A stretch of 64,000 nt of DNA from contig NC_015865.1 in assembly GCF_000221185.1 (NCBI RefSeq), positions 62,001-126,000 of the forward strand, written 5' to 3'. Below are positions 1 to 64,000 of the stretch, piece after piece. This stretch comes from Thermococcus sp. 4557. GTDB lineage: Archaea; Methanobacteriota_B; Thermococci; Thermococcales; Thermococcaceae. The notes below the pieces were generated by a model that saw only the letters and a program-made list of their open reading frames with translations, was not told the origin of the DNA and ran no database searches. Both the position numbers and the translations under genes were made by a program. How positions within the stretch are numbered: position 1 is the first letter of the stretch; each line of letters starts with the position of its first letter.

Positions 1-159
1 GCTCGGGTGCCCCATGTAGAGGGCCGCGAAAATCGCCTCGAGGATCGAGCTTTTGCCGGCGCCGTTCTGGCCTATCAGCAGGTTTATGCCGTCGCTGAAC
101 TCCACCTCGCTCATCTCGTGGGCCCTGAAGTTCCTGATCTTTATCCTCCTTATCCTCAC
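1..159 (-). CDS. rad50: Rad50 ATPase, N-terminal 53 residues (partial)
   Basis: This is the beginning of Rad50, the SMC-like ATPase that partners Mre11 in processing DNA double-strand ends. Only the first 53 codons lie in the window. They encode the strand that leads into the Walker A loop GQNGAGKSS at residues 30-38, typical of Rad50. The start codon is GTG at 159; it overlaps the mre11 stop codon (GTGA), and a GGAGGGG ribosome binding site lies just upstream, so the two genes are probably translationally coupled. The remainder, and perhaps nurA, which usually follows in Thermococcales, lie beyond the window. Confidence 0.93.
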
Positions 160-1568
160 GGCTTACCCCTCCTGAGCCACGCGTCTAGGCTCGATGGGTT
201 TTTGGGCTTGGAAATGGGCCTGGGTTTTTTAGGAGGCTCTTTCCCCAGATCTTTTTCCGGTTTGGGCTTCTCCGGCTTGGCGGTGCTCTCGGACACCTTC
301 TCCTTCTTCTCGGGTTCTTCCCTCTTTTCAGTTTCCGGAACTTTCCGGGCTTTTTCCGGGATTCCCTTCTCGTACCTCCCAATCAGCCAGGAGACGAACT
401 CGGTGAGCCCCTCGGAGAACTCCTTCGGGGAGACCCTCAGGTTCAGGAGGAGCTCCCGCTCCCATTCGGTGAACAGCTCCTCCTCGCTCAGCCTCTCCTT
501 GGAAAGCACCGTCTCCCCCACGACCCTGCTCCTGAAGGTGTAGTACATTATCCCCGAATCTTTAAGGAGGTCGTTGAACTCGGCCAGGCTCACCCCGCCC
601 TTAATCGTCCCTTCGAGCGTTATAACCGCTATCGCGTCCTTCGGGACGAGCGAGGCTGCCTCCTCAACCCTCTTCCTGAGCTGGGACTTGCTGTCCCCCT
701 CCACCCTGATCGAGTAGAACGGCCTCGCATCGACTTCTACGAACTCCGGCTGAAAGTCCTCGACGATGTAGAACCCCTTCGGCCCCTCCCTGCTCTCCGT
801 GACCTTCGGCTTTTTGTCCCTCAGGGAATAGCGGATTGTATGGCTCGCCTCCCTTACCTCCGTCCTCTCCAGCGAGCCCGGATAGACCAGAGGCCCGCTC
901 AGCCCCGTCTGCTCCGGTTCAGCTACCCTCCTCACGTGGATGTGGCCGAGAGCGTAGTAGGAAAAGCCGTCGGGAAGCTCGTTGAGCTTCAGGTCAAAGG
1001 CGTCCTGGTAGGGCGTGTCCTTGGCGAGGTAATCGACCGCCTGGTGGAGCATCAGGATGCCCTTCTTTCCCTTGAAGAGCGCCTTGAGAACGTTTACGGC
1101 CCCTTCCTGCCTTATGAGCTGCCAGCGGGTGTGATGCCTGAGGCCGTGGATTTCAAGGTCTCCTACCTGGCCCCAAACTAGGTAGCGGTTCTCACTTATC
1201 TTCCTGCTCCTCTGGAACTCACCCTCCCTTGGCTCCCTCTTCAGCCCGACGGTGTATATCAGCCCGAGATGCTCGAGGAGGTCGAAGACCGAGGTTTCCC
1301 TTATGGTCTTGTCGTGGTTGCCCTCTATCGCGAAGACCGGGATTCCCTTCCGCCTCGGGAGCTCAAGGACCTCAACCGCGTCGCGTATCGTCCTCGGGGA
1401 CGGCCGGCTCACGTGGAAGAGGTCGCCTGCGATGAGTATGAAGTCCACCCTGGCTTTCACGGCCTTCTCGATGGACTCCCTGAAGACCTTGAGGTAGTCG
1501 TCGTAGCGGAAGGGCTGGTTGAACTGCTCCCTGCCGAGGTGGACGTCGGCGATGTGCGCGAATCTCAT
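156..1568 (-). CDS. mre11: Mre11 DNA double-strand break repair nuclease
   Basis: Mre11 is the Mn-dependent nuclease of the Mre11-Rad50 complex. The calcineurin-like phosphoesterase signature is complete: D8 and H10 in ADVHLG, D49 in AGDLFH, N84-H85-D86 in GNHD, and a late GHIH motif near residues 206-208. These are the positions known from the Pyrococcus furiosus enzyme. The last 90 residues are Lys/Glu/Pro-rich and probably flexible; Rad50 binding is known to involve the region before this tail. The gene lies 15 bp after herA and overlaps rad50 by 3 bases, which supports a single end-resection operon. Confidence 0.96.
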
Positions 1569-1583
1569 GGTTCATCACCGGCT

Positions 1584-3254
1584 TCACAGCGGGAGGGCCT
1601 CTATGGCCTCTTCCTCGGTTATCTCCTCTTCCTCGTCCCTCCCCGCGAGCCACTCGCCGACGATGTCTATGTCCCCGCCGCCGTAGTGGCCGTTCATATC
1701 CCTTTCGAAGCTGTATATCTTGACCATCGCGGGAATCGTGATGGCGTAGCCCACTAGGACGGCCTCACCAACGCCAAGGGAGGCAATGTCGCTCAGCAGA
1801 TCCTCGCTTATCTGCTCGCTCGCCTGCTGGACGTAGCGCTGGTCGTTCGGCTCGACGAGCTTGAGGATTATCTTGGTGTTCGTCTGGCTGAGTATGTCGT
1901 CGTCCAGCTTCTTCGGCCTCTGCGACACTATCCCGAGGCCAACGCCGAACTTCCTGCCCTCGCGCGCTATCTTGCCGAGCCACAGAGTTGCGGGATTCTT
2001 CTCTCCCCTTGGCGCGAATATGTGTGCCTCCTCCACTATGATCAGCACGGGCCTCGTTAAAGCCGGATACCTCTCGGAAACCTCCCTGACGAGGGCCCTG
2101 TCGTTGGTTCTGACGCCCTTAACGTAGTCTATCCTGTTCTTGAGGATTCCGCGGAGGACGAAGCTTGCCAGCGTTATCATCTGCTCCTCTTCCATTCCGC
2201 TGAGGTCTATAACGTTCACCATCCCCGGCCTTATCTCGCTGAGCACATTAACCGGACTGATGAACTCGCCGAAGTTGGCCCTGAGCTCGCTGAGGTAGTC
2301 CTTCAGCCTTATGAGGGCCTCTATGTCCCTTGACTGTATTTTCCTCGGCGTCTCTATGCCCTTCTCGTCGTAGTAGTGGATGATCTTGTCGTCGGTGTTC
2401 TCGTAAACCCTTATCCACTCCTCTATCTTGTCCTCCATCTCGTGGATGAAGGCAATTCCGCCGACGACCTGTCCCTTCCTCCGCATCTCCTCCCTGACCG
2501 TCCTGTAAACCAGCCCCAGGAAGCGCCTCTGCAGGCTGGCGTTTTCAGCTATCCCGAGCAGTGTGGCGAACTCGCTCAGCCTTATCCGCCCCGGATCTAT
2601 CGTGGCCTTTATCGGGTTCACGCGCGCGCCGGGCCAGCTGAGCCTCTGGTATTCCCCGTGGGGGTCGAGAATAACAACCGTAGCGTTGACACTGCTAACC
2701 AGCTCCTTCGTGAGAACTGCTATCGTGTTGGACTTTCCTGCGCCAGTGACGGCCAGAACCGCGAAGTGTCTCGAGACGAGTTTGTTAGCGTCCAGCCCAA
2801 CCTCTATGTTCTCCCTCGCGATGAGCCTGCCGAGGCGTATATGCCCCTCCGAGAATATTTTCTGGAGGTCCTCGTCCCTCGTGAGGTAGACCTTCTCGCC
2901 CGGCTTTATTGGGACGCGGTTCGGGGCGGGCTTCGTCAGGAACTCACCGTCGTGCCTCCTCAGCACGCCGAGAACCTTCGCCGTCGCCAGAATCGCCTCG
3001 CTCTTGTCCAGGACGCCCTTTGAGAATACGTTCACTGTCTTCTCAACGTAGTCGTAGCTCCCCCTGCCGGCGTCCATCAGCCAGTTGATGTTCCTGATTG
3101 ACTTAAGAAGAGCTAAAACTTCATCACCGTCCCGGTTTTTAACGACCAGAAACTCTCCGAAGCGGGGCAGCTCGTTCCTCGGGTTCACTATGAACGTGAA
3201 GTGATCCGTGCTTGATTCGCCAAAAACTATTCCAACGGCACCGTTTCCGACCAT
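1584..3254 (-). CDS. herA: HerA bipolar DNA helicase/translocase
   Basis: HerA is a hexameric FtsK/VirB4-like ATPase that works with NurA, Mre11 and Rad50 to make 3' single-stranded ends for recombination. The N-terminal 130 residues form a HAS-barrel, followed by Walker A (TGAGKSNT, near residue 173) and Walker B (VLIIVEEAH). I start at the ATG at 3254 rather than the longer in-frame ORF because GGTGG precedes it by a few bases and the extension is not HerA-like. It is the first gene of the operon and is divergent from the pterin gene at 3342; an AT-rich 87-bp gap must carry both promoters. Confidence 0.94.
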   Translation of the reverse strand: MVGNGAVGIVFGESSTDHFTFIVNPRNELPRFGEFLVVKNRDGDEVLALLKSIRNINWLMDAGRGSYDYVEKTVNVFSKGVLDKSEAILATAKVLGVLRRHDGEFLTKPAPNRVPIKPGEKVYLTRDEDLQKIFSEGHIRLGRLIARENIEVGLDANKLVSRHFAVLAVTGAGKSNTIAVLTKELVSSVNATVVILDPHGEYQRLSWPGARVNPIKATIDPGRIRLSEFATLLGIAENASLQRRFLGLVYRTVREEMRRKGQVVGGIAFIHEMEDKIEEWIRVYENTDDKIIHYYDEKGIETPRKIQSRDIEALIRLKDYLSELRANFGEFISPVNVLSEIRPGMVNVIDLSGMEEEQMITLASFVLRGILKNRIDYVKGVRTNDRALVREVSERYPALTRPVLIIVEEAHIFAPRGEKNPATLWLGKIAREGRKFGVGLGIVSQRPKKLDDDILSQTNTKIILKLVEPNDQRYVQQASEQISEDLLSDIASLGVGEAVLVGYAITIPAMVKIYSFERDMNGHYGGGDIDIVGEWLAGRDEEEEITEEEAIEALPL

Positions 3255-3341
3255 ATTACCACCCTGAGTTGATTGGATGGGTATGAACAAAAACCTTTCG
3301 CCGGCCAAAACCCTAAAAGGCCCCGGGTGCTATCCTGTAAC

Positions 3342-4898
3342 ATGAGCGAAATCCCCTGTGAAAGGATTCTCCTGGTTACGGGCAGGCTCGCGGAGCCCCT
3401 CGTGAGGAGGTACGGGAAAGGCTGCGACGTCTTCGTTACGCCGGTCAGCGTCGCGGCATTTCTCACTCCAGAGATGATAGTCCGCTACCTCAAAAAGGCA
3501 GGGATCCGGAGCGAGGACTACGACCTGGTTCTAATCCCGGGCCTCGTCCGCGGTTCGGCCGGGCTCATCGAAGACGAACTCGGAATTCCTGCATTCAAAG
3601 GGCCGAGGAACGCGATGGACATCCCCCAGACGCTTAAAGCCCTGAGCGAGGGCTTCAAGCTCAGCAAAGAACTCCCCGCCGACGAGCTATTCTCCTTCGA
3701 TGCCCTCAAAAGGGTCGAGGACATCAGGAACAAAACGAGGAACCGGCGCTACATTGAGAAGGCCCTCGAAATGCCGTGGAACGTCCTCATCGGCAACCTC
3801 CCCGCGGGAAGGGACTTTCCGGCGAGGATTCTGGGGGAAGTAGTGGATGCTCCGAGGCTCGGGGTTGAAAAGACCGTCGAGAAGGCCCTCTACTACCTCC
3901 GCGAGGGGGCCGATATAATCGACATCGGCATGGTCGCCGGCGAGACGAACCTCGATTTCATCGAGCTGATTCTCGAAATCCGTGAGAGGCTTGGAGAGAA
4001 GGGCTTTGACGTCCCCCTAAGCTTCGATTCCCTCAACACGGCGGAAATTGAGAGGGCCCTCGACTATGCGGACCTCTTCCTGAGCGTTGATGAGGGCAAC
4101 CTTGAGGGGCTCGTGACTGAGAAGCCCGTCGTTTTAATCCCGACCAACCAAAGGAGAGGCTTCTTCCCGGTCAGGCCGTCGGAGAGGGTCGAGTTCCTTG
4201 AAAACCTCAAGGAGAGGGCCCTCGATCTGGGGTACAAGACGGTTATCCCAGACCTAATCCTCGAACACGTTCCTCACTTAGCGCGCTCCCTTACTGCTTT
4301 CCAGCTCTACCGCGAGAGGAATCCGGACGACGTTCTTTTGGCGGGAGTCGGCAATGTGGTTGAACTTTACGATGCGGACAGCGTAGGGATGAACGCCCTC
4401 TTAGCTGGAATAGCAAAGGAGCTTTCAATAAACCTCCTCCTCACGACCGAGACGAGCGCCAAGGCGAAGGGTTCGGTGAGGGAGCTGAGAAGGGCGGTGG
4501 ACATGAACCTTTTTGATATACCAAAAGACCTCGGCTTCGACCTGCTGGTGCTCAAGGAGAAGAGGGCAGGCGAATGGAGGTTCGAGCCGGCTGAGAAAGT
4601 CATTGAGGCCGAGGAACGGCCCGTCCGGATTGAACCCCTCTACTTCCGCATCTGGGTCGAGAACGGGAAAATATGGGTAAACGCCCACCGCGGAACCGAG
4701 CTTCTCCTCACGATAACCGGGGACGAGCCCAACGCGATAATCGACACCATCCTCGAGCGCTTCGAGATAAGCCCGAGGCATGCCTTCTACCTTGGCAGGG
4801 AGCTGGAGAGGGCCTACACTGCCCTCAAGCTGAGGAGGAGCTACGTCCAGGAGGTCGAGCTCTTCGGGGAGTTCTACGGCGATGCCCACAAAGTTTAA
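3342..4898 (+). CDS. Dihydropteroate synthase-like protein
   Basis: The 518-residue protein has a TIM-barrel region resembling dihydropteroate synthase in its middle (GADIIDIGMVAGETN, then PLSFDSLNTAEIERAL, roughly residues 190-260). It belongs to the archaeal family of dihydropteroate synthase-related proteins that carry extra N- and C-terminal regions. The likely role is in making a folate-like or pterin-linked C1 carrier, but the reaction has not been settled for this family to my knowledge. The start at ATG 3342 is chosen because the upstream 23 codons overlap the herA promoter region. The gene ends directly against a DapA remnant. Confidence 0.82.
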   Translation: MSEIPCERILLVTGRLAEPLVRRYGKGCDVFVTPVSVAAFLTPEMIVRYLKKAGIRSEDYDLVLIPGLVRGSAGLIEDELGIPAFKGPRNAMDIPQTLKALSEGFKLSKELPADELFSFDALKRVEDIRNKTRNRRYIEKALEMPWNVLIGNLPAGRDFPARILGEVVDAPRLGVEKTVEKALYYLREGADIIDIGMVAGETNLDFIELILEIRERLGEKGFDVPLSFDSLNTAEIERALDYADLFLSVDEGNLEGLVTEKPVVLIPTNQRRGFFPVRPSERVEFLENLKERALDLGYKTVIPDLILEHVPHLARSLTAFQLYRERNPDDVLLAGVGNVVELYDADSVGMNALLAGIAKELSINLLLTTETSAKAKGSVRELRRAVDMNLFDIPKDLGFDLLVLKEKRAGEWRFEPAEKVIEAEERPVRIEPLYFRIWVENGKIWVNAHRGTELLLTITGDEPNAIIDTILERFEISPRHAFYLGRELERAYTALKLRRSYVQEVELFGEFYGDAHKV

Positions 4899-5270
4899 CT
4901 CCTGAAAGTCCACTCCATCAGGGCTGGCCTCGACGGCCTTGTCCCTTCCGGCAGCAGTGGGGAGTTCCCCTATCTGAACTTCGAGGAGAAACTCGGGGTC
5001 GTGTCGCCCCGGAGCTCTGCGCCGAACTCTGGAGAGCCTTCAGGAAAAGGGAATCACCAAAAAGCCGGAGAACTTCAGCTCCACGTGAGCTTGATAAACG
5101 AGGTTGTTTCCAAGCTCCACAATCAGATAAGCGCGGTGAAGGCTGCTGTGGAAATGCAGGGCCTGAAAGTTGGGGGACCGAGGTTGCCTTCGCTACCCCT
5201 CGATGAGAGGGCTCTCGGCGATATTGAAAGCGCCCTCCGGAAAGCGAGTTTTCCTGAGGTCGGTCAAAGG
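4899..5270 (+). pseudogene. Remnant of a DapA/KDG-aldolase family gene
   Basis: Three pieces in two reading frames match the dihydrodipicolinate synthase/2-keto-3-deoxygluconate aldolase fold in order. At 4917-5003 is RAGLDGLVPSGSSGEFPYLN, the substrate-loop region (GSSGEF). Next is a short stretch, APELCAELWRAF, in another frame. The last is the C-terminal region with ISAVKAAVEMQGLKVGGPR. About 170 residues including the Schiff-base lysine are missing at the junction near 5003, and one frameshift lies near 5050. The N-terminus is also lost: the remnant starts directly at the stop codon of the previous gene. It cannot make an active enzyme. Longer ORFs through here are frame shadows. Confidence 0.72.
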
Positions 5271-5301
5271 TGGGAAAGAAGCAAAAACAGAAAAGTAAAA
5301 A

Positions 5302-8300
5302 TCAGCGCCGTCTGTAGAGATAGACGGCTATAAGCACCAGCAGGGCTCCAAGGAGGGCGTAGTAGGGCCAGCTGGCCCCTCCTGGGGTGCCCGGCCCAGT
5401 TGACGTTCCGGTTGTGCCCGTTCCAGGGGTTTCCGTCGGACTTGTCGTTGTCGTCTCGCTCGTCTGGTTGCCACCTGCCGATGTCTGGGTCTCCACCTCC
5501 TCCGCCACGGCGAAGAGGGAAAGCCCCGGAACGCTGGCCCGATAGTAGGCGTATCCCGCGTCCTCGTACTCGAAGACGGGGCTGAACTCCTCCCACGTCC
5601 CCGAATAGCGGAGCAGGGTAACGTTCTCGGTGCTCGCGTTGTTCTCCCTTAACCAGTCCTTTGAAACGCGGAAGTGGAGCGTCACGTTCTCGACCGACCA
5701 GTTCTCCGGATGGGTGACGTTGAAGAGGGCGTAGACGGTGTAGCCCTCAACCTCGCCGGGCTTCTGGTAGACCCCGAGGACCCCCTCAATGTCCCTGCCT
5801 GCCGTAAACGTCAGCATGTAGAGGTCCGTGGAGAACTCGAAGAGCCCAAACCTGCCCTCCCTCAGCTCCACGAGGAGGCCGTCCACGGGGTTTGGTCTCT
5901 TCGGTCTGGTGACCTCCAGCCCGAACTCCCTCTCAACGCTCCCGTTTCCGTAGGTGCATTCAACGGCGAGGGTGTAGTTGCCGGGCTCAAGGCCGTCCGT
6001 CCTAACCAGTTCTCCCCCGCCGTTTCTCCCGTCGAGCCTCCAGCTGAGCAGGCACGGGGAGGTGCTCATTATTCTGACCACGCCTCCAACCGGGACGCTC
6101 GTGCTGCTCACGTTGATCTCCGGTGCCCTTCCCTTCCTGGCTATCAGAACCTCGTTTCCGGAGGAGACCACCGATGCGTTGGAGCCTTCAACGCTCACCG
6201 ACGTGTCGCTTAGCGGAACTCCGAAGGCGGGCTTTATCTCGATGCTTCCGTTGTAGTGCCCCTTCCTGGTTATGTTCGCCCTTAGCAGCTCCCCGTCTAT
6301 CGCCATCGAGAGTTCTATTTCCTCGTCCTCCGGGAGCGCGTTGAGCTTTCCGGTCGCGGCTATTGTGAGGACGTTTCCCCTTATCGAGACGTTTGCCCCT
6401 TCGAGCTCTTCGAAGTACGCCCCGGCGAAGAGCTTCGCGTTCTCCTCGTCCCTGAAGAAGGCGAAAATGGCTTTGGCAGCTTCCGCGGTTGGCTTCATCT
6501 CTATGAAGGCAGTGCCTTCCACGTCAGCGCCTTTCCTGCCTCCTGTAACGTTTACCCTCATCCACTCGAGGGTCCTGTTGAAGAGGGGTCCCACAGCAGT
6601 GGTTGGCGTTAGGACGGTGTACCTCGCCTTGTAAACGTCCAGTTCCCCAAAGGTCAGGGAGACGTTGGCCACACCGGTTCCGTTGCCATCGCTTCCTCCG
6701 AAGATGAGGGCCCTGTCAGCCTTCTCGACTTCCACCGTGAAGTTGGCCGGCGGGTCGAGCACGTAGATGGTTCTTGAGCCTGGGACCGGGGCGAGGAAGA
6801 GGTACGTGAGGAACTGCGACATGTCGAAGGTGTAGGATACAATGGCCCCGACCTCTCCACCAACTTTTTTGAGATAGTCCTTCTGTTCCTGCTCCGCGAG
6901 GCTCTTGAAGTACTTGCCCTTCTTTATCTCGTTGAGTACAAGCGTCTTCGCCTGCTTCTTCAGGGCCTTTTTGACCGCCGCCGTTCCCAGCGAGCCTACC
7001 GCTCCCTGAGTTCCCTCAACATCGCCCGTGTAAACTGATTTGGCCAGCTTTGCGAGCTCGTAGTAGGTGCTCTTGTCGCTCACCTCGATTATGGACTCGA
7101 TGAGGAGAACCTGGAGGTCCTCGTCGAGGGCTATTGCCTTCACCAGCTTCCCGAGAACCGCCGCTCCTTCCCCAACGGAGAGCTGGTTGAGGTTCATCAG
7201 CTCGCCGTAGTAGGTCCTGTCCATGCCGTAGTTCTCCTCAAGCCGGGTGAAGGTGTCTATCCCCACTGGTGCCATAACCGTCTCGTTGCTTGCGAGGAGC
7301 GCGTTGTCGACCTCTTCCCTCCTTGCGCTCGCGTTTATGGACTCAAAGCTCTCCGATTCGGTCTGGAAGTCTATCGTCTCCACGAGGTTGACCACCTTAA
7401 GGATGGCGTTCGCGAGCCCCATGACTATCGTGTCCGAGGGGACGTCTATGCCGAAGAAGTCGAGGAGGGCCTCTATCGACCTCGATACGATGCGGAACTC
7501 GTTGCCCACCAGAGAGGGCCTGGCACCAACGATTATCTGATAGTGGGGTATCACCTTGTTGGGCTCCCTGCTGTCGTCCGCTATGGCCCTCATCGTGAAG
7601 TCGGGAGGTATTATGTGGTACCACTTGTAGCCCTCCCCGGGTCCGTAGACGCCGTCGGCGTAGTAGTCGTAGTAAATGTTGCCGTTCGTGTTGTGGAGCG
7701 TCAGGTAGGTTCTGCCGTTCTTCACGGCCGTTACCGTGACGTCTATTGGGTTCATGTGGACAGTCTGAACTTGGAATGTCTTGTTGAGGGCCTTGACGGG
7801 CGTTTCCTTGTAGTTCAGGCTCGGGGTGTAGTATTCCTTCCCATCAACGGTGTAGTAGAAGGTCGCGCTGGTCATGTAATTCCCGCTGTAGTTCACCGGC
7901 GGAATGATGGCCGGGGGTACGTCGGGCCACCAGTTCATGTAGATGTCCAGTCCTCCCTTTTTCTTCCCGACTTCCGCCACCCCCAGAATGCCGACGTTGT
8001 TTCCAGCGTCCACGAGGGCCGAGCTGCCCGGGAATATGTAGGCGTCCATCCCCTTGTAGAGCTTCGTTCCCTCCCCGCGCTCGGAGATGTGGTCGGTTAC
8101 CGTGATCATGGTCACGTTGGCGTCCCTGTCCCCCACGTTCGTGTATTGCAAATCGAAGTGGTGACTTTCGGATGCCTCGACGTCGTTGTCGCCATCCCCG
8201 TCGTAGGGGGGAGTGTTGTGGCAGAACTCCGGATAGCTCTGGCAGTACGCCAGTGTGTACGGATACATCACGTATCCCGTTATCTCGAAAACTGGCCCGA

Positions 8301-11300
8301 GGGTGAAGCCCACAGTTACCGGTATCTCATCCCTCAGGATGTTGTCTCCATCGTAGAGCCTCACTATGGCTGTGAACCTCTCGACGTCTGGAAGCTCATC
8401 GGGCTGGACGTCCCAGCTCAGCGTTCCGAAGTCGTACTCCACTATCGGTATGGAGACGTGGAATACTCCGGACTCATTGGGGCCGAGGAAGATCGGCTCA
8501 CCCACCTTTCCGGTGTGCCTCTCGACGTACTCCGGAAGGTCTATCTCGATGCGCGCCGTTCCGTTCGTCAGGCCGGTGTTCCTGAGGTAAATCGTAAAGT
8601 TCGCGAGCCTCTCCCTGTTGGGTACCCAGGCGGTGGCCATCCTTCCCCAGTCAAACGTCTCGTACTCCACGCGGTAGAGGCTGTAGATGTTGCTCGCGTT
8701 CGTCACGCTGACGTTCTCGATGACTATCTCGGCGTTGGAGAAGTAGACCCTCCTCGCGCTTGTCAGTTTTCTTCCCCCTGAATCCACGGCCGTGAACTGC
8801 AGGATTCCCTCCCCGGTGAGGTTCATGGAGAGGCTGTCGAGGATCAGGTAGTCGTTGTATGAATCTCCCCCGACGGTCTGGTTGAGCAGCACGACGGTGT
8901 TGTTCTGAACGACCTCATAGACCACCCGCGAGAGACCGTCCCTCGACGTAGCACTCCCTTCGAGCGTTACAACTCCCTTAACCGAGCCGTTCTCGAGGGG
9001 TGTAATCCTGAGGAACGCCGAGAGCAGGTCCGAGCCCCAGTCCTCGGTCGCGTTCCCGTCGGTCCAGATGACGATGATCCAGGTCCTGCTCAGGATGTCG
9101 TAGTCGTCCTGAACCTCTCCGGTTGAGGTGTACATGAAGCCGCCGTTGTAGTTCGCGACCATCTTTGGCTCATTTCCGCCCCAGTCTATTCCGTGGAGTC
9201 TCGGCGTGGAGCGGTTGGCAACGAGAACGTCCCTGTAGTTCACCAGGGTGTTGTTAACCACATCCGGGAGCAACGTGGTGTTGAAGTAAAGCCCCAGGGA
9301 GTTGCCTTCCAGGACGTTCTTGGTGAAGTAAACGTAGCCCTCCCCGTTGTTTCCCTCGAACCTTGCACCGATCCCGTTCTCGACGAGGGTGTTGTGGTCG
9401 ATGAAGACCCTGTTTCCCTTGCTGTAGACGCTATCGCCCCCGGTTACCTGGAAAATTCCGGTGTCGCTGCCGTAGATCACGTTGTTGTGGACGGAGCCGG
9501 TGACGTTGTGAAGCCTTATGCCCACCCTATTGTCCATGATGTAGGAGCTGTTTATCATGACGTTGGCGCTTCTAACGTCTATTCCAACGCCGTTCCCGCT
9601 TACCTCGCTCCCGCTGACTGTGATGTTGCCGGTGACCCTTATCCCGTACTCAAAGCCGGAGATTCTGCTGCCCTCAACGCTCACCACTCCCCAGTGGGGC
9701 CGGGTGTTGATTCCTATGCCGCTCCCGTCCCCGGTAACGTTGCTGTCTATAACGGAGAGCCTTCCGAGGACGTTTATACCCCCGTTCACCTCGCTGTCGC
9801 TTATATCCACCCAGGACAGGTATCCAAAGTCCAGGTTGCCGGTGATAACGTCCCTCGCTATTATCGCCCTGGTTCCGTACCCCCCGATTTGTCCGTCGAT
9901 GACGCTGTCCGTTATCCCCGAAACGCCGCTCTCCATTGTGAGTTTGGCGGTGAAGGCACCGAACTTCTCGTAGCCGGCGGGGTTTCTCACTCTAACGGCG
10001 ATAACGTTCTTACCGGGTACGAGGTAAGCCGCTATGTCGACCTCACCATAATCGGGAACCCCATAGGGGCGAATGCCGCCGAGACTTCCGGTGTAGCCTG
10101 TCCTCGGTATGTACTGGTCACTCCCCCGGAGAACCCTCCTGCCGTTGACGTAGAGCTCCACGCTCCCGACGGCGAAGTACGTGAAGACAGCCCTCAGGGG
10201 CATCTCGTCGACGTCTATCGTTTTCTTGAGGTACAGCTTGGTGAAGTCCCCGACCTCAACTGAGGCGTCCCAGCCGGGGGGCCTGTATGAAGACTCTGCC
10301 ACCAGGGGCGTGACGGTTGGGAACATCCCGTCCGTTGATGGGCTCAGATACCAGTTGGGTGAGGCGCTCCTGGAGTGGTACCAGATGCTCGAGTAGCTTA
10401 TCGGCGTTGAGGTGGTTATCTCCTGGTCGAGGGCCTCTTCGCTTGAGCTGAGGGAGAAGGTCGTGTTCTCCGAGACGCTCCCCCTTAAGAAGAACCACTT
10501 CGACTCCGCTATCACCTTGGAGTTCTTCAGCCTCGCGTTGAGGAAGCTCATGTGGCCGCTGTCCCATCCCTGGATTCTGACGCCCTCGATGAGGGGTGCA
10601 TCTCCATCCAACCCATTCGTCGCCGGGATCCCATCGAGGTCTTCAACCTTCAGCGTGCCGGAGACATCGATGAGGCCGCCGCTGAGCGAGTAGTCCCTCA
10701 GCGTCAGGATTCCGTCTACGGTTCCGCTAACCCCTTCCATCGATCCCATTTCCATGAATGCCCTCGCGTCCGGCTTCACCTCCACCCTGAGGTTCGCGAT
10801 GCTCCCCGAGATGCCGCCCGTAACGTTGGTGTTGACCAGCTCAAGGGTCTGGAGGGAGTTGGAGAAGAAGGCCCTGTCTCCGCTCACCGAAGAGTTCACG
10901 ACTCTAACGTACCTCCCGGGGGAGGAGATTACGAAGGCGTTGTTCCTCGCGTTGATGTTGGAGCGCGTGATTAGGACGTCTGCACCAGCTATTCTAATCC
11001 CCTCATCGGCAAGAACGCTCAGGTTCCTGAACTCCACCTCTCCGAAGGAGTAGTAGGGCATGTTTATCTCAACCGCGCTCTCCCTCGGGTTCTCGATGAA
11101 GACGTTCTCAAAGGTCGTCCCCGCCACGAATCCGTCCAGGAGCCTTATTCCGTAGGAACAGCCCTCGAAGCTGACGTTCTCCACCTCAACCGGGCCGGGG
11201 TTCCTGAGGAGGAGCCCCCCGCCGTAGCTGAAGGCCGAGTTGAGGATCGAAACCTCACCGCTGGCCTCGATTCCGCCCTTTACTTCGCTCCCCTTTACGG

Positions 11301-14300
11301 TTAGGTAGGTTGCCTCAAAGAGATACTCGCCCCCGAGCTTTGAGCGTTCTATCCTGGCGTTCCCTCCCCTGAACTCGTCTTTCCAGGCCACGTCGAGCTC
11401 GGAGTCCATGACCCTGAGACTGCCTTCGTCTCCCGTCAGCCTGTCCCCATCCACGAGGGAACCGTCCAGAAGGCCGAGCGCCCCGTTCACCTCAACCTTC
11501 CCGGGCAGGTGAACCTTACAGCCCCTCAGGGTCAGGTTTCCCGTGTCCTCGATGATTATGCTTCCGTTGAAGGAGAACTCGCGGTTGAGGCAGCTCTCGG
11601 TGTCGTTTACTATCCAGTCCCCATCGCTCGGAGGCCCGAGGAAGACTCTCATGGTTTCCTCCACTTTCAGTCCGCATTCACTTGCCGCCCTGACCGATAC
11701 GAAGTTCTCGCCCGGCCTCAGCAGGCCCGTCAGGTTCACGGTTCCGTTGAACTCAACCCAGGGACCGCCGTTGATGGAGTAGTGGAATTCCCTAATCTGA
11801 ACCCCGTTGGTTGCCTCGGCGGACATTACGACGTCCTCGTCCCGGTAATAAAAGTCCTCCATGTTTATCGAGAGGGCGGGTTTCTCCGGGTTTTTGCAGA
11901 CTGTCACTTCTCCCTCCGCTTTAATCTGCTTTCCGCAGTTGTCCGTGGCCGTTATCTCCAGGCTCACCGGCCTCCCTTCCTCCGTCCCCTTCAGAACCGC
12001 GTCCTGGATTTCCCAGAGGTCCGCGACGAAATGGCCCCTGACAACGTAGAACCTTTTCACTTTCCCTTCGAAGGGCCCTCCGATGTCATTCTTAACATCC
12101 TTAAAGTCCACGACCTCGATGTCGGGCTCAAAGGCATTCTCGACGCTCGCCCCCATGATCGAGGCGCTGTAGGTGTAGGCCTTTGCGAGGCTGTTCGTTA
12201 CGAACGTGAAGTTCACTGGGAAGCGTAGGGAGCCCGCCTCGTCCGGCAGGTTCAGTTCGAGACTGTCCCCTTCAACGAAACACATCCCCTTCACCGAGAA
12301 CGCTCTGCTCTCCGTCTCGATTCTGCGCCGGTAAATGTCCACCGCGGAGACCGAGAAGCTGTATTCCCCGCCGGGGATAACGTTGAGTCTCGCCCTGCAG
12401 GTGTTCTGGGTTACCCCCATCGCCAGCGGCACGCCGTTCCACGTGATCCAGCACTCCATCAGGGGCACGCTGGAAACCACCGTCACGGTAACCTCTTGGA
12501 CTTCGCCCGGAAGAACCGTTCCGTTCTTCGGAGTGGGCTCGACGTAGTAGAGTATGAACTCGGGCAGCGGGACGGTGAATCTGGCACTCACGGGCTCCCC
12601 GCCGTTCCCGTACCTGTCGAAGGTTCTCGCGTACAGGACGTGCCTTCCGTGGCCGAGGTTCATCGAGAACCTCATCTCCTCCCCCGGTTCGCCGCTCAGG
12701 TTGGCAACGCGGGAGGAGTTCCAGTCGATTATCCTCTCTCCCTTTTCGTCTTCCATCTCCTTGGGGTCGAGGTACAGTTCAACCCTCTCGAAGTCGTCGT
12801 TATCGGGATTCCTCCAGGTCGCCGTGAACCCGGAGCTGTTCGTGCTGACGTTCAGGCCCCCAACTGGGCCAGGTGCCCTCGTGTCCGCAACGCGGACGAG
12901 GAGGGTGAGCTCTGCGTGGTTGAGGGCGGCGTCGTAGACGACCACCCGGTAAACGTCGATTCTCACATCGTCGGTCCTGACAGGGAACCCAAACGGGACG
13001 CCGCTCCGGTAGCGTCCTTCCCGTGCCGGGAGCTCCAGATGGCCAGGCTCGGGGTTGAGGTAAACCTGATAGCTCATCGGGTGCTCGTCGGTAACGTTTA
13101 TCTCGAAGGACGCGTTTGAGAGCCTCTCTGCGATGAAGACTCCTATCTCGGAGCGGGTCATGTTGTTGGCGTGAACCCACAGGATGACCGGTGGCGTTGA
13201 GTCCACCTCGACGGTTCTGGTCTCGCTCACCCCGGTGTTGTTCCCGAGGTCGGTTCCGTAAACCCTGAAGGAGTGCTGGCCGTCGGAGGAGCAGAGTTCG
13301 CCGGTAAGGCTCCAGACACTGCCCGAGCCCTCCATAGTGAAGTTGGCTCCGTCGAACTCGAGAACCGCTCTGCCCAGCTCCTCACTCGCGTTCACCGCGA
13401 TGGTCAGGGTGCACGAACCTACGATGGAGCCGTTCTCCGGTGTCGGCGGGATGAACGCGAGAACCGGCGGTGTCGTATCAACCGTGAACGTTCTGTGCTC
13501 CGTTTCGTTGGCGTTGCCCTCGACGTCCCAGGCCTCGATGTAAAAGCCGTACCGTCCGTCCTCGAGGGCCAATGCCAGGCTCCAGTTCCTTCCGGAACCG
13601 GTCATTTCATACGCGGTCCCGTTCAGGTTCAGCACCGCCCGTGAGAGGTTTTCATCTGAGAGCAGTCTGACCTCCACGGTGCTCCTGTTTAGGACCGAGC
13701 CGTTTTCCGGCGTGGGCGGGAGGAGGGTAAGTCCCGGAGGCGTCGTATCCCTCACCCGTATCTGCACCGTCCTCTCGCTTTCCCATCCGAATGTATCGTT
13801 GGCCCACACCCTGTACTCCACCATCCCCGGCTCCGGTGCCTGGAAGACCACGCGCAACGTGGTGTTGCTGGAGTAACTGCCTTCCTCCTGAAGGACGCCG
13901 TCCCTGTAGATTTCGTAGCTCGCGGGGTGGGCATCGTGTATGCTCACCTCCACCGTCACCGAGTCCCCCTCGTCCACCGTGTCCGGGCAGTTTACCGTTA
14001 TCTCTGGGGGATTTCCATCCGATTCAAAGGTCAGCTCCCCGCTTTTTGCCCTAGTTCCCGCCGCGTCCGTGCCGTAGACCCTGAGGACGTGATGTCCATC
14101 CGTTAGGGAGACGTTCAGGTTCCAGCTCCTTCCAGAACCAAGCATCGTGTGGTTGACACCATCGAGTTCAAGAACCGCCAGCAAGAGCTCCCTGCTCGCC
14201 TCTGCCTCGACTTCTACCCAGCTTCCCTTTATATTGGATCCGTTCCCCGGCGCGAGAACGACTATTTTGAGCGGACTTTCGCGTTTCACAACCCGCATCA

Positions 14301-17300
14301 GCCACCAGTGTCTCGCGACGCCGTTCTCATTTTCAACCCTCACGCTGACGTTCCAGAGGCCGATGACGAGGCTGGAGTTGGTGTAGGTCGAGCCGTTCCC
14401 CTCTTCCTCCAGAACGACCGTCCCGTTGACGGCCCACGTGACGTTCGCCACCTGGTTGAGCGCTATGGAGAAGGCCGCCGTTTCGTTTTTCCTGAGGGTG
14501 ATTTCCTCCGCCTCGGGCGAGAATGAAACTATCCTCAGCGGCTCGATGACCCTGAAGCACTCCATGGGCGTTGAGTTCACGTGTCCTAGCGTGTCGCTGG
14601 CCTCCACGCGCCAGCAGTACAGGCCCGCGCTGAGACTCCTCGTCTGAATGGTGAAGTTCGCCCAGCTTGAGTATTCCATGGATTCAACGGGGGCCCAGCC
14701 GCCGTCGGCGGTGGCGTTCGTTATGAGAACCGCCTCGGAGGGGTTCGCCTCCTCCCAGAGACTGTGAACTCCTAGGCTTTCTCCCAACGTGATCGAGTCC
14801 CTTTCCTGCCCGTAGCGAACCCAGCGCGGTGCCCTCGTATCTACCTCAAATTCTCTTTCTTCGCTCGTTCCGACGTTGCCGTGGGCATCCTCGCCGGTTG
14901 CCATGAAACTGTGCTCCCCATCCCCGACCTCTACCGTTGCCGTCCAGTCCCTGCCGGAGCCCTCCATGGCGTAGCTCCTCCCGTCCAGGCGGAGGGTGGC
15001 GTTTCTCAGTGTCTCATCCGCCCTTAGGCTGAAGGTAACGCTTGCCGTGCCGATCAGACTGCCGTTTTCGGGAGTGGGCGGAACGAAGGTGAGAACCGGC
15101 GGAGTTGTGTCCGTTTTCACAACGAGCCTCCAGGAGTGGGCCGCCTCTCCGCTTTCCTCGCGGGCGACAGCGGTCACGTTCCAGATTCCCGGGACGAGGG
15201 TATCGTTGAAGTAGCTTGAGCTCTCCCCCCTTTCTCTCTTCGCGGGACTCTCGTTCACGAACCAGGTCACGTTCGCCTCGCGGTTCAGGGTTATCGAGAA
15301 GTTCACGCTCCCGTTGTCCTGCACTTCCACCTCGTTCTCCTCGGGCGAAAACGAAACTATCCTCAGTCCTTCTTCGACCCGGAAGCAGAGCTTCGGCGTC
15401 TCGTTCTCGTTCCCGAAGGTATCGTTGGCTTTGATGTACCAGCAGAAGACCTTCCCGGCAAAGTTTTCGTCGGTGCTTATCGTCCCGTTGCTCCAGCCGT
15501 CGGTGATTTGGAGCGGTCTCTCGCTCCATATGAAGGCTCCGTCCACAAAGGTCGCGTTCGTGACCAAGACGGCTCCGTCGAGATGGGAATCACCCCACCT
15601 CGCGAAGACCTCAACGTCGTCGCCAGCTGTCACTTCATCTCTGTTCTGGCCGTATTCGGTGAACTCCGGGGCCGTCGCGTCTATTTCTATTGTTCTCTCT
15701 TCCGTGGTGTTGGTTATCCCTTCGGCCGAGCCGTAAACGCGGAAGGTGTAAGTTCCGTCCGCGAGGTTTTCCTTGATAACCCACCAGCTCCTCCCGGAAC
15801 CGCTCATGCTCTCGTTAACGCCGTTCCACTCGAGGGTGGCGTTATCGAGGTCGAGCGAGGAGCTGACGTTTATGATGACTCTCCTCACGTTGAGCATCGC
15901 CCCGTTCTCTGGAGTTGGTTCCACGAAGCTCACGGTGAGGCTCGGTTTGGGATAGACGTACCACGCCCAGAACTGGCTCGCCGAGCCGTTGGAGTTCTCG
16001 ACGACAGCTCTAACGCTGTGCTCCCCCTCTCCCACATCGGAGTTCGTGTAGGTGGATGTCTCAACGTTCTCATCCGTCTTCACGACGCTCCCGTCGAGGT
16101 ACCAGGTGACGTTCACAACCTGGTTAACCTCAACTGAGAACTCGACGGTATCGCCGACGTAGCTCTCGACTGGGCTCTCCGGCGAGTACGAGACTATTTC
16201 AGGTGGGGAGTAAACCACGAAACAGTGAACCGGGGTGGTGTTCTCGTGATCCAGGGCATCGTATCCAGTTATCTTCCAGCAGTAGAGCCCCGGCTCGTCA
16301 AGGGTTATGGAGAAGTTGCTCCAGCCTTCCGTTTCTTCAAAGACCACTTCATCAAAGACCTCCCATGAGCCGGTTATGTTTGTATAAAGAACCGCCCCCT
16401 TGAGGTGGGGGTCGCTCCAGAAGGCGTTGACGTGAACCTCTCCGCCCGGCGGGATGCCTTCCGCATCCTGGCCGACGTTTGAATACTCCGGGGCCTTCGT
16501 GTCAACTTCAAATTCCCTCTCCTCGCTCGTCCCGTTGTTCCCGGCCAAATCCTGGCCGTAAACCGTGAAGGTATGGGTTCCATCCGCAACGTTCATTGCG
16601 TAGTGCCACGCCTTTCCCGAGCCGAGCATCGTATGGTTTGCCCCGTCGAACTCAAGGGTCGCCAGGGCGAGGTTCTCGTTCGAGGTGACGTTTATCACCA
16701 CGCTTGAGTCGCCGATCAGGGAGCCGTCCTTTGGTGTCGGATCAACGAAGGTGAGGACAGGTGGGGTGATGTCGTTCTCCTCCTGGGCAAGCGGTGCGAA
16801 GATGCCCAACCCCGTCAGGTTGGCCTCCACGAGGTTCTTGTTCGTGTCCAGATGGTGCCCGCTCGTCCCATCGAGCGTCCAGCCCTCTGTGAAGTGCCAT
16901 ATCTGGAGGCTGTCCTCATTAAGGCCCTCAAGGGCAGAATCGTCGTAATAGAGGCCCAGATGGAGCCAGCTGTCCACGTCTATTTCGATATATTCCCCAA
17001 CGTCGCCGTAGCCCTCCGGCGGTGCCGGCCGGTTCTCCGTGGGAACTCCCCTCACGAGACAGTTTCCGGGACAGGTTACCTCCGTGGGAATCCCGTTTAT
17101 CGTATTCCCGCTTAGCGAGCCGTAGAACTCCGCGATGACGATTATTGCCCAGGCGTTCGTCTCGGAGAGGTTAGTCGTCAGTTCGTTGTTGTCTATAAAC
17201 GAATCCCCCGCGAGGTACAGGTAGAGGGCATAACCGGCGTTCTCACCCACACCGCTTATCGAGATCGTGTTGTCATAAACCCATGCAGAGGTTTGGAAGA

Positions 17301-18537
17301 CCTCTATCCCGTCGGCGCTGTCGCCTCTAACCGTGACTGTGTTGTCGTGGACGTCGCTGGCTTCCCCCTCTTCCTCGTAGACGTAAATTCCGACACCCTG
17401 GAAGCCTGAAACGCTCACGTCGTTGTCCCTGATGATGTTGCCTCCCCCGTAGCTGAGATAGATTCCGTAGCGCTCGCTCTCCCCGGTCTCGGTTATCGTA
17501 ATCGTGTTGTCCTCAATCGTACAGTTCTCAACGCCGTCCACCCAGACCCCGATGTTCGAGACCGACGAGGCTACAACAAAGCCGTTCAGCGTAACGTTGT
17601 CGGAGCTCACGTAGAAGACGGGCTTCCTTCCGTTCGCCCACTCGGAGCCGTCGCCGGTGATGCGGGCGCTCTCGCTCGTTTCCACGGTGAGGGATTTACC
17701 TATCTCCACACTCTCCGGATAGGTTCCAGCAAGGACTACGACCGTTCCACCTTCGATCGCGTTCTTTATTCCGTCCTGGAGCGGCGTCTCGCTGGGGTTG
17801 AGGCTCCCGCCCTCGTACCACCAGCCGCTCTCGTTTACATAAACCGTTTCAGCTGGAGTAAGCGTCGTTGCGGTGTCGTTCACCCATGTGGTGTTGACGT
17901 TCCCAGAGTAGTCCCTCGTGAGAATTCCAATCGTGTGCGTCTCGCCGGGTGAGAGCTCGTCGAGCCACCACTCACCCTCGTCCGTCTCGCCCTCGAATTT
18001 TCCGTCCACGTAGATTAGCGCCGTCTCGAAGTCCTCATCCTCCGGGTTGTCCCACGTCCAGTGGATGTAATCCGGACCAACTTCGTGGGCCAGGTTTCTA
18101 ACGGTCCCCGGCGGCGTCTCGTCTTTCTCGCTCGCGTTCACGTAGAAGTTCACCTGGGCCATCCCTGTCTCGTCGCCGGCGAGGGCGTACACCACGAGGA
18201 GGTTTTCCCCGTTCTGGGCGGTTATCGTGGTGTTCGGCTCGAACGTGACGTTCTTCCCGCCGTTGAGGGAGTAGCGCCACTCGTCAACCGGCTTGTTGGC
18301 GGTGACGTTCAGGTTTATGGTCGTCGTGTTGTATATCCTCTCCTCAGGGGAGAGAATGGCTATCTGAAGTTCCCCACCCACCGGTTCCGCGGGTAGGTGG
18401 CCCATACCGATAACGTCCGAGTCTTCCGGGGAAAATGGTGCCCCCCTGCTGGGAGCCACGTAGGAAACGCCGACGAAACCCACGTTTAAATAGGAAGCTA
18501 GGAGGAGATAAATCAAGAATACAACTCTTTTTCTCAT
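5302..18537 (-). CDS. Giant surface protein with beta-helix and Ig-like repeats (4411 aa)
   Basis: A single intact frame of 4,411 codons. The order of parts is: signal peptide (1-30); FN3-like domain; NosD/pectin-lyase-like beta-helix (about 230-480); a roughly 278-residue composite of Ig-like domains repeated three times, plus part of a fourth, with starts near 589, 864, 1144 and 1420; more Ig-like domains marked by PTPENG; a second beta-helix (about 2310-2690); a sugar-binding-like beta-sandwich (about 2740-2870); a third beta-helix (2877-3135); an acidic loop DGDGDNDVEASE near 3449 that looks calcium-binding; a helical segment (3690-3900); a PGF-pre-PGF-like domain (4226-4350); a Thr-rich stalk; and a C-terminal membrane helix ending YRRR. 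It is probably a cell-wall-anchored adhesin or envelope protein with many N-glycosylation sequons. The start ATG follows GAAGGTGAG; a TATA-like stretch lies near 18650-18675. No CGP or PGF sorting tripeptide was seen. Substrate or partner is unknown. Confidence 0.9.
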   Translation of the reverse strand: MRKRVVFLIYLLLASYLNVGFVGVSYVAPSRGAPFSPEDSDVIGMGHLPAEPVGGELQIAILSPEERIYNTTTINLNVTANKPVDEWRYSLNGGKNVTFEPNTTITAQNGENLLVVYALAGDETGMAQVNFYVNASEKDETPPGTVRNLAHEVGPDYIHWTWDNPEDEDFETALIYVDGKFEGETDEGEWWLDELSPGETHTIGILTRDYSGNVNTTWVNDTATTLTPAETVYVNESGWWYEGGSLNPSETPLQDGIKNAIEGGTVVVLAGTYPESVEIGKSLTVETSESARITGDGSEWANGRKPVFYVSSDNVTLNGFVVASSVSNIGVWVDGVENCTIEDNTITITETGESERYGIYLSYGGGNIIRDNDVSVSGFQGVGIYVYEEEGEASDVHDNTVTVRGDSADGIEVFQTSAWVYDNTISISGVGENAGYALYLYLAGDSFIDNNELTTNLSETNAWAIIVIAEFYGSLSGNTINGIPTEVTCPGNCLVRGVPTENRPAPPEGYGDVGEYIEIDVDSWLHLGLYYDDSALEGLNEDSLQIWHFTEGWTLDGTSGHHLDTNKNLVEANLTGLGIFAPLAQEENDITPPVLTFVDPTPKDGSLIGDSSVVINVTSNENLALATLEFDGANHTMLGSGKAWHYAMNVADGTHTFTVYGQDLAGNNGTSEEREFEVDTKAPEYSNVGQDAEGIPPGGEVHVNAFWSDPHLKGAVLYTNITGSWEVFDEVVFEETEGWSNFSITLDEPGLYCWKITGYDALDHENTTPVHCFVVYSPPEIVSYSPESPVESYVGDTVEFSVEVNQVVNVTWYLDGSVVKTDENVETSTYTNSDVGEGEHSVRAVVENSNGSASQFWAWYVYPKPSLTVSFVEPTPENGAMLNVRRVIINVSSSLDLDNATLEWNGVNESMSGSGRSWWVIKENLADGTYTFRVYGSAEGITNTTEERTIEIDATAPEFTEYGQNRDEVTAGDDVEVFARWGDSHLDGAVLVTNATFVDGAFIWSERPLQITDGWSNGTISTDENFAGKVFCWYIKANDTFGNENETPKLCFRVEEGLRIVSFSPEENEVEVQDNGSVNFSITLNREANVTWFVNESPAKRERGESSSYFNDTLVPGIWNVTAVAREESGEAAHSWRLVVKTDTTPPVLTFVPPTPENGSLIGTASVTFSLRADETLRNATLRLDGRSYAMEGSGRDWTATVEVGDGEHSFMATGEDAHGNVGTSEEREFEVDTRAPRWVRYGQERDSITLGESLGVHSLWEEANPSEAVLITNATADGGWAPVESMEYSSWANFTIQTRSLSAGLYCWRVEASDTLGHVNSTPMECFRVIEPLRIVSFSPEAEEITLRKNETAAFSIALNQVANVTWAVNGTVVLEEEGNGSTYTNSSLVIGLWNVSVRVENENGVARHWWLMRVVKRESPLKIVVLAPGNGSNIKGSWVEVEAEASRELLLAVLELDGVNHTMLGSGRSWNLNVSLTDGHHVLRVYGTDAAGTRAKSGELTFESDGNPPEITVNCPDTVDEGDSVTVEVSIHDAHPASYEIYRDGVLQEEGSYSSNTTLRVVFQAPEPGMVEYRVWANDTFGWESERTVQIRVRDTTPPGLTLLPPTPENGSVLNRSTVEVRLLSDENLSRAVLNLNGTAYEMTGSGRNWSLALALEDGRYGFYIEAWDVEGNANETEHRTFTVDTTPPVLAFIPPTPENGSIVGSCTLTIAVNASEELGRAVLEFDGANFTMEGSGSVWSLTGELCSSDGQHSFRVYGTDLGNNTGVSETRTVEVDSTPPVILWVHANNMTRSEIGVFIAERLSNASFEINVTDEHPMSYQVYLNPEPGHLELPAREGRYRSGVPFGFPVRTDDVRIDVYRVVVYDAALNHAELTLLVRVADTRAPGPVGGLNVSTNSSGFTATWRNPDNDDFERVELYLDPKEMEDEKGERIIDWNSSRVANLSGEPGEEMRFSMNLGHGRHVLYARTFDRYGNGGEPVSARFTVPLPEFILYYVEPTPKNGTVLPGEVQEVTVTVVSSVPLMECWITWNGVPLAMGVTQNTCRARLNVIPGGEYSFSVSAVDIYRRRIETESRAFSVKGMCFVEGDSLELNLPDEAGSLRFPVNFTFVTNSLAKAYTYSASIMGASVENAFEPDIEVVDFKDVKNDIGGPFEGKVKRFYVVRGHFVADLWEIQDAVLKGTEEGRPVSLEITATDNCGKQIKAEGEVTVCKNPEKPALSINMEDFYYRDEDVVMSAEATNGVQIREFHYSINGGPWVEFNGTVNLTGLLRPGENFVSVRAASECGLKVEETMRVFLGPPSDGDWIVNDTESCLNREFSFNGSIIIEDTGNLTLRGCKVHLPGKVEVNGALGLLDGSLVDGDRLTGDEGSLRVMDSELDVAWKDEFRGGNARIERSKLGGEYLFEATYLTVKGSEVKGGIEASGEVSILNSAFSYGGGLLLRNPGPVEVENVSFEGCSYGIRLLDGFVAGTTFENVFIENPRESAVEINMPYYSFGEVEFRNLSVLADEGIRIAGADVLITRSNINARNNAFVISSPGRYVRVVNSSVSGDRAFFSNSLQTLELVNTNVTGGISGSIANLRVEVKPDARAFMEMGSMEGVSGTVDGILTLRDYSLSGGLIDVSGTLKVEDLDGIPATNGLDGDAPLIEGVRIQGWDSGHMSFLNARLKNSKVIAESKWFFLRGSVSENTTFSLSSSEEALDQEITTSTPISYSSIWYHSRSASPNWYLSPSTDGMFPTVTPLVAESSYRPPGWDASVEVGDFTKLYLKKTIDVDEMPLRAVFTYFAVGSVELYVNGRRVLRGSDQYIPRTGYTGSLGGIRPYGVPDYGEVDIAAYLVPGKNVIAVRVRNPAGYEKFGAFTAKLTMESGVSGITDSVIDGQIGGYGTRAIIARDVITGNLDFGYLSWVDISDSEVNGGINVLGRLSVIDSNVTGDGSGIGINTRPHWGVVSVEGSRISGFEYGIRVTGNITVSGSEVSGNGVGIDVRSANVMINSSYIMDNRVGIRLHNVTGSVHNNVIYGSDTGIFQVTGGDSVYSKGNRVFIDHNTLVENGIGARFEGNNGEGYVYFTKNVLEGNSLGLYFNTTLLPDVVNNTLVNYRDVLVANRSTPRLHGIDWGGNEPKMVANYNGGFMYTSTGEVQDDYDILSRTWIIVIWTDGNATEDWGSDLLSAFLRITPLENGSVKGVVTLEGSATSRDGLSRVVYEVVQNNTVVLLNQTVGGDSYNDYLILDSLSMNLTGEGILQFTAVDSGGRKLTSARRVYFSNAEIVIENVSVTNASNIYSLYRVEYETFDWGRMATAWVPNRERLANFTIYLRNTGLTNGTARIEIDLPEYVERHTGKVGEPIFLGPNESGVFHVSIPIVEYDFGTLSWDVQPDELPDVERFTAIVRLYDGDNILRDEIPVTVGFTLGPVFEITGYVMYPYTLAYCQSYPEFCHNTPPYDGDGDNDVEASESHHFDLQYTNVGDRDANVTMITVTDHISERGEGTKLYKGMDAYIFPGSSALVDAGNNVGILGVAEVGKKKGGLDIYMNWWPDVPPAIIPPVNYSGNYMTSATFYYTVDGKEYYTPSLNYKETPVKALNKTFQVQTVHMNPIDVTVTAVKNGRTYLTLHNTNGNIYYDYYADGVYGPGEGYKWYHIIPPDFTMRAIADDSREPNKVIPHYQIIVGARPSLVGNEFRIVSRSIEALLDFFGIDVPSDTIVMGLANAILKVVNLVETIDFQTESESFESINASARREEVDNALLASNETVMAPVGIDTFTRLEENYGMDRTYYGELMNLNQLSVGEGAAVLGKLVKAIALDEDLQVLLIESIIEVSDKSTYYELAKLAKSVYTGDVEGTQGAVGSLGTAAVKKALKKQAKTLVLNEIKKGKYFKSLAEQEQKDYLKKVGGEVGAIVSYTFDMSQFLTYLFLAPVPGSRTIYVLDPPANFTVEVEKADRALIFGGSDGNGTGVANVSLTFGELDVYKARYTVLTPTTAVGPLFNRTLEWMRVNVTGGRKGADVEGTAFIEMKPTAEAAKAIFAFFRDEENAKLFAGAYFEELEGANVSIRGNVLTIAATGKLNALPEDEEIELSMAIDGELLRANITRKGHYNGSIEIKPAFGVPLSDTSVSVEGSNASVVSSGNEVLIARKGRAPEINVSSTSVPVGGVVRIMSTSPCLLSWRLDGRNGGGELVRTDGLEPGNYTLAVECTYGNGSVEREFGLEVTRPKRPNPVDGLLVELREGRFGLFEFSTDLYMLTFTAGRDIEGVLGVYQKPGEVEGYTVYALFNVTHPENWSVENVTLHFRVSKDWLRENNASTENVTLLRYSGTWEEFSPVFEYEDAGYAYYRASVPGLSLFAVAEEVETQTSAGGNQTSETTTTSPTETPGTGTTGTSTGPGTPGGASWPYYALLGALLVLIAVYLYRRR

Positions 18538-18761
18538 CTTCTCACCTTCTCGGAGAAGAGACCCTAGCTGTCAGGAGGGTGGGAGAGTGATTAGAGGGGC
18601 CTTGATTGGAGGCAACAGTTAGGGCCCCTCCTGTAGCGGATACGTATACTTCATATAACGAGTTTAAGGTATAATAGGCTTTTGGTGGGGCTGCGAAATG
18701 TTGGAAAATATACAACAAGACATTTCGGGGCGTATTCGCCCTCCGATGTGCACCTTCCGGA

Positions 18762-19064
18762 TTATGCCCCGTCGAGGTTTCTCATCCTGGGCTTCCTGAA
18801 GAGTTCATCCAGCTCCGCCCGTCTGGCCCGCACCCGCTCGTGGAGCCCAGCCACGCGCTCGTCACCGGGATATTTCATCATCAGGGTCGTGGTTATGCCC
18901 TCCAGGAAGCCGAGTATCGAGACCTTTATGAAATCCTCGCCCCTCTTGCTCTCCAGCCCCTCGTTGAGGGCCACGAACGAATCGAGCCTCGCTATTAGCG
19001 CCCCTTCCCCAAGCTCTTCCAGCAGGCTCCTGACCTCCGCCACCTCGGGTATATCGACCGCCAT
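18762..19064 (-). CDS. Conserved hypothetical protein, 100 aa
   Basis: A small, soluble, highly charged and mostly helical protein (MAVDIPEVAEV at the N-terminus). No domain is recognised. ATG 19064 is preceded by GAGGTGATG at good distance, and the gene follows the TatD-family gene by 9 bp on the same strand, so the two are probably cotranscribed. It could be a partner of the hydrolase, but this rests on position only. The 224 bp between it and the giant gene hold no gene; they contain the likely promoter region of the giant gene. Confidence 0.78.
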   Translation of the reverse strand: MAVDIPEVAEVRSLLEELGEGALIARLDSFVALNEGLESKRGEDFIKVSILGFLEGITTTLMMKYPGDERVAGLHERVRARRAELDELFRKPRMRNLDGA

Positions 19065-19073
19065 GCCATCACC

Positions 19074-19832
19074 TCACATCTTCAAATTGAAGAACCTCAC
19101 CGCGTTCCTCTCGGTGATTCTCTCGACTTCCTCGAACCCCAGCCCCTTAAGCTTTGCCACCTCTTCAACGGCAACGCGGACGTTGCATGGAGTGTTCCTC
19201 TGCCCCTTTACCGGACTCATGTAGGGAGCGTCCGTCTCCACCAGCATGTTTTCGACTTCAATCGCCTCCGCGGCCGCCATTACCTCCGGGATGAAGACTA
19301 TCCCTGTGTTTATCCCTATGGGGTGCCCGTTTTCTGCTATCTCCCCCGCCAGCTCGACGCTCCCCGCGAAGGAGTGGAAGTATGCCCTAACGCCCGCGCG
19401 CTGAACCATCTCAAAGGCCTCCCTTTCGGCCTCGCGGGCGTGTATCACCACTGGAAGCCCCAGTTCGAGGGCCAGCTCAAGGAAGTGCTTGAATATCGCC
19501 CTCTGGTTCTCCCTCTGAGTTTCGTTTTCCGCGTAGTGGTAGTCGAGTCCTATCTCCCCTATCGCCGCTATCTCGGCCCTGTGTTCCAGTATGAACTCCT
19601 CGACCCGCTTCACCTTCTCCCAGTTGCCGCGCCGTGCCTCGTTCGGATGGTACCCCAGGGTCGGGACGATGAAACCGAAGTACGGCTTCAGCAGCTCCCA
19701 GCTCTTCCAGACGTGGGCTTTCCTGTACTCGGTGATTGAGTCCACCACGGCGGCGAGATCCTTCCGACACTCCTCTATCATACGCGGTGCGTCCTTTTTG
19801 TAGAACTCGAAGTGGGCGTGGGCATCTATCAT
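19074..19832 (-). CDS. TatD-family metal-dependent hydrolase/DNase
   Basis: A 252-residue TIM-barrel amidohydrolase-fold protein. The metal ligands of the TatD family are visible: DAHAHFEF at the N-terminus (HxH), AIGEIGLDYHY (the glutamate), PVVIHARE, YFHSFAG and the late VETDAPYM aspartate. TatD proteins act as Mg-dependent deoxyribonucleases in characterised members; the archaeal substrate here is an inference. It is divergent from the rubrerythrin-DUF835 gene and heads a two-gene unit with the 100-aa hypothetical. The 5' leader appears short. Confidence 0.9.
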   Translation of the reverse strand: MIDAHAHFEFYKKDAPRMIEECRKDLAAVVDSITEYRKAHVWKSWELLKPYFGFIVPTLGYHPNEARRGNWEKVKRVEEFILEHRAEIAAIGEIGLDYHYAENETQRENQRAIFKHFLELALELGLPVVIHAREAEREAFEMVQRAGVRAYFHSFAGSVELAGEIAENGHPIGINTGIVFIPEVMAAAEAIEVENMLVETDAPYMSPVKGQRNTPCNVRVAVEEVAKLKGLGFEEVERITERNAVRFFNLKM

Positions 19833-19906
19833 GTTCCGCCGTTGGGTTTACCATAGAAAAGCTTTTCCGTTGTTTGACCGACTAATTTACGGGAGGTATT
19901 GATAAC

Positions 19907-20881
19907 ATGGAAACCAACAACGGTGCCACGGAGCTCATGAAGGACATTGTGAGAGCCCTTCGGGACAAGTCACCGAAGGAGCTTCTAAGCTATGCGATAT
20001 TCAACGAGGAAGAAGAGGCGAAATACTATGCCAGACTCGCCGAGAGTGTTGACAAGGCCAGCATCAGGGCTCTGTTCCTGAGAATGAGCGAGGAGAGCAT
20101 GGGGCACCATGACTGGCTTTACGGGCTCTTCAAGAAGCTGTACCCGGATGAGGAACCTGTAAAGGTGGACGCTCCCCCTGTTGAGGTTGCCCCGTTCTAC
20201 CCGAGGTTCGAAAGCGTTGAGGACTACGTATCCGCCCTCGAGTACTGCATGGAGAGCGAGCTTTTCGCGAGGAAGACTTACGAACTCCTCTCCAAAGTGG
20301 CCGAAGATGAGGACACCAGGAACTTCGCCCTCAACCTTGCCGCGATGGAGGATGAGCACTACCTAGCGATACGCAAGATGTACGAGCTCATAATCTCCCT
20401 GGAGGAAAAGAACATCGTCCCCACCAAACTCGATCCTGGGGGATACCTCTTCACGGACGACCTCAAGGCCAAGTACTTTCTCCTGGATCTCCTGGAAGGG
20501 GATGCGGTTCTCATCGTGGTCATTCGGGAGAAGCCCGAGAAGTTCCTTGAGATGTTTGAGGGAAGGAAGGTTGATGTCATTTGGATGACAAAGACGGATG
20601 TTGACCGTTCCATTCGTCCCGAGGCCCTGCCTGCCCTCAAGAACCGGCTGTGCCAGTTTTTCAGGAGGGCATCCGAGAACGGCAAACGCGGAACCGTCTT
20701 CATTCAGAACCTCGGCTACATCGCCCTTGAACTGGGATTCAAAAGCATGGTGGACGTGATTTTTTACCTGAAGGACTGCGCCCTCCTCTACAACGGCCAT
20801 CTCCTTGTAACCGCAGTCAGGGATGCCTTTGAATCCCGCGAGTGGGCGCTCCTCACCTCGGAGCTCAGGGAGGTCTCCTGA
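19907..20881 (+). CDS. Rubrerythrin-like ferritin domain fused to DUF835
   Basis: Residues 1-165 form a ferritin-like four-helix bundle of the rubrerythrin type, with carboxylate/histidine motifs in each helix pair (NEEEEAKYYARL, EESMGHHDWL, MESELFARKTYE, AAMEDEHYLAI), so a di-iron site is likely. Residues 175-324 match DUF835, an archaeal domain that is often the output or regulatory part of signalling proteins (VDVIWMTKTDVDRSIRPEAL, then a hydrophobic strand-rich region). Rubrerythrins reduce peroxide or sense iron/oxygen, so this may be an oxidant or iron sensor. GGAGG lies 10 nt before the ATG. No CxxC rubredoxin domain is present, unlike classical rubrerythrin. Confidence 0.83.
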   Translation: METNNGATELMKDIVRALRDKSPKELLSYAIFNEEEEAKYYARLAESVDKASIRALFLRMSEESMGHHDWLYGLFKKLYPDEEPVKVDAPPVEVAPFYPRFESVEDYVSALEYCMESELFARKTYELLSKVAEDEDTRNFALNLAAMEDEHYLAIRKMYELIISLEEKNIVPTKLDPGGYLFTDDLKAKYFLLDLLEGDAVLIVVIREKPEKFLEMFEGRKVDVIWMTKTDVDRSIRPEALPALKNRLCQFFRRASENGKRGTVFIQNLGYIALELGFKSMVDVIFYLKDCALLYNGHLLVTAVRDAFESREWALLTSELREVS

Positions 20882-21127
20882 TCAGAGCTTCCGGGTCTCC
20901 CATATTACTTTCCCATCTTTTCTAACGACCTTCAGGATGCGGTGGTACGGTATCTGGGCGTCCCCGACGAAGAAGTAGCCGTGACCGAGCTCTATCATCT
21001 CGACGGGGATTTTCTTGACATCGCCGTAGGCACCGCGGTGCTCTATGATGACATAGTAATCTCCCTCGTCCTCCCTGGGGTCGTACTTGAGCTTCGCCAG
21101 AACCTCCTTCACGGAGCCCTTCCGCAT
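20882..21127 (-). CDS. DUF504 (UPF0248) family protein
   Basis: A small (81-residue) protein with the DUF504 pattern: an N-terminal MRKGSVKEVLAKLKYDPRE, a central YVIIEHRGA, and a C-terminal IPYHRILKV followed by a basic end. Family function is unknown; some relatives sit beside RNA-processing genes. I choose the ATG at 21127, which overlaps the stop of the upstream MBL-fold gene as TGATG, over the GTG three codons earlier. Coupled translation with the hydrolase is likely. Its stop codon meets the 3' end of the convergent rubrerythrin-DUF835 gene. Confidence 0.85.
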   Translation of the reverse strand: MRKGSVKEVLAKLKYDPREDEGDYYVIIEHRGAYGDVKKIPVEMIELGHGYFFVGDAQIPYHRILKVVRKDGKVIWETRKL

Positions 21128-21846
21128 CAGAGCCACCCCAGGATTTCGTCGATGTTCCCTCTCCAGTCCTTTATGACCCAGCCGTGCCCCGGAAGGCCGA
21201 AGTCAACGTCGTAATCCCTGAGCCTTTCGAGGCTCTCCTGGAGCTTCCATCCGTTTCCGGTCGGCAAATCCGTCCTGCCAACCGTGCCGTTGAAGATCGT
21301 ATCCCCCGTGAACATTACCCTCGTCTCCCCATCGTCGAGGTAGAGGCACGAACTCCCCGCCGTGTGGCCGGGCGTGTGGATCAGCTCAAGCTCCAGGGAG
21401 CCGACTTTGAGCGAATCGCCCCCCCTCATGTGGAGGTCAACCCTCTGCGGTTCGAACCTCCTCCCGTAGGAATAGGCCAGAATCACGTAGTCGTCCCCCT
21501 TCTCCAGCGTTTTTGCCGTGGTTTCGTGGGCGGCGAAAAGGACGGTCATTCCTTTTCTCCTCAGCCAGTCCGCCAGGGCCATGTTCCCGCCCACGTGATC
21601 GAAGTGCTCGTGGGTGTTGAATATCGTAACCCTCTCAACACCGTTGAGGAGACCTTCCCTCTCCCAGATCTCGGCGTAGACGTGCCAGTTAACGCCGGTG
21701 CCGGTGTCCACTACGAGGGCCTCTCCCTCGTCCCTCACGAGGTAGACGTTCGAGTCCCAGCCTATGCCCCTCAGCATCATGGTGTGGGGAGGAATCTCAA
21801 CGGGCACCAGCTCCCTCGGAAACTCCTCGATGGAGCTTATCCTCAC
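21127..21846 (-). CDS. Metallo-beta-lactamase-fold hydrolase
   Basis: A 239-residue MBL-fold protein with the full metal-binding set: HEHFDHVGG (HxHxDH), THTPGHTAGS region, FTGDTIF and a late GLPGHGW. The composition fits the glyoxalase II-like or general thioesterase branch of the superfamily, but no substrate can be assigned. The ATG at 21846 follows a GGAGGTGAAAG-type ribosome binding site. It forms a two-gene unit with the DUF504 protein through a TGATG overlap and is divergent from the M20 peptidase gene. Confidence 0.88.
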   Translation of the reverse strand: MRISSIEEFPRELVPVEIPPHTMMLRGIGWDSNVYLVRDEGEALVVDTGTGVNWHVYAEIWEREGLLNGVERVTIFNTHEHFDHVGGNMALADWLRRKGMTVLFAAHETTAKTLEKGDDYVILAYSYGRRFEPQRVDLHMRGGDSLKVGSLELELIHTPGHTAGSSCLYLDDGETRVMFTGDTIFNGTVGRTDLPTGNGWKLQESLERLRDYDVDFGLPGHGWVIKDWRGNIDEILGWL

Positions 21847-21992
21847 GCTTTCACCTCCAAAAAGGGCTCGAGGAGGACCGCCTCCTCATACGGAGCAGAT
21901 CCCGTCGGGAGGGGTCAAACTCTTCATCGCCCTATCGACTTACGCGGGGGAGGTTTATAAACTCAACCGCGGAGTTGAATTAGGTGACCCAA

Positions 21993-23048
21993 ATGAAAAC
22001 CGAGCGCGCGAAGGAGATACTCCTTCAGCTTTTGAAGATACCCTCCCCATCGGGAGAGGAAGACAGGATAATGCTTCACATCATGGAGTTTCTGCACAAA
22101 CTGGACTACGACGTCCACATCGAGAGCGACGGGCAGATAATAGACCTCGTCGTGAACCCCGATGCCGAGCTCTTCTACGAGGTTCACATTGACACGATAC
22201 CGATCCGCGCGGAGCCCTTCGTGAGGGGCAACATCGTCTACGGAACCGGCTCGAGCGACATAAAGGGTGGCGCCGCTGCCATACTCCTCATGCTCGAGAA
22301 TCTGCGCAGGGAAGGGAAGGAACTCAACGTCGGCATCGTCTTCGTCAGCGATGAGGAGCTTGGGGGCAGGGGAAGCGCACTCTTCATGGAGAGGTACAAG
22401 CCGAAGATGGCCGTCGTCTTAGAGCCGACCGATTTGGAAGTCCACATCGCCCACGCCGGCAACATCGAGGCCTACTTTGAAGTTGACGGCAAAGAAGCCC
22501 ACGGTGCCTGTCCAGAGAGCGGCATCAACGCTATAGAGGAGACCTACAAGATGCTCGAGGAGATGAAGAAGCTCGAACCCTTCAAGGCCAAGGGCAAGTA
22601 CTTCGACCCGCACATCGGCATCCAGGAGCTCGTCTGCGAGAACCCCGTCTACCTCATCCCCGCCCTCTGCCGCGGCCGGCTTGAGGCGAGGCTTCTGCCC
22701 GACCAGGAAGTCGAGGACATACTCGACCTACTTGACCCCATATTCGACGAGTACACGCTGAAGTACGAGTACACCGAGATATGGGACGGCTACGAGCTTG
22801 AGCCGGATGAGGAAATAGTCCAACTGGCTAAAAAGGCCATGGAAGTCACGGACATAGACGAGTTCGGCGGGATGAGAAGCTGGACCGACGCGATAAACTT
22901 CATGTACAACGGCACCAAGACGATAGTCTTCGGGCCCGGCAACCTTGATATATCCCACACAAAGAACGAGCACATCGACGTCAGGGACGTGGTAACTGCC
23001 AGCGAGTTTTTGAAGGCCCTCAACGAGATTTACGGGAAGGGCGGGTGA
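21993..23048 (+). CDS. M20-family metallopeptidase/deacylase (ArgE/DapE-like)
   Basis: A 351-residue di-zinc amidohydrolase of the M20 family. Visible motifs: VHIDTIP (first metal histidine and aspartate), GSSDIKGG, SDEELGG (catalytic Glu pair), LEPTD, and the late SHTKNEHI histidine. Members remove acyl or amino acid groups from small substrates such as acetyl-ornithine, acetyl-lysine or peptides; which one applies here is not decidable from sequence. ATG 21993 is preferred over the in-frame GTG at 21984 because GGTGA lies at the right distance before it. It is followed by an intergenic hairpin and an orphan promoter. Confidence 0.88.
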   Translation: MKTERAKEILLQLLKIPSPSGEEDRIMLHIMEFLHKLDYDVHIESDGQIIDLVVNPDAELFYEVHIDTIPIRAEPFVRGNIVYGTGSSDIKGGAAAILLMLENLRREGKELNVGIVFVSDEELGGRGSALFMERYKPKMAVVLEPTDLEVHIAHAGNIEAYFEVDGKEAHGACPESGINAIEETYKMLEEMKKLEPFKAKGKYFDPHIGIQELVCENPVYLIPALCRGRLEARLLPDQEVEDILDLLDPIFDEYTLKYEYTEIWDGYELEPDEEIVQLAKKAMEVTDIDEFGGMRSWTDAINFMYNGTKTIVFGPGNLDISHTKNEHIDVRDVVTASEFLKALNEIYGKGG

Positions 23049-23090
23049 GCATTTCTTTTTCCCTTCTTGACCCAACTTTTTTAAGCAAGA

Positions 23091-23115
23091 CCCCCCACCA
23101 GTAACTGGTGGGGGG
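23091..23115. other. Perfect 11-bp GC-rich hairpin
   Basis: CCCCCCACCAG, a 3-nt loop (TAA), then CTGGTGGGGGG. The perfect stem lies in the gap between two convergent genes, with a T-rich run just upstream on the + strand. It may be a transcript end for the helicase operon on the minus strand or a structured RNA element. Function is inferred from position only. Confidence 0.6.
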
Positions 23116-23122
23116 GTTACAT

Positions 23123-23141
23123 CGAAACGCATTTATATATA
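23123..23141 (+). promoter_or_regulatory. Strong orphan BRE/TATA promoter
   Basis: CGAAAC followed by TTTATATATA is close to an ideal Thermococcales BRE plus TATA box. The predicted start would be near 23160, pointing into the 3' end of the helicase gene on the opposite strand. No + strand gene follows until 26697. An antisense or small RNA is therefore possible. Confidence 0.5.
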
Positions 23142-23179
23142 ATCGTGCTTAGACTGACCTCAAACTGCCAACTGATGTG

Positions 23180-25960
23180 TTAACCTTCATTTTCACCCTT
23201 CTCTTTTTCGCTCTCCTTCCTATCCACCCAGAAGCGCCTTGTCCTTATGAACTGCCGCTCCCTCTCCATGAGGGCGACGAGCAGGGCGTCCCCTTTGTAC
23301 TGGGCCAGAATCCTTGCCGCTGTGTCAGGACCGGTGCCGTAGCTGGCCAGAGCCAGGACCGCCTCGAACCCGTAGGAATCCACAAGGTCTGCAGCTTTCA
23401 GCAGCTTCCTGTAGGTTCTCTCCTCCTTCCGCTCCAGCGGCTTCCCGTGGCGAACCTTCTCCAGAACGGGGAGAAACTCTTCCGCGTCAATCGGGTGAGC
23501 AACGGCGAGCATCTTCGAGCCGCAACGCGGGCACTGCCTCAGCTTTATATTTTGAAGCCTTACAACCTTCGTCTTCGAGTGCCAGCCGCAGTTGGTGCAG
23601 ACCAAGACGACCTCGTGGTCGAGCAGTCTCTTCCTGAACAGCTCCAGTATCTCGTCCCTCTCCAGGACGCCGGAGAGCAGGAACTCACCGCCAACGGTCA
23701 TGTTGAGCCCGGCCAGAGTCGAGGGCTCCCTCCTAAGCTCGGTCTTCACCCTCATCGTGCCCCTCTTGAGCATCTCAAGGACCAGCTCCCCCTTCCTAAC
23801 GTCAACTTTGTCGTGGTACAGCTCGCTGAGGGTTTCCCTCTCCACCACGGTGCCCTCGAAGAGCCTCTCGATTCTCCTTATCCTGGCGTCCCTCCTCAAT
23901 GCTCCGAACCGCTTCGCCACGTTGAGCATCCTCCAGCGGTAGGCGTGGGAATCCCTCATGGCGCGGGAGACGATGAACTCCAGGCTCTCCGGTTCCCGGT
24001 AGAGGTAGCCCTTTACCTCCTCCGGGTTCAGCTGGAACGGCGTTTTGAATACTATCGCGTGGGCCTGTGAGCGGACTGAGAAAACCCTCCCGTAGCGCAG
24101 AATCAGAAGCGAGTGAACCAGCCGTCCGAGGGCCTCGTTGGTCCTGTTCCCGAAATCGGCGTGTATGACGAGCGCCTTGGGCGTGCTCTCGACGACGATA
24201 TCGCGGTCGGTCGAGAAAGGTTCGTCTTTGATTTCCTCGAAGGCCCTCCTCAGCTCCTCCTCGCTGAACTCGACCCCTTCCAAAAGCCCCTTCGCCTTCT
24301 CGAAGTCGAAGCTTAGCTCCCTCTTCAGCCTGCCGACGTCGAGGGCAACGCTGAACGGAACGGGAATCATCTCGCCCTCCCAGCTCGGTATCGCGCTCTC
24401 AAGGCTCTTGCTCTCCCTGACCTTCAAAAGCTTCGCCTCGTCATCTATTTTGAGCACTATCCAGCTCCGTCCGTTCATTACGAAGTCCATGCCTTCCTCT
24501 AAATCCATTACGAACCTCTCGTCGAGCCTGCCTATAACGTGGCCGCTCCCCGCGTCGAATACCCTCCACGCAACCTCGTCCGGAATCGTCGAGAGGTTCT
24601 CGTAGTAGTACTGGAATGCCCCCCTCCTCAGGTAGAGCAGGCCGCTCTCCTCGTCGTAACCTATCAGCCTGGCATCCTCCAAAACGCGGAGAACGTCGAG
24701 GTAATCGCTCCAGCTCAAATCCCGGTAAACGTAGGCCCTTTTCGCTATCTCGTAGGGCCTCTCGCGGGGCAGTCTTTTGTACTCGATGAGAAGGCCGACG
24801 ACGAAATGGGCTAAAACGTCCAGCCCTCCCATCGGCTCGACCGCCTCAAAGCGGCCTTCGAGGGCGTGCTTCGCTATGACGAGGCTCTGAAGGTAGTCCT
24901 CGACGTTGGAGGTTATGACGTAGCCCTCGCTCACCTCGCCTATCCTGTGCTTCGCCCTTCCAACGCGCTGAACTAAGCGGTTCACCTGCCTCGGGCTCAT
25001 GTACTGAATTACAACATCAACGTCGCCTATGTCTATGCCCAGCTCCATCGAGGAGGTACATATCAGGGCCTTGATTTTGCCCTCCTTCAGCGCCCTCTCC
25101 GCCTTAACGCGGGCCTCCCTCGAAAGCGAGCCGTGGTGAACCTCGACCGGCTTCTCCCAGGCCTTGAGGCGGTGCGCCAAAATCTCCGCGAACTGGCGCG
25201 TGTTGGTGAATATGAGGGCCTTTCCGTGCTCCTCAACTATCTCCCAGAGGAGCCTTAGCCTCGCCGCTATCTCAGGTGAGAGGCTCAGCTTCCTGGCAAG
25301 CTCCATGTCCCTCTCGTCGGGCTTCGGATAGAGGACGTGGAAGCGGTAGTTCTTCCTCCAGCTCGGCTTCACTATGACGTCCGCCTTCAGCCACTCCCTC
25401 ACCTCCTCCTCGTTGCCCACAGTTGCCGTCATGCCTATTCTCCTGAAGTCCGCAATCTCGGCCAGCCTCTCAAGGTTCAGGAGGAGCTGCGCACCGCGCT
25501 TGTTGTCCACCAGCTCGGCTATCTCATCGACGATGACGAACTTCACGTTCTCTAGGTGCTTTCTAAGAGACTTAACCGTCAGAATCACCGCGAGAGTTTC
25601 GGGGGTTATGATGAGCATCTGCGGGGGGTTCTTCGTCTGCTTCGCCTTCCTGTAAGCCGAGGTGTCACCGTGTCTGACCTCAACGGTTATTCCGAGCCTC
25701 TTCCCCCACCATTCAAGCCTCTCGAGCAGGTCCCTGTTGAGGGCCTTGAGCGGGGCTATATAGAGTGCTGAGATTGGTTTAAGCCCCTCCTCAATGATTT
25801 CGTTGAAGACGGGCAGAACGGCCGCTTCGGTTTTCCCCGAGCCGGTGGGGGCGATGATTAGAACGCTCTTCCCCGAACTAACCTCGCGGAATGCCCCCAT
25901 CTGGACCTCGTTGAGCCTTCCGAAGCGCTCTTTGATGACCTTCTTGAGGAGGGTGTGCAT
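23180..25960 (-). CDS. Lhr-type superfamily 2 helicase
   Basis: A 926-residue ATP-dependent helicase of the large helicase-related (Lhr) group. Motif I is APTGSGKTEA, motif II VDEIAEL, motif III MTATVGN, and motif VI QRVGRAKHR. After the two RecA domains there are a winged-helix and a long C-terminal region; near residues 787-815 a four-cysteine zinc-binding knuckle (CTNC...CPRC) is visible. Archaeal Lhr proteins unwind DNA or RNA-DNA hybrids and link to repair or RNA metabolism. The cysteine knuckle may point to the aLhr1 group rather than aLhr2, but I am not certain. It starts 3 bp after the end of the broken vapC gene. Confidence 0.9.
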   Translation of the reverse strand: MHTLLKKVIKERFGRLNEVQMGAFREVSSGKSVLIIAPTGSGKTEAAVLPVFNEIIEEGLKPISALYIAPLKALNRDLLERLEWWGKRLGITVEVRHGDTSAYRKAKQTKNPPQMLIITPETLAVILTVKSLRKHLENVKFVIVDEIAELVDNKRGAQLLLNLERLAEIADFRRIGMTATVGNEEEVREWLKADVIVKPSWRKNYRFHVLYPKPDERDMELARKLSLSPEIAARLRLLWEIVEEHGKALIFTNTRQFAEILAHRLKAWEKPVEVHHGSLSREARVKAERALKEGKIKALICTSSMELGIDIGDVDVVIQYMSPRQVNRLVQRVGRAKHRIGEVSEGYVITSNVEDYLQSLVIAKHALEGRFEAVEPMGGLDVLAHFVVGLLIEYKRLPRERPYEIAKRAYVYRDLSWSDYLDVLRVLEDARLIGYDEESGLLYLRRGAFQYYYENLSTIPDEVAWRVFDAGSGHVIGRLDERFVMDLEEGMDFVMNGRSWIVLKIDDEAKLLKVRESKSLESAIPSWEGEMIPVPFSVALDVGRLKRELSFDFEKAKGLLEGVEFSEEELRRAFEEIKDEPFSTDRDIVVESTPKALVIHADFGNRTNEALGRLVHSLLILRYGRVFSVRSQAHAIVFKTPFQLNPEEVKGYLYREPESLEFIVSRAMRDSHAYRWRMLNVAKRFGALRRDARIRRIERLFEGTVVERETLSELYHDKVDVRKGELVLEMLKRGTMRVKTELRREPSTLAGLNMTVGGEFLLSGVLERDEILELFRKRLLDHEVVLVCTNCGWHSKTKVVRLQNIKLRQCPRCGSKMLAVAHPIDAEEFLPVLEKVRHGKPLERKEERTYRKLLKAADLVDSYGFEAVLALASYGTGPDTAARILAQYKGDALLVALMERERQFIRTRRFWVDRKESEKEKGENEG

Positions 25961-25963
25961 GGT

Positions 25964-26412
25964 TTAAGGGAGAACCTTCACCTCTTGAACTTTACTGTAG
26001 TCCCTGTCAAAGGTCGCGATGGCATCAATCCCTCTCTCCACCGCGGTGGCGAGTATCGTGGCGTCGTTTGGAAGGAGGGAACTTCCGCATGAGTCCCCTT
26101 ATGGCTTCCCAATCGCTCGAGTCTGGTGAGTCCTTTCGATTCTCAAAGCCTGCAGAACGAACTCCATTCTACTCAGGGGTTCCTCAAAAGGCTTGTATCC
26201 CCTTTCTTTTAGAATCTCTTTGACCCGGTAGTACGAACGTGCCCCGAAAGTTACCTCGACCGTTTTTCGTATTATCGCATAGCTCAGCTCGTTCAGGACT
26301 GTGCCGCTGATGTAGAACTCGTAATCCTTCGACAGAACCTCCTTCGCCTTCGGTGTTAGTCGGTTTTGTAGAAGTAGTTGTACAGGACGTTGGTATCAAG
26401 GAGAACCCTCAT
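25964..26412 (-). pseudogene. Broken VapC-like PIN-domain toxin
   Basis: The frame begins MRVLLDTNVLYNYFYKTD and then stops. PIN-domain sequence continues in other frames: KAKEVLSKDYEFYISGTVLN, then KDSPDSSDWEAIRGLMRK, then NDATILATAVERGIDAIATF ending at TAA 25964. At least three frame changes (near 26355, 26130 and 26085) separate the pieces. Taken together they give a near full-length (about 150 aa) PIN ribonuclease with its acidic residues (D in LDTNV, E in NELSY, D in NDATI, D in TFDRD). The ATG overlaps the stop of the antitoxin gene by ATGA, the usual vapBC arrangement. Sequencing error is possible but three events make true decay more likely. Confidence 0.8.
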
Positions 26413-26600
26413 CGTGGAACTCCCCCCAGGTACTCTTCCACCTCGCTCGCTCTTCCCTCGCCGAGGATTCCAGCCAGCCTTTCAACCAGCTCCTTTCTAG
26501 TGAGTATCTTGACCGTGATGGTATCCCCCTCGTGGAGTTCCTTTCCATCGATTATGATAAGCTCCCCCTTTCTATATACCCCTGAGATTACCTCGGACAT
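26409..26600 (-). CDS. VapB-type antitoxin (DUF104/AF2212-like)
   Basis: A 63-residue protein with the AF2212/DUF104 antitoxin pattern: a small beta-barrel N-terminus (ISGVYRKGELIIIDG, then LHEGDTITVKI) and a helical C-terminal tail that would wrap the PIN toxin. I start at ATG 26600, preceded by GGGTGTGG, rather than at the longer ORF start. Its stop overlaps the ATG of the broken toxin. A TATA box (complement of 26631-26640) fits a short leader. Retention of an intact antitoxin after loss of its toxin is a known outcome of toxin-antitoxin decay. Confidence 0.78.
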   Translation of the reverse strand: MSEVISGVYRKGELIIIDGKELHEGDTITVKILTRKELVERLAGILGEGRASEVEEYLGGVPR

Positions 26601-26654
26601 GCCCACACCCATCTGTATATCATCTGCGGAGTTTATAAGCCCAACCACCGCTAA

Positions 26655-26686
26655 CTTTATAAATCGATATATCGTTCGACATGTCG
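26655..26686 (+). promoter_or_regulatory. MFS promoter with two palindromic operators
   Basis: A TATA box (CTTTATAAAT, 26655-26664) is followed directly by two perfect 10-bp palindromes, CGATATATCG (26665-26674) and CGACATGTCG (26677-26686), both fitting CGAYATRTCG. Their centres are 12 bp apart, about one helical turn, and they fill the space between TATA box and predicted start near 26684. This is the geometry of a repressor site. The regulator is not encoded nearby as far as I can see. Confidence 0.68.
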
Positions 26687-26696
26687 GTGAAGAGAT

Positions 26697-28181
26697 ATGA
26701 ACGTGACGGGAAATAACGAAACCTACGACCTTAACTATGCCAAAAAGGCCATGCTCGTTGTGATTATCCTCCCACTGCTCGTCATGTACACGGAAGCGAT
26801 GCTTACACCCGCTCTACCCACCATACAGAAGGAGTTCGCGATAAACCCCAACGACGTCAGCTGGGTTCTCACGATATACCTGCTCGTTGGTACGGTCAGC
26901 GTGGCCCTCTTCGGAAAGCTCGGCGACATGTACGGCAAGAAGAAGATGTTTTTAGTTGCTCTGGGCTTCTACACGCTCGGCGTCATCCTGAACGGCTTCG
27001 CCCCCAGCTTTGAGTCGCTCCTCATCACGAGGGCAATCCAGGGCTTTGGAATGGCCATATTCCCGCTCGCCTTCGCCCTCGTCCGTGAGGAGTTCCCGCC
27101 GAGCATGGTGCCGCAGGTTCAGGGAATGATAAGCGCCATGTTTGGAGTCGGTATGGTCATAGCCCTGCCCCTCGGCGCCTGGGTCACCGAGAACTGGGGA
27201 TGGAGGTGGACCTACCACACGGCCGCCCCCTTTGCAATCCTGATGTTCATCCTCGCCTGGAAGGTTCTCCGCGAGAGCCGCTACATCAACCCCGGAAAGC
27301 TCGACTGGCAGGGCGCTCTGCTCCTCGTCTGGGCCGTCGTGCCGATGCTGGTCGGTGTAACGCGCGCCCCGAACGTTGGCTGGACGGCGACTCAAACGCT
27401 CATCCTCTTCGCGGTCTCGATAATTGGCTTCATACTCCTCGCCCGCTGGGAGAGAAAAGTGGAGAACCCGCTCCTTCCCCTCGACATCATAACCTCGCGC
27501 AACCCTGCCATAGTGAACGTTGGAATAATGTTCGCGGCCTTCGGAATCTCGATGATGAGCCAGGCGAACACCTACATATTCCAGATGCCGGAACCCTACG
27601 GCTTCGGCAAGACGATACTCCAGAGCGGCCTCCTCATGACTCCGCAGGCGCTCGTGATGCTCATAATAGCTCCGCTCGCGGGAAAGATAATGCCAAAGGT
27701 CGGTGCAAAGCCCATAGCCCTCACGGGCGCTCTGGTGGCCAGCGCAGGCCTCGCCTTCATGTCAAAATACGCCACCAGCCTCTCGCTGCCGCAGTACGTC
27801 GCGATGATAGTAATAGTCGGAACGGGAATAACCCTCATGAACATCTCCCTGATAAACATCCTCGTCTTCAGCGTCCCGCCGAGGATCATGGGCGTCGCGA
27901 CCGGCGCCAACAGCCTGTTCAGGAACTTCGGCTCGACGTGGGGGCCGGCCATAGCGGGAACCATAATGAGCACCTACTACGTCCTCTTCCACCCGCCCGG
28001 AGCACCGGCTTTCGTGCAGATTAAGCTCCCGACGGAGAAGGCCTATGAGGTGCTCTTCGGTGGAGCGGCCGGAGTCTATCTGCTCCTGGCGCTCCTCGTG
28101 CTTGCCACAAGAGAGGTCATGAAGGGCGGAAGGATACACGAGGTCGAGAACGAGGGAGAAAAGGAAATAACCGTCGGCTGA
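26697..28181 (+). CDS. MFS drug:H+ antiporter, DHA2 (14-TM) family
   Basis: A 494-residue integral membrane protein with about 14 hydrophobic helices. Family signatures: FGKLGDMYGKKKMF in the loop between helices 2 and 3 (major facilitator motif A), TRAIQGFGMAIFPLAFALV in helix 4, and GVGMVIALPLGAWVTENWGWR in helix 5 (motif C, the antiporter motif). This fits the EmrB/QacA group of multidrug or organic-ion exporters. GGTGA lies 8 bp before the ATG. Its promoter carries two palindromic operators, so expression is probably repressed until a substrate is present. It stands alone. Confidence 0.9.
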   Translation: MNVTGNNETYDLNYAKKAMLVVIILPLLVMYTEAMLTPALPTIQKEFAINPNDVSWVLTIYLLVGTVSVALFGKLGDMYGKKKMFLVALGFYTLGVILNGFAPSFESLLITRAIQGFGMAIFPLAFALVREEFPPSMVPQVQGMISAMFGVGMVIALPLGAWVTENWGWRWTYHTAAPFAILMFILAWKVLRESRYINPGKLDWQGALLLVWAVVPMLVGVTRAPNVGWTATQTLILFAVSIIGFILLARWERKVENPLLPLDIITSRNPAIVNVGIMFAAFGISMMSQANTYIFQMPEPYGFGKTILQSGLLMTPQALVMLIIAPLAGKIMPKVGAKPIALTGALVASAGLAFMSKYATSLSLPQYVAMIVIVGTGITLMNISLINILVFSVPPRIMGVATGANSLFRNFGSTWGPAIAGTIMSTYYVLFHPPGAPAFVQIKLPTEKAYEVLFGGAAGVYLLLALLVLATREVMKGGRIHEVENEGEKEITVG

Positions 28182-28199
28182 TTTCTCTTTTACCTCCTT

Positions 28200-29336
28200 T
28201 TATTCTCCCCTGTACGCCCGTAGATACAGCGCCCTTATCTCCTCGGGCTTCGGCTCGACGGGATTGAAGAACACTAATCCGTCGCGGTAGGCTTTTTCGG
28301 CCATCTCTTTGACCCTCTCGACGAAGGTCTCCTCATCAACCAGCTCGCCCAGTTTTGGAACGCCAAGCATCTCGTTGAGCTCCCTTACGACCTCAATGAG
28401 GTCCTTCGCCGTCTGGAAGCCAAGCTCCCTCGCTATCTCAGCGTAGCGCCTCCTCGCGTAGTCGCTTTTGTTTGCGTTGAACTCCATCACGTAGGGCAGG
28501 AATATCGCGTTGAGGAGTCCATGCGGGCCAATCCATGCCGCCTTGTGACTCATCGCGTGACACAGGCCGAGGCGCGCGTTGAGGAAAGCTATCCCCGCCA
28601 TCGTTGCCGCGTAGTGAACCCTCTCTCGAGCATCCTCGTCGCCCCTAACGGAGAGCGGAAGCCACCGATAAACGGTCTTTATGGCCTTAATCGCCATGGC
28701 GTCGCTGAAGGGGTTGGCAACCTTGGTTGTGTAGGCCTCTATCCCGTGGACGAGGACGTCAAGGCCAGAGTTCCGGGCCACCTCGGCTGGCATCGTCCTC
28801 GGCAGCCGGGGGTCGAGGATGGCCACGTCGGGCGCTATCTCCGGAGTGACTATGTTATATTTGACGCCGCCCTTCTTCAGCACGCTCGCTCCCGAAACCT
28901 CGCTTCCCGCTCCGCTCGTCGAGGGTATTGCTATTAACCTCGTCCTCAGCTTAGGAACCGGCTTCGGCTTCGAAAACCTGTCTATGAATGCTATCTCCTC
29001 AAAGTTTAGCTCGGGGGCATCGTAGAAGACCTTCAACGCCTTGGTCGTGTCGATGACGCTTCCCCCACCAAGAGCAACCAGAAGGTCGGGCTCGAACTCC
29101 CTAACCTTCGGCAGAAACTCCTCTATGACCTCGACGCTAGGCTCCGCCGGAAGACCCGCTATCGAAAAGACCTCCGCACCGGCCTCCTTCACGTAATCTT
29201 CGGCCTCGCTCAGGAAGCCGTGCCTCTTCATCGAGTTGCTGGCCAGGATAAGAACGCGCTCGTGCCCGCTCGCCTCCCTCTTGAGCTTCTCAAGGGAGCC
29301 CTCACCCTCAATGAGTTTCGTCTTCAGCCAGAACAT
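28200..29336 (-). CDS. Iron-containing alcohol dehydrogenase
   Basis: A 378-residue group III (iron-dependent) alcohol dehydrogenase. The dinucleotide-binding loop GGGSVIDTTKAL and the metal-site region (NSGLDVLVHGIEAY, later GLCHAMSHKAAWIGPHG) with one Asp and three His are present. Members in Thermococcales reduce aldehydes with NADPH during fermentation; the substrate here is not determined. ATG 29336 is used because GGTGGTG lies just before it; the ORF could extend three codons further. It converges with the MFS gene with an 18-bp gap. Confidence 0.92.
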   Translation of the reverse strand: MFWLKTKLIEGEGSLEKLKREASGHERVLILASNSMKRHGFLSEAEDYVKEAGAEVFSIAGLPAEPSVEVIEEFLPKVREFEPDLLVALGGGSVIDTTKALKVFYDAPELNFEEIAFIDRFSKPKPVPKLRTRLIAIPSTSGAGSEVSGASVLKKGGVKYNIVTPEIAPDVAILDPRLPRTMPAEVARNSGLDVLVHGIEAYTTKVANPFSDAMAIKAIKTVYRWLPLSVRGDEDARERVHYAATMAGIAFLNARLGLCHAMSHKAAWIGPHGLLNAIFLPYVMEFNANKSDYARRRYAEIARELGFQTAKDLIEVVRELNEMLGVPKLGELVDEETFVERVKEMAEKAYRDGLVFFNPVEPKPEEIRALYLRAYRGE

Positions 29337-29455
29337 CTCCACCACCGGTGAAGATTGGGTGGGCTGGCTTTTAACGTTCTCGGCCGGGTTAACTTCAAGT
29401 TCGAAACCTTTCGGTAAGGAAATCCTTTAATTTCTGCCGTTTTAGCCTATATTTG

Positions 29456-29746
29456 ATGCTCGTGAGGGGCAAGGTTATCGGCGAGAAGGTTACCGCACCC
29501 TTTGAGATTCTGAAGACTAAGGAGGGCATCTTCCTCAGGGTCGAACTCCCGGGCGAACCCTTTAAGTACTCGACGGACTGCTCCTGCCTGGAACCCCTTG
29601 AGCTTCTCGGCCTCCTCCTGCCGGCCATAGAAGAGGAAATCGGAGAGATAAAGGGAGTTTTCGTTGAAGAAGTGGTTGAGGAAAAGAAAGGAAAGGTTCA
29701 CTCCATTTTGAACAGTCTCTTCAAATTCCTCTCGAAGGGCGGGTAA
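29456..29746 (+). CDS. Conserved hypothetical protein, 96 aa
   Basis: A small acidic soluble protein starting MLVRGKVIGEKVTAPFEI, with two cysteines (DCSCLEPLELL) and a charged C-terminus. No domain is recognised. The ATG lies about 15 bases after an AT-rich stretch (CCTATATTTG), so the transcript may be leaderless or nearly so. Its last 49 bp overlap the 3' end of mtnA on the opposite strand. The codon pattern resembles its neighbours, supporting a real gene. Confidence 0.7.
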   Translation: MLVRGKVIGEKVTAPFEILKTKEGIFLRVELPGEPFKYSTDCSCLEPLELLGLLLPAIEEEIGEIKGVFVEEVVEEKKGKVHSILNSLFKFLSKGG

Positions 29747-30768
29747 ACGACGCCCTGATCTGTGATTATTCCCGTCAGGTACTTGTGCGGTGTGACATCA
29801 AAGGCAGGGTTGTAGACGTCCACATCGGGGGCAATCCTGCAGCCACCGCAGGTGAGAACTTCCTCGGGCTTCCTTTCCTCGATGGGTATCTCCTTCCCGC
29901 TCTTGAGGCTCATATCTATCGTTGAGAGTGGGGCGACTGTGAAGAACGGTATCCCGTGCTCTTTGGCAAGGACAGCCAGGGTGTAGGTTCCTATCTTGTT
30001 GGCGAAGTCGCCGTTGGCAACTATTCTATCGGCACCCACAATTATCGCGTCAACCTTCCCCTGCTGCATCACGAAGCCCGCCATGTTGTCGGATATAAGC
30101 TTGAGCGGAATGCCGTCGTAGTGGTACTCCCAGGCGCTAAGCCTAGCTCCCTGAAGGACCGGCCTCGTCTCGTCCACCCAGAGGAGTTTGAGGCTCCCGT
30201 CACGGTTCATCACGCGCAGAACCGCCCCAACGGTTCCGAGCTGAACCGTTGCGAGGCTTCCGGCATTGCAGTGGGTGAGAACGTTTCCCTCGGGCAAAGC
30301 CTCTGCTCCGTAGTGACCCATCCTGAGGTTGGCCTCGACGTCTTCGTCCGCTATCCTCTGTGCCTCAGCGACGATGAGCTTTTTAATCTCCTCCAGAGGG
30401 CCCTCAAGGTTCTCCTCTACCAGCTTCTTAATCCTGTTGAGTGCCCAGAAGAGGTTTACAGCGGTTGGCCTCGTGTTCTTCAGCCTGTCGTATGCGCTGT
30501 AAAAGCCGTCCATGAACTCGTCCCTGGTTTTAGCTTTGCTTGTGTCGGCGTAGAGGGCCAGGCCGAACGCGGCGGCGGCGCCTATCGCCGGGGCACCGCG
30601 GACCTTCATCGTCACTATCGCCTCGGCCACCTCATCAACGGTCGTCAGCTCTATCGTCTTGAACTCCCCGGGCAGGAGTCTCTGGTCGATCATGATGACC
30701 TTTCCGGTTTCGTAGGTCACGCTCCTCGGGAGCCTCGTGAGTTCCTCCGGTCTGTACCTTATCTCCAT
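29698..30768 (-). CDS. mtnA: Methylthioribose-1-phosphate isomerase (aIF2B-like)
   Basis: A 356-residue sugar-phosphate isomerase of the MtnA/eIF2B-like family, converting 5-methylthioribose-1-phosphate to methylthioribulose-1-phosphate in methionine salvage. Key motifs: RGAPAIGAAAAFG near the N-terminus, THCNAGSLAT (catalytic Cys), DETRPVLQGARLSAWE, and VGADRIVANGDFANKIGT (catalytic Asp). The related ribose-1,5-bisphosphate isomerase lacks this exact combination, so MtnA is preferred. ATG 30768 is preceded by GGGTGG. It overlaps the convergent 96-aa gene by 49 bp and is divergent from the THEP1 gene. Confidence 0.88.
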   Translation of the reverse strand: MEIRYRPEELTRLPRSVTYETGKVIMIDQRLLPGEFKTIELTTVDEVAEAIVTMKVRGAPAIGAAAAFGLALYADTSKAKTRDEFMDGFYSAYDRLKNTRPTAVNLFWALNRIKKLVEENLEGPLEEIKKLIVAEAQRIADEDVEANLRMGHYGAEALPEGNVLTHCNAGSLATVQLGTVGAVLRVMNRDGSLKLLWVDETRPVLQGARLSAWEYHYDGIPLKLISDNMAGFVMQQGKVDAIIVGADRIVANGDFANKIGTYTLAVLAKEHGIPFFTVAPLSTIDMSLKSGKEIPIEERKPEEVLTCGGCRIAPDVDVYNPAFDVTPHKYLTGIITDQGVVYPPFERNLKRLFKME

Positions 30769-30823
30769 AACCACCACCCCAAAGGGTTTAAGGCTCGAGC
30801 TTAAATCTCCTTCGGTGATGGAA

Positions 30824-31366
30824 ATGACGCTGAGAATATTTGTTACCGGTCCGGCGGGAGTCGGAAAGACAACACTCGTGGAGAGGGTTGCGAGGGAAGC
30901 CGACCGCTGGGGCTACCTCGTTGGTGGAATGATAACGAGGGAAGTGCGGAGGGGAGGAAGGCGCGTGGGATTCAAGATCACCGCCCTCGACAACGGGGAG
31001 GAGGGAACCCTGGCCAGCGTTAGGGGCACCTCACACCTTCCGGGCGTTCCCTTTGGGAAGTACGTCGTCCACGTCGATGAAATAAACCGCGTCGGTGTTT
31101 CGGCGATAAAACGTGCCCTTGTTGAGGCCGACCTGATAGTCATAGACGAAATCGGCCCGATGGAGTACAAGAGCGACGAGTTCATCCGCGTTGTGGGGGA
31201 AGTTCTGAGGTCAGAAAAGCCCCTCTTGGCTGTCGTCCACAGAAGGATGACAGATAAATTCCGACCACTCGGGAAACTCTACACGCTGAGCGTCGAGAAC
31301 AGAAACAGAGCCTTCGCTGAGGTAATGGACGAAGTTATGAAAGAACTGAAGGGAGTCAGAGGTTGA
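30824..31366 (+). CDS. THEP1-type nucleoside-triphosphatase
   Basis: A 180-residue P-loop NTPase of the THEP1 family. Walker A is GPAGVGKTT at residues 8-16; Walker B is LIVIDEIGPME; and GGMITREVRRGGRRVGFKI is the conserved strand after the first helix. THEP1 enzymes hydrolyse ATP, GTP and other NTPs in vitro; the cellular role, perhaps in nucleotide or RNA modification, is not known. I start at ATG 30824 because GGTGATGG lies in front of it; ATG 30818 is the alternative. Its last 11 bp overlap the convergent CBS gene. Confidence 0.88.
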   Translation: MTLRIFVTGPAGVGKTTLVERVAREADRWGYLVGGMITREVRRGGRRVGFKITALDNGEEGTLASVRGTSHLPGVPFGKYVVHVDEINRVGVSAIKRALVEADLIVIDEIGPMEYKSDEFIRVVGEVLRSEKPLLAVVHRRMTDKFRPLGKLYTLSVENRNRAFAEVMDEVMKELKGVRG

Positions 31367-31889
31367 GGCTGTCCTTGCAGCTCTCGCATATCCACTTCTC
31401 GCCGCCCTCGATGTAGACCTTGTAGAGCGGGCCGTACTGTCCGCAGAGCTCGCAGATACCGTAGACCTCGGTCTCCTCGCTGGTTTCCTCCTCACTCTCA
31501 CTGTTGTACGCGTTGAGCGCAGCGAGAAGGTCCGCCGCGGTGACGAAGCCTATCGGCCTTCCGAGCCTGGTGACGAGAAGTCTCCTGATGCCCTTGTCCA
31601 TCATCTTGTCGATCGCGTCCTGAACCTCGTAGTCGTCCTCGATGGTTATCGGGTTCTTCGTCATGACCTCCTCGACCTTGACGGTCTTGGGGTCCCTTCC
31701 CTTCGCAACGACCTTGTCGAGTATGTCGCGGTCGGTGATTATTCCAACGATCTCGTCGCCTTTAACAACAACCGCGCTCCCTACCTTGTTCTTTGAGAGA
31801 ATCTTGGCGATCCTGTGGACGGTGTCGTCCGGCTTGACGATAACTGCCTTCCTTTTAACCACTTGTCCCACGGCTATCCTAGGTGCCAT
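31356..31889 (-). CDS. CBS-domain pair with C-terminal zinc ribbon
   Basis: A 177-residue protein with two CBS motifs in tandem (residues about 10-65 and 75-125) that would form one Bateman module binding an adenosyl ligand such as AMP, ATP or SAM. A short acidic linker follows, then a Cys4 zinc-ribbon-like end (CELCGQYG and CESCKD). This layout is common in Thermococcales as a small regulatory protein; the target is unknown. ATG 31889 follows GAGGTGATAAA. A gene for a membrane-bound HTH regulator lies upstream on the same strand, ending 50 bp before this start. Confidence 0.85.
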   Translation of the reverse strand: MAPRIAVGQVVKRKAVIVKPDDTVHRIAKILSKNKVGSAVVVKGDEIVGIITDRDILDKVVAKGRDPKTVKVEEVMTKNPITIEDDYEVQDAIDKMMDKGIRRLLVTRLGRPIGFVTAADLLAALNAYNSESEEETSEETEVYGICELCGQYGPLYKVYIEGGEKWICESCKDSLNL

Positions 31890-31939
31890 TTTATCACCTC
31901 GCCAACGGGGGTTGGAGAAGAAACTTAAAAACCTTTTCT

Positions 31940-32605
31940 TCAACTCCTGTGCTTCATAATGTACGAAATCAGGAGAAACGTTAAGATGAACGCAGCAATG
32001 GCCAAGCCCACAGGAACGGCCGTTGCATGGGTTTCAAGGCCGGAACTAGACACCGTGGAGTGAATCGCATGGAGCATGGATTCGGTACTCGTGTTCGTTG
32101 CCGATGGGACGATGGCCCTTTCGGATGCCACCATCATCGAGACGTTGTCCGCCGCGGACTTCGTGATTGACTCAGTTGTGCCGCCGGAATTCACGGGGGC
32201 GAGTACGTTCCGCGCCGCGGCGTACACACCGGCCGCCACCAGCCCGGCGAGGCCCAGGCTTATAACGTGCAGCTTCTCAAAGCTCATGACGGCTTTCTTC
32301 CTCACCTTCGCAACGTTCCTGCGGGGTACGAGGAGTATGGGCCTGTTGGAGGCGCGGTAGAGCTTGACCTCCTGGAGCCTCTTCCCGTACTTCTTCCCCG
32401 CCACCTCGATGAGGCCGACCTTGAGCATTTTGTCTATGTGGTATGAGACCGTGGAGATGGGGAGGTTCAGCTCGCGGGATATCTCGCTTATTGACAGCGC
32501 CCGGTCTTCCACAAGATGCAGGATGGCTATCGCTTTGTCGTTCATCAGAATCTGAGCGAGCTCCTTGGCCCTTTCGTCGTGTATGTCTATCGTCTCATAG
32601 TCCAA
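31940..32605 (-). CDS. Membrane-anchored ArsR-like winged-helix regulator
   Basis: A 221-residue protein. Residues 10-85 form a winged-helix DNA-binding domain of the ArsR type (SISEISRELNLPISTVSYHI is the recognition helix pair). Two hydrophobic segments follow: one near 115-135 (GLAGLVAAGVYAAA) and a C-terminal one (VGLAIAAFILTFLLISYIM), with a Ser/Thr-rich stretch between them. It would therefore be a one-component regulator held in the membrane that senses an external or membrane signal. The start appears to be TTG at 32605, with AGGTGG 9 nt upstream. Possible target is the CBS gene just downstream. Confidence 0.8.
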   Translation of the reverse strand: MDYETIDIHDERAKELAQILMNDKAIAILHLVEDRALSISEISRELNLPISTVSYHIDKMLKVGLIEVAGKKYGKRLQEVKLYRASNRPILLVPRRNVAKVRKKAVMSFEKLHVISLGLAGLVAAGVYAAARNVLAPVNSGGTTESITKSAADNVSMMVASERAIVPSATNTSTESMLHAIHSTVSSSGLETHATAVPVGLAIAAFILTFLLISYIMKHRS

Positions 32606-32714
32606 ACGGCGCCACCTGGGAAGAATACGGTGAGGACGTATTAAAGCTTTTCACAGCTTCAAGCCAGTTTGAAGCGTCAGAAGAGCCCCGAAGGAAAAGG
32701 AAAGGGGGTCAAAT

Positions 32715-32990
32715 TCACGGCTTCTCCATAACGATCTCGATGGTCGAGGTGTTGGCGGTCCTGCCGTCGGCGGTCGGGAGCTCCTCGGTGCCGATCCTGA
32801 TCTCCTTGACCCTGACCTCTGGGAGGAACCTGTTCCTGACGATCTCGGCGACATCGACGGCCCTGCTGATGGCCCTACCGCGAGCCTTGACGCTGACCTC
32901 CTTGGCGCCCTCGTTGAACTGGGTTATCACAGCGAGGACGTAGTTCATAACCGGCTTCTTTCCAATGTAGACGACGTGCTCCTCAGCCAT
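32715..32990 (-). CDS. albA: Alba chromatin protein
   Basis: A 91-residue Alba, the abundant archaeal DNA/RNA-binding chromatin protein. It shows the usual [20 protein letters not shown] start with the lysine-containing loop (acetylated in some species), then the [20 protein letters not shown] helix and a C-terminal beta hairpin. GGAGGTG precedes the ATG at 32990. A strong BRE/TATA lies at 33037-33053, as expected for a highly expressed gene. Confidence 0.96.
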
Positions 32991-33036
32991 TTCTGGCACC
33001 TCCGGAAGTTTTGTCGTTAGGCTATCGTCGGGTTCC

Positions 33037-33053
33037 GGTTAAATACTTTTCGG
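33037..33053 (-). promoter_or_regulatory. Promoter of albA
   Basis: On the minus strand CCGAAAAGTATTTAAC gives a BRE (CGAAAAG) and TATA (TATTTAA). The predicted start is near 33018, leaving a leader of about 28 nt before the albA ATG. Confidence 0.65.
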
Positions 33054-33182
33054 TCGTTTAATAGCGTTATTGAACACTCCTGTGGCTCCGATGAGCGAAT
33101 CAAATGACCAACCATGTTCCTGCAAATTCATGTTAAGCGAAAGGTTTTAAGGTCCAGAAATTGCCATATGGTTGGTGATAAA

Positions 33183-34538
33183 ATGGCCGTTCACCCGATT
33201 GATTACCGCTACGGGAGCGAGGAAATGAGGCGCATCTGGGACGAGGAGAACAAACTCCAAAAACTCCTCGATGTGGAGGCGGCTCTGGCAAGGGCCCACG
33301 CGAAGGTTGGCAACATCCCCGAGGATAGTGCCCGCGTGATTTCCGAGAGGGCCAACACGAAGTGGGTGAAGCTCGACCGCGTCAAGGAAATAGAGGCTGA
33401 GATACACCACGACATAATGGCCGTCGTCAAAGCCCTGAGCGAGGTCTGCGGCGAGCACGGCAAGTACGTCCACCTCGGCGCCACTTCCAACGATATAATA
33501 GACACCGCCAACGCCCTTCTCATAAAGGAGAGCCTGGAGATAGTGGAGAACGACCTCAGGGAGACACGCTCGATTCTCAAGAACCTCGCCAGAGAGCACA
33601 AGTACACCGTCTGCATAGGAAGGACCCACGGTCAGCACGCGGTTCCAACGACCTACGGCATGAAGTTCGCGATATGGCTCGACGAGATACAGAGGCACTT
33701 GGACAGGATAGAAGAGCTGAAGGAAAGAATTCTGGTCGGCCAGATGAGCGGTGCCGTCGGGACGATGGCAAGCTTTGGGGACAAGGGTCTCGAGATACAG
33801 CGCCTCGTTATGGAGGATCTCGGGCTAAAGCCAGCCAGGATAAGCAACCAGATAATCCAGCGCGACGTCTATGCGGAGCTTATGGCGGTTCTCGCTCTCA
33901 TCGCCTCGACCCTTGACAAGATTGCCCTGGAGATAAGGAACCTCCAGAGGACCGAGATACTCGAGATCAGCGAGCCCTTCGGGAAGAAACAGGTGGGCTC
34001 TTCAACAATGCCCCACAAGAGGAACCCCATCAGGAGCGAGAAGGTGAGCGGTTTGGCGAGGGTCTTGTACTCGAACGTTTTCCCGGCCCTGCTCAACAAC
34101 CCCCTCTGGCACGAGAGAGACCTCACAAACTCCTCCGTTGAGCGCGTTATCCTCCCCGAGAGCTTTGTCCTCCTTGATGAAATGCTGAAGAGCATTAAGA
34201 AAGTTCTTGCCGGCCTGGAGTTCTTCCCGGAGAACATTGAAAGGAACCTCTACATGACCAACAACCTCATCATGGCCGAGCCGCTGATGCTGAAGCTGAC
34301 GGAGAAAGGTATGGGAAGACAGGAGGCTCATGAACTCGTCAGACAGCTCGCTATGAATGCGTTTGGAGAGAACAGAGACCTGATCGAGGTTGCCAAGGAA
34401 AACGAAGATGTGAGAAAGTTCTTAACTAAGGACGATTTTGAGATCCTGAAGCCGGAGAACTACATAGGGATGGCCCCGCAGATAGTCGATAACGTAATCG
34501 CGTGGATAGAGGCGAAAGAGCGAAAAGAAGTGCTGTGA
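33183..34538 (+). CDS. purB: Adenylosuccinate lyase
   Basis: PurB (451 residues) splits adenylosuccinate to AMP and SAICAR to AICAR, both releasing fumarate. The fumarase/aspartase superfamily signature is complete: GKYVHLGATSNDIIDTAN, GRTHGQHAVPTTYG with the catalytic histidine, and the loop GSSTMPHKRNPIRSE. ATG 33183 follows GGTTGGTGATAAA; the longer ORF runs into the promoter (TTTTAAGG near 33143). purA sits at 54015, so both AMP-branch enzymes lie in this window but are not linked. The 3' end is followed by an inserted TIR element. Confidence 0.95.
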   Translation: MAVHPIDYRYGSEEMRRIWDEENKLQKLLDVEAALARAHAKVGNIPEDSARVISERANTKWVKLDRVKEIEAEIHHDIMAVVKALSEVCGEHGKYVHLGATSNDIIDTANALLIKESLEIVENDLRETRSILKNLAREHKYTVCIGRTHGQHAVPTTYGMKFAIWLDEIQRHLDRIEELKERILVGQMSGAVGTMASFGDKGLEIQRLVMEDLGLKPARISNQIIQRDVYAELMAVLALIASTLDKIALEIRNLQRTEILEISEPFGKKQVGSSTMPHKRNPIRSEKVSGLARVLYSNVFPALLNNPLWHERDLTNSSVERVILPESFVLLDEMLKSIKKVLAGLEFFPENIERNLYMTNNLIMAEPLMLKLTEKGMGRQEAHELVRQLAMNAFGENRDLIEVAKENEDVRKFLTKDDFEILKPENYIGMAPQIVDNVIAWIEAKERKEVL

Positions 34539-34594
34539 GGCTTTAATTTCTTACTTTTTGTTCTCTGCATCGTCTTTGTTGCCCCGTCATCATC

Positions 34595-34627
34595 GTCGAA
34601 TTTATCTCTCAAATTTTTGGGCGAATT
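34595..34627 (+). repeat. Left terminal inverted repeat
   Basis: Begins GTCGAATTTATCTCTC and ends GGGCGAATT. It differs from the right copy at positions 5, 7 and 28 only. Confidence 0.75.
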
Positions 34628-35545
34628 ATTATGCTTAGTTATAGTAATTTTTGTGTTTTCAATTTAGATTGTTATTTGCATTCATTATATATTGTGCATT
34701 TAATTCTTTGCTTATTTGGTCTAAAAATTACTTATTAAAATATTAAAAAATTTGGATTTTTGACTATCTTTTAGTGCAATTTGCACAATTATTTTGTGTG
34801 GGACAAAATGTGTGGCTGTCATATACCGGCGAGTGAGTTTGTTCCTGCCAGTGGACTTGGGACAGTGGCAGTAGCCCTCACGGCTGGATTGACACTACCT
34901 TTAATTGTAACCAATTTTTGGTCTTTAGAAGCCAGACCTTGTAGATAAAATCCCCTGATTCAGAGAAGGTGTCCATAGTTGTGCCCCACTACCAGTTGGC
35001 TGGGGTAATTAGTTGCTGCTATATGTGCCGCTTAGTTTGTGTTGTTCCAATCATCCCCGTACGCGGGTAGTTGCATTTGTAATTACGACAGTAAAATCCT
35101 CCACGGTGAGTTTGGTGCAAGTTGATGGGGTCATGACGCTCACACGGCCTCTAGTAGGTGGATCCTTAATTCGCAGTGGACTCTGTGGATGGGCTGGTGC
35201 AGTTCGCAGGAACCTAAAACTCATAAACTTGGGGCATGTAATGAATGCCCCTCTGCAGTTTATCCCTCGACCCCTCTGTTTCTGTCCTTCTTAATGTTCT
35301 TGTATGTTCACAGGTTTTAGATATAAGGCACATTATAGGAAAATTAAATAAAGTAGTAAATACTAACAAAGGGCGACAGTGGGGTCGCGGGTAGTTATTT
35401 GCCGGTGCCAGTGCAGGTGTGCCAAGTCCTTAGGCTCCGGAGGATTCTGGATTGTGGGGATACTCATATAAAGGCCCCCCATGAATACGCCTCGTCGTGT
35501 TGAATACGGCGCTGCTTTTGTACTCACACCGGAGGTGTCCAACGA
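34628..35545. other. Long non-coding stretch inside the TIR element
   Basis: About 918 bp without a convincing gene. The first 170 bp are AT-rich; the rest is nearer 48 percent GC. It holds two weak short frames: a 46-codon hydrophobic peptide at 34808-34948 (MCGCHIPASEF start, no clear ribosome site) and a 93-codon frame at 35013-35294 without family resemblance. A small CCCG/CGGG hairpin lies near 35057-35068. It could encode a structured RNA or be decayed coding DNA. Confidence 0.45.
35465..35473 (+). promoter_or_regulatory. Promoter of the element gene
   Basis: CATATAAAG is a TATA box with predicted start near 35495, leaving about 50 nt of leader to the ATG at 35546. Confidence 0.5.
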
Positions 35546-35896
35546 ATGAAAGATACCAAGACCCCCAAATGCACCGCCCCTGGATACAAGTGCCTGGGGC
35601 CGCTGGCCGAGGAGATAATCCTCGCGAAGCTTGAGCGGGCCTCCCCTGTGCGTGATTCAATCAGCCCGTTCTTCCGAGAGAACTACAGGACCAAGCACCT
35701 TGAGTTTGTCATACCGTTTAAAGCCCTCACCAGTATGGAGAAGCATGTCCTCAAGGAGGCGGGATATCCCGAGAGGCTTGTGCGGGGAGACGAGAATGCG
35801 GGACTGGCTAAGGCCTTTGTTATCGATGTGCGGGCGATTGAGGCCACGTCCCCAGGGCTGGCGGAGGCAATACTCTCAGCGTATAGGGGGCTGTGA
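35546..35896 (+). CDS. Hypothetical cargo protein of the TIR element, 116 aa
   Basis: A 116-residue soluble protein not recognised as any family. The N-terminus carries two cysteines (KCTAPGYKCLGP), followed by a helix (AEEIILAKLERASPVRDSI) and a mixed region containing ALTSMEKHVLKEAGYPERLV. GGAGGTG lies 9 nt before the ATG, a TATA box at 35465 and a hairpin after the stop, so this is an organised transcription unit. Unlike the flanks of the element its composition is close to that of the host. It could be a DNA-binding or accessory protein of the element; there is no direct evidence for either. Confidence 0.72.
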   Translation: MKDTKTPKCTAPGYKCLGPLAEEIILAKLERASPVRDSISPFFRENYRTKHLEFVIPFKALTSMEKHVLKEAGYPERLVRGDENAGLAKAFVIDVRAIEATSPGLAEAILSAYRGL

Positions 35897-36194
35897 TCGG
35901 CAGTTGCTGCTTACATGGGTTGACGATACGTGCGGGTGTGTGTTGCTCCCGCACATTTCTAGTATCTTACCTGTGTGTCCCATTTGGGCTGTATGGTTGT
36001 ACACATTTTGCCAGATTTTACTTTTTTTGGCAGTAGATTTTTTGGATTTCTTAACTTCTTAAATGGTAAAAATATAAGTCATAATAAATTTCCAAAATTT
36101 TTATTATATGCAATTTTAAAACTAACCACTCGAATATGAAGTTTGTATTAATAAAGAAATACAAGTACTTTTAATTACGTTTTTGAAAAGTAAG
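35897..36194. other. AT-rich right arm of the TIR element
   Basis: About 300 bp with no gene. After the hairpin at 35930 the sequence becomes strongly AT-rich, mirroring the left arm. No other feature was seen. Confidence 0.5.
35930..35954 (+). terminator. Hairpin downstream of the element gene
   Basis: GTGCGGG and CCCGCAC form a perfect 7-bp stem with an 11-nt loop, starting 33 bp after the stop codon. Possible terminator or RNA 3' end stabiliser. Confidence 0.5.
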
Positions 36195-36227
36195 AATTCA
36201 CCCAAAAATTTGAGAGATAACTCCGAC
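36195..36227 (-). repeat. Right terminal inverted repeat
   Basis: Reads GTCGGAGTTATCTCTC on the minus strand from 36227 inward. It matches the left copy at 30 of 33 bases. Confidence 0.75.
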
Positions 36228-36234
36228 ACAAAAG

Positions 36235-36248
36235 TTAGGCGAGCCTAA
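36235..36248. promoter_or_regulatory. Orphan TTAGG-N4-CCTAA palindrome
   Basis: TTAGGCGAGCCTAA, a perfect TTAGG-N4-CCTAA site, lies 7 bp outside the right end of the TIR element. The same arrangement is part of the promoters at 41371, 42355 and 47841. Here no promoter or gene start is near, so its target may have been lost. Confidence 0.45.
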
Positions 36249-36323
36249 AATCCCTAATCGGCAGGAGAACAGCTGGATCGGCAAATATTCGGCAATAAGA
36301 ACTGCTTTCAAGAATATAGCCGA

Positions 36324-36680
36324 CTATAACTCTTCTTCGCCAGGAGTTTTCGGGACCTCGTTTCCCTGGGGTAAAATTATGAGCTCCCTTCCCTCCACCA
36401 GCATCTGGGCGACTTTTTTCCGGGCCGAGCTCAGGGCCCTCCACACGGTGCCGCGGGAGACTCCCATTCTCTTTCCAGCTTCTTCCTGCGTCAGCCCTTC
36501 GTGATCCACCAGCCTGAGAGCTTCGAATTCTTCGTATGTCATGAAAATCGGAGGCTTGGGCTGGCCCATAGGGGGTAACGCGGGATAGAAATGCCTAACC
36601 TCCGGAACGAATCCTATCATCCTCAGCTTCCTTCTCCTCCCCCTTCCGCGGCCCCAGCCGGGTCCCATTCCCATCGGCAT
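36324..36680 (-). CDS. DUF134 (UPF0251) HTH protein
   Basis: A 118-residue DUF134 protein. After a short Gly/Arg/Met N-terminus (GMGPGWGRGRGRRRK) come a conserved beta segment and a sigma-70 region 4-like helix-turn-helix (LTQEEAGKRMGVSRGTVWRA). Such proteins are predicted DNA-binding regulators and, in many anaerobes, sit next to NifX-like and MinD-ferredoxin ATPase genes, which lie 4-12 kb away here. ATG 36680 is preferred to the upstream TTG. The TATA box (complement of 36711-36720) predicts a leader of only a few bases. It ends 97 bp from the TIR element. Confidence 0.88.
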   Translation of the reverse strand: MPMGMGPGWGRGRGRRRKLRMIGFVPEVRHFYPALPPMGQPKPPIFMTYEEFEALRLVDHEGLTQEEAGKRMGVSRGTVWRALSSARKKVAQMLVEGRELIILPQGNEVPKTPGEEEL

Positions 36681-36776
36681 GGCTATCAAAGACCTTTGAG
36701 CTTTGGGGTTTATAGGCTTTCCCCCGCCCAGTAAGGGTTATAACTCCCTCCCGCGAACCCCTTGGTGGTGAGAGAT

Positions 36777-37235
36777 ATGGGATTCCACGTGACCGAGAGG
36801 AAGATAGGATGGCACAAGGACTTTGACAGCTCACATTTTCTTGCCCTGCCCTACGAGAGCAAGTGCCTCAGAATACACGGGCACACTTACAACGTGGACG
36901 TCGAGATATGGGGTGACCTCAACGAGAACGGCATGATATTCGACTTCAACCACCTCAGCAGGCTTATCAAGCTCCTCGACCACAGGATCATCGCGAGCGA
37001 GAGCTGGGTTGTGGAGAGGAAAGGGGATGGTATCATTATTGAGAAGAATGGAAAACGCCTGGAGCTGCCCCCGGATGAGGCTGTAATCCTCAACAAACCG
37101 AACGTTACCGCCGAGTACATAGCGGAGTGGTTCGCGGAGAGAATAGCAGAGAAAGCAGGAGACAACGTAAAGAAAATCCGTGTGAAAATCTGGGAGGATC
37201 CGCGGAGCTACGCGGAGGTAACCCTTGAGAGATGA
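36777..37235 (+). CDS. 6-carboxytetrahydropterin synthase family (QueD/PTPS)
   Basis: A 152-residue T-fold enzyme of the QueD/6-pyruvoyltetrahydropterin synthase family. The catalytic CLRIHGH motif (CxxxHGH) and the first zinc histidine in SSHFLALP are present, together with FDFNHL and LDHRI. In archaea this enzyme makes the carboxytetrahydropterin precursor of archaeosine (preQ0 pathway), or acts in pterin synthesis; archaeosine is the likelier role. The start at ATG 36777 follows GGTGGTGAG. It is divergent from the DUF134 gene. Confidence 0.88.
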   Translation: MGFHVTERKIGWHKDFDSSHFLALPYESKCLRIHGHTYNVDVEIWGDLNENGMIFDFNHLSRLIKLLDHRIIASESWVVERKGDGIIIEKNGKRLELPPDEAVILNKPNVTAEYIAEWFAERIAEKAGDNVKKIRVKIWEDPRSYAEVTLER

Positions 37236-37331
37236 CTCTTAACGTCCTTTTTGCCTTTGTCTCTATTTTGAAACCGGGCAGAGAGGAAACCCGTAAATAG
37301 AAAGACGTCAACTTTTCTTCGAGGCGATTTT

Positions 37332-37763
37332 ATGAAGTGGGTGACCCGTGAACACGTCCACGTTGATCGCGTGGCGTGCCCCTGGCTTATAAAGCGTTTT
37401 ATCGACCCCGAGGCGGAGTTTATCTTCGTGCCCCGCGATACTGACCCCGCAACAATCACTGAGGGAATACCCTTTGATTTTAAGGGGGTTGAGCTTGGTC
37501 ATCACGACGGAAAATGCTCCTTCGACGCTTTCGTTGAAAAGTACAACATAACCGACCCCGCAGTTCTGAAGATTGCCGAGATAGTTCGGGAGGCCGATAC
37601 TCACGTCGAGAACCCTCAGCCCTTGGCGGTTGCCCTCGATATACTCGCGAGAGGGTACAGGATGATATGTAAGGACGACTATGAAACCCTCGAGAAGGAG
37701 TTTTACCTCTACGATGCCATGTACGCCTACTTTAAGAAGCAGATTGAGGAAGGAAAGGCTTAG
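37332..37763 (+). CDS. ChrB-domain protein
   Basis: A 143-residue protein matching the C-terminal domain of ChrB, the chromate-resistance regulator: WVTREHVHVDRVACPWLIKR, then EAEFIFVPRD, a GVELGHHDGKCSFDAF segment with conserved His and Cys, and IVREADTH. In bacteria this domain may sense or reduce chromate. No ChrA transporter lies nearby, so this stand-alone form is more likely a general redox or metal-responsive enzyme. Its stop overlaps the convergent gene by 4 bp. Confidence 0.8.
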   Translation: MKWVTREHVHVDRVACPWLIKRFIDPEAEFIFVPRDTDPATITEGIPFDFKGVELGHHDGKCSFDAFVEKYNITDPAVLKIAEIVREADTHVENPQPLAVALDILARGYRMICKDDYETLEKEFYLYDAMYAYFKKQIEEGKA

Positions 37764-38332
37764 CAGCCCCTCTCCCTTTTTTCAGGGGGTACCTCCTCGA
37801 TTCCACAGTTTTTGTAGACCTTTGTGAGTATCTCTCCAGCCTTCTTCTTGAGTTCGCTGAAATACTCCTCCTCGAAGGTTTCTTCCGCTTCGATCGTTAG
37901 CAGGTAGGCGGTTTTCATGTATGCTGGACCCAGCTCGCAGTCGGATTTTTCCACAATTTTCTCCGCTATATCCACGAGGTAGCCGACGAACGAATGCAGG
38001 AGCCGTCTGTAATCGTTCTCGAAGCCGTTTTCGTTGAGCCAGCCCTTGAGGGTCAGGAAGACCTTAAACGCCGGCACTTCGACCTTTTCGTCCCCGTAGC
38101 GGCGGTATCTGATGAGGAGGTACTGGAATATTGAGATGAGGAACTTTCCAACATCGGCCTTCGTTCCGCCGTTTTCCTCAACGAACTCCTCGAATTCCCT
38201 TAAACCGGTTTTCCCGCTCTCGAGGAAGGCCTCCAGCACCGCCGCGTAGGGTGTTGAGTACTGGGAGAAGGCAACCTCGCCGAATTCAGGAATCTCGGGG
38301 AAGATGCGCATTATCGCTCCTTTGGTCTCCAT
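37760..38332 (-). CDS. Hypothetical helical protein, 190 aa
   Basis: An all-helical, acidic, soluble protein with no recognised domain. Cysteines lie at the C-terminus (YKNCGIEEV and the final RERGC). ATG 38332 has GGGTGA at good spacing; ATG 38311 (MRIFPEIPEFG) is a possible alternative start. It is divergent from the PPC-domain gene and converges with the ChrB-domain gene, overlapping it by 4 bp. No function is proposed. Confidence 0.7.
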   Translation of the reverse strand: METKGAIMRIFPEIPEFGEVAFSQYSTPYAAVLEAFLESGKTGLREFEEFVEENGGTKADVGKFLISIFQYLLIRYRRYGDEKVEVPAFKVFLTLKGWLNENGFENDYRRLLHSFVGYLVDIAEKIVEKSDCELGPAYMKTAYLLTIEAEETFEEEYFSELKKKAGEILTKVYKNCGIEEVPPEKRERGC

Positions 38333-38389
38333 TTCTTTCACCCAAAACCGTTAAATCCAGGGAGACTTATTAGCTTTGAGGTGGGTACC

Positions 38390-38812
38390 GTGAGGTTCTC
38401 GAGGGGCAGAAATTTCCTGTTCAAGGTTCCCGAGGGGGAGGAGCTCCTGAAGTTCATAAACGAATTTGCAAAGAAGAACAACGTCCTGATCGGGACGGTC
38501 AGCGCCATCGGGAGTTTGAGGAACCCGAAGATAGGTTACTTCGATGAGGCTGCGGGGGAGTACAAGGTCACCGAGCTGACCGGTACCTATGAGCTGGTCT
38601 CCCTCGCAGGCAACATAAGTGTCAAGGACGGTGAGCCGTTCGCCCACATCCACGTTGCCTTGGGCGACTCCGACGGCATGCTCTACGGCGGTCATCTTGT
38701 TGAAGGAGAGGTTTTCGTGGCCGAGGTTTTCATGCAGGAACTCCTCGGCGAGCTGCTTGAGAGAACGCCGCAGGAGAATGGATTGGCGCTGTGGGACGAG
38801 ATCAGCCTTTAA
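38390..38812 (+). CDS. PPC (DUF296) domain protein
   Basis: A 140-residue PPC/DUF296 domain: GRNFLFKVPEGEELLKFINE, GTVSAIGSLRNPKIGYFD, a central HIHVALGDSDGMLYGGHL and a hydrophobic C-terminal strand. In plants the domain is part of AT-hook proteins; archaeal and bacterial members form trimers that may bind small ligands or metals through the conserved histidines. A GTG start at 38390 is chosen, with GAGGTGGG ahead of it. It converges with a membrane protein gene, leaving 5 bp. Confidence 0.85.
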   Translation: MRFSRGRNFLFKVPEGEELLKFINEFAKKNNVLIGTVSAIGSLRNPKIGYFDEAAGEYKVTELTGTYELVSLAGNISVKDGEPFAHIHVALGDSDGMLYGGHLVEGEVFVAEVFMQELLGELLERTPQENGLALWDEISL

Positions 38813-38817
38813 GCTCT

Positions 38818-39387
38818 CTAACTCTTTTCGGCGAAGAATTTCTCCCACAGCAGCGCGTAGTGCCAGATTATCATGGCGAAGATTCCGGTGAACTCGGCAA
38901 TGGCGACGCCGCTGAAGGTCTTAAACGCCCACCTCGCGAGGAGAACTTCTGCGGTAAAGAGCAGAACGGTGAAGGCTCCGAATCTTCCCCGACCTTCGAG
39001 CCAGAGGCTGGCTCCGGCTATCAGGAATCCGACGCTCCCGGCCAGAAAGAACCCCCAGCTGACGTGGTAGTGCGGTTCGGTTCCTTCCGGAAAGACCGCT
39101 ATTCCCGCCAGGAAAGCCAGCCCAATGATGAAAACACCGATCCCAAGCTTGGAGACGGGATTTGTAATCTCCTTGAAAAGACCCACTGCGTAATAGATGG
39201 CAAGAACCGCGGATATGAACAGCGGGACGTTCATTACCCAGCTGTACGGAAGGCCGACTTTTCCCAGGTCGCTTATCGCGTTGTCCGTGAGCCGCCACCA
39301 GGAGCGGTTTATGATGATTGCCACCCCTATCCCGCCGAGAGCAATGGGAGGAGAAAGAATGCCGGCCCACAGCTGGCTCTTTTTCAT
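38818..39387 (-). CDS. DUF998 integral membrane protein
   Basis: A 189-residue membrane protein with about six hydrophobic helices and the DUF998 pattern: an N-terminal IALGGIGVAIII helix followed by LTDNAISDLGK, a central AGIAVFPEGTEPHYHVSW with paired histidines, and a C-terminal tryptophan-rich helix. Function of the family is unknown. ATG 39387 lies just after GGGGTGA, which is itself the end of a possible 21-codon upstream gene. Confidence 0.83.
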   Translation of the reverse strand: MKKSQLWAGILSPPIALGGIGVAIIINRSWWRLTDNAISDLGKVGLPYSWVMNVPLFISAVLAIYYAVGLFKEITNPVSKLGIGVFIIGLAFLAGIAVFPEGTEPHYHVSWGFFLAGSVGFLIAGASLWLEGRGRFGAFTVLLFTAEVLLARWAFKTFSGVAIAEFTGIFAMIIWHYALLWEKFFAEKS

Positions 39388-39393
39388 TCACAG

Positions 39394-39459
39394 TCACCCC
39401 TCGTAGAAGACCCGGCAGTGCTGGACGTACTTCTCCTTCTCCAGCAGGAAGACTGCCAC
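39394..39459 (-). CDS. Possible 21-residue peptide upstream of DUF998
   Basis: A GTG codon at 39459 sits at normal distance behind GAGGTGA and opens a frame MAVFLLEKEKYVQHCRVFYEG. Its end supplies the ribosome binding site of the next gene. It may be a small protein, a leader peptide, or chance. Confidence 0.35.
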   Translation of the reverse strand: MAVFLLEKEKYVQHCRVFYEG

Positions 39460-39512
39460 TAAATCACCTCGGCATTATTCTCGGCGGCATCCTATAAAAA
39501 CCTCCCGCGGCG

Positions 39513-40529
39513 TTACTGGGTAAACGCCCACCTAGCGCTCCTCCCAAGACTCACGACCGCGATAACGCTCGCAAAGGCCCAGAGAGCCATGATGACCGCA
39601 ACGCCGAGCTCCGGCAGCACGAACGTTTTGATTGAGGTAAATATCGTTGCAGAGATTACGAAAACCCCCGCAAGTTCAATGAGCCTTCTAATCCCGGGCC
39701 TGTATTCCATGATCTCGACCTCTCCATGCTCTCGGGACTTCTTTAGGGCGCGGTACAGCAGGAAAAATGTGGCAGCATAGAGAAGCCAGATTGGAACCTG
39801 GGCGGAGACCTCAGGGAGGGCTTCCCTTCTCAGCAGGGAGCCGAAGATGATGTAGTATGCCAAGAGAACGATTAACAGGGGTTTTAGCTCCTTTGACGTT
39901 GGAAGGAGCCCCTTCATGTCATGACGTTTGCCTTTAAAACGCTCCAACCACAGGTAGATTAGTACGATCAGGAACGCCGAGGAGGAGAACGTGGAGAGGA
40001 ACGAATGGAGCGGAGTAGGGGCGTTTGAGGATTCGACGATGCCGAGGAGTGCGGCGGTAATGTGCGGATGTCTAAGCACGATATCTGGGAGAATCTTCCT
40101 CCCCGAAGTCAGGAGCTCCGCGACTCCAACTGGGATTATGAACGACATGAACGGGTGCCAGAAGAGCACCACGACGAGAACCTCGAAGATTCCGACGCCG
40201 CCAATCTTGAGGAAGGAGTCCCACTCCGGGTTCCACACCACTTTGGTTATGTACGCCTCGTAGAGGCCGAAGAGTATCCCTGCGAGGTAGAGGGTCTCGA
40301 ACCGAGGCTTCCCAAAGCGGTAGACGATTCCCGCGAGAACCAATGTGTGGAGGCCGTAGAGGGGAAGGAGGGAGATTATTCCCCAGGGAGTGAAGTACGG
40401 ATAGAGGTATGAAGCCACCGTCACCTCGGCAAAGAAGACTGACAGCGAGGCGAGGAGAAGCCAGAAGAAGTACCTCCGCATTCCCCGCTCGCCCGTTGTG
40501 TGTTTCATAAGGGTGTTTATCGGGCGCAT
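39513..40529 (-). CDS. Hypothetical polytopic membrane protein, 338 aa
   Basis: About nine hydrophobic helices begin near residue 19 (YFFWLLLASLSVFFAEV) and end before a short basic tail. A pro/charge-containing loop (KGKRHDMKGLLPTSKEL) lies near the middle. No family is recognised. It follows the 62-residue single-helix protein by 13 bp, so the two are probably cotranscribed. The start could also be a later ATG (40508 or 40481). Confidence 0.75.
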   Translation of the reverse strand: MRPINTLMKHTTGERGMRRYFFWLLLASLSVFFAEVTVASYLYPYFTPWGIISLLPLYGLHTLVLAGIVYRFGKPRFETLYLAGILFGLYEAYITKVVWNPEWDSFLKIGGVGIFEVLVVVLFWHPFMSFIIPVGVAELLTSGRKILPDIVLRHPHITAALLGIVESSNAPTPLHSFLSTFSSSAFLIVLIYLWLERFKGKRHDMKGLLPTSKELKPLLIVLLAYYIIFGSLLRREALPEVSAQVPIWLLYAATFFLLYRALKKSREHGEVEIMEYRPGIRRLIELAGVFVISATIFTSIKTFVLPELGVAVIMALWAFASVIAVVSLGRSARWAFTQ

Positions 40530-40542
40530 GGCCGTACTCCAC

Positions 40543-40731
40543 TTACAGATAATTTTTCAGGATGAAAGCCACAAACCCCAGGGCCAGTACTGCGAGTATT
40601 ATGACCACGGCGGTTTCTATGCCCGAGTACTCCCGGGGTTCTCCCCTTTCGCGCCGGAACCTTTCGGTCCTTTCGCGGGCAAGGGGGTCGGACCTCTTGA
40701 TGGTGACTTGGTCTGGGAACGGACCGTGCAT
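40543..40731 (-). CDS. Small single-helix membrane protein, 62 aa
   Basis: An N-terminal charged part (residues 1-38, rich in Arg and Glu) is followed by one transmembrane helix (TAVVIILAVLALGFVAFIL). GGTGAG precedes the ATG. It sits directly upstream of the 338-residue membrane protein and may be its partner. Family unknown. Confidence 0.65.
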   Translation of the reverse strand: MHGPFPDQVTIKRSDPLARERTERFRRERGEPREYSGIETAVVIILAVLALGFVAFILKNYL

Positions 40732-40849
40732 AGACTCACCGTTGTTTTCTCCGCTTTAGAATATTTTAACATTTCGCTGGCAGTAGGGTAGAACCTTAAC
40801 TCTTGGCGGGAGTGTGCTCACAAAAAATGTTGGAAGAAGGGACTCAGGT

Positions 40850-41350
40850 TCACCAACCGCCACCGCGGCCGTATCCGCCGCCTCTGCCGCGGCCGCCGCC
40901 CATTCCACGCCCCATGCCTCTGCCTCTTCCCATGCCGCGTCCCATACCTCTTCCCATTCCTCCGCCGTAGCCCCCGCCGGGTCCGACTCCACCGCCCTCG
41001 GGGCCGAAAACGGCCTGGGTGAGCTCGCCCCTCAGGAAGGCTTCGACCGCTTCTCTGACGGTCATAGCGGCAGGAGCCGAGACCATCCTTATGCCGGCGG
41101 CCTGGAGTACTCCAGAGGAGTTGGGTCCGAAGCTTCCCGCAATGACAACGTTGGCTCCCTGGTCTATACAGAACTGCGCCGCTGTAACTCCGGCTCCCCT
41201 CGGCTGGCTGTAGCCTGGGTTCTGAACGACCTGGGCGCTGGTTATTCCTCCGTTCTCAACGTCAACTATCGTGAAAGTGGGAGTTCTTCCGAATGCCGGG
41301 TTCACCCGGTCTTCGAGTCCTCCGTTTACGGTTGAGACTATGATCCTCAT
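40850..41350 (-). CDS. NifX-like (dinitrogenase Fe-Mo cofactor) protein with Gly/Arg/Met tail
   Basis: Residues 1-110 form a NifX/NifB-type dinitrogenase iron-molybdenum cofactor domain (MRIIVSTVNGGLEDRVNPAFG start, later GANVVIAGSFGPNSSGVLQA). Stand-alone members are thought to carry or sense a metal cluster, although these archaea need not fix nitrogen. The last 45 residues are a low-complexity GMGRGMGRG tail. GGAGGTGATG precedes the ATG at 41350. The promoter contains the composite operator described at 41371-41411. It follows the 73-residue Gly/Arg membrane peptide on the same strand. Confidence 0.85.
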   Translation of the reverse strand: MRIIVSTVNGGLEDRVNPAFGRTPTFTIVDVENGGITSAQVVQNPGYSQPRGAGVTAAQFCIDQGANVVIAGSFGPNSSGVLQAAGIRMVSAPAAMTVREAVEAFLRGELTQAVFGPEGGGVGPGGGYGGGMGRGMGRGMGRGRGMGRGMGGGRGRGGGYGRGGGW

Positions 41351-41370
41351 TCACATCACCTCCGGGAGAA

Positions 41371-41411
41371 TTAGGAAAACCGAACTTAAAAAAGTTTGCA
41401 TACGCTCAAAA
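41371..41411 (-). promoter_or_regulatory. Composite operator/promoter, copy A
   Basis: In the direction of the 41350 gene: TTTTGAGCGTATGCAAAC, then an AT box (CTTTTTTAAG), then TTCGG-N4-CCTAA. The same order recurs at 42326-42368 and 47810-47854. The last motif lies between TATA box and predicted start, a place where a bound repressor would block initiation. Confidence 0.62.
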
Positions 41412-41627
41412 CGGCCTCCCCCATCCCCAGAAACGGGGCCTCAGAAACGACCCGAGGATTAGGAGTGCCACTAGGCCCAGAGCGTATGGAAACGCCACAA
41501 CGAAGAGCTTAAACAGGAAATACAGGATCCCTACTAGGAATAGCAGGTCGATTAGGTCGTATGCTCCGCCGAATGGATAAAATCCGTACCCTGACCTGCC
41601 GTATCCCCTTCCCATTCCCCTTGGCAT
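41406..41627 (-). CDS. Small Gly/Arg-rich membrane protein, 73 aa
   Basis: A Gly/Arg/Tyr-rich N-terminus (MPRGMGRGYGRSGYG) is followed by two hydrophobic helices and an aromatic end (PRFWGWGRPF). GGAGGAAGGAG precedes the ATG. It lies between the two NifX-like genes on the same strand; the rich Gly/Arg composition is shared with both their tails. It may be a membrane scaffold for the same system, but that is only inferred from position. Confidence 0.7.
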   Translation of the reverse strand: MPRGMGRGYGRSGYGFYPFGGAYDLIDLLFLVGILYFLFKLFVVAFPYALGLVALLILGSFLRPRFWGWGRPF

Positions 41628-41683
41628 TCTCCTTCCTCCGATACGTTCTCAAAGCTTGTGCTCATAATGTAAAAAGAGAGGGT

Positions 41684-42298
41684 TCACCACCAGCCAAAGA
41701 ACCTCGCGCGCCAGGTTCTCCTGCTGGGCTGGCCGGTCCAGGGGCAGTAGCCGAGTCTGGCTCCCCAGCCTCTTCCTCCTCTGCCCCATCCACGGCCGAG
41801 GCCTCTGCCTCTTCCCCAGCCGCCACCGCGGCCCCAGCCTCTTCCCCAGCCGTAGCCGTAAGCGGGGTAGGCCGGGTAGGCAGGTGTGGCTGGGTACGGG
41901 CCGTAGGCGGGGGCCGGCGCTGTCGATGTCGCCGGGGCAGGCGGCACTGGGGCCGTGAACTGGCCAACGCTTCCGCTGGTGACCGCCTTTATGGCCTCCT
42001 CAACCGGGGTTCCAGGTGCGACCTGGTAGAGCCTTATCCCCGCGGCCTGTATGGCTCCAAGGGCGTTGGGGCCGACCTGCGGTGCTATCACCGCTTCGAC
42101 GCCCTCGTTGATGAGGGTCTGGACTGCCATCGGCCCGGCTCCGCCGCCGGCCATGGCGGCACCGTTCTGGATGACCCTGCTGTTGGTGACGTTGCCGTTC
42201 TCGTCAACGTCCGCTATGAGGAACGCGGGTGCCCTGGCAAAGACCTGGGCAACGGTGTCCTCGAGTCCCCCTCCATTGGTGGGTATCGCGATTCTCAT
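41684..42298 (-). CDS. NifX-like protein with Pro/Ala linker and DUF5320-like tail
   Basis: Residues 1-108 are a NifX-type dinitrogenase iron-molybdenum cofactor domain (MRIAIPTNGGGLEDTVAQVF start, GVEAVIAPQVGPNALGAIQA). A Pro/Ala/Tyr linker follows, then a Gly/Arg/Trp stretch and an end containing YCPWTGQPSR that resembles the DUF5320 family. ATG 42298 follows GAGGTGG. It is divergent from the M23-like gene; the shared gap carries the composite operator copy B. Together with the genes at 40850 and 47391 this makes three NifX-like domains in the window. Confidence 0.85.
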   Translation of the reverse strand: MRIAIPTNGGGLEDTVAQVFARAPAFLIADVDENGNVTNSRVIQNGAAMAGGGAGPMAVQTLINEGVEAVIAPQVGPNALGAIQAAGIRLYQVAPGTPVEEAIKAVTSGSVGQFTAPVPPAPATSTAPAPAYGPYPATPAYPAYPAYGYGWGRGWGRGGGWGRGRGLGRGWGRGGRGWGARLGYCPWTGQPSRRTWRARFFGWW

Positions 42299-42325
42299 CT
42301 CAACCACCTCACTTTCATTCTATTA

Positions 42326-42368
42326 TTTTGTGCATATGCACAGCATTTAAAGTTTTCGGTTGCCCTAA
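42326..42368 (+). promoter_or_regulatory. Composite operator/promoter, copy B
   Basis: A perfect 14-bp palindrome (TGTGCATATGCACA, 42329-42342) is followed by CATTTAAAG and then TTCGG-N4-CCTAA (42355-42368). It lies in the divergent gap between the NifX-like gene at 42298 and the M23-like gene at 42411, so it could control both. The palindrome occupies the start side of the leftward transcript. Confidence 0.65.
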
Positions 42369-42410
42369 TTCTGGGCAAGGTTCATATACCCTGCTTCAAA
42401 AGGGAGTCCT

Positions 42411-43220
42411 ATGAAGGTAGCCACCGTCAAGGGATTCTCCTTCAATGTGCCTAAGCGCTCGTGGTGGAGCTTCTACAATAGCCCCTATCCAGCCCACAGG
42501 CTCGGGACTGCCGTTGACGTGTATTTTCCCGACGAGGCGCTCTTTCCATTTGAAGAGGGCAGGGTGGTGGCTACCAGGAGGGTCAGGACACCGGGCTACG
42601 TGCCCGTGCGGGAGGATTACCTCACGATTGTGAAGGTTGATGGCTTCTGTCTCAAGGTGCTCCACGTAAAACCAAAGGTGGTGGAGGGAGAACACCTTAC
42701 TCTCGGTGACCCCCTGGGAGAAATGGTGGTCTCGGGCTTCTTCAGTCCCTGGAGCGACAGGCACGCACACTTTGAGCTCAGGCCGTGCCACGACGCCTAC
42801 CGGGCGCGCGGGGCGTTTCTAATGAGTCCCATTCTCCTTGAGCTGGTGCCCTCTCTGAGGGGGGATGAGCTTGAGGTCGTGGAATGCACGGAAAACTATT
42901 GCTGGGCACGGCCCTTGAAAACCGGAGGACGTTCCCTGACGCCCTTAACATCCGAAGGGTTTCCCATTGAGGGTGGTCTCCCGCACTACCGCTACGGGGC
43001 ACTCTTTGGCGAGAAAGAGGGCGTAGAGCTCTTTGGCCTGGGGCTTTCGGTTGGGGAGAGATTATCAAACGGCGTCTCGATTTTTGACGCGAACTTTAGG
43101 GTGCTGGCCAATGGAAAGGAAATAAGGGGGGTTGGGGTTTACTGCAACAATCCCCTCTTCAAGCTCGTGGGCAGGTTTGAGGAGGGCGAAGCCGTAAAGC
43201 TGACCTTTGTGCGGCCGTGA
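42411..43220 (+). CDS. M23-like (LytM-fold) protein, 269 aa
   Basis: Residues 20-130 resemble the LytM/M23 metallopeptidase fold: HRLGTAVDVYFPDEALFPF (metal His and Asp), then a strand with VLHVKPKVVEGEHLTLGDPLG, and DRHAHFELRP supplying an HxH pair. Bacterial M23 enzymes cut peptidoglycan cross-links, which archaea lack, so a different substrate or a binding role is likely. The second half (130-269) has no recognised domain. AAAGGGAG precedes the ATG. Its promoter region contains operator copy B shared with the NifX-like gene. Confidence 0.68.
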   Translation: MKVATVKGFSFNVPKRSWWSFYNSPYPAHRLGTAVDVYFPDEALFPFEEGRVVATRRVRTPGYVPVREDYLTIVKVDGFCLKVLHVKPKVVEGEHLTLGDPLGEMVVSGFFSPWSDRHAHFELRPCHDAYRARGAFLMSPILLELVPSLRGDELEVVECTENYCWARPLKTGGRSLTPLTSEGFPIEGGLPHYRYGALFGEKEGVELFGLGLSVGERLSNGVSIFDANFRVLANGKEIRGVGVYCNNPLFKLVGRFEEGEAVKLTFVRP

Positions 43221-43255
43221 GGTCTTAGCGTTGGCTTGGGGAGTTGATTCAGCCA

Positions 43256-43693
43256 TTAGTCGTATTTCTTTCTCGTTTCTTCATCGCAGATGACGTACTT
43301 CAGTTTTTCCTCCCAGTCGGGCGAGTCCCACGTGCCCAAAGCTTTGTGGGTCGTGTAGTATTTCTGCGGAATGGGATGGGTTCCAAGGACGACCTTGAGG
43401 CCGTATTTCTCCTCTATGAACCGCTTGAAGTGCTCTATCCAGGGACAGGGAGGATAGCCCACCAGAAAGCCCGTCGCGAGGTGTATCACCTCGGCACCGT
43501 TCTTTTTCATTTCCGCCGGGGCGTATTCAATGTTCCCTCCGGGGCAACCCCCGCAGGTGGTGTATCCTACAACCTCGACTTCTTGATCCCGGTATATGCT
43601 GAAGGCTCCCTCACGTTCCCTCAGCGCCCTGAAGCACTTACCGCCCGCGCAGGTGCGGTAGCGGTCGCAAATTATAATTCCAATCTTTACCAT
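43256..43693 (-). CDS. CGGC-domain protein
   Basis: A 145-residue Cys-rich protein of the CGGC family: an N-terminal IIICDRYRTCAGGKCFRAL with three cysteines, then the family motif YTTCGGCPGGN, and GYPPCPWIEHF. The cysteines suggest a bound metal or Fe-S site. Function is unknown; members often occur in anaerobes beside redox genes. ATG 43693 is preferred as GGGAG lies at the right distance; an ATG three codons earlier is too near. Confidence 0.83.
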   Translation of the reverse strand: MVKIGIIICDRYRTCAGGKCFRALREREGAFSIYRDQEVEVVGYTTCGGCPGGNIEYAPAEMKKNGAEVIHLATGFLVGYPPCPWIEHFKRFIEEKYGLKVVLGTHPIPQKYYTTHKALGTWDSPDWEEKLKYVICDEETRKKYD

Positions 43694-43799
43694 TTTCGGC
43701 ATCTCCCTAAATGTTCAGACAGATATCTTAACAAAAAAGTTGGCTTAAAGCTTTTGTACGATGTCCTTTGTTCAGCTGTGAATCAAGAGGATAACGGTG

Positions 43800-44285
43800 C
43801 TATCCCTTCACGAACCTGCCGTCGTCCCTGGCCTCTGGGAGCTTGTGAACGTTTCGCTCCAGCCAGCCCGTCCTCTCGACGGTTCTAATGTCAAACTCCG
43901 GCACATACGGCTTTATGTCGAGCAGCGGTGTTCCGTCAACGATGTCAACGTCTTCGATGTGGAGCACGTTTCCCTCAACGCCGATGAGTCTCACTATCGA
44001 AATGCCTATTGGGTTCGGTCTGGCCGGTGCACGGGTGGCGAAGACTCCGTGCTCCTCATCATCCATGTACGGCCTGACGAGGAGCTTTCCTGGCTCCGCA
44101 AGGTGGAAGTGGTAGATTAGTATGATGTGCGAAAACCCTTCGATGTCCTTCAGTCCTGGCGAGTATTCAGGAAAGACCTCAACGGTCCCTTTAACTCCTC
44201 TGGCCGCCGAGGGCTGTATTGGAACGCCCTTCGGCTCCTTGAATGGGCTGTGGATGACTCCGATGAAGCGGTAGGTTACTTCCAT
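43800..44285 (-). CDS. TrmO-type tRNA t6A37 methyltransferase (TsaA/UPF0066)
   Basis: A 161-residue TsaA/UPF0066 protein. Its pattern is YRFIGVIHSPFKEPKGVPIQ, a central EGFSHIILIYHFH and TRAPARPNPIGISIVRL. Bacterial TrmO methylates N6 of threonylcarbamoyladenosine-37 in tRNA-Thr using SAM, and archaeal relatives share this fold. The ATG at 44285 is preferred over the preceding GTG. It is divergent from the MBL-fold gene at 44376. Confidence 0.86.
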   Translation of the reverse strand: MEVTYRFIGVIHSPFKEPKGVPIQPSAARGVKGTVEVFPEYSPGLKDIEGFSHIILIYHFHLAEPGKLLVRPYMDDEEHGVFATRAPARPNPIGISIVRLIGVEGNVLHIEDVDIVDGTPLLDIKPYVPEFDIRTVERTGWLERNVHKLPEARDDGRFVKG

Positions 44286-44375
44286 CACTTTCTTCCCCCA
44301 CGTGTGTTTGGCGGGAGAAGTTTAAAACCCTTCCAGCGATACGTTGCATTGAGGGTGTAAACAAGGGGGAAGGGT

Positions 44376-45038
44376 ATGCGCCTCCTCGTCCTTAACGACA
44401 ACGCCTCTTCGAAGGGCTTCCTCAACGACTGGGGCTGGAGCCTCCTTGTGGAGGGAAGAACCCGCTTCCTCTTCGATGCCGACACGAAGGGAGGAATACT
44501 GCTCCACAACGCTGAAGTTCTCGGCGTTTCCCTAAAGGGCCTCGACTTCGCCGTTCTCAGCCACTGGCACTACGACCACTACGGGGGCCTCTCCCTCGTC
44601 GGTGAGCTGAATCCGGGAATTCCTCTCTATACTCCGCCGAGAAACGGGACGATGGCGAGACAATGGGGATTTCAGGTTAGAGAGGTCACGAAGGCCGGTG
44701 CGATCGAAGTCGGAGTTTGGACTTCGGGACCATTAAGTGGGTTTGAGCAGGCGGTTGGGGTGGAGACGCCCTCCGGCCTCGTCGTCATCGTTGGCTGTTC
44801 TCATCCCGGCGTTGACAGGCTTACTATGGCAGTCCTTGAGGTCTCTGGGTATGAGAAAGCCTATCTCGTAATCGGTGGTTTTCATTATCCTTCGGTTAGG
44901 ACTCTTGATAGATTGGCGAAGCTGACCGAGCTAATAGCCCCTGCCCACTGCTCGGGGGAAGGGGCAAAGGCCTACGTGCGTGAAAAATATCCCGAGAAGT
45001 TCGTGGGAGTGAGAACGGGGAGCGTCATCGAGCTTTAA
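44376..45038 (+). CDS. MBL-fold metallohydrolase, pterin-type
   Basis: A 220-residue protein with SHWHYDHYGGLS (HxHxDH) and a late GCSHPGVDRL, GGFHYP and PAHCSG. This pattern matches the group annotated as 7,8-dihydropterin-6-yl-methyl-4-(beta-D-ribofuranosyl)aminobenzene-5'-phosphate synthase, which may act in pterin/C1-carrier synthesis; several genes in this window could link to pterin chemistry, but the substrate is not proven. GGGGGAAGGG precedes the ATG. The last 4 bp overlap the convergent DUF2250 gene. Confidence 0.82.
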   Translation: MRLLVLNDNASSKGFLNDWGWSLLVEGRTRFLFDADTKGGILLHNAEVLGVSLKGLDFAVLSHWHYDHYGGLSLVGELNPGIPLYTPPRNGTMARQWGFQVREVTKAGAIEVGVWTSGPLSGFEQAVGVETPSGLVVIVGCSHPGVDRLTMAVLEVSGYEKAYLVIGGFHYPSVRTLDRLAKLTELIAPAHCSGEGAKAYVREKYPEKFVGVRTGSVIEL

Positions 45039-45568
45039 ACCCCGAGGAACCCCCACAGTCGCTTGAAGAACTCCGTCTTTCTGCCCTTTTCCGTCACGAA
45101 GCGGAGAACCCTCAGCTCTTCGAGGGTCTCACCGTCAATGCTTACCTTTCTGCCTGCTTCATTTAGGTCCCTGCTTTCGGCGAGTGCCCTGGCGACCTTC
45201 CACCCGTTTGGGAGGAGCGCGTTAAAATACTTCTCCACCCACTTCTTATCAATCGAACGGACGAAGAGTTCGCCCTCCCTGGAGAGGCGGTAGTAGGTGT
45301 GGTGCTTATGCACCTCAAAGGCCTTCTTGAAGCGTGCTTTGCTTCGCTTTACCGCGCTCCCCGGGTCGCGTTCTATCAGGCCGATTTCAAGGAGGTCCTC
45401 GATTGCATCCGTTATGAGTTCAAGCGGAAGGCCGCTCATCTTCCCCATCATCTTCGCGTAATCAACGCCCGCCCTTTTCAGGTGGGCAAGGACGTAGAGA
45501 TGAACAGGGAGGAGCTGGAATCCTCGGTAGGAATCTGCCCGTTCTTTTCGTGTATTCTCGCAATTCAT
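45035..45568 (-). CDS. DUF2250 winged-helix protein
   Basis: A 177-residue protein of the DUF2250 family: LLPVHLYVLAHLKRAGVDYA begins the helix-turn-helix, followed by LELITDAIEDLLEIGLIER (recognition part) and a wing with HHTYYRLSREGELFVRSI. It is probably an archaeal transcription regulator. The exact start is uncertain; the ATG at 45568 lies within the 3' end of the interrupted methyltransferase gene. Its natural place is third in an operon after the NifX-like gene (47391) and the split methyltransferase. Confidence 0.8.
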   Translation of the reverse strand: MNCENTRKERADSYRGFQLLPVHLYVLAHLKRAGVDYAKMMGKMSGLPLELITDAIEDLLEIGLIERDPGSAVKRSKARFKKAFEVHKHHTYYRLSREGELFVRSIDKKWVEKYFNALLPNGWKVARALAESRDLNEAGRKVSIDGETLEELRVLRFVTEKGRKTEFFKRLWGFLGV

Positions 45569-45702
45569 CGCCGAACCTCTCCTCCAAGGCCTTCTCTTCT
45601 TCCCCTATAAACCTCACCACTGCGAGCCAGTAAACCAAAGGCAGGCCGAGCATAAAGCCGCCGATGGCGAGCGAGAAGCCTGGCACTATAAGAAAGCCGT
45701 TC
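45462..45702 (-). pseudogene. 3' part of interrupted isoprenylcysteine methyltransferase-like gene
   Basis: The frame gives LIVPGFSLAIGGFMLGLPLV and then RFIGEEEKALEERFGDELRE-YTKRTGRFLPR, the conserved C-terminal end of ICMT/phospholipid methyltransferase-like membrane proteins. It is the continuation of the N-terminal piece at 47139-47387. The TnpB element lies between. The reconstructed protein would be about 162 residues. Without a proper start this part is probably not translated. Confidence 0.85.
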
Positions 45703-45703
45703 T

Positions 45704-45751
45704 GGTTAGCCGTAACTTGTGTAAAGTTCGTAAACGTCGTTACGGCTAACC
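45704..45751 (-). repeat. Right-end stem-loop of the IS element
   Basis: GGTTAGCCGTAAC (45704-45716) and GTTACGGCTAACC (45739-45751) form a perfect 13-bp stem with a 22-nt loop. It spans the tnpB stop codon. In IS200/IS605 elements such structures mark the ends, and the 3' part of tnpB is known to yield the guide RNA (omega/reRNA). Confidence 0.72.
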
Positions 45752-46887
45752 TTCCCCACTCCCGTCTTCATTGTGGGGCTTTCGGGGGGAACGGTAACTC
45801 CCCACATCTTCAAGGCTCTCAAACGAACATTCCAAGAGCCAACCACATCACGGTTAGCCTCAAAACCACAATTCGAACACTTCAAAACCCTGTGCCCATT
45901 CGGGCTCAATTTCTCCCCACATATCGGGCACAGGGAAGAAGTAAAAGCCGGATTCACGAAAACAACCTTAACACCCTTTAATTTCGCCTTGTATTCGATA
46001 ATGCTCTGAAGCTTCCGAAAACTCCACCTGTGAAGTCTCCCATTCATCTCAGCCGAATACCTGATTGACTCCCTAATTTCCGTTAAATCTTCGAGGGCGA
46101 TTCCGCCGTATTTCTCCGCCACCTCAACGATTTTATTGGCGAGCTTATGATAAAGGTCATTAAGCCTGTTCTTTTCCCTCTCACCGTATTTTTCGAGAAG
46201 TTCTTTCCTCTTCTTTCCAGCTTGGATTTTCTGCTGTATTTTCCGCCTCTTCACGAAGTAACCCGTCCTAATCTCTCGCTCGTGAGTGATGATTTGGAGG
46301 AACTCGCCGTTAGGAAGGGAAAGCGTTACGTTGTTCTCATTCAAATCCACACCAACAAAGGCATTAGGCTCGCTAATTTCAACTTCTCTCGAAAAAACAA
46401 CGTTGAGGAAGATGCCCTTCGGCGTTCTAACCAACCACGCCTGCCCAACCTTCCAGTCCTTGAACTTCTCGTGGTATTTAGCCGGATAAAATTCCAGTTG
46501 AATCCTCCCGTTCGGAGTGGAGAGCTTTATGATTTTATTCTCCAAGTCGAGTTTGAACAGGTGGTCGTCGAGCATTATGACTTCTTTCTTGAAAACTGGC
46601 CTCCCCCTCGTTTTACCCTTCTTTTTCCGCTTCCTAAAGCTTTTGAAGATTGCAGTCGCCATTTGACAAGCCGTGTAAAGGTAGTGACTTGGGAGTTCTG
46701 GATACTCCTTGCGAAGGCTCTTGTAGGTCTCTTTTTTCAACCGGTAAAAGCTGGTGATGTTGTTCTCAAAAGCGTAAGTGATGAGAAAGTTCACGATTTC
46801 TCGATAAGTGGAGAAAAGGTCATCTAATCCGTCGGGTGTTCCCTTGAGTTTGAATTTAGCGGTGAGTTTGATTGTTTCATTCGGCAT
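45706..46887 (-). CDS. tnpB: TnpB RNA-guided nuclease of an IS200/IS605-type element
   Basis: A 393-residue TnpB. The RuvC-like catalytic set looks intact: D in FVGVDLNENN (near 179), E in GIALEDLTEI (near 263), and D in FEANRDVVGSW (near 345). The four-cysteine zinc ribbon (SLCPICGEKL and LKCSNCGFEA) lies near 317-338. TnpB is the RNA-guided nuclease ancestor of Cas12. I start at ATG 46887 with AAGGAG before it, overlapping the RHH gene by 11 bp. Since the guide would come from sequence beyond the right end, it would target the uninterrupted methyltransferase allele. Confidence 0.93.
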   Translation of the reverse strand: MPNETIKLTAKFKLKGTPDGLDDLFSTYREIVNFLITYAFENNITSFYRLKKETYKSLRKEYPELPSHYLYTACQMATAIFKSFRKRKKKGKTRGRPVFKKEVIMLDDHLFKLDLENKIIKLSTPNGRIQLEFYPAKYHEKFKDWKVGQAWLVRTPKGIFLNVVFSREVEISEPNAFVGVDLNENNVTLSLPNGEFLQIITHEREIRTGYFVKRRKIQQKIQAGKKRKELLEKYGEREKNRLNDLYHKLANKIVEVAEKYGGIALEDLTEIRESIRYSAEMNGRLHRWSFRKLQSIIEYKAKLKGVKVVFVNPAFTSSLCPICGEKLSPNGHRVLKCSNCGFEANRDVVGSWNVRLRALKMWGVTVPPESPTMKTGVGKVSRNDVYELYTSYG

Positions 46888-47041
46888 TTTCCAGCTCCTT
46901 TTTTGTTTTCTTAATCCAATCCTTGATTGCCTCTTCAATTGCAACGCTTAAGACTCCCCGCTTGTCCCCGTAGCGTTTTTTAGCGAGTTTTTTGAACTCT
47001 TGGAGGGTTTCTTCACTGATGACGAAAGTAGCCTTAGGCAT
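46877..47041 (-). CDS. Ribbon-helix-helix protein of the IS element, 54 aa
   Basis: A 54-residue protein (MPKATFVISEETLQEFKKLA start, GVLSVAIEEAIKDWI end of the second helix) matching a short ribbon-helix-helix DNA-binding fold. It lies just upstream of tnpB and overlaps it by 11 bp. A TATA box (TTTAAATAC, complement near 47078-47086) lies upstream. It probably represses the element's own promoter or helps bind its ends. Confidence 0.8.
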   Translation of the reverse strand: MPKATFVISEETLQEFKKLAKKRYGDKRGVLSVAIEEAIKDWIKKTKKELENAE

Positions 47042-47138
47042 TATTAACCACCATCAAAGAAATACTAAGTTGGAGTATTTAAACCTTGTGCTAACAAAAA
47101 CCAGCAAAAGTTACGAAAGTTACCAACTAAGAAACAGC

Positions 47139-47387
47139 CCAGATTGAATAGATAGGGTGGCGGACTCTGGAGTAGCAGCCCGTTGTGAGCAGCTCACCCC
47201 TTCGGTAGGCCTTCGAAATCTGCCGGTAGCAGAGGAGCCAGAAGACCATGCCGGCTGTGAGAAGGGCAACCCCCAAGGCCGAAAACCTAGGAAAAGAGAA
47301 GTTGAGCCTCGAATTTAGGTAGAATGCCAAAACCGCGTAGGGAACCGTGAAAAGGGAAACCTTGGGAACTATCCCAAGGAACCCCAT
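47139..47387 (-). pseudogene. 5' part of interrupted isoprenylcysteine methyltransferase-like gene
   Basis: An N-terminal portion of about 82 codons: hydrophobic helices (PKVSLFTVPYAVLAFYLNSR and ALGVALLTAGMVFWLLCYRQ) followed by TTGCYSRVRHPIYSIWA, the conserved SAM-binding loop of ICMT-like methyltransferases. The TnpB element follows at once and a stop codon ends the frame. The ATG at 47387 lies 3 bp after the NifX-like gene with GAGGAG ahead of it, so the two were an operon. Confidence 0.85.
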
Positions 47388-47390
47388 CGC

Positions 47391-47798
47391 TCACTCCTCT
47401 ATCGGGGGCTTTTCGGCCTTCTTCGCCTGAACTTGGCTGTAGAGGTCATCGAAGTTCTCGATGAACCTCTGCAGGGCGAGGTTTAAGTCCCTCGTCCTCG
47501 TGAAGAAGGCCACCTTGTTGGTCTTGTCGCGGATTCTCAGGAAGTTCGGCCCCATTCTGAAGGCCGCCAGGACGTCAACGTCGAGGAGCTGGCTCACGAC
47601 GGCCTTGAACTTTCTGGGGTCACCGTGGCCGTCATCCTCTTCCTCGAAGTCCTTGGCCTTGTTGTGCCTCTTTTCGAGGAGCTTAACGCTCCCGTCCTCG
47701 CAGATCTCGTATATCGCGAAGAACTCTGAATCCCCGTAGTGGGCATCTATGAGCGTCTCGTCGTTCTCCATTCCAAACGCGACCTTCAGGCACCTCAT
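47391..47798 (-). CDS. NifX-like domain protein, 135 aa
   Basis: A 135-residue protein whose N-terminus (MRCLKVAFGMENDETLIDAH, then YGDSEFFAIYEI) and alternating alpha/beta pattern follow the dinitrogenase iron-molybdenum cofactor domain more distantly than the two at 40850 and 41684. The middle (KRHNKAKDFEEEDDGHGDPR) is a charged insert. GGTGATG precedes the ATG at 47798. It is divergent from the MinD-ferredoxin pair and shares their regulatory region (47810-47854). Its original operon continues into the split ICMT gene and the DUF2250 regulator. Confidence 0.72.
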   Translation of the reverse strand: MRCLKVAFGMENDETLIDAHYGDSEFFAIYEICEDGSVKLLEKRHNKAKDFEEEDDGHGDPRKFKAVVSQLLDVDVLAAFRMGPNFLRIRDKTNKVAFFTRTRDLNLALQRFIENFDDLYSQVQAKKAEKPPIEE

Positions 47799-47809
47799 GA
47801 GCATCACCG

Positions 47810-47854
47810 TTTTGAGCGTATGCACAAAGCTTAAAAGCTTTTAGGTTAGCCTAA
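47810..47854 (+). promoter_or_regulatory. Composite operator/promoter, copy C
   Basis: TTTTGAGCGTATGCACAAA (47810-47828), a TATA box CTTAAAAGC (47830-47838), then TTAGG-N4-CCTAA (47841-47854). The gap lies between the NifX-like gene at 47798 and the MinD-type gene at 47872. TTAGGTTAGCCTAA resembles known DtxR/IdeR iron-regulator boxes (consensus TTAGGTTAGGCTAACCTAA). Confidence 0.66.
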
Positions 47855-47871
47855 TTCCTGGAGGTGAGAGC

Positions 47872-48741
47872 TTGCAGATAGCGGTGAGTGGTGGAAAAGG
47901 TGGCACCGGAAAGTCCACGATCGCGATTAACCTGGCGATAGCGCTCAGGGAGCACTACGACCTTGTCCTGGCGGATCTCGACGTTGAGGCTCCCAACGAC
48001 CACCTGCTCCTCGGCGTAGAGCTGGCCAATGAGGAGCCGGTTGAACTGTTCATGCCGCGCTTCGACTATCAGAAGTGCACCCGCTGCAGGAAGTGCGCGG
48101 AGGTCTGTGAGGAGCATGCGATAATAACCATGCGCGATGGGACGCCCTTCCTGATGCCGAACCTCTGCTCCGGCTGCGCCGCCTGTGAGATAGTCTGCCC
48201 GGTTCCGGGGGCGATTCTGCCGGGCAAGAAGCTGATGGGGCACACCTACCTCACTGAGACCCCCTACGGCTTCCCGCTCGTCACGGGAAGGCTCCTTGAG
48301 GGCGAGGAGAGGGCGATGCCGATAGTTTCCAGGGCCAAGAAGCGCGCCCAGGGGCTTGAGAAGGAGCTTTTGATGGTTGACACCGCCGCGGGAACGAGCA
48401 ACACCGTCTCGAAGGCCCTTGAGGACTCGAGGCTCATCATAGCCGTCACCGAGCCAACTCCCCTCGGAATTCACGACGGCGAGCTGATTCTAAAACTTGC
48501 GAAGCTGATGGAGGTTCCCGCGATGGTCGTTGTGAACCGCTCGGACCTCGGCGACGTGGCCAAGGTGCGCGAGATCGCCGAGAAGTACGGTGCGGAGGTA
48601 ATCGCGGAGATTCCGTACAGCGAGAACATCATAAGGAGCTACGTTGAGGGGAAGCCCATAGTCCTGACGGATTATCCCGAGGCGGGGCTCTTCAGGGAGA
48701 TTGCTTCCAGGGTCGTTGAGTTCCTCGGAGGTGGTGAGTGA
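47872..48741 (+). CDS. MinD/ParA-type ATPase with inserted ferredoxin domain (first)
   Basis: A 289-residue P-loop ATPase with a deviant Walker A (SGGKGGTGKST, near residue 6). A ferredoxin insert near residues 60-110 carries two [4Fe-4S] motifs (CTRCRKCAEVC and CSGCAACEIVCP). Such proteins resemble Mrp/NBP35 Fe-S carriers and are thought to load or move metal clusters, often beside NifX-like proteins. The start codon is TTG at 47872 with GGAGGTGAG at normal distance; no ATG fits. It is cotranscribed with the second ATPase (TGATG overlap). Confidence 0.9.
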   Translation: MQIAVSGGKGGTGKSTIAINLAIALREHYDLVLADLDVEAPNDHLLLGVELANEEPVELFMPRFDYQKCTRCRKCAEVCEEHAIITMRDGTPFLMPNLCSGCAACEIVCPVPGAILPGKKLMGHTYLTETPYGFPLVTGRLLEGEERAMPIVSRAKKRAQGLEKELLMVDTAAGTSNTVSKALEDSRLIIAVTEPTPLGIHDGELILKLAKLMEVPAMVVVNRSDLGDVAKVREIAEKYGAEVIAEIPYSENIIRSYVEGKPIVLTDYPEAGLFREIASRVVEFLGGGE

Positions 48742-49628
48742 TGCAGCTGGTCATAGCGAGCGGCAAGGGAGGCGTTGGAAAGAGTACCGTCACGGCCTCG
48801 CTCCTCTACCTGCTGAAGGACGAGTACCGGTTCGTTGCCGTTGACGCTGACGCTGACGCGCCGAACCTCGACCTGCTCCTCGGCGTGGAGCACTGGGAGG
48901 AGGAGAGGGAGCTGGTAGGGGCGAAGGTGGCGAGGATAAACACGGAGAGCTGCATAAGGTGCGGTATCTGCCAGGAGCGCTGCCCTTACGACTGTATCAA
49001 GGTCATAGACGGCGACTACGTTGTCAGCGAGCTGACCTGTGAGGGCTGCAACGTCTGCGGCCTCGTCTGTCCTGTTCCGGGAACGATAACGCTGGAGGAA
49101 GTCCGCTCCGGAGTCGTCAGGAAGACCACTACCCGCTACGGATTCCCGCTGATTTCGGCCCAGCTCGACGTTGGCAGGCCCAACAGCGGAAAACTCGTCA
49201 CCGAGGAGAAGGAGTGGGCGAAGAAGCTCATGGGGGAGCTTGGCCTGAAGCACATGGTGGTTGACAGCGCCGCAGGAATCGGCTGTCAGGTTATAGCGAG
49301 CATAGGCGGGGCTGATCTGACGATACTCGTGGCGGAGCCTACCCCTGCTTCCCTCAGCGACGTGCAGAGGGCCTACAAGGTAGTCCAGCACTTCAGGCAG
49401 CCGGCTTACCTCATCATCAACAAGGCCGACTTCAACCCGGGCTTCATGGCTCTGAGGGAGTGGGCCGAGGCCGAGGGAATCCCGATACTCGGCGAGATAC
49501 CCTACGACAGGGCCATCCCGAGGAGCATGAGCATGCTCAAACCCTTCGTCGAGGCCTTCCCCGACTCGAAGGCGGCCGATGCGATGAGGGAGATAGCCGA
49601 GAGGGTCAGGGAAGAGATACTCCGCTGA
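48741..49628 (+). CDS. MinD/ParA-type ATPase with inserted ferredoxin domain (second)
   Basis: A 295-residue paralogue of the preceding protein. Deviant Walker A is SGKGGVGKSTV; the ferredoxin insert has CIRCGICQERC and CEGCNVCGLVCP. The two genes overlap by one base (TGATG) and are probably made in equal amounts, suggesting a heterodimer. The pair resembles the two-ATPase arrangement seen with NifX-like and DUF134 proteins in anaerobes; the cargo is unknown. Its last 23 bp overlap the convergent secreted-protein gene. Confidence 0.9.
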   Translation: MQLVIASGKGGVGKSTVTASLLYLLKDEYRFVAVDADADAPNLDLLLGVEHWEEERELVGAKVARINTESCIRCGICQERCPYDCIKVIDGDYVVSELTCEGCNVCGLVCPVPGTITLEEVRSGVVRKTTTRYGFPLISAQLDVGRPNSGKLVTEEKEWAKKLMGELGLKHMVVDSAAGIGCQVIASIGGADLTILVAEPTPASLSDVQRAYKVVQHFRQPAYLIINKADFNPGFMALREWAEAEGIPILGEIPYDRAIPRSMSMLKPFVEAFPDSKAADAMREIAERVREEILR

Positions 49629-50490
49629 CCTCGCAGTTCATCGGGGCTTCCCTTTCTCCCCATATTGTTTCCAGCTCGAACCTGACGCACAGCGGAGGTC
49701 TATCTTCTTCCCCGTAGGTCGTGTTGAAGACCAGTGCAAAAGCTCCGTACGGCCGGGTAACGTTGAAGCCCGCGGAGTCCAAGCCACCGTATGCTTTGGG
49801 GAAGGAGAAGTACTTGGAGATCTCGTCAGTTTCGTTGCAGGTCATTATCGTTCCGTTTTCTGGCCAGCACTGCCAGAGGAGGGTAGAGGTGGAAGTTTCG
49901 ATGCTCCAGGAGGGTGGGTAGATTACGGTGGCGTCACTGATCCCTTCGATGGTTTCGGGGTTGGCGAGGTAGTAAACCACGAGAACCCCCTTGCCGTCCA
50001 TCTCAGAGTAAACCCACCCTCCGAGGAAGTCGAAGGTATCGTTGTCGAGGAACATGTCCCTGGGAGGATAGACAATAAAGCGGTCGTCGGGACTTTTCGT
50101 TGGAACCCACTCGGAGCGGACGCTGGACTCAAGACTGCCGTTCTCGTTGAACTCCATGTAAAAGTACTCCGAGTAAGCCCTGAGCTTCCCCCTCCCAGCC
50201 AAATACTTCACGACGGCGAGGGGATAGTTGGGGTCGAGGGAGTCGTTGAAGGCCTCCACGAGAACGTTGCCCAGGCTCCTCGGGCTGTAAACCTTTCTAG
50301 CGTAGCCCCTCCCCGTGCCGTTTTGTACGTACGGGCAGATCTGGTAGCTGGCATGGTAGTTGACCTTGGGCGGCTCTGATATCACCAATTTGCAGTCTTC
50401 ATTCTCGCTTAGATATTCACTTATGGAGTACGCGGTTCCGATTACCGCCACGAGAATCATTGCGGCGAGAAGGATTCTTCCCAGGTTCAT
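49606..50490 (-). CDS. Secreted or membrane-anchored hypothetical protein, 294 aa
   Basis: An N-terminal hydrophobic helix (RILLAAMILVAVIGTAYSI) serves as a signal or anchor; the rest is soluble and extracellular with cysteines and many N-glycosylation sequons (NGTGR, NGSLE, NGTIM, NETDE, NVTRP, NTTYG). No domain is recognised. Its 3' end overlaps the second ATPase gene by 23 bp. It does not share the operator of the ATPase pair, so a link is not suggested. Confidence 0.75.
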   Translation of the reverse strand: MNLGRILLAAMILVAVIGTAYSISEYLSENEDCKLVISEPPKVNYHASYQICPYVQNGTGRGYARKVYSPRSLGNVLVEAFNDSLDPNYPLAVVKYLAGRGKLRAYSEYFYMEFNENGSLESSVRSEWVPTKSPDDRFIVYPPRDMFLDNDTFDFLGGWVYSEMDGKGVLVVYYLANPETIEGISDATVIYPPSWSIETSTSTLLWQCWPENGTIMTCNETDEISKYFSFPKAYGGLDSAGFNVTRPYGAFALVFNTTYGEEDRPPLCVRFELETIWGEREAPMNCEVSGVSLP

Positions 50491-50600
50491 TCCACCACCG
50501 CTTTTTCTTTGGTGTTGGATTAAATAACTTTTTCGTTTCTTTGGTAATTTGGACCCAAACCTTAAAAGCCTCCCCCGCGTAGTCTCCCCGGTGGTGTGAA

Positions 50601-51044
50601 ATGGCCGAGATGAACGAGCAGCTTGAAAGGCTCGCTTACGAGTACCAGCTCCTTCAGGCCCAGGCTCAGCTCCTGGCCCAGAACCTCGAACTGCTCACCC
50701 TTGGAAGGAACGAGTTCCAGGCTGTGAAGGAGACGCTGGAGGAACTCAAGAAGGTCGAGGAGGAGAAGCCGGAGATACTGGTGCCCATTGGAGCCGGCTC
50801 CTTCCTGAAGGCGCACATAGACGACAAGGAGAACGCGATAGTCAGCGTCGGCGCCGGCTACGCCATCGAGAAGAACCTTGACGACGCAATAACTTATCTG
50901 GACGCGCGCATAAAGGAGTACGATGAGGCAATAGCCAAGACCCAGGAGGCTCTCAAAAAGCTGGAGGGTCAGCTGGGAGAGCTCGCCCAGAAGGCGCAGG
51001 AGCTTCAGCAGAGGCAAGCCATGGGCTTCAGCGTGAAGAAGTGA
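50601..51044 (+). CDS. pfdA: Prefoldin alpha subunit
   Basis: A 147-residue prefoldin alpha (GimC alpha), the coiled-coil chaperone that passes unfolded proteins to the thermosome. Two long coiled coils (residues 1-55 and 90-140) flank the central beta-hairpin region ([20 protein letters not shown] and [18 protein letters not shown]). Length is typical. GGTGGTGTGA precedes the ATG. A TATA-like CCTTAAAAGCC lies near 50558. Confidence 0.95.
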
Positions 51045-51253
51045 GGCACTTCCCAGGACGTTCTCTTTCGATTTTATCTCGTCTGTCATTCTTCGTTGGT
51101 GGGTCCGCGGACGCTGTTCGGATTGCCGCTGGGAACCGGAACCTAGTGTTCTGAGAAAAGCGTGTTTACTCACGTTTGTTTCGTAAAATTGGGTGTTTTG
51201 GTGCCTTTGTTTCGGATACGTTTAAATGTCTCTCAGCACTATTCACAAGGGAT

Positions 51254-52924
51254 ATGAATAGAGTGAGGATAAAATTCCTTGCCGTGGCGTTTGCACTGCT
51301 GCTGATTCTGGGAACTTTTGGGCTAGCCGTGCCTAGGATTAACATCAGTGCCCAGGAGATTGGGGCGGGCTCAAACTATCTAGTGAGTCCTGTTAACGAT
51401 GGAAGGTACACTATATGGACATCTGGGAATACGGTCACTAATGTAGAGCTTATATTGGGCGGCAGTCTTTCAGAGGGTACGATGGTTTATGTTGATCTTA
51501 GGGACTCCTCAGGGAATATGGTCTCAAACGGGTCCCTCACTGTAGGGCCAGGTGGCATTCCTGGTGGGGTTGCATTTAATGTGAGTGTATCCTCGACGGA
51601 TATCTCAGGTGTAGACCCAACAAAAACCGAGGTCATAATTTTGTCCTCCGAATACAATCTGGACTCTTCTGGGCCGATCTTTGTAAGTATTCAAAAACTT
51701 GGACTTGGGACCTACGATGGTAGTTACTCTAATCCCATAACAATTCATGGGAGCGCTGTGTATCTTAATCATTATCCAGTTAGGATTTTGCTGGTTGCAT
51801 CGTCCCCTTCTTTTCCCTGGGACTCTCTTTACTTTACAAACTCAACCGGCCATTGTCTGTATTACTGGAAAGAATTTCAGGGCACTTTTGTTAACTCTGA
51901 CGGCAACACCTACTCTTGGGCGGTATTCTGGGTTAATGTAACTACCATCGCACCTGACTCTGATGAGACTATATTCGTCAATTACCTCGGGACAGGAAAT
52001 TCCTGTTCGAGCTATCTGGATCCCAACAAGGTTTTTCTCTTTTATGATGACTTCAACAATTTGGCCAATTGGGAAATCAGAGGGTCCCCAGCAGTATCCA
52101 ATGGCAGGCTTGTTCTTGATGGCGGGGACTGGGTGTGGACAAAACAAAGCTTCCCAACCCCATACGCGGTTGAAATGCTTGTGAATCTTGGGTGGGATGA
52201 TGGAACATCATATAATAAAAGAGGCATAAATACATATTCTCTGGGTCCATTTATCGTGCCCTATGTAGACTCTGGTGGAGATGGATGGGGTGAGGGTATC
52301 GGAACGCGATACTTGTTTGGCGTCATACCGTTATCTCAGGAAGATGGAGCGGTCAATTTTAATGTTTATTCATCGTTGTCCTCTTTATCTTGGAGCTACC
52401 AGCAAAGTACTCCGCAGTACGTGATGGGCATTTGGGAGATATTAAACGCCACTGTTTACGCAAACACTCTTGACTTTTCTCAGACTGTGTTCGTCACATA
52501 CCAGTCAGGTAATGGATGGGTTCTCTCTTCAAGCCCTTCTACGGGAATCCCAATGGGAGTTCAGGATACAAGCTCGTACCCTGTTTCGATAACCTCTGAG
52601 GGACGCGTTGGAATTGGTCAATGGAGTGGTGGTCCGACAGAGGTAGAGTTTCTCTTCGTCAGAAAGTACGTAAATCCCGAACCTACTTACGATATAGGAA
52701 GGTGGTACTATCACCTTACATTTATTCCAGAGCCTGCGGCAGCGTCGGCAACTGGGACTGCCGTGGCTTCTACGACCGCTCCGGCAATAGCCCCCGTGGG
52801 GAAAGCTGGTCAGGCAGTACTGTCTGGTTATGGACTCGGCTCTAAGAGACAGACTGTCCCCCAGTTCCAAAACATGAATAACATTACAGGATCCGGGAAT
52901 TCTGAGGTTTATGCAAAGAATTAG
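51254..52924 (+). CDS. Secreted DUF2341-like surface protein, lower GC
   Basis: A 556-residue exported protein. The signal peptide (KFLAVAFALLLILGTFGLA) is followed by a large beta-rich part. Residues 170-330 resemble DUF2341/concanavalin-like domains (FLFYDDFNNLANWEIRG). The C-terminus is Ala/Thr-rich and then polar, with no membrane anchor seen. Base composition and codon use are clearly less GC-rich than in the neighbours, which suggests horizontal transfer. AAGGGA precedes the ATG and TTTAAAT lies 27 bp upstream of it, so the leader is very short. The absence of a normal anchor suggests secretion, attachment through a partner, or a lost end. Confidence 0.75.
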   Translation: MNRVRIKFLAVAFALLLILGTFGLAVPRINISAQEIGAGSNYLVSPVNDGRYTIWTSGNTVTNVELILGGSLSEGTMVYVDLRDSSGNMVSNGSLTVGPGGIPGGVAFNVSVSSTDISGVDPTKTEVIILSSEYNLDSSGPIFVSIQKLGLGTYDGSYSNPITIHGSAVYLNHYPVRILLVASSPSFPWDSLYFTNSTGHCLYYWKEFQGTFVNSDGNTYSWAVFWVNVTTIAPDSDETIFVNYLGTGNSCSSYLDPNKVFLFYDDFNNLANWEIRGSPAVSNGRLVLDGGDWVWTKQSFPTPYAVEMLVNLGWDDGTSYNKRGINTYSLGPFIVPYVDSGGDGWGEGIGTRYLFGVIPLSQEDGAVNFNVYSSLSSLSWSYQQSTPQYVMGIWEILNATVYANTLDFSQTVFVTYQSGNGWVLSSSPSTGIPMGVQDTSSYPVSITSEGRVGIGQWSGGPTEVEFLFVRKYVNPEPTYDIGRWYYHLTFIPEPAAASATGTAVASTTAPAIAPVGKAGQAVLSGYGLGSKRQTVPQFQNMNNITGSGNSEVYAKN

Positions 52925-52946
52925 AGAACTTGCAAGAATTACAAAT

Positions 52947-53882
52947 CTAGCCCTCAGCGAGGTGGCTCATAGCCCGATACCACTCCACAGTTTTCTTCAG
53001 CCCGTCCTCCAGGCTCCACTCCGGCTCGAAGCCAAGGCTCCTGATCTCGCTTATATCCGCTAGGCTGTGCCTTATGTCTCCCGGTCTGGGCCTGTCGAAG
53101 AGTATTGAGCTGTTGGCACCTGTTATCTCGATTATCTTCATCGCCAGCTCCAGGATGGTCGTCTGCTTTCCGGTTGCAACGTTGAAAACCTTTCCGTTGC
53201 TCCTCCGGCTCTCGGCGGCGAGTATGTTCGCCCTAACGACGTCTTTGACGTATATGAAGTCCCTCGTCTGCTTGCCGTCCCCGTAGATGACGAGCGGCTC
53301 GTTCTTCAGGGCGCGGTTGATGAAGATGCTTATAACTCCCGCGTACTGGTTGGCGCTCTGCCTCGGACCAAAGACGTTGAAGTAGCGCAGCGCGACGGTT
53401 GGAACCCCGTAGAGCTCGTTGAAGACCCGCAGGTACTCCTCAGCGGTCGCCTTAGTCACGCCGTACGGTGAGAGCGGCCGCGGCCTCTCAACCTCCCTCA
53501 GGGGCAGGTTCGGGTTGTCCCCGTAAACCGCCGCGGAGGACGCGAAAATCAGCTTCCCGTGCCCATTCAGGAGGGCCTTTAAAATGTTCAGGGTGCCGAT
53601 GACGTTGACCTCCTCTGTGAAAACCGGGTCTCTGACGCTCTCGACGACGCTCACCTGCGCCGCCTCGTGGAAGACGTAGTCCGCGTGGCTTATAAGTTCC
53701 GCAACGGCGCTGTAATCCCGGATGTCTGCCTTCACGAGCTTCGCGCCCGGGGGCACGTTCTCCTCCTTCCCGGTGTAGAGGTTGTCTATTATCACAACAT
53801 CGTTGTCCTTGACAAGCTCCCAGGCGATGTGGGAGCCGATGAAACCGGCCCCTCCAGTGACGACTACCAGCTTGTTCCTCAT
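52947..53882 (-). CDS. UDP-glucose 4-epimerase-like NAD-dependent epimerase
   Basis: A 311-residue extended short-chain dehydrogenase. GGAGFIGSHIAWELV gives the NAD-binding loop; SSAAVYGDN contains the Ser of the catalytic set and PYGVTKATAEEY the YxxxK; ALRYFNVFGPRQ is typical of the GalE/epimerase group. It would interconvert UDP-sugars for glycan or surface-layer sugar synthesis. ATG 53882 is used; a GTG four codons upstream is possible. It converges with the surface-protein gene, which may or may not be linked. Confidence 0.88.
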   Translation of the reverse strand: MRNKLVVVTGGAGFIGSHIAWELVKDNDVVIIDNLYTGKEENVPPGAKLVKADIRDYSAVAELISHADYVFHEAAQVSVVESVRDPVFTEEVNVIGTLNILKALLNGHGKLIFASSAAVYGDNPNLPLREVERPRPLSPYGVTKATAEEYLRVFNELYGVPTVALRYFNVFGPRQSANQYAGVISIFINRALKNEPLVIYGDGKQTRDFIYVKDVVRANILAAESRRSNGKVFNVATGKQTTILELAMKIIEITGANSSILFDRPRPGDIRHSLADISEIRSLGFEPEWSLEDGLKKTVEWYRAMSHLAEG

Positions 53883-53966
53883 AGCTACCCCCACAGGTAG
53901 TGTTTGCCACGGGTTTTAACCTTTTGTGGGGCCCGGGTGGAGTGTTTTGACACTCTTTTGTTAAAT

Positions 53967-53982
53967 TCGAAACCGTTATAAG
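53967..53982 (+). promoter_or_regulatory. Promoter of purA
   Basis: TCGAAACC followed by GTTATAAG is a strong BRE/TATA pair. Predicted start is near 54003, about 12 nt before the ATG. Confidence 0.6.
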
Positions 53983-54014
53983 CCCCCTATTGACTTAAAC
54001 CTGGGTAAGGAGCC

Positions 54015-55034
54015 ATGCCGAGCTACATCGTTGTTGGCGGTCAATGGGGAGACGAGGGCAAGGGCTCAGTTATCGCTTACCTTGCCCTGAAGGACGAGCC
54101 TGAGGTCATAGCGCGCGGCGGCGTTGGAACGAACGCGGGCCACAGCGTTTTTATCAACGGCAAGAAGTACGCGGTCAGGCAGCTTCCAACGGCGTTCATC
54201 CAGAGAAAGGCCCGGCTTCTCGTGGGTGCGGGCGTTCTGGTTGATCCTGGAGTGTTCTTCCACGAGCTTGAGCACCTCAGGGACTTCAACGTCGGCGAGA
54301 GGGTGGGCATCGACTACCGCTGTTCCATAATCGAGGACGAGCACAAGAAGCTCGACAGGAGCAACAGCCACCTCCACGACAAGATAGGGACCACCGGAAG
54401 CGGCTGCGGGCCAGCTAATGCCGACCGGGTCATGAGAAGGGCGAGGCTTACAAAGGAAGTCCCCGAGCTTGAGCCCTACCTGACGGATGTCGCCGCGGAA
54501 GTGAACGACGCCCTGGATGATGGGAAGCTGGTTCTCGTCGAGGGAACGCAGGGCTTTGGACTGAGCCTCTACTACGGAACCTACCCCTACGTCACCTCGA
54601 AGGACACGACCGCTTCGGCCATAGCGAGCGACGTGGGAATAGGCCCGACGAGGGTTGATGACGTCATAGTCGTGTTCAAGAGCTTCCCGACGAGGGTTGG
54701 GGAGGGGCCGTTCCCGACCGAGATGAGCCAGGAGGAGGCAGAGAAGATGGGCCTCGTCGAGTACGGGACGGTGACCGGAAGGAGAAGGAGGGTCGGCTGG
54801 TTCGACTTCGAGTTCGCCCGCTACTCCGCGAGGCTCAACGGGGCAACGATGCTTGCCCTCACAATGCTCGACAAGTACGATAAGAACGCCTTCGGCGTCA
54901 CGGACTACGAGAAACTGCCGAGAAGGGCCAGGGAGTTCGTTGAGGAAATCGAGGAGCGCGTCGGCGTCCCTGTCGGACTCATAAAGACCGGACCCGAGCT
55001 GGAGCACATAATAGACAGAAGGGAAAACATCTAG
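54015..55034 (+). CDS. purA: Adenylosuccinate synthetase
   Basis: PurA (339 residues) joins IMP and aspartate using GTP to make adenylosuccinate. Key motifs: [10 protein letters not shown] at residues 8-17 (catalytic Asp and P-loop), GTNAGHSVF, and later [20 protein letters not shown] and [13 protein letters not shown]. It is about 90 residues shorter than bacterial PurA (about 430), as is usual in Thermococcales. The gene acts upstream of PurB at 33183. The last 4 bp overlap the convergent metalloprotease gene. Confidence 0.95.
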
Positions 55035-55831
55035 CCCTCGAGGAACTCCAGAATCATGCCCCTGACCCTTTCTTTCTTCAGTTTTGCTATCTCTTCAAAG
55101 GAGAGCGTCTCTTCAAGCCATCTGATGAACCTGTAGCCAAGATAGTAGCCGGTAAACTTCATTCCAAAGAGCTCGTACCACGAGCCAAAGAACGGGTTCA
55201 GGGGTTCGTTTTCCCGGACCCTTCTTGAGAACTCCTCCTTAATGCGCCGCTCGTTTCTCGTGCACCATTCGAACCATCCATCGTATTCGAGGTGCCACGG
55301 CCTCCCGGTTACAATGTCCTCCACCCTCTGGGCGAATCCCTCAGTATACAGCCCCATAATGGAATCTTCTTCGAGCTTTTCCAGGTTCTCGTTCCTCATG
55401 AGCCAGTGCACAAGATGTCCGAATTCGTGTGCAATCAATCCAGAGATTCCATCGTACCATCCAAGCTCGGCTATTGCTTCCAGGCCAAAAAGAAGTGAGG
55501 GCTTTCCTTTGAATTCCGTCACCCATCCGGCCCCGTTCTCAAGGCCGACGTATATGACGATGTTGTACTCGTCCGGGGTGATTCTGAACAGCCTCTCGAC
55601 GTCGGCGGTGAGTTTTGGCAGCGCTCTCATGAGGCTTTCGTATGCTTTGGGGAACTCCTCCGGCTTTCTCTTGTCCAGCAGGCTCAGATAATCTCTCCAG
55701 CTCGCCCCGTATCTCGCGTAATCCTCCTTAATTTTTTCAAAAAGCTCAGGGTAGTTACTGATGTATGTTACCCAGCTTTCAGGACTCCCATCCCAGCGCT
55801 CCATAAAATCCTGAAATGTATCAAAGATCAT
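55031..55831 (-). CDS. Putative zinc metalloprotease (HExxH), 266 aa
   Basis: A 266-residue soluble protein. [13 protein letters not shown] (near 150) is a typical zincin HExxH site, and [15 protein letters not shown] further on supplies a possible third ligand Glu, as in the gluzincins. No signal peptide is seen, so it would act in the cytoplasm. The family is known only as uncharacterised archaeal and bacterial proteins. It lies 6 bp after the alpha/beta hydrolase gene on the same strand and probably shares its transcript. Confidence 0.75.
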
Positions 55832-55837
55832 AGGAAT

Positions 55838-56614
55838 TCACCCTGTGTGCCCGGTCATCCACTCAACCACTGTCCTGTGGAGTTCATCCGCCCATTCGGG
55901 ATCTTCGAATATCTCGTGGTAGGCCCCTTCGAATTCCCTGATTGCCTTGTCCTTAACTGTCAGCTCCTCCAGAAGCCTCCTCGCCCCCTCGGGAGGTGTT
56001 ATCACGTCCGCCGTGCCGACGACCAGCAGCACGGGAACCTTTATCCTTCCAGCATCCCTGTGGGCCAGTTCCATGTTCTCGAAGATGCTCCTGCCGAGCC
56101 TTGCGGAAATCCTGTCGTGGACGAGGGGGTCTTCGACGTAGCGCTTCACCGCCTCGGGGTTCCTGGAAAGCAGCTCCGGCTTCAGCCCGTTGGAAAGAAC
56201 AATCCCCGGGGCGATTTTCCCGAGGAACTTCGCGAGGGCCACCATAAACTTGGGCGTTTCGGGGCTTTTGGCGAGTGCCGGTGAGGACGCCACCACGCCA
56301 CGTATCCTTTCGGGCCTCGTCTCGGCGTACCTGATCACGGTCAGTCCGCCGAGGCTGTGGCCGAAGAGGAATGGCTTTTCGCCAATTTCATCTATGATGC
56401 CGTCTATTATCTCCATCGCCTCTTCAACGCTCGTATGTCCCCTCTTGCCGGGGCTCTTCCCGTGACCGGGCCAGTCGAAGGTGTAGACCCCAAAGCCGGC
56501 ATCGTTGAGCTCTCTGATTAGTCTCCCGTACCTCCCGCTGTGCTCACCAAGGCCGTGGACGAGAACGACCCAGCCGAGTTTTGGTTCACCGAAGCTGACT
56601 TTATAAATGTCCAT
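55838..56614 (-). CDS. Alpha/beta hydrolase (monoacylglycerol lipase-like)
   Basis: A 258-residue alpha/beta hydrolase. The nucleophile serine lies in GHSLGG, the acid in VVGTADVITP and the histidine in AYHEIFED; VLVHGLGEHSGRY carries the oxyanion loop. This matches the monoacylglycerol lipase/lysophospholipase group. ATG 56614 is preceded by GGCGGTGG; an in-frame GTG lies three codons earlier. It forms a unit with the metalloprotease gene. The 160 bp to the carboxylase gene contain no gene. Confidence 0.88.
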   Translation of the reverse strand: MDIYKVSFGEPKLGWVVLVHGLGEHSGRYGRLIRELNDAGFGVYTFDWPGHGKSPGKRGHTSVEEAMEIIDGIIDEIGEKPFLFGHSLGGLTVIRYAETRPERIRGVVASSPALAKSPETPKFMVALAKFLGKIAPGIVLSNGLKPELLSRNPEAVKRYVEDPLVHDRISARLGRSIFENMELAHRDAGRIKVPVLLVVGTADVITPPEGARRLLEELTVKDKAIREFEGAYHEIFEDPEWADELHRTVVEWMTGHTG

Positions 56615-56782
56615 AACGTCCACCGCCCTTGAAAATGGATGGAAGAGGATTTAACGTTTTCCCCGAAGCTGACCTCCTCTCTGCCCAAAGTGCAAAGCTT
56701 TCAAAAGAAAAATGTAAAAAAGTTCATGATAAGTGGGCTTCCCCTGAGCCTTTTATTGGCGAGGTGAAAGAGAGGGGGCCGT

Positions 56783-58582
56783 TTACTCGAGTTCTATTAG
56801 TGTTTGTCCGGTGTCGACGGTGTCGCCTTCTTTGATGAGGATTTTCTTGACTACTCCGTCTTTTGGTGCGGGGATTTCGTTCTCCATTTTCATTGCTTCG
56901 AGCACGAGGAGTCCTTGACCCGTCTTAACCTGCTCACCCTTCTTCACGAGTATCCTGAGGATCTTGCCCGGCATTGGGGCCGTCACAACACCCTCCCCAG
57001 CCAGGGCTGGAGTAGATGCTGGAGCGGCAGAAGCAACCGGAGCCGGAGCAGGAGCAGCAACGGGCGCAGGTGCGGGAGCAACAGCCGCCGTTTTTGGAGT
57101 GCCGGTGGGAGCTGAAGCTCCTGCTATCTGAGGCAGGTACCTGAGGGCACTCAGGTCGACGCCCTCGATTCCAACCTCGAACTCGACGCCGTTAACGTAG
57201 ATCTTGAACCTCTGGGCGCTCGCAGGTATCTCTGGCCCCTTCTTTCCGGCCTTTCTCCTCTCGAAGAACTCCCTGGCTATCTGCGGGAAGAGGCAGTATG
57301 TGAGGACGTCTTCTTCTTTCTCAAGGTAGCCAAGGCCCTCCAGCTCCTTTCGGCAGGTTTCGAGGGCAGGTTCGAGCAGTTCCCCGTGCCTCACGGTTAT
57401 CGGTTCCTCGTTGCCGAGGACGCGCTTCCTCAGCTCCGGGTTCACCTCCGCTGGCGGTCTGCCGTAGAGGCCCCTGATGTAGTTCTTAACCTCCTCGGTT
57501 ATCCTCTCGTACCTTCCAAAGAGGACGTTGAGAACCGCCTGCGTCCCGACTATCTGACTGGTCGGCGTCACCAGCGGCGGCCATCCAAGGTCTTCCCTGA
57601 CGCGCGGAATCTCCTCCAGAACCTCCTGGAGCCGGTCGAGGGCTTTCATCTCCTTCAACTGGCTTATGAGGTTGGAGTACATCCCGCCTGGAACCTGGTA
57701 CTTCAGAACGTATGGGTTCACCATGAGGGCCTCCTTGTGCAGCATCCCCGAGTACTTCTCGTCGAGGAGCCGCTTGAGGTAGCGTGAGACCTCGTGGATG
57801 AGCTCCCTGTCGAGGTGGCTCCCAACGGCCTCCGGTAAGGCGTGCCATATTGTTTGTATTCCCGGCTGGGCCGTTCCGAAGGCGAGCGGACTTATGGCAG
57901 TGTCTATGTAGTCCGCCCCGGCCTCGACGGCCTTGAGGTAGGTCGCGACCGCCATTCCCGTTGTGGAGTGCGTGTGAACGTTGACTGGGACGCCGTAGCG
58001 CTCCTTTATCTCGCTCACCAGCTCGTAGGCCTTCCGCGGCGTCAGCAGGGCCGCCATGTCCTTGATGGTTATCACATCAACATCGAGCGCTAGGAGCTCT
58101 TCGACCTTTCCCAGGTAGTACTCGAGCGTGAACACTTTGCCTGTTGTGTAGGCTATCGCACCCTGAACCTCGGCACCGATTTCCTTCGCCTTCCGTATCG
58201 CCACCTCCATGTTCCTGACGTCGTTTAGGGCATCGAATATTCTGAAAATGTCTATCCCGTTCCTGTGGGCCAGTTCAACGAACCTTTCAACCACGTCGTC
58301 GGGGTAGTGGCGGTAGCCGACGACGTTCTGCCCGCGGAGGAGCATCTGAAGCTTCGTCTTCCTTACCTGCTCTCTGAGGAGCCTCAGCCTCTCCCACGGA
58401 TCCTCGCGGAGGTAGCGGATGCAGACGTCGAAGGTGGCCCCTCCCCAGACCTCCATGGAGTAGAAGCCTATTTTATCCATCTTCTCCGCTACCGCGAGCA
58501 TGTCCTCGGTCGTGAGCCGTGTGGCTATAAGGGACTGGTGAGCGTCCCTAAACGTTGTGTCTATTATCTCAACCCTGCTCAT
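56783..58582 (-). CDS. Pyruvate carboxylase B / oxaloacetate decarboxylase alpha-type subunit with biotin domain
   Basis: A 599-residue carboxyltransferase subunit. The TIM barrel begins EIIDTTFRDAHQSLIATR and has the metal-site HTHSTTG and TIKDMAALLTPRKAY. A Pro/Ala linker (near 495-525) leads to a biotinyl-lipoyl domain with the biotin lysine in LVLEAMKMENEIPAP (near residue 564). Two reactions fit: pyruvate carboxylation with a separate A subunit, or Na+-coupled decarboxylation. A carboxylase A subunit was not found in the window. The biotin ligase gene at 59644 is its likely modifier. Confidence 0.88.
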   Translation of the reverse strand: MSRVEIIDTTFRDAHQSLIATRLTTEDMLAVAEKMDKIGFYSMEVWGGATFDVCIRYLREDPWERLRLLREQVRKTKLQMLLRGQNVVGYRHYPDDVVERFVELAHRNGIDIFRIFDALNDVRNMEVAIRKAKEIGAEVQGAIAYTTGKVFTLEYYLGKVEELLALDVDVITIKDMAALLTPRKAYELVSEIKERYGVPVNVHTHSTTGMAVATYLKAVEAGADYIDTAISPLAFGTAQPGIQTIWHALPEAVGSHLDRELIHEVSRYLKRLLDEKYSGMLHKEALMVNPYVLKYQVPGGMYSNLISQLKEMKALDRLQEVLEEIPRVREDLGWPPLVTPTSQIVGTQAVLNVLFGRYERITEEVKNYIRGLYGRPPAEVNPELRKRVLGNEEPITVRHGELLEPALETCRKELEGLGYLEKEEDVLTYCLFPQIAREFFERRKAGKKGPEIPASAQRFKIYVNGVEFEVGIEGVDLSALRYLPQIAGASAPTGTPKTAAVAPAPAPVAAPAPAPVASAAPASTPALAGEGVVTAPMPGKILRILVKKGEQVKTGQGLLVLEAMKMENEIPAPKDGVVKKILIKEGDTVDTGQTLIELE

Positions 58583-58703
58583 GCCCTCACCTCCATCCTG
58601 GGCTACAGTCGGCCATTTAAAAGTCTAACGACGTTCGGGGGAGAGAAATTCGACAGAAGACGAAACAGTGCCGCGAAAGAAAAAGTTGAAAACTGCTGAA
58701 GGC

Positions 58704-59549
58704 TCAGAGGAGCCCCTCGGCTTTCGCCGCCTCCTCCGGGTCCTCGTTGCGGTGGACGACGCGGAGGAGTGCCTTTATAAACGGCTCGGGGTCTTCGCGC
58801 TGGAAGATGTTCCTTCCAACGACCGCCCCGGCTCCGCCGGCCTCTATGACGTCCCAGACGAGCTTGAGGAAGTCCACGGGGTCCTCGGTCTTTGCCCCGC
58901 CGCTGAGGAGAACGGGAACTCCGGCTGCCGCATCGACAACCTTGGCGAAGGTCTCCCTCGAGCCGGTCCAGTAGGTCTTTATCATGTCCGCGCCGCTCTC
59001 AACGGCCGCCCTGGCACCGTACATGACGACGCGGTAGTCTTCCTTCTTCCCGTACTTCTCGTTTATGTACGGTCCGCGCGGGTAGGCGAACTGGACGACC
59101 GGAAAGCCGAGGTCGTGGGCGTAGCTCGCTATCTCCGCGAACTGGCGCATCATAACGTCTTCCTGCGGGCTGCCCCAGTAGACGGTCGCGGCTATTGCAT
59201 CGGCGCCGAGCTTCACCGCGTCCTCAACGTAGCCGAGCTGGCTCTGGAGGAGCTGGTCGTCCTTCGGGCGGAGGTTGGTCTTGCTGGTGAGCTTGATCAT
59301 CAGACCCCTGTCGGGCTTCACGTCGTTGCCGGCAATCCTCGCGAGGCCAGGGAGCATCATAACGCCGTCGATTCCGGCCCTCATGACTTTCTTTATGATG
59401 ATCCTCGGGTTGACGTGCTCCCAGTGCTCCTCGAAGTCCGTCGGCCCGTGCTCGAAGCCGTGATCCATGGCGAAGATGAGGGCCCTTCCGTCCCTCCTGA
59501 AGAAGCGCTTCATCCTCCTCTTTATGCCCACGTTCTGGTATGCATCCAT
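58704..59549 (-). CDS. Fructose-bisphosphate aldolase class I (archaeal DhnA type)
   Basis: A 281-residue archaeal class IA aldolase that makes fructose-1,6-bisphosphate from triose phosphates in gluconeogenesis and splits it in glycolysis. Motifs: [18 protein letters not shown] near the N-terminus, IKTYWTGS with the Schiff-base lysine, and [13 protein letters not shown] in the phosphate-binding loop. The longer in-frame ORF extends into the birA region and is not real; ATG 59549 follows GGTGAT. It is divergent from birA. Confidence 0.93.
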
Positions 59550-59643
59550 ACTAATCACCGGGAGTGATATATTCATTTGGGGATTTAAGGTTTTTGGGCG
59601 AAGGTTGTTTAAGGTGTTCCAGGAAATCACCCCGGTGGTGGAA

Positions 59644-60354
59644 ATGGAGCGCATCATCGGAAGAAAGATCATAACCCTGGACGAGGTTGACTCCACCAAC
59701 GAGTACGCGAAGCGAATAGCCCGAAATGTCCCGGAGGGAACTGTTGTCGTGGCGAAGAAACAGACCGCGGGAAGGGGCAGGAAGGGCCGCTCCTGGGCGT
59801 CCCCGGAGGGCGGGCTCTGGATGAGCGTTGTCCTCAAGCCCCCCAGGGTCGATCCAAGGCTCGTCTTCGTCGGGGCGCTGGCGGTCGTCGATACGCTCGC
59901 GGACTTTGGGATAGAGTCAGGGATAAAGTGGCCCAACGACGTGTGGGCGGGAGGCAGAAAGATATCGGGAATACTTACCGAGGGGAAGGCCGGCGAGTAC
60001 AGCATACTGGGAATAGGCCTCAACGTGAACAACGCCATCCCCGAGGAGCTCAGGGAAAACGCTGTGTCGATGGTGCAGTTTACGGGCAGGGAGCTGCCGC
60101 TCGACGCTGTTCTCGAGAGGCTCCTGTTCCATCTGGGGGGATGGTATAGGGTTTTCCTCGAGAGGCCGGACCTGCTGATGGCGAAGGTTCGCGAGAGGGC
60201 GTTCATACTGGGGAAGGTTGTCACCGTAACCGAAGGTGATGAGAAAATCTCTGGCATAGCACTGGACATACTGGATGATGGCTCATTACTCATGAGCATT
60301 GACGGACAGTTAAGGAGAATCCTGTATGGGGACGTTTCGCTAAGGTTCTTCTAA
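59644..60354 (+). CDS. birA: Biotin--protein ligase
   Basis: A 236-residue BirA without the N-terminal DNA-binding domain, so it is a pure ligase. The conserved [11 protein letters not shown] binds biotinyl-AMP and [17 protein letters not shown] is the active-site strand; the C-terminal SH3-like domain follows. GGTGGTGGA precedes the ATG. Its likely substrate in this window is the carboxylase subunit at 56783, separated by one gene (FBA). It is divergent from the aldolase gene. Confidence 0.92.
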
Positions 60355-60382
60355 GTTCTTTGCCATTTTGTCAATATTTAGC

Positions 60383-60400
60383 GGATAAAATTAATATATC
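60383..60400 (+). promoter_or_regulatory. Promoter of the aspartate symporter gene
   Basis: GGATAAAA followed by TTAATATATC is a good BRE/TATA. Predicted start is near 60422, giving a leader of about 36 nt before the GTG. Confidence 0.5.
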
Positions 60401-60457
60401 ATCTCGAACTGATTGATTTTGCTGGCAATCAGTCAGCCCAATAAAGGGGGTGGAACA

Positions 60458-61750
60458 GTGGGAAAGGGACTTCTGAGGAGGTATCTGGACTACCCGGTTC
60501 TCTGGAAGATACTCTGGGGCCTCATTCTGGGTGCAGTGTTCGGCCTGGTGGCGGCTCACTTCGGCTGGCAGGACGCCGTTGAGACATACGTAAAGCCCTT
60601 CGGCGACCTCTTCGTCAGGCTCCTGAAGATGCTCGTCATGCCAATAATCCTCGCGTCCCTTGTGGTGGGTGCATCGAGCATCAGCCCCGCCAGGCTGGGC
60701 CGTGTTGGCGTCAAGATCGTCGTTTACTACCTGTTTACCTCGGCGTTTGCGGTGTTCTTCGGCCTGCTCATGGGCAACCTCTTCCATGTGGGGAGGGGAG
60801 TTGACCTCGGAACCGGCACAGGTAAGGCCATCGAGGCCCAGCCGCCGTCCCTGATTGACACCCTCCTGAACATAGTGCCGACGAACCCATTTGAGTCGCT
60901 CTCCAGCGGTGCGGTCCTTCAGACGATATTCTTTGCGATAGTCCTCGGAATAGCCCTCACGTACCTCATCAACAGGGAGGACGAGAGGCTTAGGGCCGCC
61001 GGAACGACGCTTCTCAGGGCCTTTGACGGTCTCGCCGAGGCGATGTATCTCATAGTCGGGGGTGTCATGCAGTACGCACCGATAGGTGTCTTCGCGCTCA
61101 TAGCCTACGTCATGGCGATTCAGGGCACGAAGGTCATCGGCCCGCTGACAACGGTCGTTCTGGCCGTTTATGTTGGTCTGATTCTCCAGATACTGCTTGT
61201 TTATGCCGTCCTGCTCAAGATCTTTGGCATCGACCCGGTGAAGTTCCTCAAAAGGGCAAAGGACGCCATGCTGACTGCCTTCGTCACGAGGAGCTCCAGC
61301 GGAACGCTGCCGGTTACGATGCGCGTTGCGGAGGAGGGAATGGGCATCGACAGGGGAATATTCTCCTTCACGCTGCCCCTCGGCGCGACGATAAACATGG
61401 ACGGAACCGCGCTCTACCAGGGAGTTACGGTCCTGTTCGTCGCATACGCCATCGGTCAGCCACTCTCCCTGAGCCAGCAGCTCATCGTCGTTCTGACCGC
61501 CGTTCTGGCCTCGATAGGAACGGCAGGAGTTCCGGGTGCGGGGGCGATAATGCTCGCCATGGTTCTCCAGAGCGTCGGTCTCGACCTCACCGCCGGAAGT
61601 CCGGTTGCCCTGGCCTACGCCATGATACTCGGAATCGACGCCATCCTCGATATGGGCAGGACGATGGTGAACGTCACCGGCGATCTCGCGGGAACGACGA
61701 TCGTGGCCAAGACCGAGGGAGAGCTGGACGAGTCGAAGTGGGCGGAGTGA
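60458..61750 (+). CDS. Na+-coupled aspartate symporter (GltPh/GltTk family)
   Basis: A 430-residue transporter very close in sequence pattern to GltPh of Pyrococcus and GltTk of Thermococcus, trimeric elevator-type Na+/aspartate symporters. Signatures: [10 protein letters not shown] (HP1), [14 protein letters not shown] (Na+ and substrate), [12 protein letters not shown] (HP2) and [14 protein letters not shown] (substrate binding). A GTG start at 60458, behind GGGGGTGG, gives the usual N-terminus ([17 protein letters not shown]). It stands alone. Confidence 0.93.
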
Positions 61751-61864
61751 GCCCCGCCTCCTTTTCTCTTTCAAGTTTCTTCTGACCGATCAGACGATGG
61801 GATAAAGTTAAATACTTCAACGTGGCGCTAACTACCGGTACAGATTGAATGGAGGTAGTGTGTA

Positions 61865-63337
61865 ATGAAAAGAGTCTTTGCGGTTATTTTTGCGGCGATT
61901 CTTCTGACGTCTCTCGTTGGCCCGAACTTCGGGCTTGCCGGGGATACGGCCCCCGTGGTCTACAAGCAGGACTTCACGTTCAAGATAATCGTTCTGCCCA
62001 ACGGCAGCGCCAACATCACCATGACGAGCGTCTGGCTGGGACCGAAGGAGGAGATCGAGAAGCAGATAGAGAAGATCCTCAACGAGACCCAGAACGGCAA
62101 CATGACGATGGAGGAGGCCATAGAGAAGTTCGAGCAGGAGCAGCTCGCCAGGTACATCCAGGGACTCGCCCAGGCCGGGGTAAAGCTGGTGAACGAGAGC
62201 ATGAAGTCCTACGGCATAGAGGAGGGCAACAACATAACCCTCGTCTTCAACGCGATAGCCCTCGACTATGCCAGGTACTACTCGTATGATCACTACTGGG
62301 AGCTCTGGATCGACCCGACCAGGGGATACGGCTCCATGATGGTCCCCGATACGGGGTTCCCCTTTGGAATCGAGGCCAACAACACGTTCATAGTTGTCCT
62401 TCCACCCAACGCGACGCTCCTGAGCTACCCCAAACCCTTCGTCAAGCAGTACAACCAGAGCAGGTTTGCGGTCGAGTCGAGTGCTGAGGGCGATACCGTC
62501 ATCGTTCGCTCCCGCATATACCTCGAGCCCTGGCTGACCCCGGATGGGCTTAACTCCCTCTTCGGGGATTATGGGGACTACTACATCCGCTATAAGACCC
62601 CCTACGAGGGAGTCGAGCACTATGAGAAGAGCATAACCAACGAGTACGTTACCCTTAACGTGTACTCCAACGGCACCGTCAGGCTGCACATGAAGGACGA
62701 ATACGTGGAGCCCCTCAGGGACGTCATCGCCAGAAAGGTCGAGATAGTATCGTACGGGGTTCAGAACGTTACTGAGTACATACTCAGGACGTACTCCCTT
62801 GCGCTCGGTTACCAGGGAGCCATAGTGGATGGTGGTAAGGTAACCATCCTCGGACTCAACGAGACAACCGCGCCCCTCGTCATCGACGCGGAGTACATGC
62901 TGAGGAACTTCACGAAGTACGAGAACGGATCATACGTCTACACCTTTGATCCAACGATGGGAATGGCCCAGAGCCTCCAGGGCAGGAGCGAGTACGAGGT
63001 AAACAACACCCTGCACCTCACCCTCAACCTGACCGACGGCGGGGAGTTCATCGAGGTGCCCGACAACGTCAGCACCGAGGTCAAGGGCAACCGCTTTACC
63101 ATGACCGTTGTCCGCAGGGGGAACACCCTGGAGATAGTCTCCAACGTTTACATCCGCTACGGCGCCCAGCCGGAGGACGTGAAGGCCCTCCTCGCCAACC
63201 GCACCAGCGCAACGGTCAGGTACACCCTGCCGGCCGAGGAATCCAACGGGGGAATGAGCGACACCCAGAAGATGGCCGCGGTCATCGTTGCGGCGCTTAT
63301 CGTGGTCCTGGCGGTGGCCTTCTGGAAGAGGCGCTGA
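61865..63337 (+). CDS. Membrane-anchored extracellular protein, 490 aa
   Basis: The N-terminal signal peptide (VFAVIFAAILLTSLVGP) and a C-terminal helix (AAVIVAALIVVLAVAFW) followed by KRR show an extracellular protein tied to the membrane at its C-terminus. The outer part contains a helical, Glu-rich region (KEEIEKQIEKILNETQ) and many N-glycosylation sequons. No domain is recognised. A TATA box (AGTTAAATAC near 61806) precedes it. Its architecture is similar to that of several surface proteins in Thermococcales. Function unknown. Confidence 0.8.
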   Translation: MKRVFAVIFAAILLTSLVGPNFGLAGDTAPVVYKQDFTFKIIVLPNGSANITMTSVWLGPKEEIEKQIEKILNETQNGNMTMEEAIEKFEQEQLARYIQGLAQAGVKLVNESMKSYGIEEGNNITLVFNAIALDYARYYSYDHYWELWIDPTRGYGSMMVPDTGFPFGIEANNTFIVVLPPNATLLSYPKPFVKQYNQSRFAVESSAEGDTVIVRSRIYLEPWLTPDGLNSLFGDYGDYYIRYKTPYEGVEHYEKSITNEYVTLNVYSNGTVRLHMKDEYVEPLRDVIARKVEIVSYGVQNVTEYILRTYSLALGYQGAIVDGGKVTILGLNETTAPLVIDAEYMLRNFTKYENGSYVYTFDPTMGMAQSLQGRSEYEVNNTLHLTLNLTDGGEFIEVPDNVSTEVKGNRFTMTVVRRGNTLEIVSNVYIRYGAQPEDVKALLANRTSATVRYTLPAEESNGGMSDTQKMAAVIVAALIVVLAVAFWKRR

Positions 63338-63409
63338 GCTTCTTTCTTCCTTTCTTCCACGTTTCGATACCCATTTAAGGGAGCGCTCCAATTTTGGGTG
63401 GTGGTCAGG

Positions 63410-64000
63410 ATGACGCGCAAGCTCTACTACGAGGATGCCTACCTGAGGGAAGCGAAGGCGAAGGTTCTTGAAGTCAAGGAGAACGCCCTTCTCCTCGACC
63501 AGACGGTATTCTACCCGACCGGCGGCGGCCAGCCCCACGACAGGGGGACGATAAACGGCGTTGAGGTTCTGGACGTCTACAAGGACGAGGGAGGAAACGT
63601 CTGGCACGTCGTTGCGGAGCCGGAGAAGTTCAAGCCCGGCGACGAGGTTGAGCTTAAAATCGACTGGGACTACCGCTACAAGCTCATGAGAATTCACAGC
63701 GCGATGCACCTCCTGGAGCACGTGCTGAACGAGGTTCTCCCCGGCGAGTGGGAGCTCTACGGCAGCGGCATGAACGTCCAGAAGGGCCGCTACGACATAA
63801 CCTACCCCGAGAACGTGAACCAGTGGAAGGAGCAGATTATAGAGACCTTCAACAGGCTCGTTGACGAGGGCGGCGAGATGAAGATATGGTGGGAAGGGGA
63901 GACCCGCTACACCCAGATAAGGGACTTCGAGGTAATTCGCTGCGGCGGAACCCATGTTAAGGACATAAAGGAGATAGGCCACCTGAAGAAGTTCAAGCGC
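63410..64000 (+). CDS. alaX: Alanyl-tRNA editing protein AlaX (partial)
   Basis: An AlaX-type trans-editing enzyme that removes serine (or glycine) wrongly attached to tRNA-Ala. The N-terminal domain includes TVFYPTGGGQPHDRG; the editing site has HSAMHLLEH (HxxxH) and the late CGGTHVKD. 197 codons lie in the window; a full AlaX is a little longer (about 210-220), so only the end is missing. The ATG follows GGGTGGTGG. It is preceded by the gene for a surface protein. Confidence 0.92.
   Translation, partial: MTRKLYYEDAYLREAKAKVLEVKENALLLDQTVFYPTGGGQPHDRGTINGVEVLDVYKDEGGNVWHVVAEPEKFKPGDEVELKIDWDYRYKLMRIHSAMHLLEHVLNEVLPGEWELYGSGMNVQKGRYDITYPENVNQWKEQIIETFNRLVDEGGEMKIWWEGETRYTQIRDFEVIRCGGTHVKDIKEIGHLKKFKR

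Follow-up and report, generated by a model that had tools for sequence, protein, structure and literature searches.

Within the window, i.e., the whole stretch of 64,000 nucleotides of Thermococcus sp. 4557 DNA analysed here, a unit of about 1.6 kb is enclosed by inverted ends and AT-rich arms and holds a single small gene, which raises the question of whether these ends delimit a mobile element or belong to the chromosome at this place. A preliminary description of the locus proposed a non-autonomous transposon, a MITE with cargo or a minimal selfish element with a structured RNA. The features on which it was based were readily recovered: the inverted ends (TIRs; 34595-34631 / 36191-36227) span 37 nt with 89% complementarity and are separated by 1559 nt, the arms inside them display 20% and 22% GC against 56% for the window, a 116-codon ORF is preceded by a Shine-Dalgarno sequence and a TATA-like box, and no transposase was found. 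Beyond that first reading, the unit contains an internal dif site and an internal conserved block (BLK, 34894-34922). The features considered first are the following:

34595-34631, plus strand: left TIR (core 34599-34627), inward-facing, about 0.7 kb from dif, from the order-wide model R2
34640-34800, no strand assigned: left AT-rich arm, 20% GC
34894-34922, plus strand: BLK motif AC[CT]ACCTTTAATTGTAACCAATTTTTGG, about 300 bp inside the TIR
35316-35343, no strand assigned: dif site, with left arm 35316-35326 (TTTAGATATAA), spacer 35327-35332 (GGCACA) and altered right arm 35333-35343 (TTATAGGAAAA)
36010-36180, no strand assigned: right AT-rich arm, 22% GC
36191-36227, minus strand: right TIR (core 36195-36222), inverted partner of the left TIR, from the order-wide model

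The locus almost certainly corresponds to the chromosomal dif region, the XerA site for chromosome-dimer resolution. A minus-strand block at 35316-35337 displayed 2 mismatches to a Thermococcales-type dif core (0 expected by chance), and the complete site is constituted by 11-bp imperfect inverted repeats and a 6-bp spacer, as in the Thermococcales consensus, its right arm TTATAGGAAAA being a divergent variant. Using a model built from 20 loci, one dif site (two strand hits at E<=1) was recovered in the window genome (G000, one 2.01-Mb contig). The coordinates of this site (97.3 kb) and of orc1/cdc6 (1376 kb) place the two 732 kb apart by the shorter way round, or 131 degrees; dif is single-copy and, judged from this distance, probably lies in the terminus region. 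The identification relies on the core match, the dif model, the orc1/cdc6 distance, the published Thermococcales site (PMC2958812) and the single PF00589 tyrosine recombinase in the window genome, which is consistent with XerA. In Thermococcales, dif was identified and XerA recombination was shown in vitro by Cortez et al. (2010; PMC2958812), where conserved AT-rich dif flanks of about 23 bp are described, together with flanking inverted repeats as possible partner-binding sequences, and an FtsK homologue is stated to be absent from archaea. In the window, the dif region is flanked by purB and by the DUF134/queD genes, and the order purB - dif region - DUF134-queD is common to most loci examined in Thermococcales.

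The distribution of the inverted ends follows that of dif. In a whole-genome blastn search, each arm matched its partner at E 3e-6 and a third copy was absent from the genome; when the element was compared by blastn with 94 Thermococcales genomes, matches were found in 46, covering the ends and also short conserved blocks. All 94 genomes were then searched (E<=1e-3) with models of the TIR and of BLK (AC[CT]ACCTTTAATTGTAACC...) that use sequence only. All 68 TIRs sharing a contig with dif were located within 3 kb of it and faced inward; they come from 47 genomes and lie at a median distance of 715 bp. A further 4 TIR hits fell on dif-less contigs of fragmented assemblies. BLK gave 61 hits in 48 genomes, every one of them no more than 1.2 kb from dif. 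Mean GC between +50 and +200 of the TIR was 0.16-0.20 (67 TIR instances, 47 loci), which defines arms of about 150 bp, and the TIR-to-BLK spacing had a median of 309 bp (n=46). Since TIR and BLK matches occur genome-wide only at dif and the low GC is shared, the inverted ends and AT-rich arms belong to the conserved features of dif regions and not to a transposon. Searching Thermococcales with the TIR and the protein, as the preliminary description advised, did uncover relatives, but every TIR and BLK match was at dif wherever dif could be placed. These comparisons show a frame of inward-facing TIRs of about 29 bp, AT-rich arms and usually BLK, a frame that is passed on vertically and occurs nowhere but at dif. 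A role of this frame as a chromatin boundary or terminus marker is plausible.

Variation in the frame was also observed. The largest spacing seen was that of L065 (genome G051), with a TIR 2.67 kb from dif. Both TIRs are present at the dif locus of genome G024, which we take to be T. kodakarensis. In genus g3, presumably Pyrococcus, dif was present in loci L114-L120, no TIR or BLK was detected by these models, and purB is no longer adjacent; the frame may have been lost there or be too diverged.

Inside the frame, in 20-23 of the 94 Thermococcales genomes, the segment that starts in the middle of the dif right arm (TTATAT|) and runs as far as BLK or the TIR is replaced by an element of about 1.2 kb that carries its own dif half-arm and, in the fuller copies, a nuclease-like gene together with the 116-aa gene (P116), both genes being found at dif only, on the same side and in the same orientation. 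Its edges are defined by comparison with element-free relatives: between locus L039 and element-free L038, identity is 92.6% as far as TTATAT in the dif right arm, is lost beyond it and resumes at 91% at the first BLK bases; the pairs L060/L111 and L042/L110 agree in this left edge and have BLK as their right edge, and in L097/L129 the left edge is common and homology resumes where no BLK was detected. The element-free alleles hold their own unrelated 240-700 bp in this interval; therefore, the event is a replacement and not an insertion. A single dif, and not a pair, is present at each element locus. Fuller copies of the element, with the nuclease-like gene, exist and are bounded by the dif right arm and by BLK or the right TIR. 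No match to the element DNA was found among phages and plasmids, no relative of the nuclease in phages, plasmids and viral contigs, and none of P116 in viral contigs; with 115 genomes of the phylum also included, no relative was found outside Thermococcales dif loci.

Two observations concern the dif arm itself. In the element-free loci L043, L051, L106 and L108, the presumed T. kodakarensis locus among them, TTATATGACAA is the native dif arm, and these are the same 11 nt as the arm borne by the invading element, a likeness that may stem from shared ancestry or from convergence. In L122 and L123 (G022 and G025), P116 lies beside a dif right arm of consensus sequence and the nuclease is present only as a C-terminal remnant, which suggests that the dif arm was repaired or re-converted after invasion.

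Sequence divergence further distinguishes the element from its surroundings. Between L039 (g1) and L093 (g5), the element is 88.6% identical and purB 73.4%; synonymous sites of purB are saturated in this pair (ps 0.88), against dS values of 0.38 for the nuclease and 0.48 for P116. Between L039 and element-free L038, identity reaches 95.7% in purB and 95.1% in queD. The purB pairs of the window with L033 and of L039 with L038 were discarded from the dN/dS analysis, as they gave impossible values (dN>2), most likely because the reading frame slipped when the gene was extracted. From these identities and dS values it follows that the element crossed genera and recently reached at least one lineage, a horizontal spread into the same site of element-free relatives as is characteristic of homing elements. 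A horizontally moving, dif-specific element is very probably present.

In the fuller copies, a 261-aa ORF is located directly before P116 and starts about 23 bp from the dif spacer. Residues E177, D186, E197 and K199 are invariant in 6 aligned members and form a PD-(D/E)XK-like motif (E-x8-D-x10-E-x-K); an open gene with the complete catalytic motif, of a predicted nuclease class, is thus present in some copies, as in homing elements. The ORF is intact in G038, G088, G073 and G042, broken in G087 and G041, and reduced to a remnant in G081, G077, G022 and G025. Searches in Pfam, NCBIfam, PHROGs, PADLOC and PDB sequences gave no significant match for the nuclease, fold searches with the nuclease and with P116 gave no match at E<=0.001, and weak hits to DpnII-MboI, the best at 0.035, fell on the catalytic region. 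Since families, PDB sequences and folds provided no significant match, the assignment as a nuclease relies on the motif, together with a structural model of moderate quality (pLDDT 69.8, pTM 0.76). Weak nuclease-like hits in ORFs of about 380 aa were rejected as chance, the one inspected being, as we read it, a threonine synthase. In L039 (7739-7800) and similar loci, the nuclease ORF starts about 25 bp downstream of GATATAA in the dif left arm, a sequence that looks like an archaeal TATA box. Binding of XerA at dif might control the nuclease gene.

The window itself carries P116 with its own signals, in a segment that differs from an element-free relative:

35339-36188, plus strand: segment differing from element-free relative L037 (G044), a nuclease-less element descendant; its right limit in this lineage is uncertain
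35465-35474, plus strand: TATA-like box CATATAAAGG, upstream of P116
35531-35537, plus strand: Shine-Dalgarno sequence GGAGGTG, upstream of P116
35546-35896, plus strand: P116 gene, 116 aa, surviving gene of the dif element, under purifying selection

Between the window and L037, an identity of 91% stops at +17, in the dif right arm, and resumes at 85% at +860, at the right TIR. The window and its relatives L033-L036 have the altered dif right arm TTATAGGAAAATTAAATAAAGT in common, and CATATAAAG at the TATA-like box is identical in all of them (4/4 relatives aligned). No nuclease remnant was detectable in these five loci and P116 is kept. The window copy is a nuclease-less descendant of which only P116 is left; the history of this lineage is less clear, given that the remnant is undetectable and the right boundary is the TIR, not BLK. 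The structured RNA that had been suggested for this locus found no support in Rfam, where the best hit (MIR530, E 0.28) was at chance level and far below the cut-off.

P116 homologues were found in 23 of the 94 Thermococcales genomes, beside dif wherever the contig includes dif, the sole exception being a short contig without a placed dif (G085), and in all loci whose layout was compared the gene lies towards DUF134, always in one orientation. Omega values of 0.10-0.40 across pairs (0.19 for the window and L033) indicate that P116 is still under purifying selection. A frameshifted P116 was observed in L034 (G023; 7402-7742), a close relative of the window, and the gene is intact in the three others. 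The window protein is only 32-48% identical to P116 of other groups; in a tree that is poorly resolved at depth, the g1 sequence L095, a long branch, groups with g4 (support 98/99). Nothing significant was found for P116 in Pfam, NCBIfam, PHROGs, PADLOC and PDB sequences. Its predicted structure (pLDDT 86) has an alpha-bb-alpha-bb-alpha arrangement, and about half of the top 50 PDB matches in the fold search were LAGLIDADG enzymes, the best of them at a non-significant E of 0.63, so that this likeness of the model serves as a lead only. Possibly, P116 is retained as a DNA-binding or immunity partner.

The best explanation for the locus, to which we assign a probability of roughly 0.7, is a conserved dif frame together with an element that overwrites half of dif, presumably by homing. 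The comparisons show a dif-specific, horizontally moving replacement with a fixed left boundary and repeated decay of the nuclease gene with P116 kept; that the nuclease would drive the movement by homing is a prediction to which we give even odds. In such a process, the nuclease would cut dif regions free of the element, and repair templated by the donor would bring the element into the cut chromosome, the conserved dif core and BLK being the places where the conversion tracts end. The half-arm supplied by the element would allow XerA to go on using dif, and the nuclease would decay later, with the 116-aa gene retained. More tentatively, and at somewhat less than even odds, we propose a selfish homing element that targets dif, attacks intact dif and spares its host by means of the replacement half, with BLK as its right border and the order-wide frame possibly serving as a boundary or loading site. 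The frame may constitute a terminus boundary or a loading site for chromosome-organising proteins.

Passive allele replacement would explain the same junctions without any nuclease: the dif-BLK segment would be swapped between species by DNA uptake and ordinary homologous recombination, for which the conserved dif and BLK at the junctions could provide the homology, and the two genes, always on the same side and in the same orientation, would be ordinary host genes tied to dif. However, the patchy occurrence and the repeated decay of the nuclease gene are typical of selfish endonuclease genes and not of a needed host function, and we consider this explanation possible but less likely. Regarding the frame, each TIR with its AT-rich arm could act as a transcription terminator for the convergent neighbours purB and DUF134, as the TIRs are located about 60-130 bp beyond the ends of these genes and archaeal terminators are T-rich. 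Nevertheless, the inward direction displays no T bias (T 0.407, A 0.415; T>A in 33/67 arms), which disfavours a plain terminator role, and the 29-bp motif is found at dif only, making this reading improbable. Quite improbable as well is the integration at dif, by host XerA, of an element that has a dif-like attachment site and no integrase (IMEX): the left boundary inside dif, an altered right arm resembling a hybrid attachment site, the single tyrosine recombinase in the genome and the precedents of LME-1, GGI and CTXphi are in its favour, but two flanking dif-like sites are expected after Xer integration and each element locus has one (the window genome, one in all), the resident DNA between dif and BLK has been replaced rather than moved aside, and phage, plasmid and viral collections contain no relatives; the single dif and the replacement are what disfavour it. 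Finally, a TIR-bounded non-autonomous transposon or MITE, as suggested by the 37-nt inverted ends and AT-rich arms, retains a negligible probability, since the ends and arms occur at dif alone, in one locus per genome with no TIR pair elsewhere and with flanking genes conserved across the order, both TIRs are kept in the element-free relatives L037 and L038, and neither copies or empty sites at varied loci nor a target duplication were found.

The preliminary description had itself stated that the same sequence at the same place in relatives would make it ordinary old DNA, and a single locus, flanked by the same genes in most of the order, is what was encountered. Its observation is confirmed, the transposon reading of the TIR unit is rejected, and the selfish-element reading is partly upheld for the inner gene: the 116-aa gene survives from a horizontally moving element, although the boundaries of that element differ from the TIRs. 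Much of Thermococcales shares the TIR/AT-arm/BLK frame, which in the genomes searched occurs only at dif; it provides concrete DNA sites and thereby a handle for finding proteins that mark or insulate the archaeal replication terminus. T. kodakarensis, whose dif has both TIRs, is a genetically tractable host for direct tests of the frame and the element.

Among known systems, a TrmBL2/SMC domain boundary has reportedly been published at the dif of Thermococcus kodakarensis, and a special chromatin state at this site would fit the conserved AT-rich arms seen here. Free-standing homing endonucleases are encoded by genes located beside a conserved, usually single-copy target, with a patchy occurrence, a decay cycle and conversion of flanks, and the dif element resembles such non-intronic homing in these respects, the conversion of flanks being a predicted one. 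Conversely, its target is a recombination site and not a gene, and it combines a PD-(D/E)XK-motif candidate nuclease with a co-transferred 116-aa gene. With the Thermococcales Xer/dif system (PMC2958812), the locus shares the 11-6-11 site, its single copy and its location away from orc1/cdc6; the distant inward TIRs, the AT-rich arms, the BLK frame and the invading nuclease element were not found in the main-text passages compared here. Known dif parasites work via the Xer recombinase, and an element with a nuclease-like gene that overwrites half of dif would represent another route. With IMEX such as CTXphi, TLCphi, GGI and LME-1 (PMC5357621, PMC9765430), the element shares dif parasitism, a dif-like half arm and the lack of an integrase of its own; it differs from them in leaving one dif, in replacing the resident DNA, and in its size of about 1.2 kb with a nuclease-like gene.
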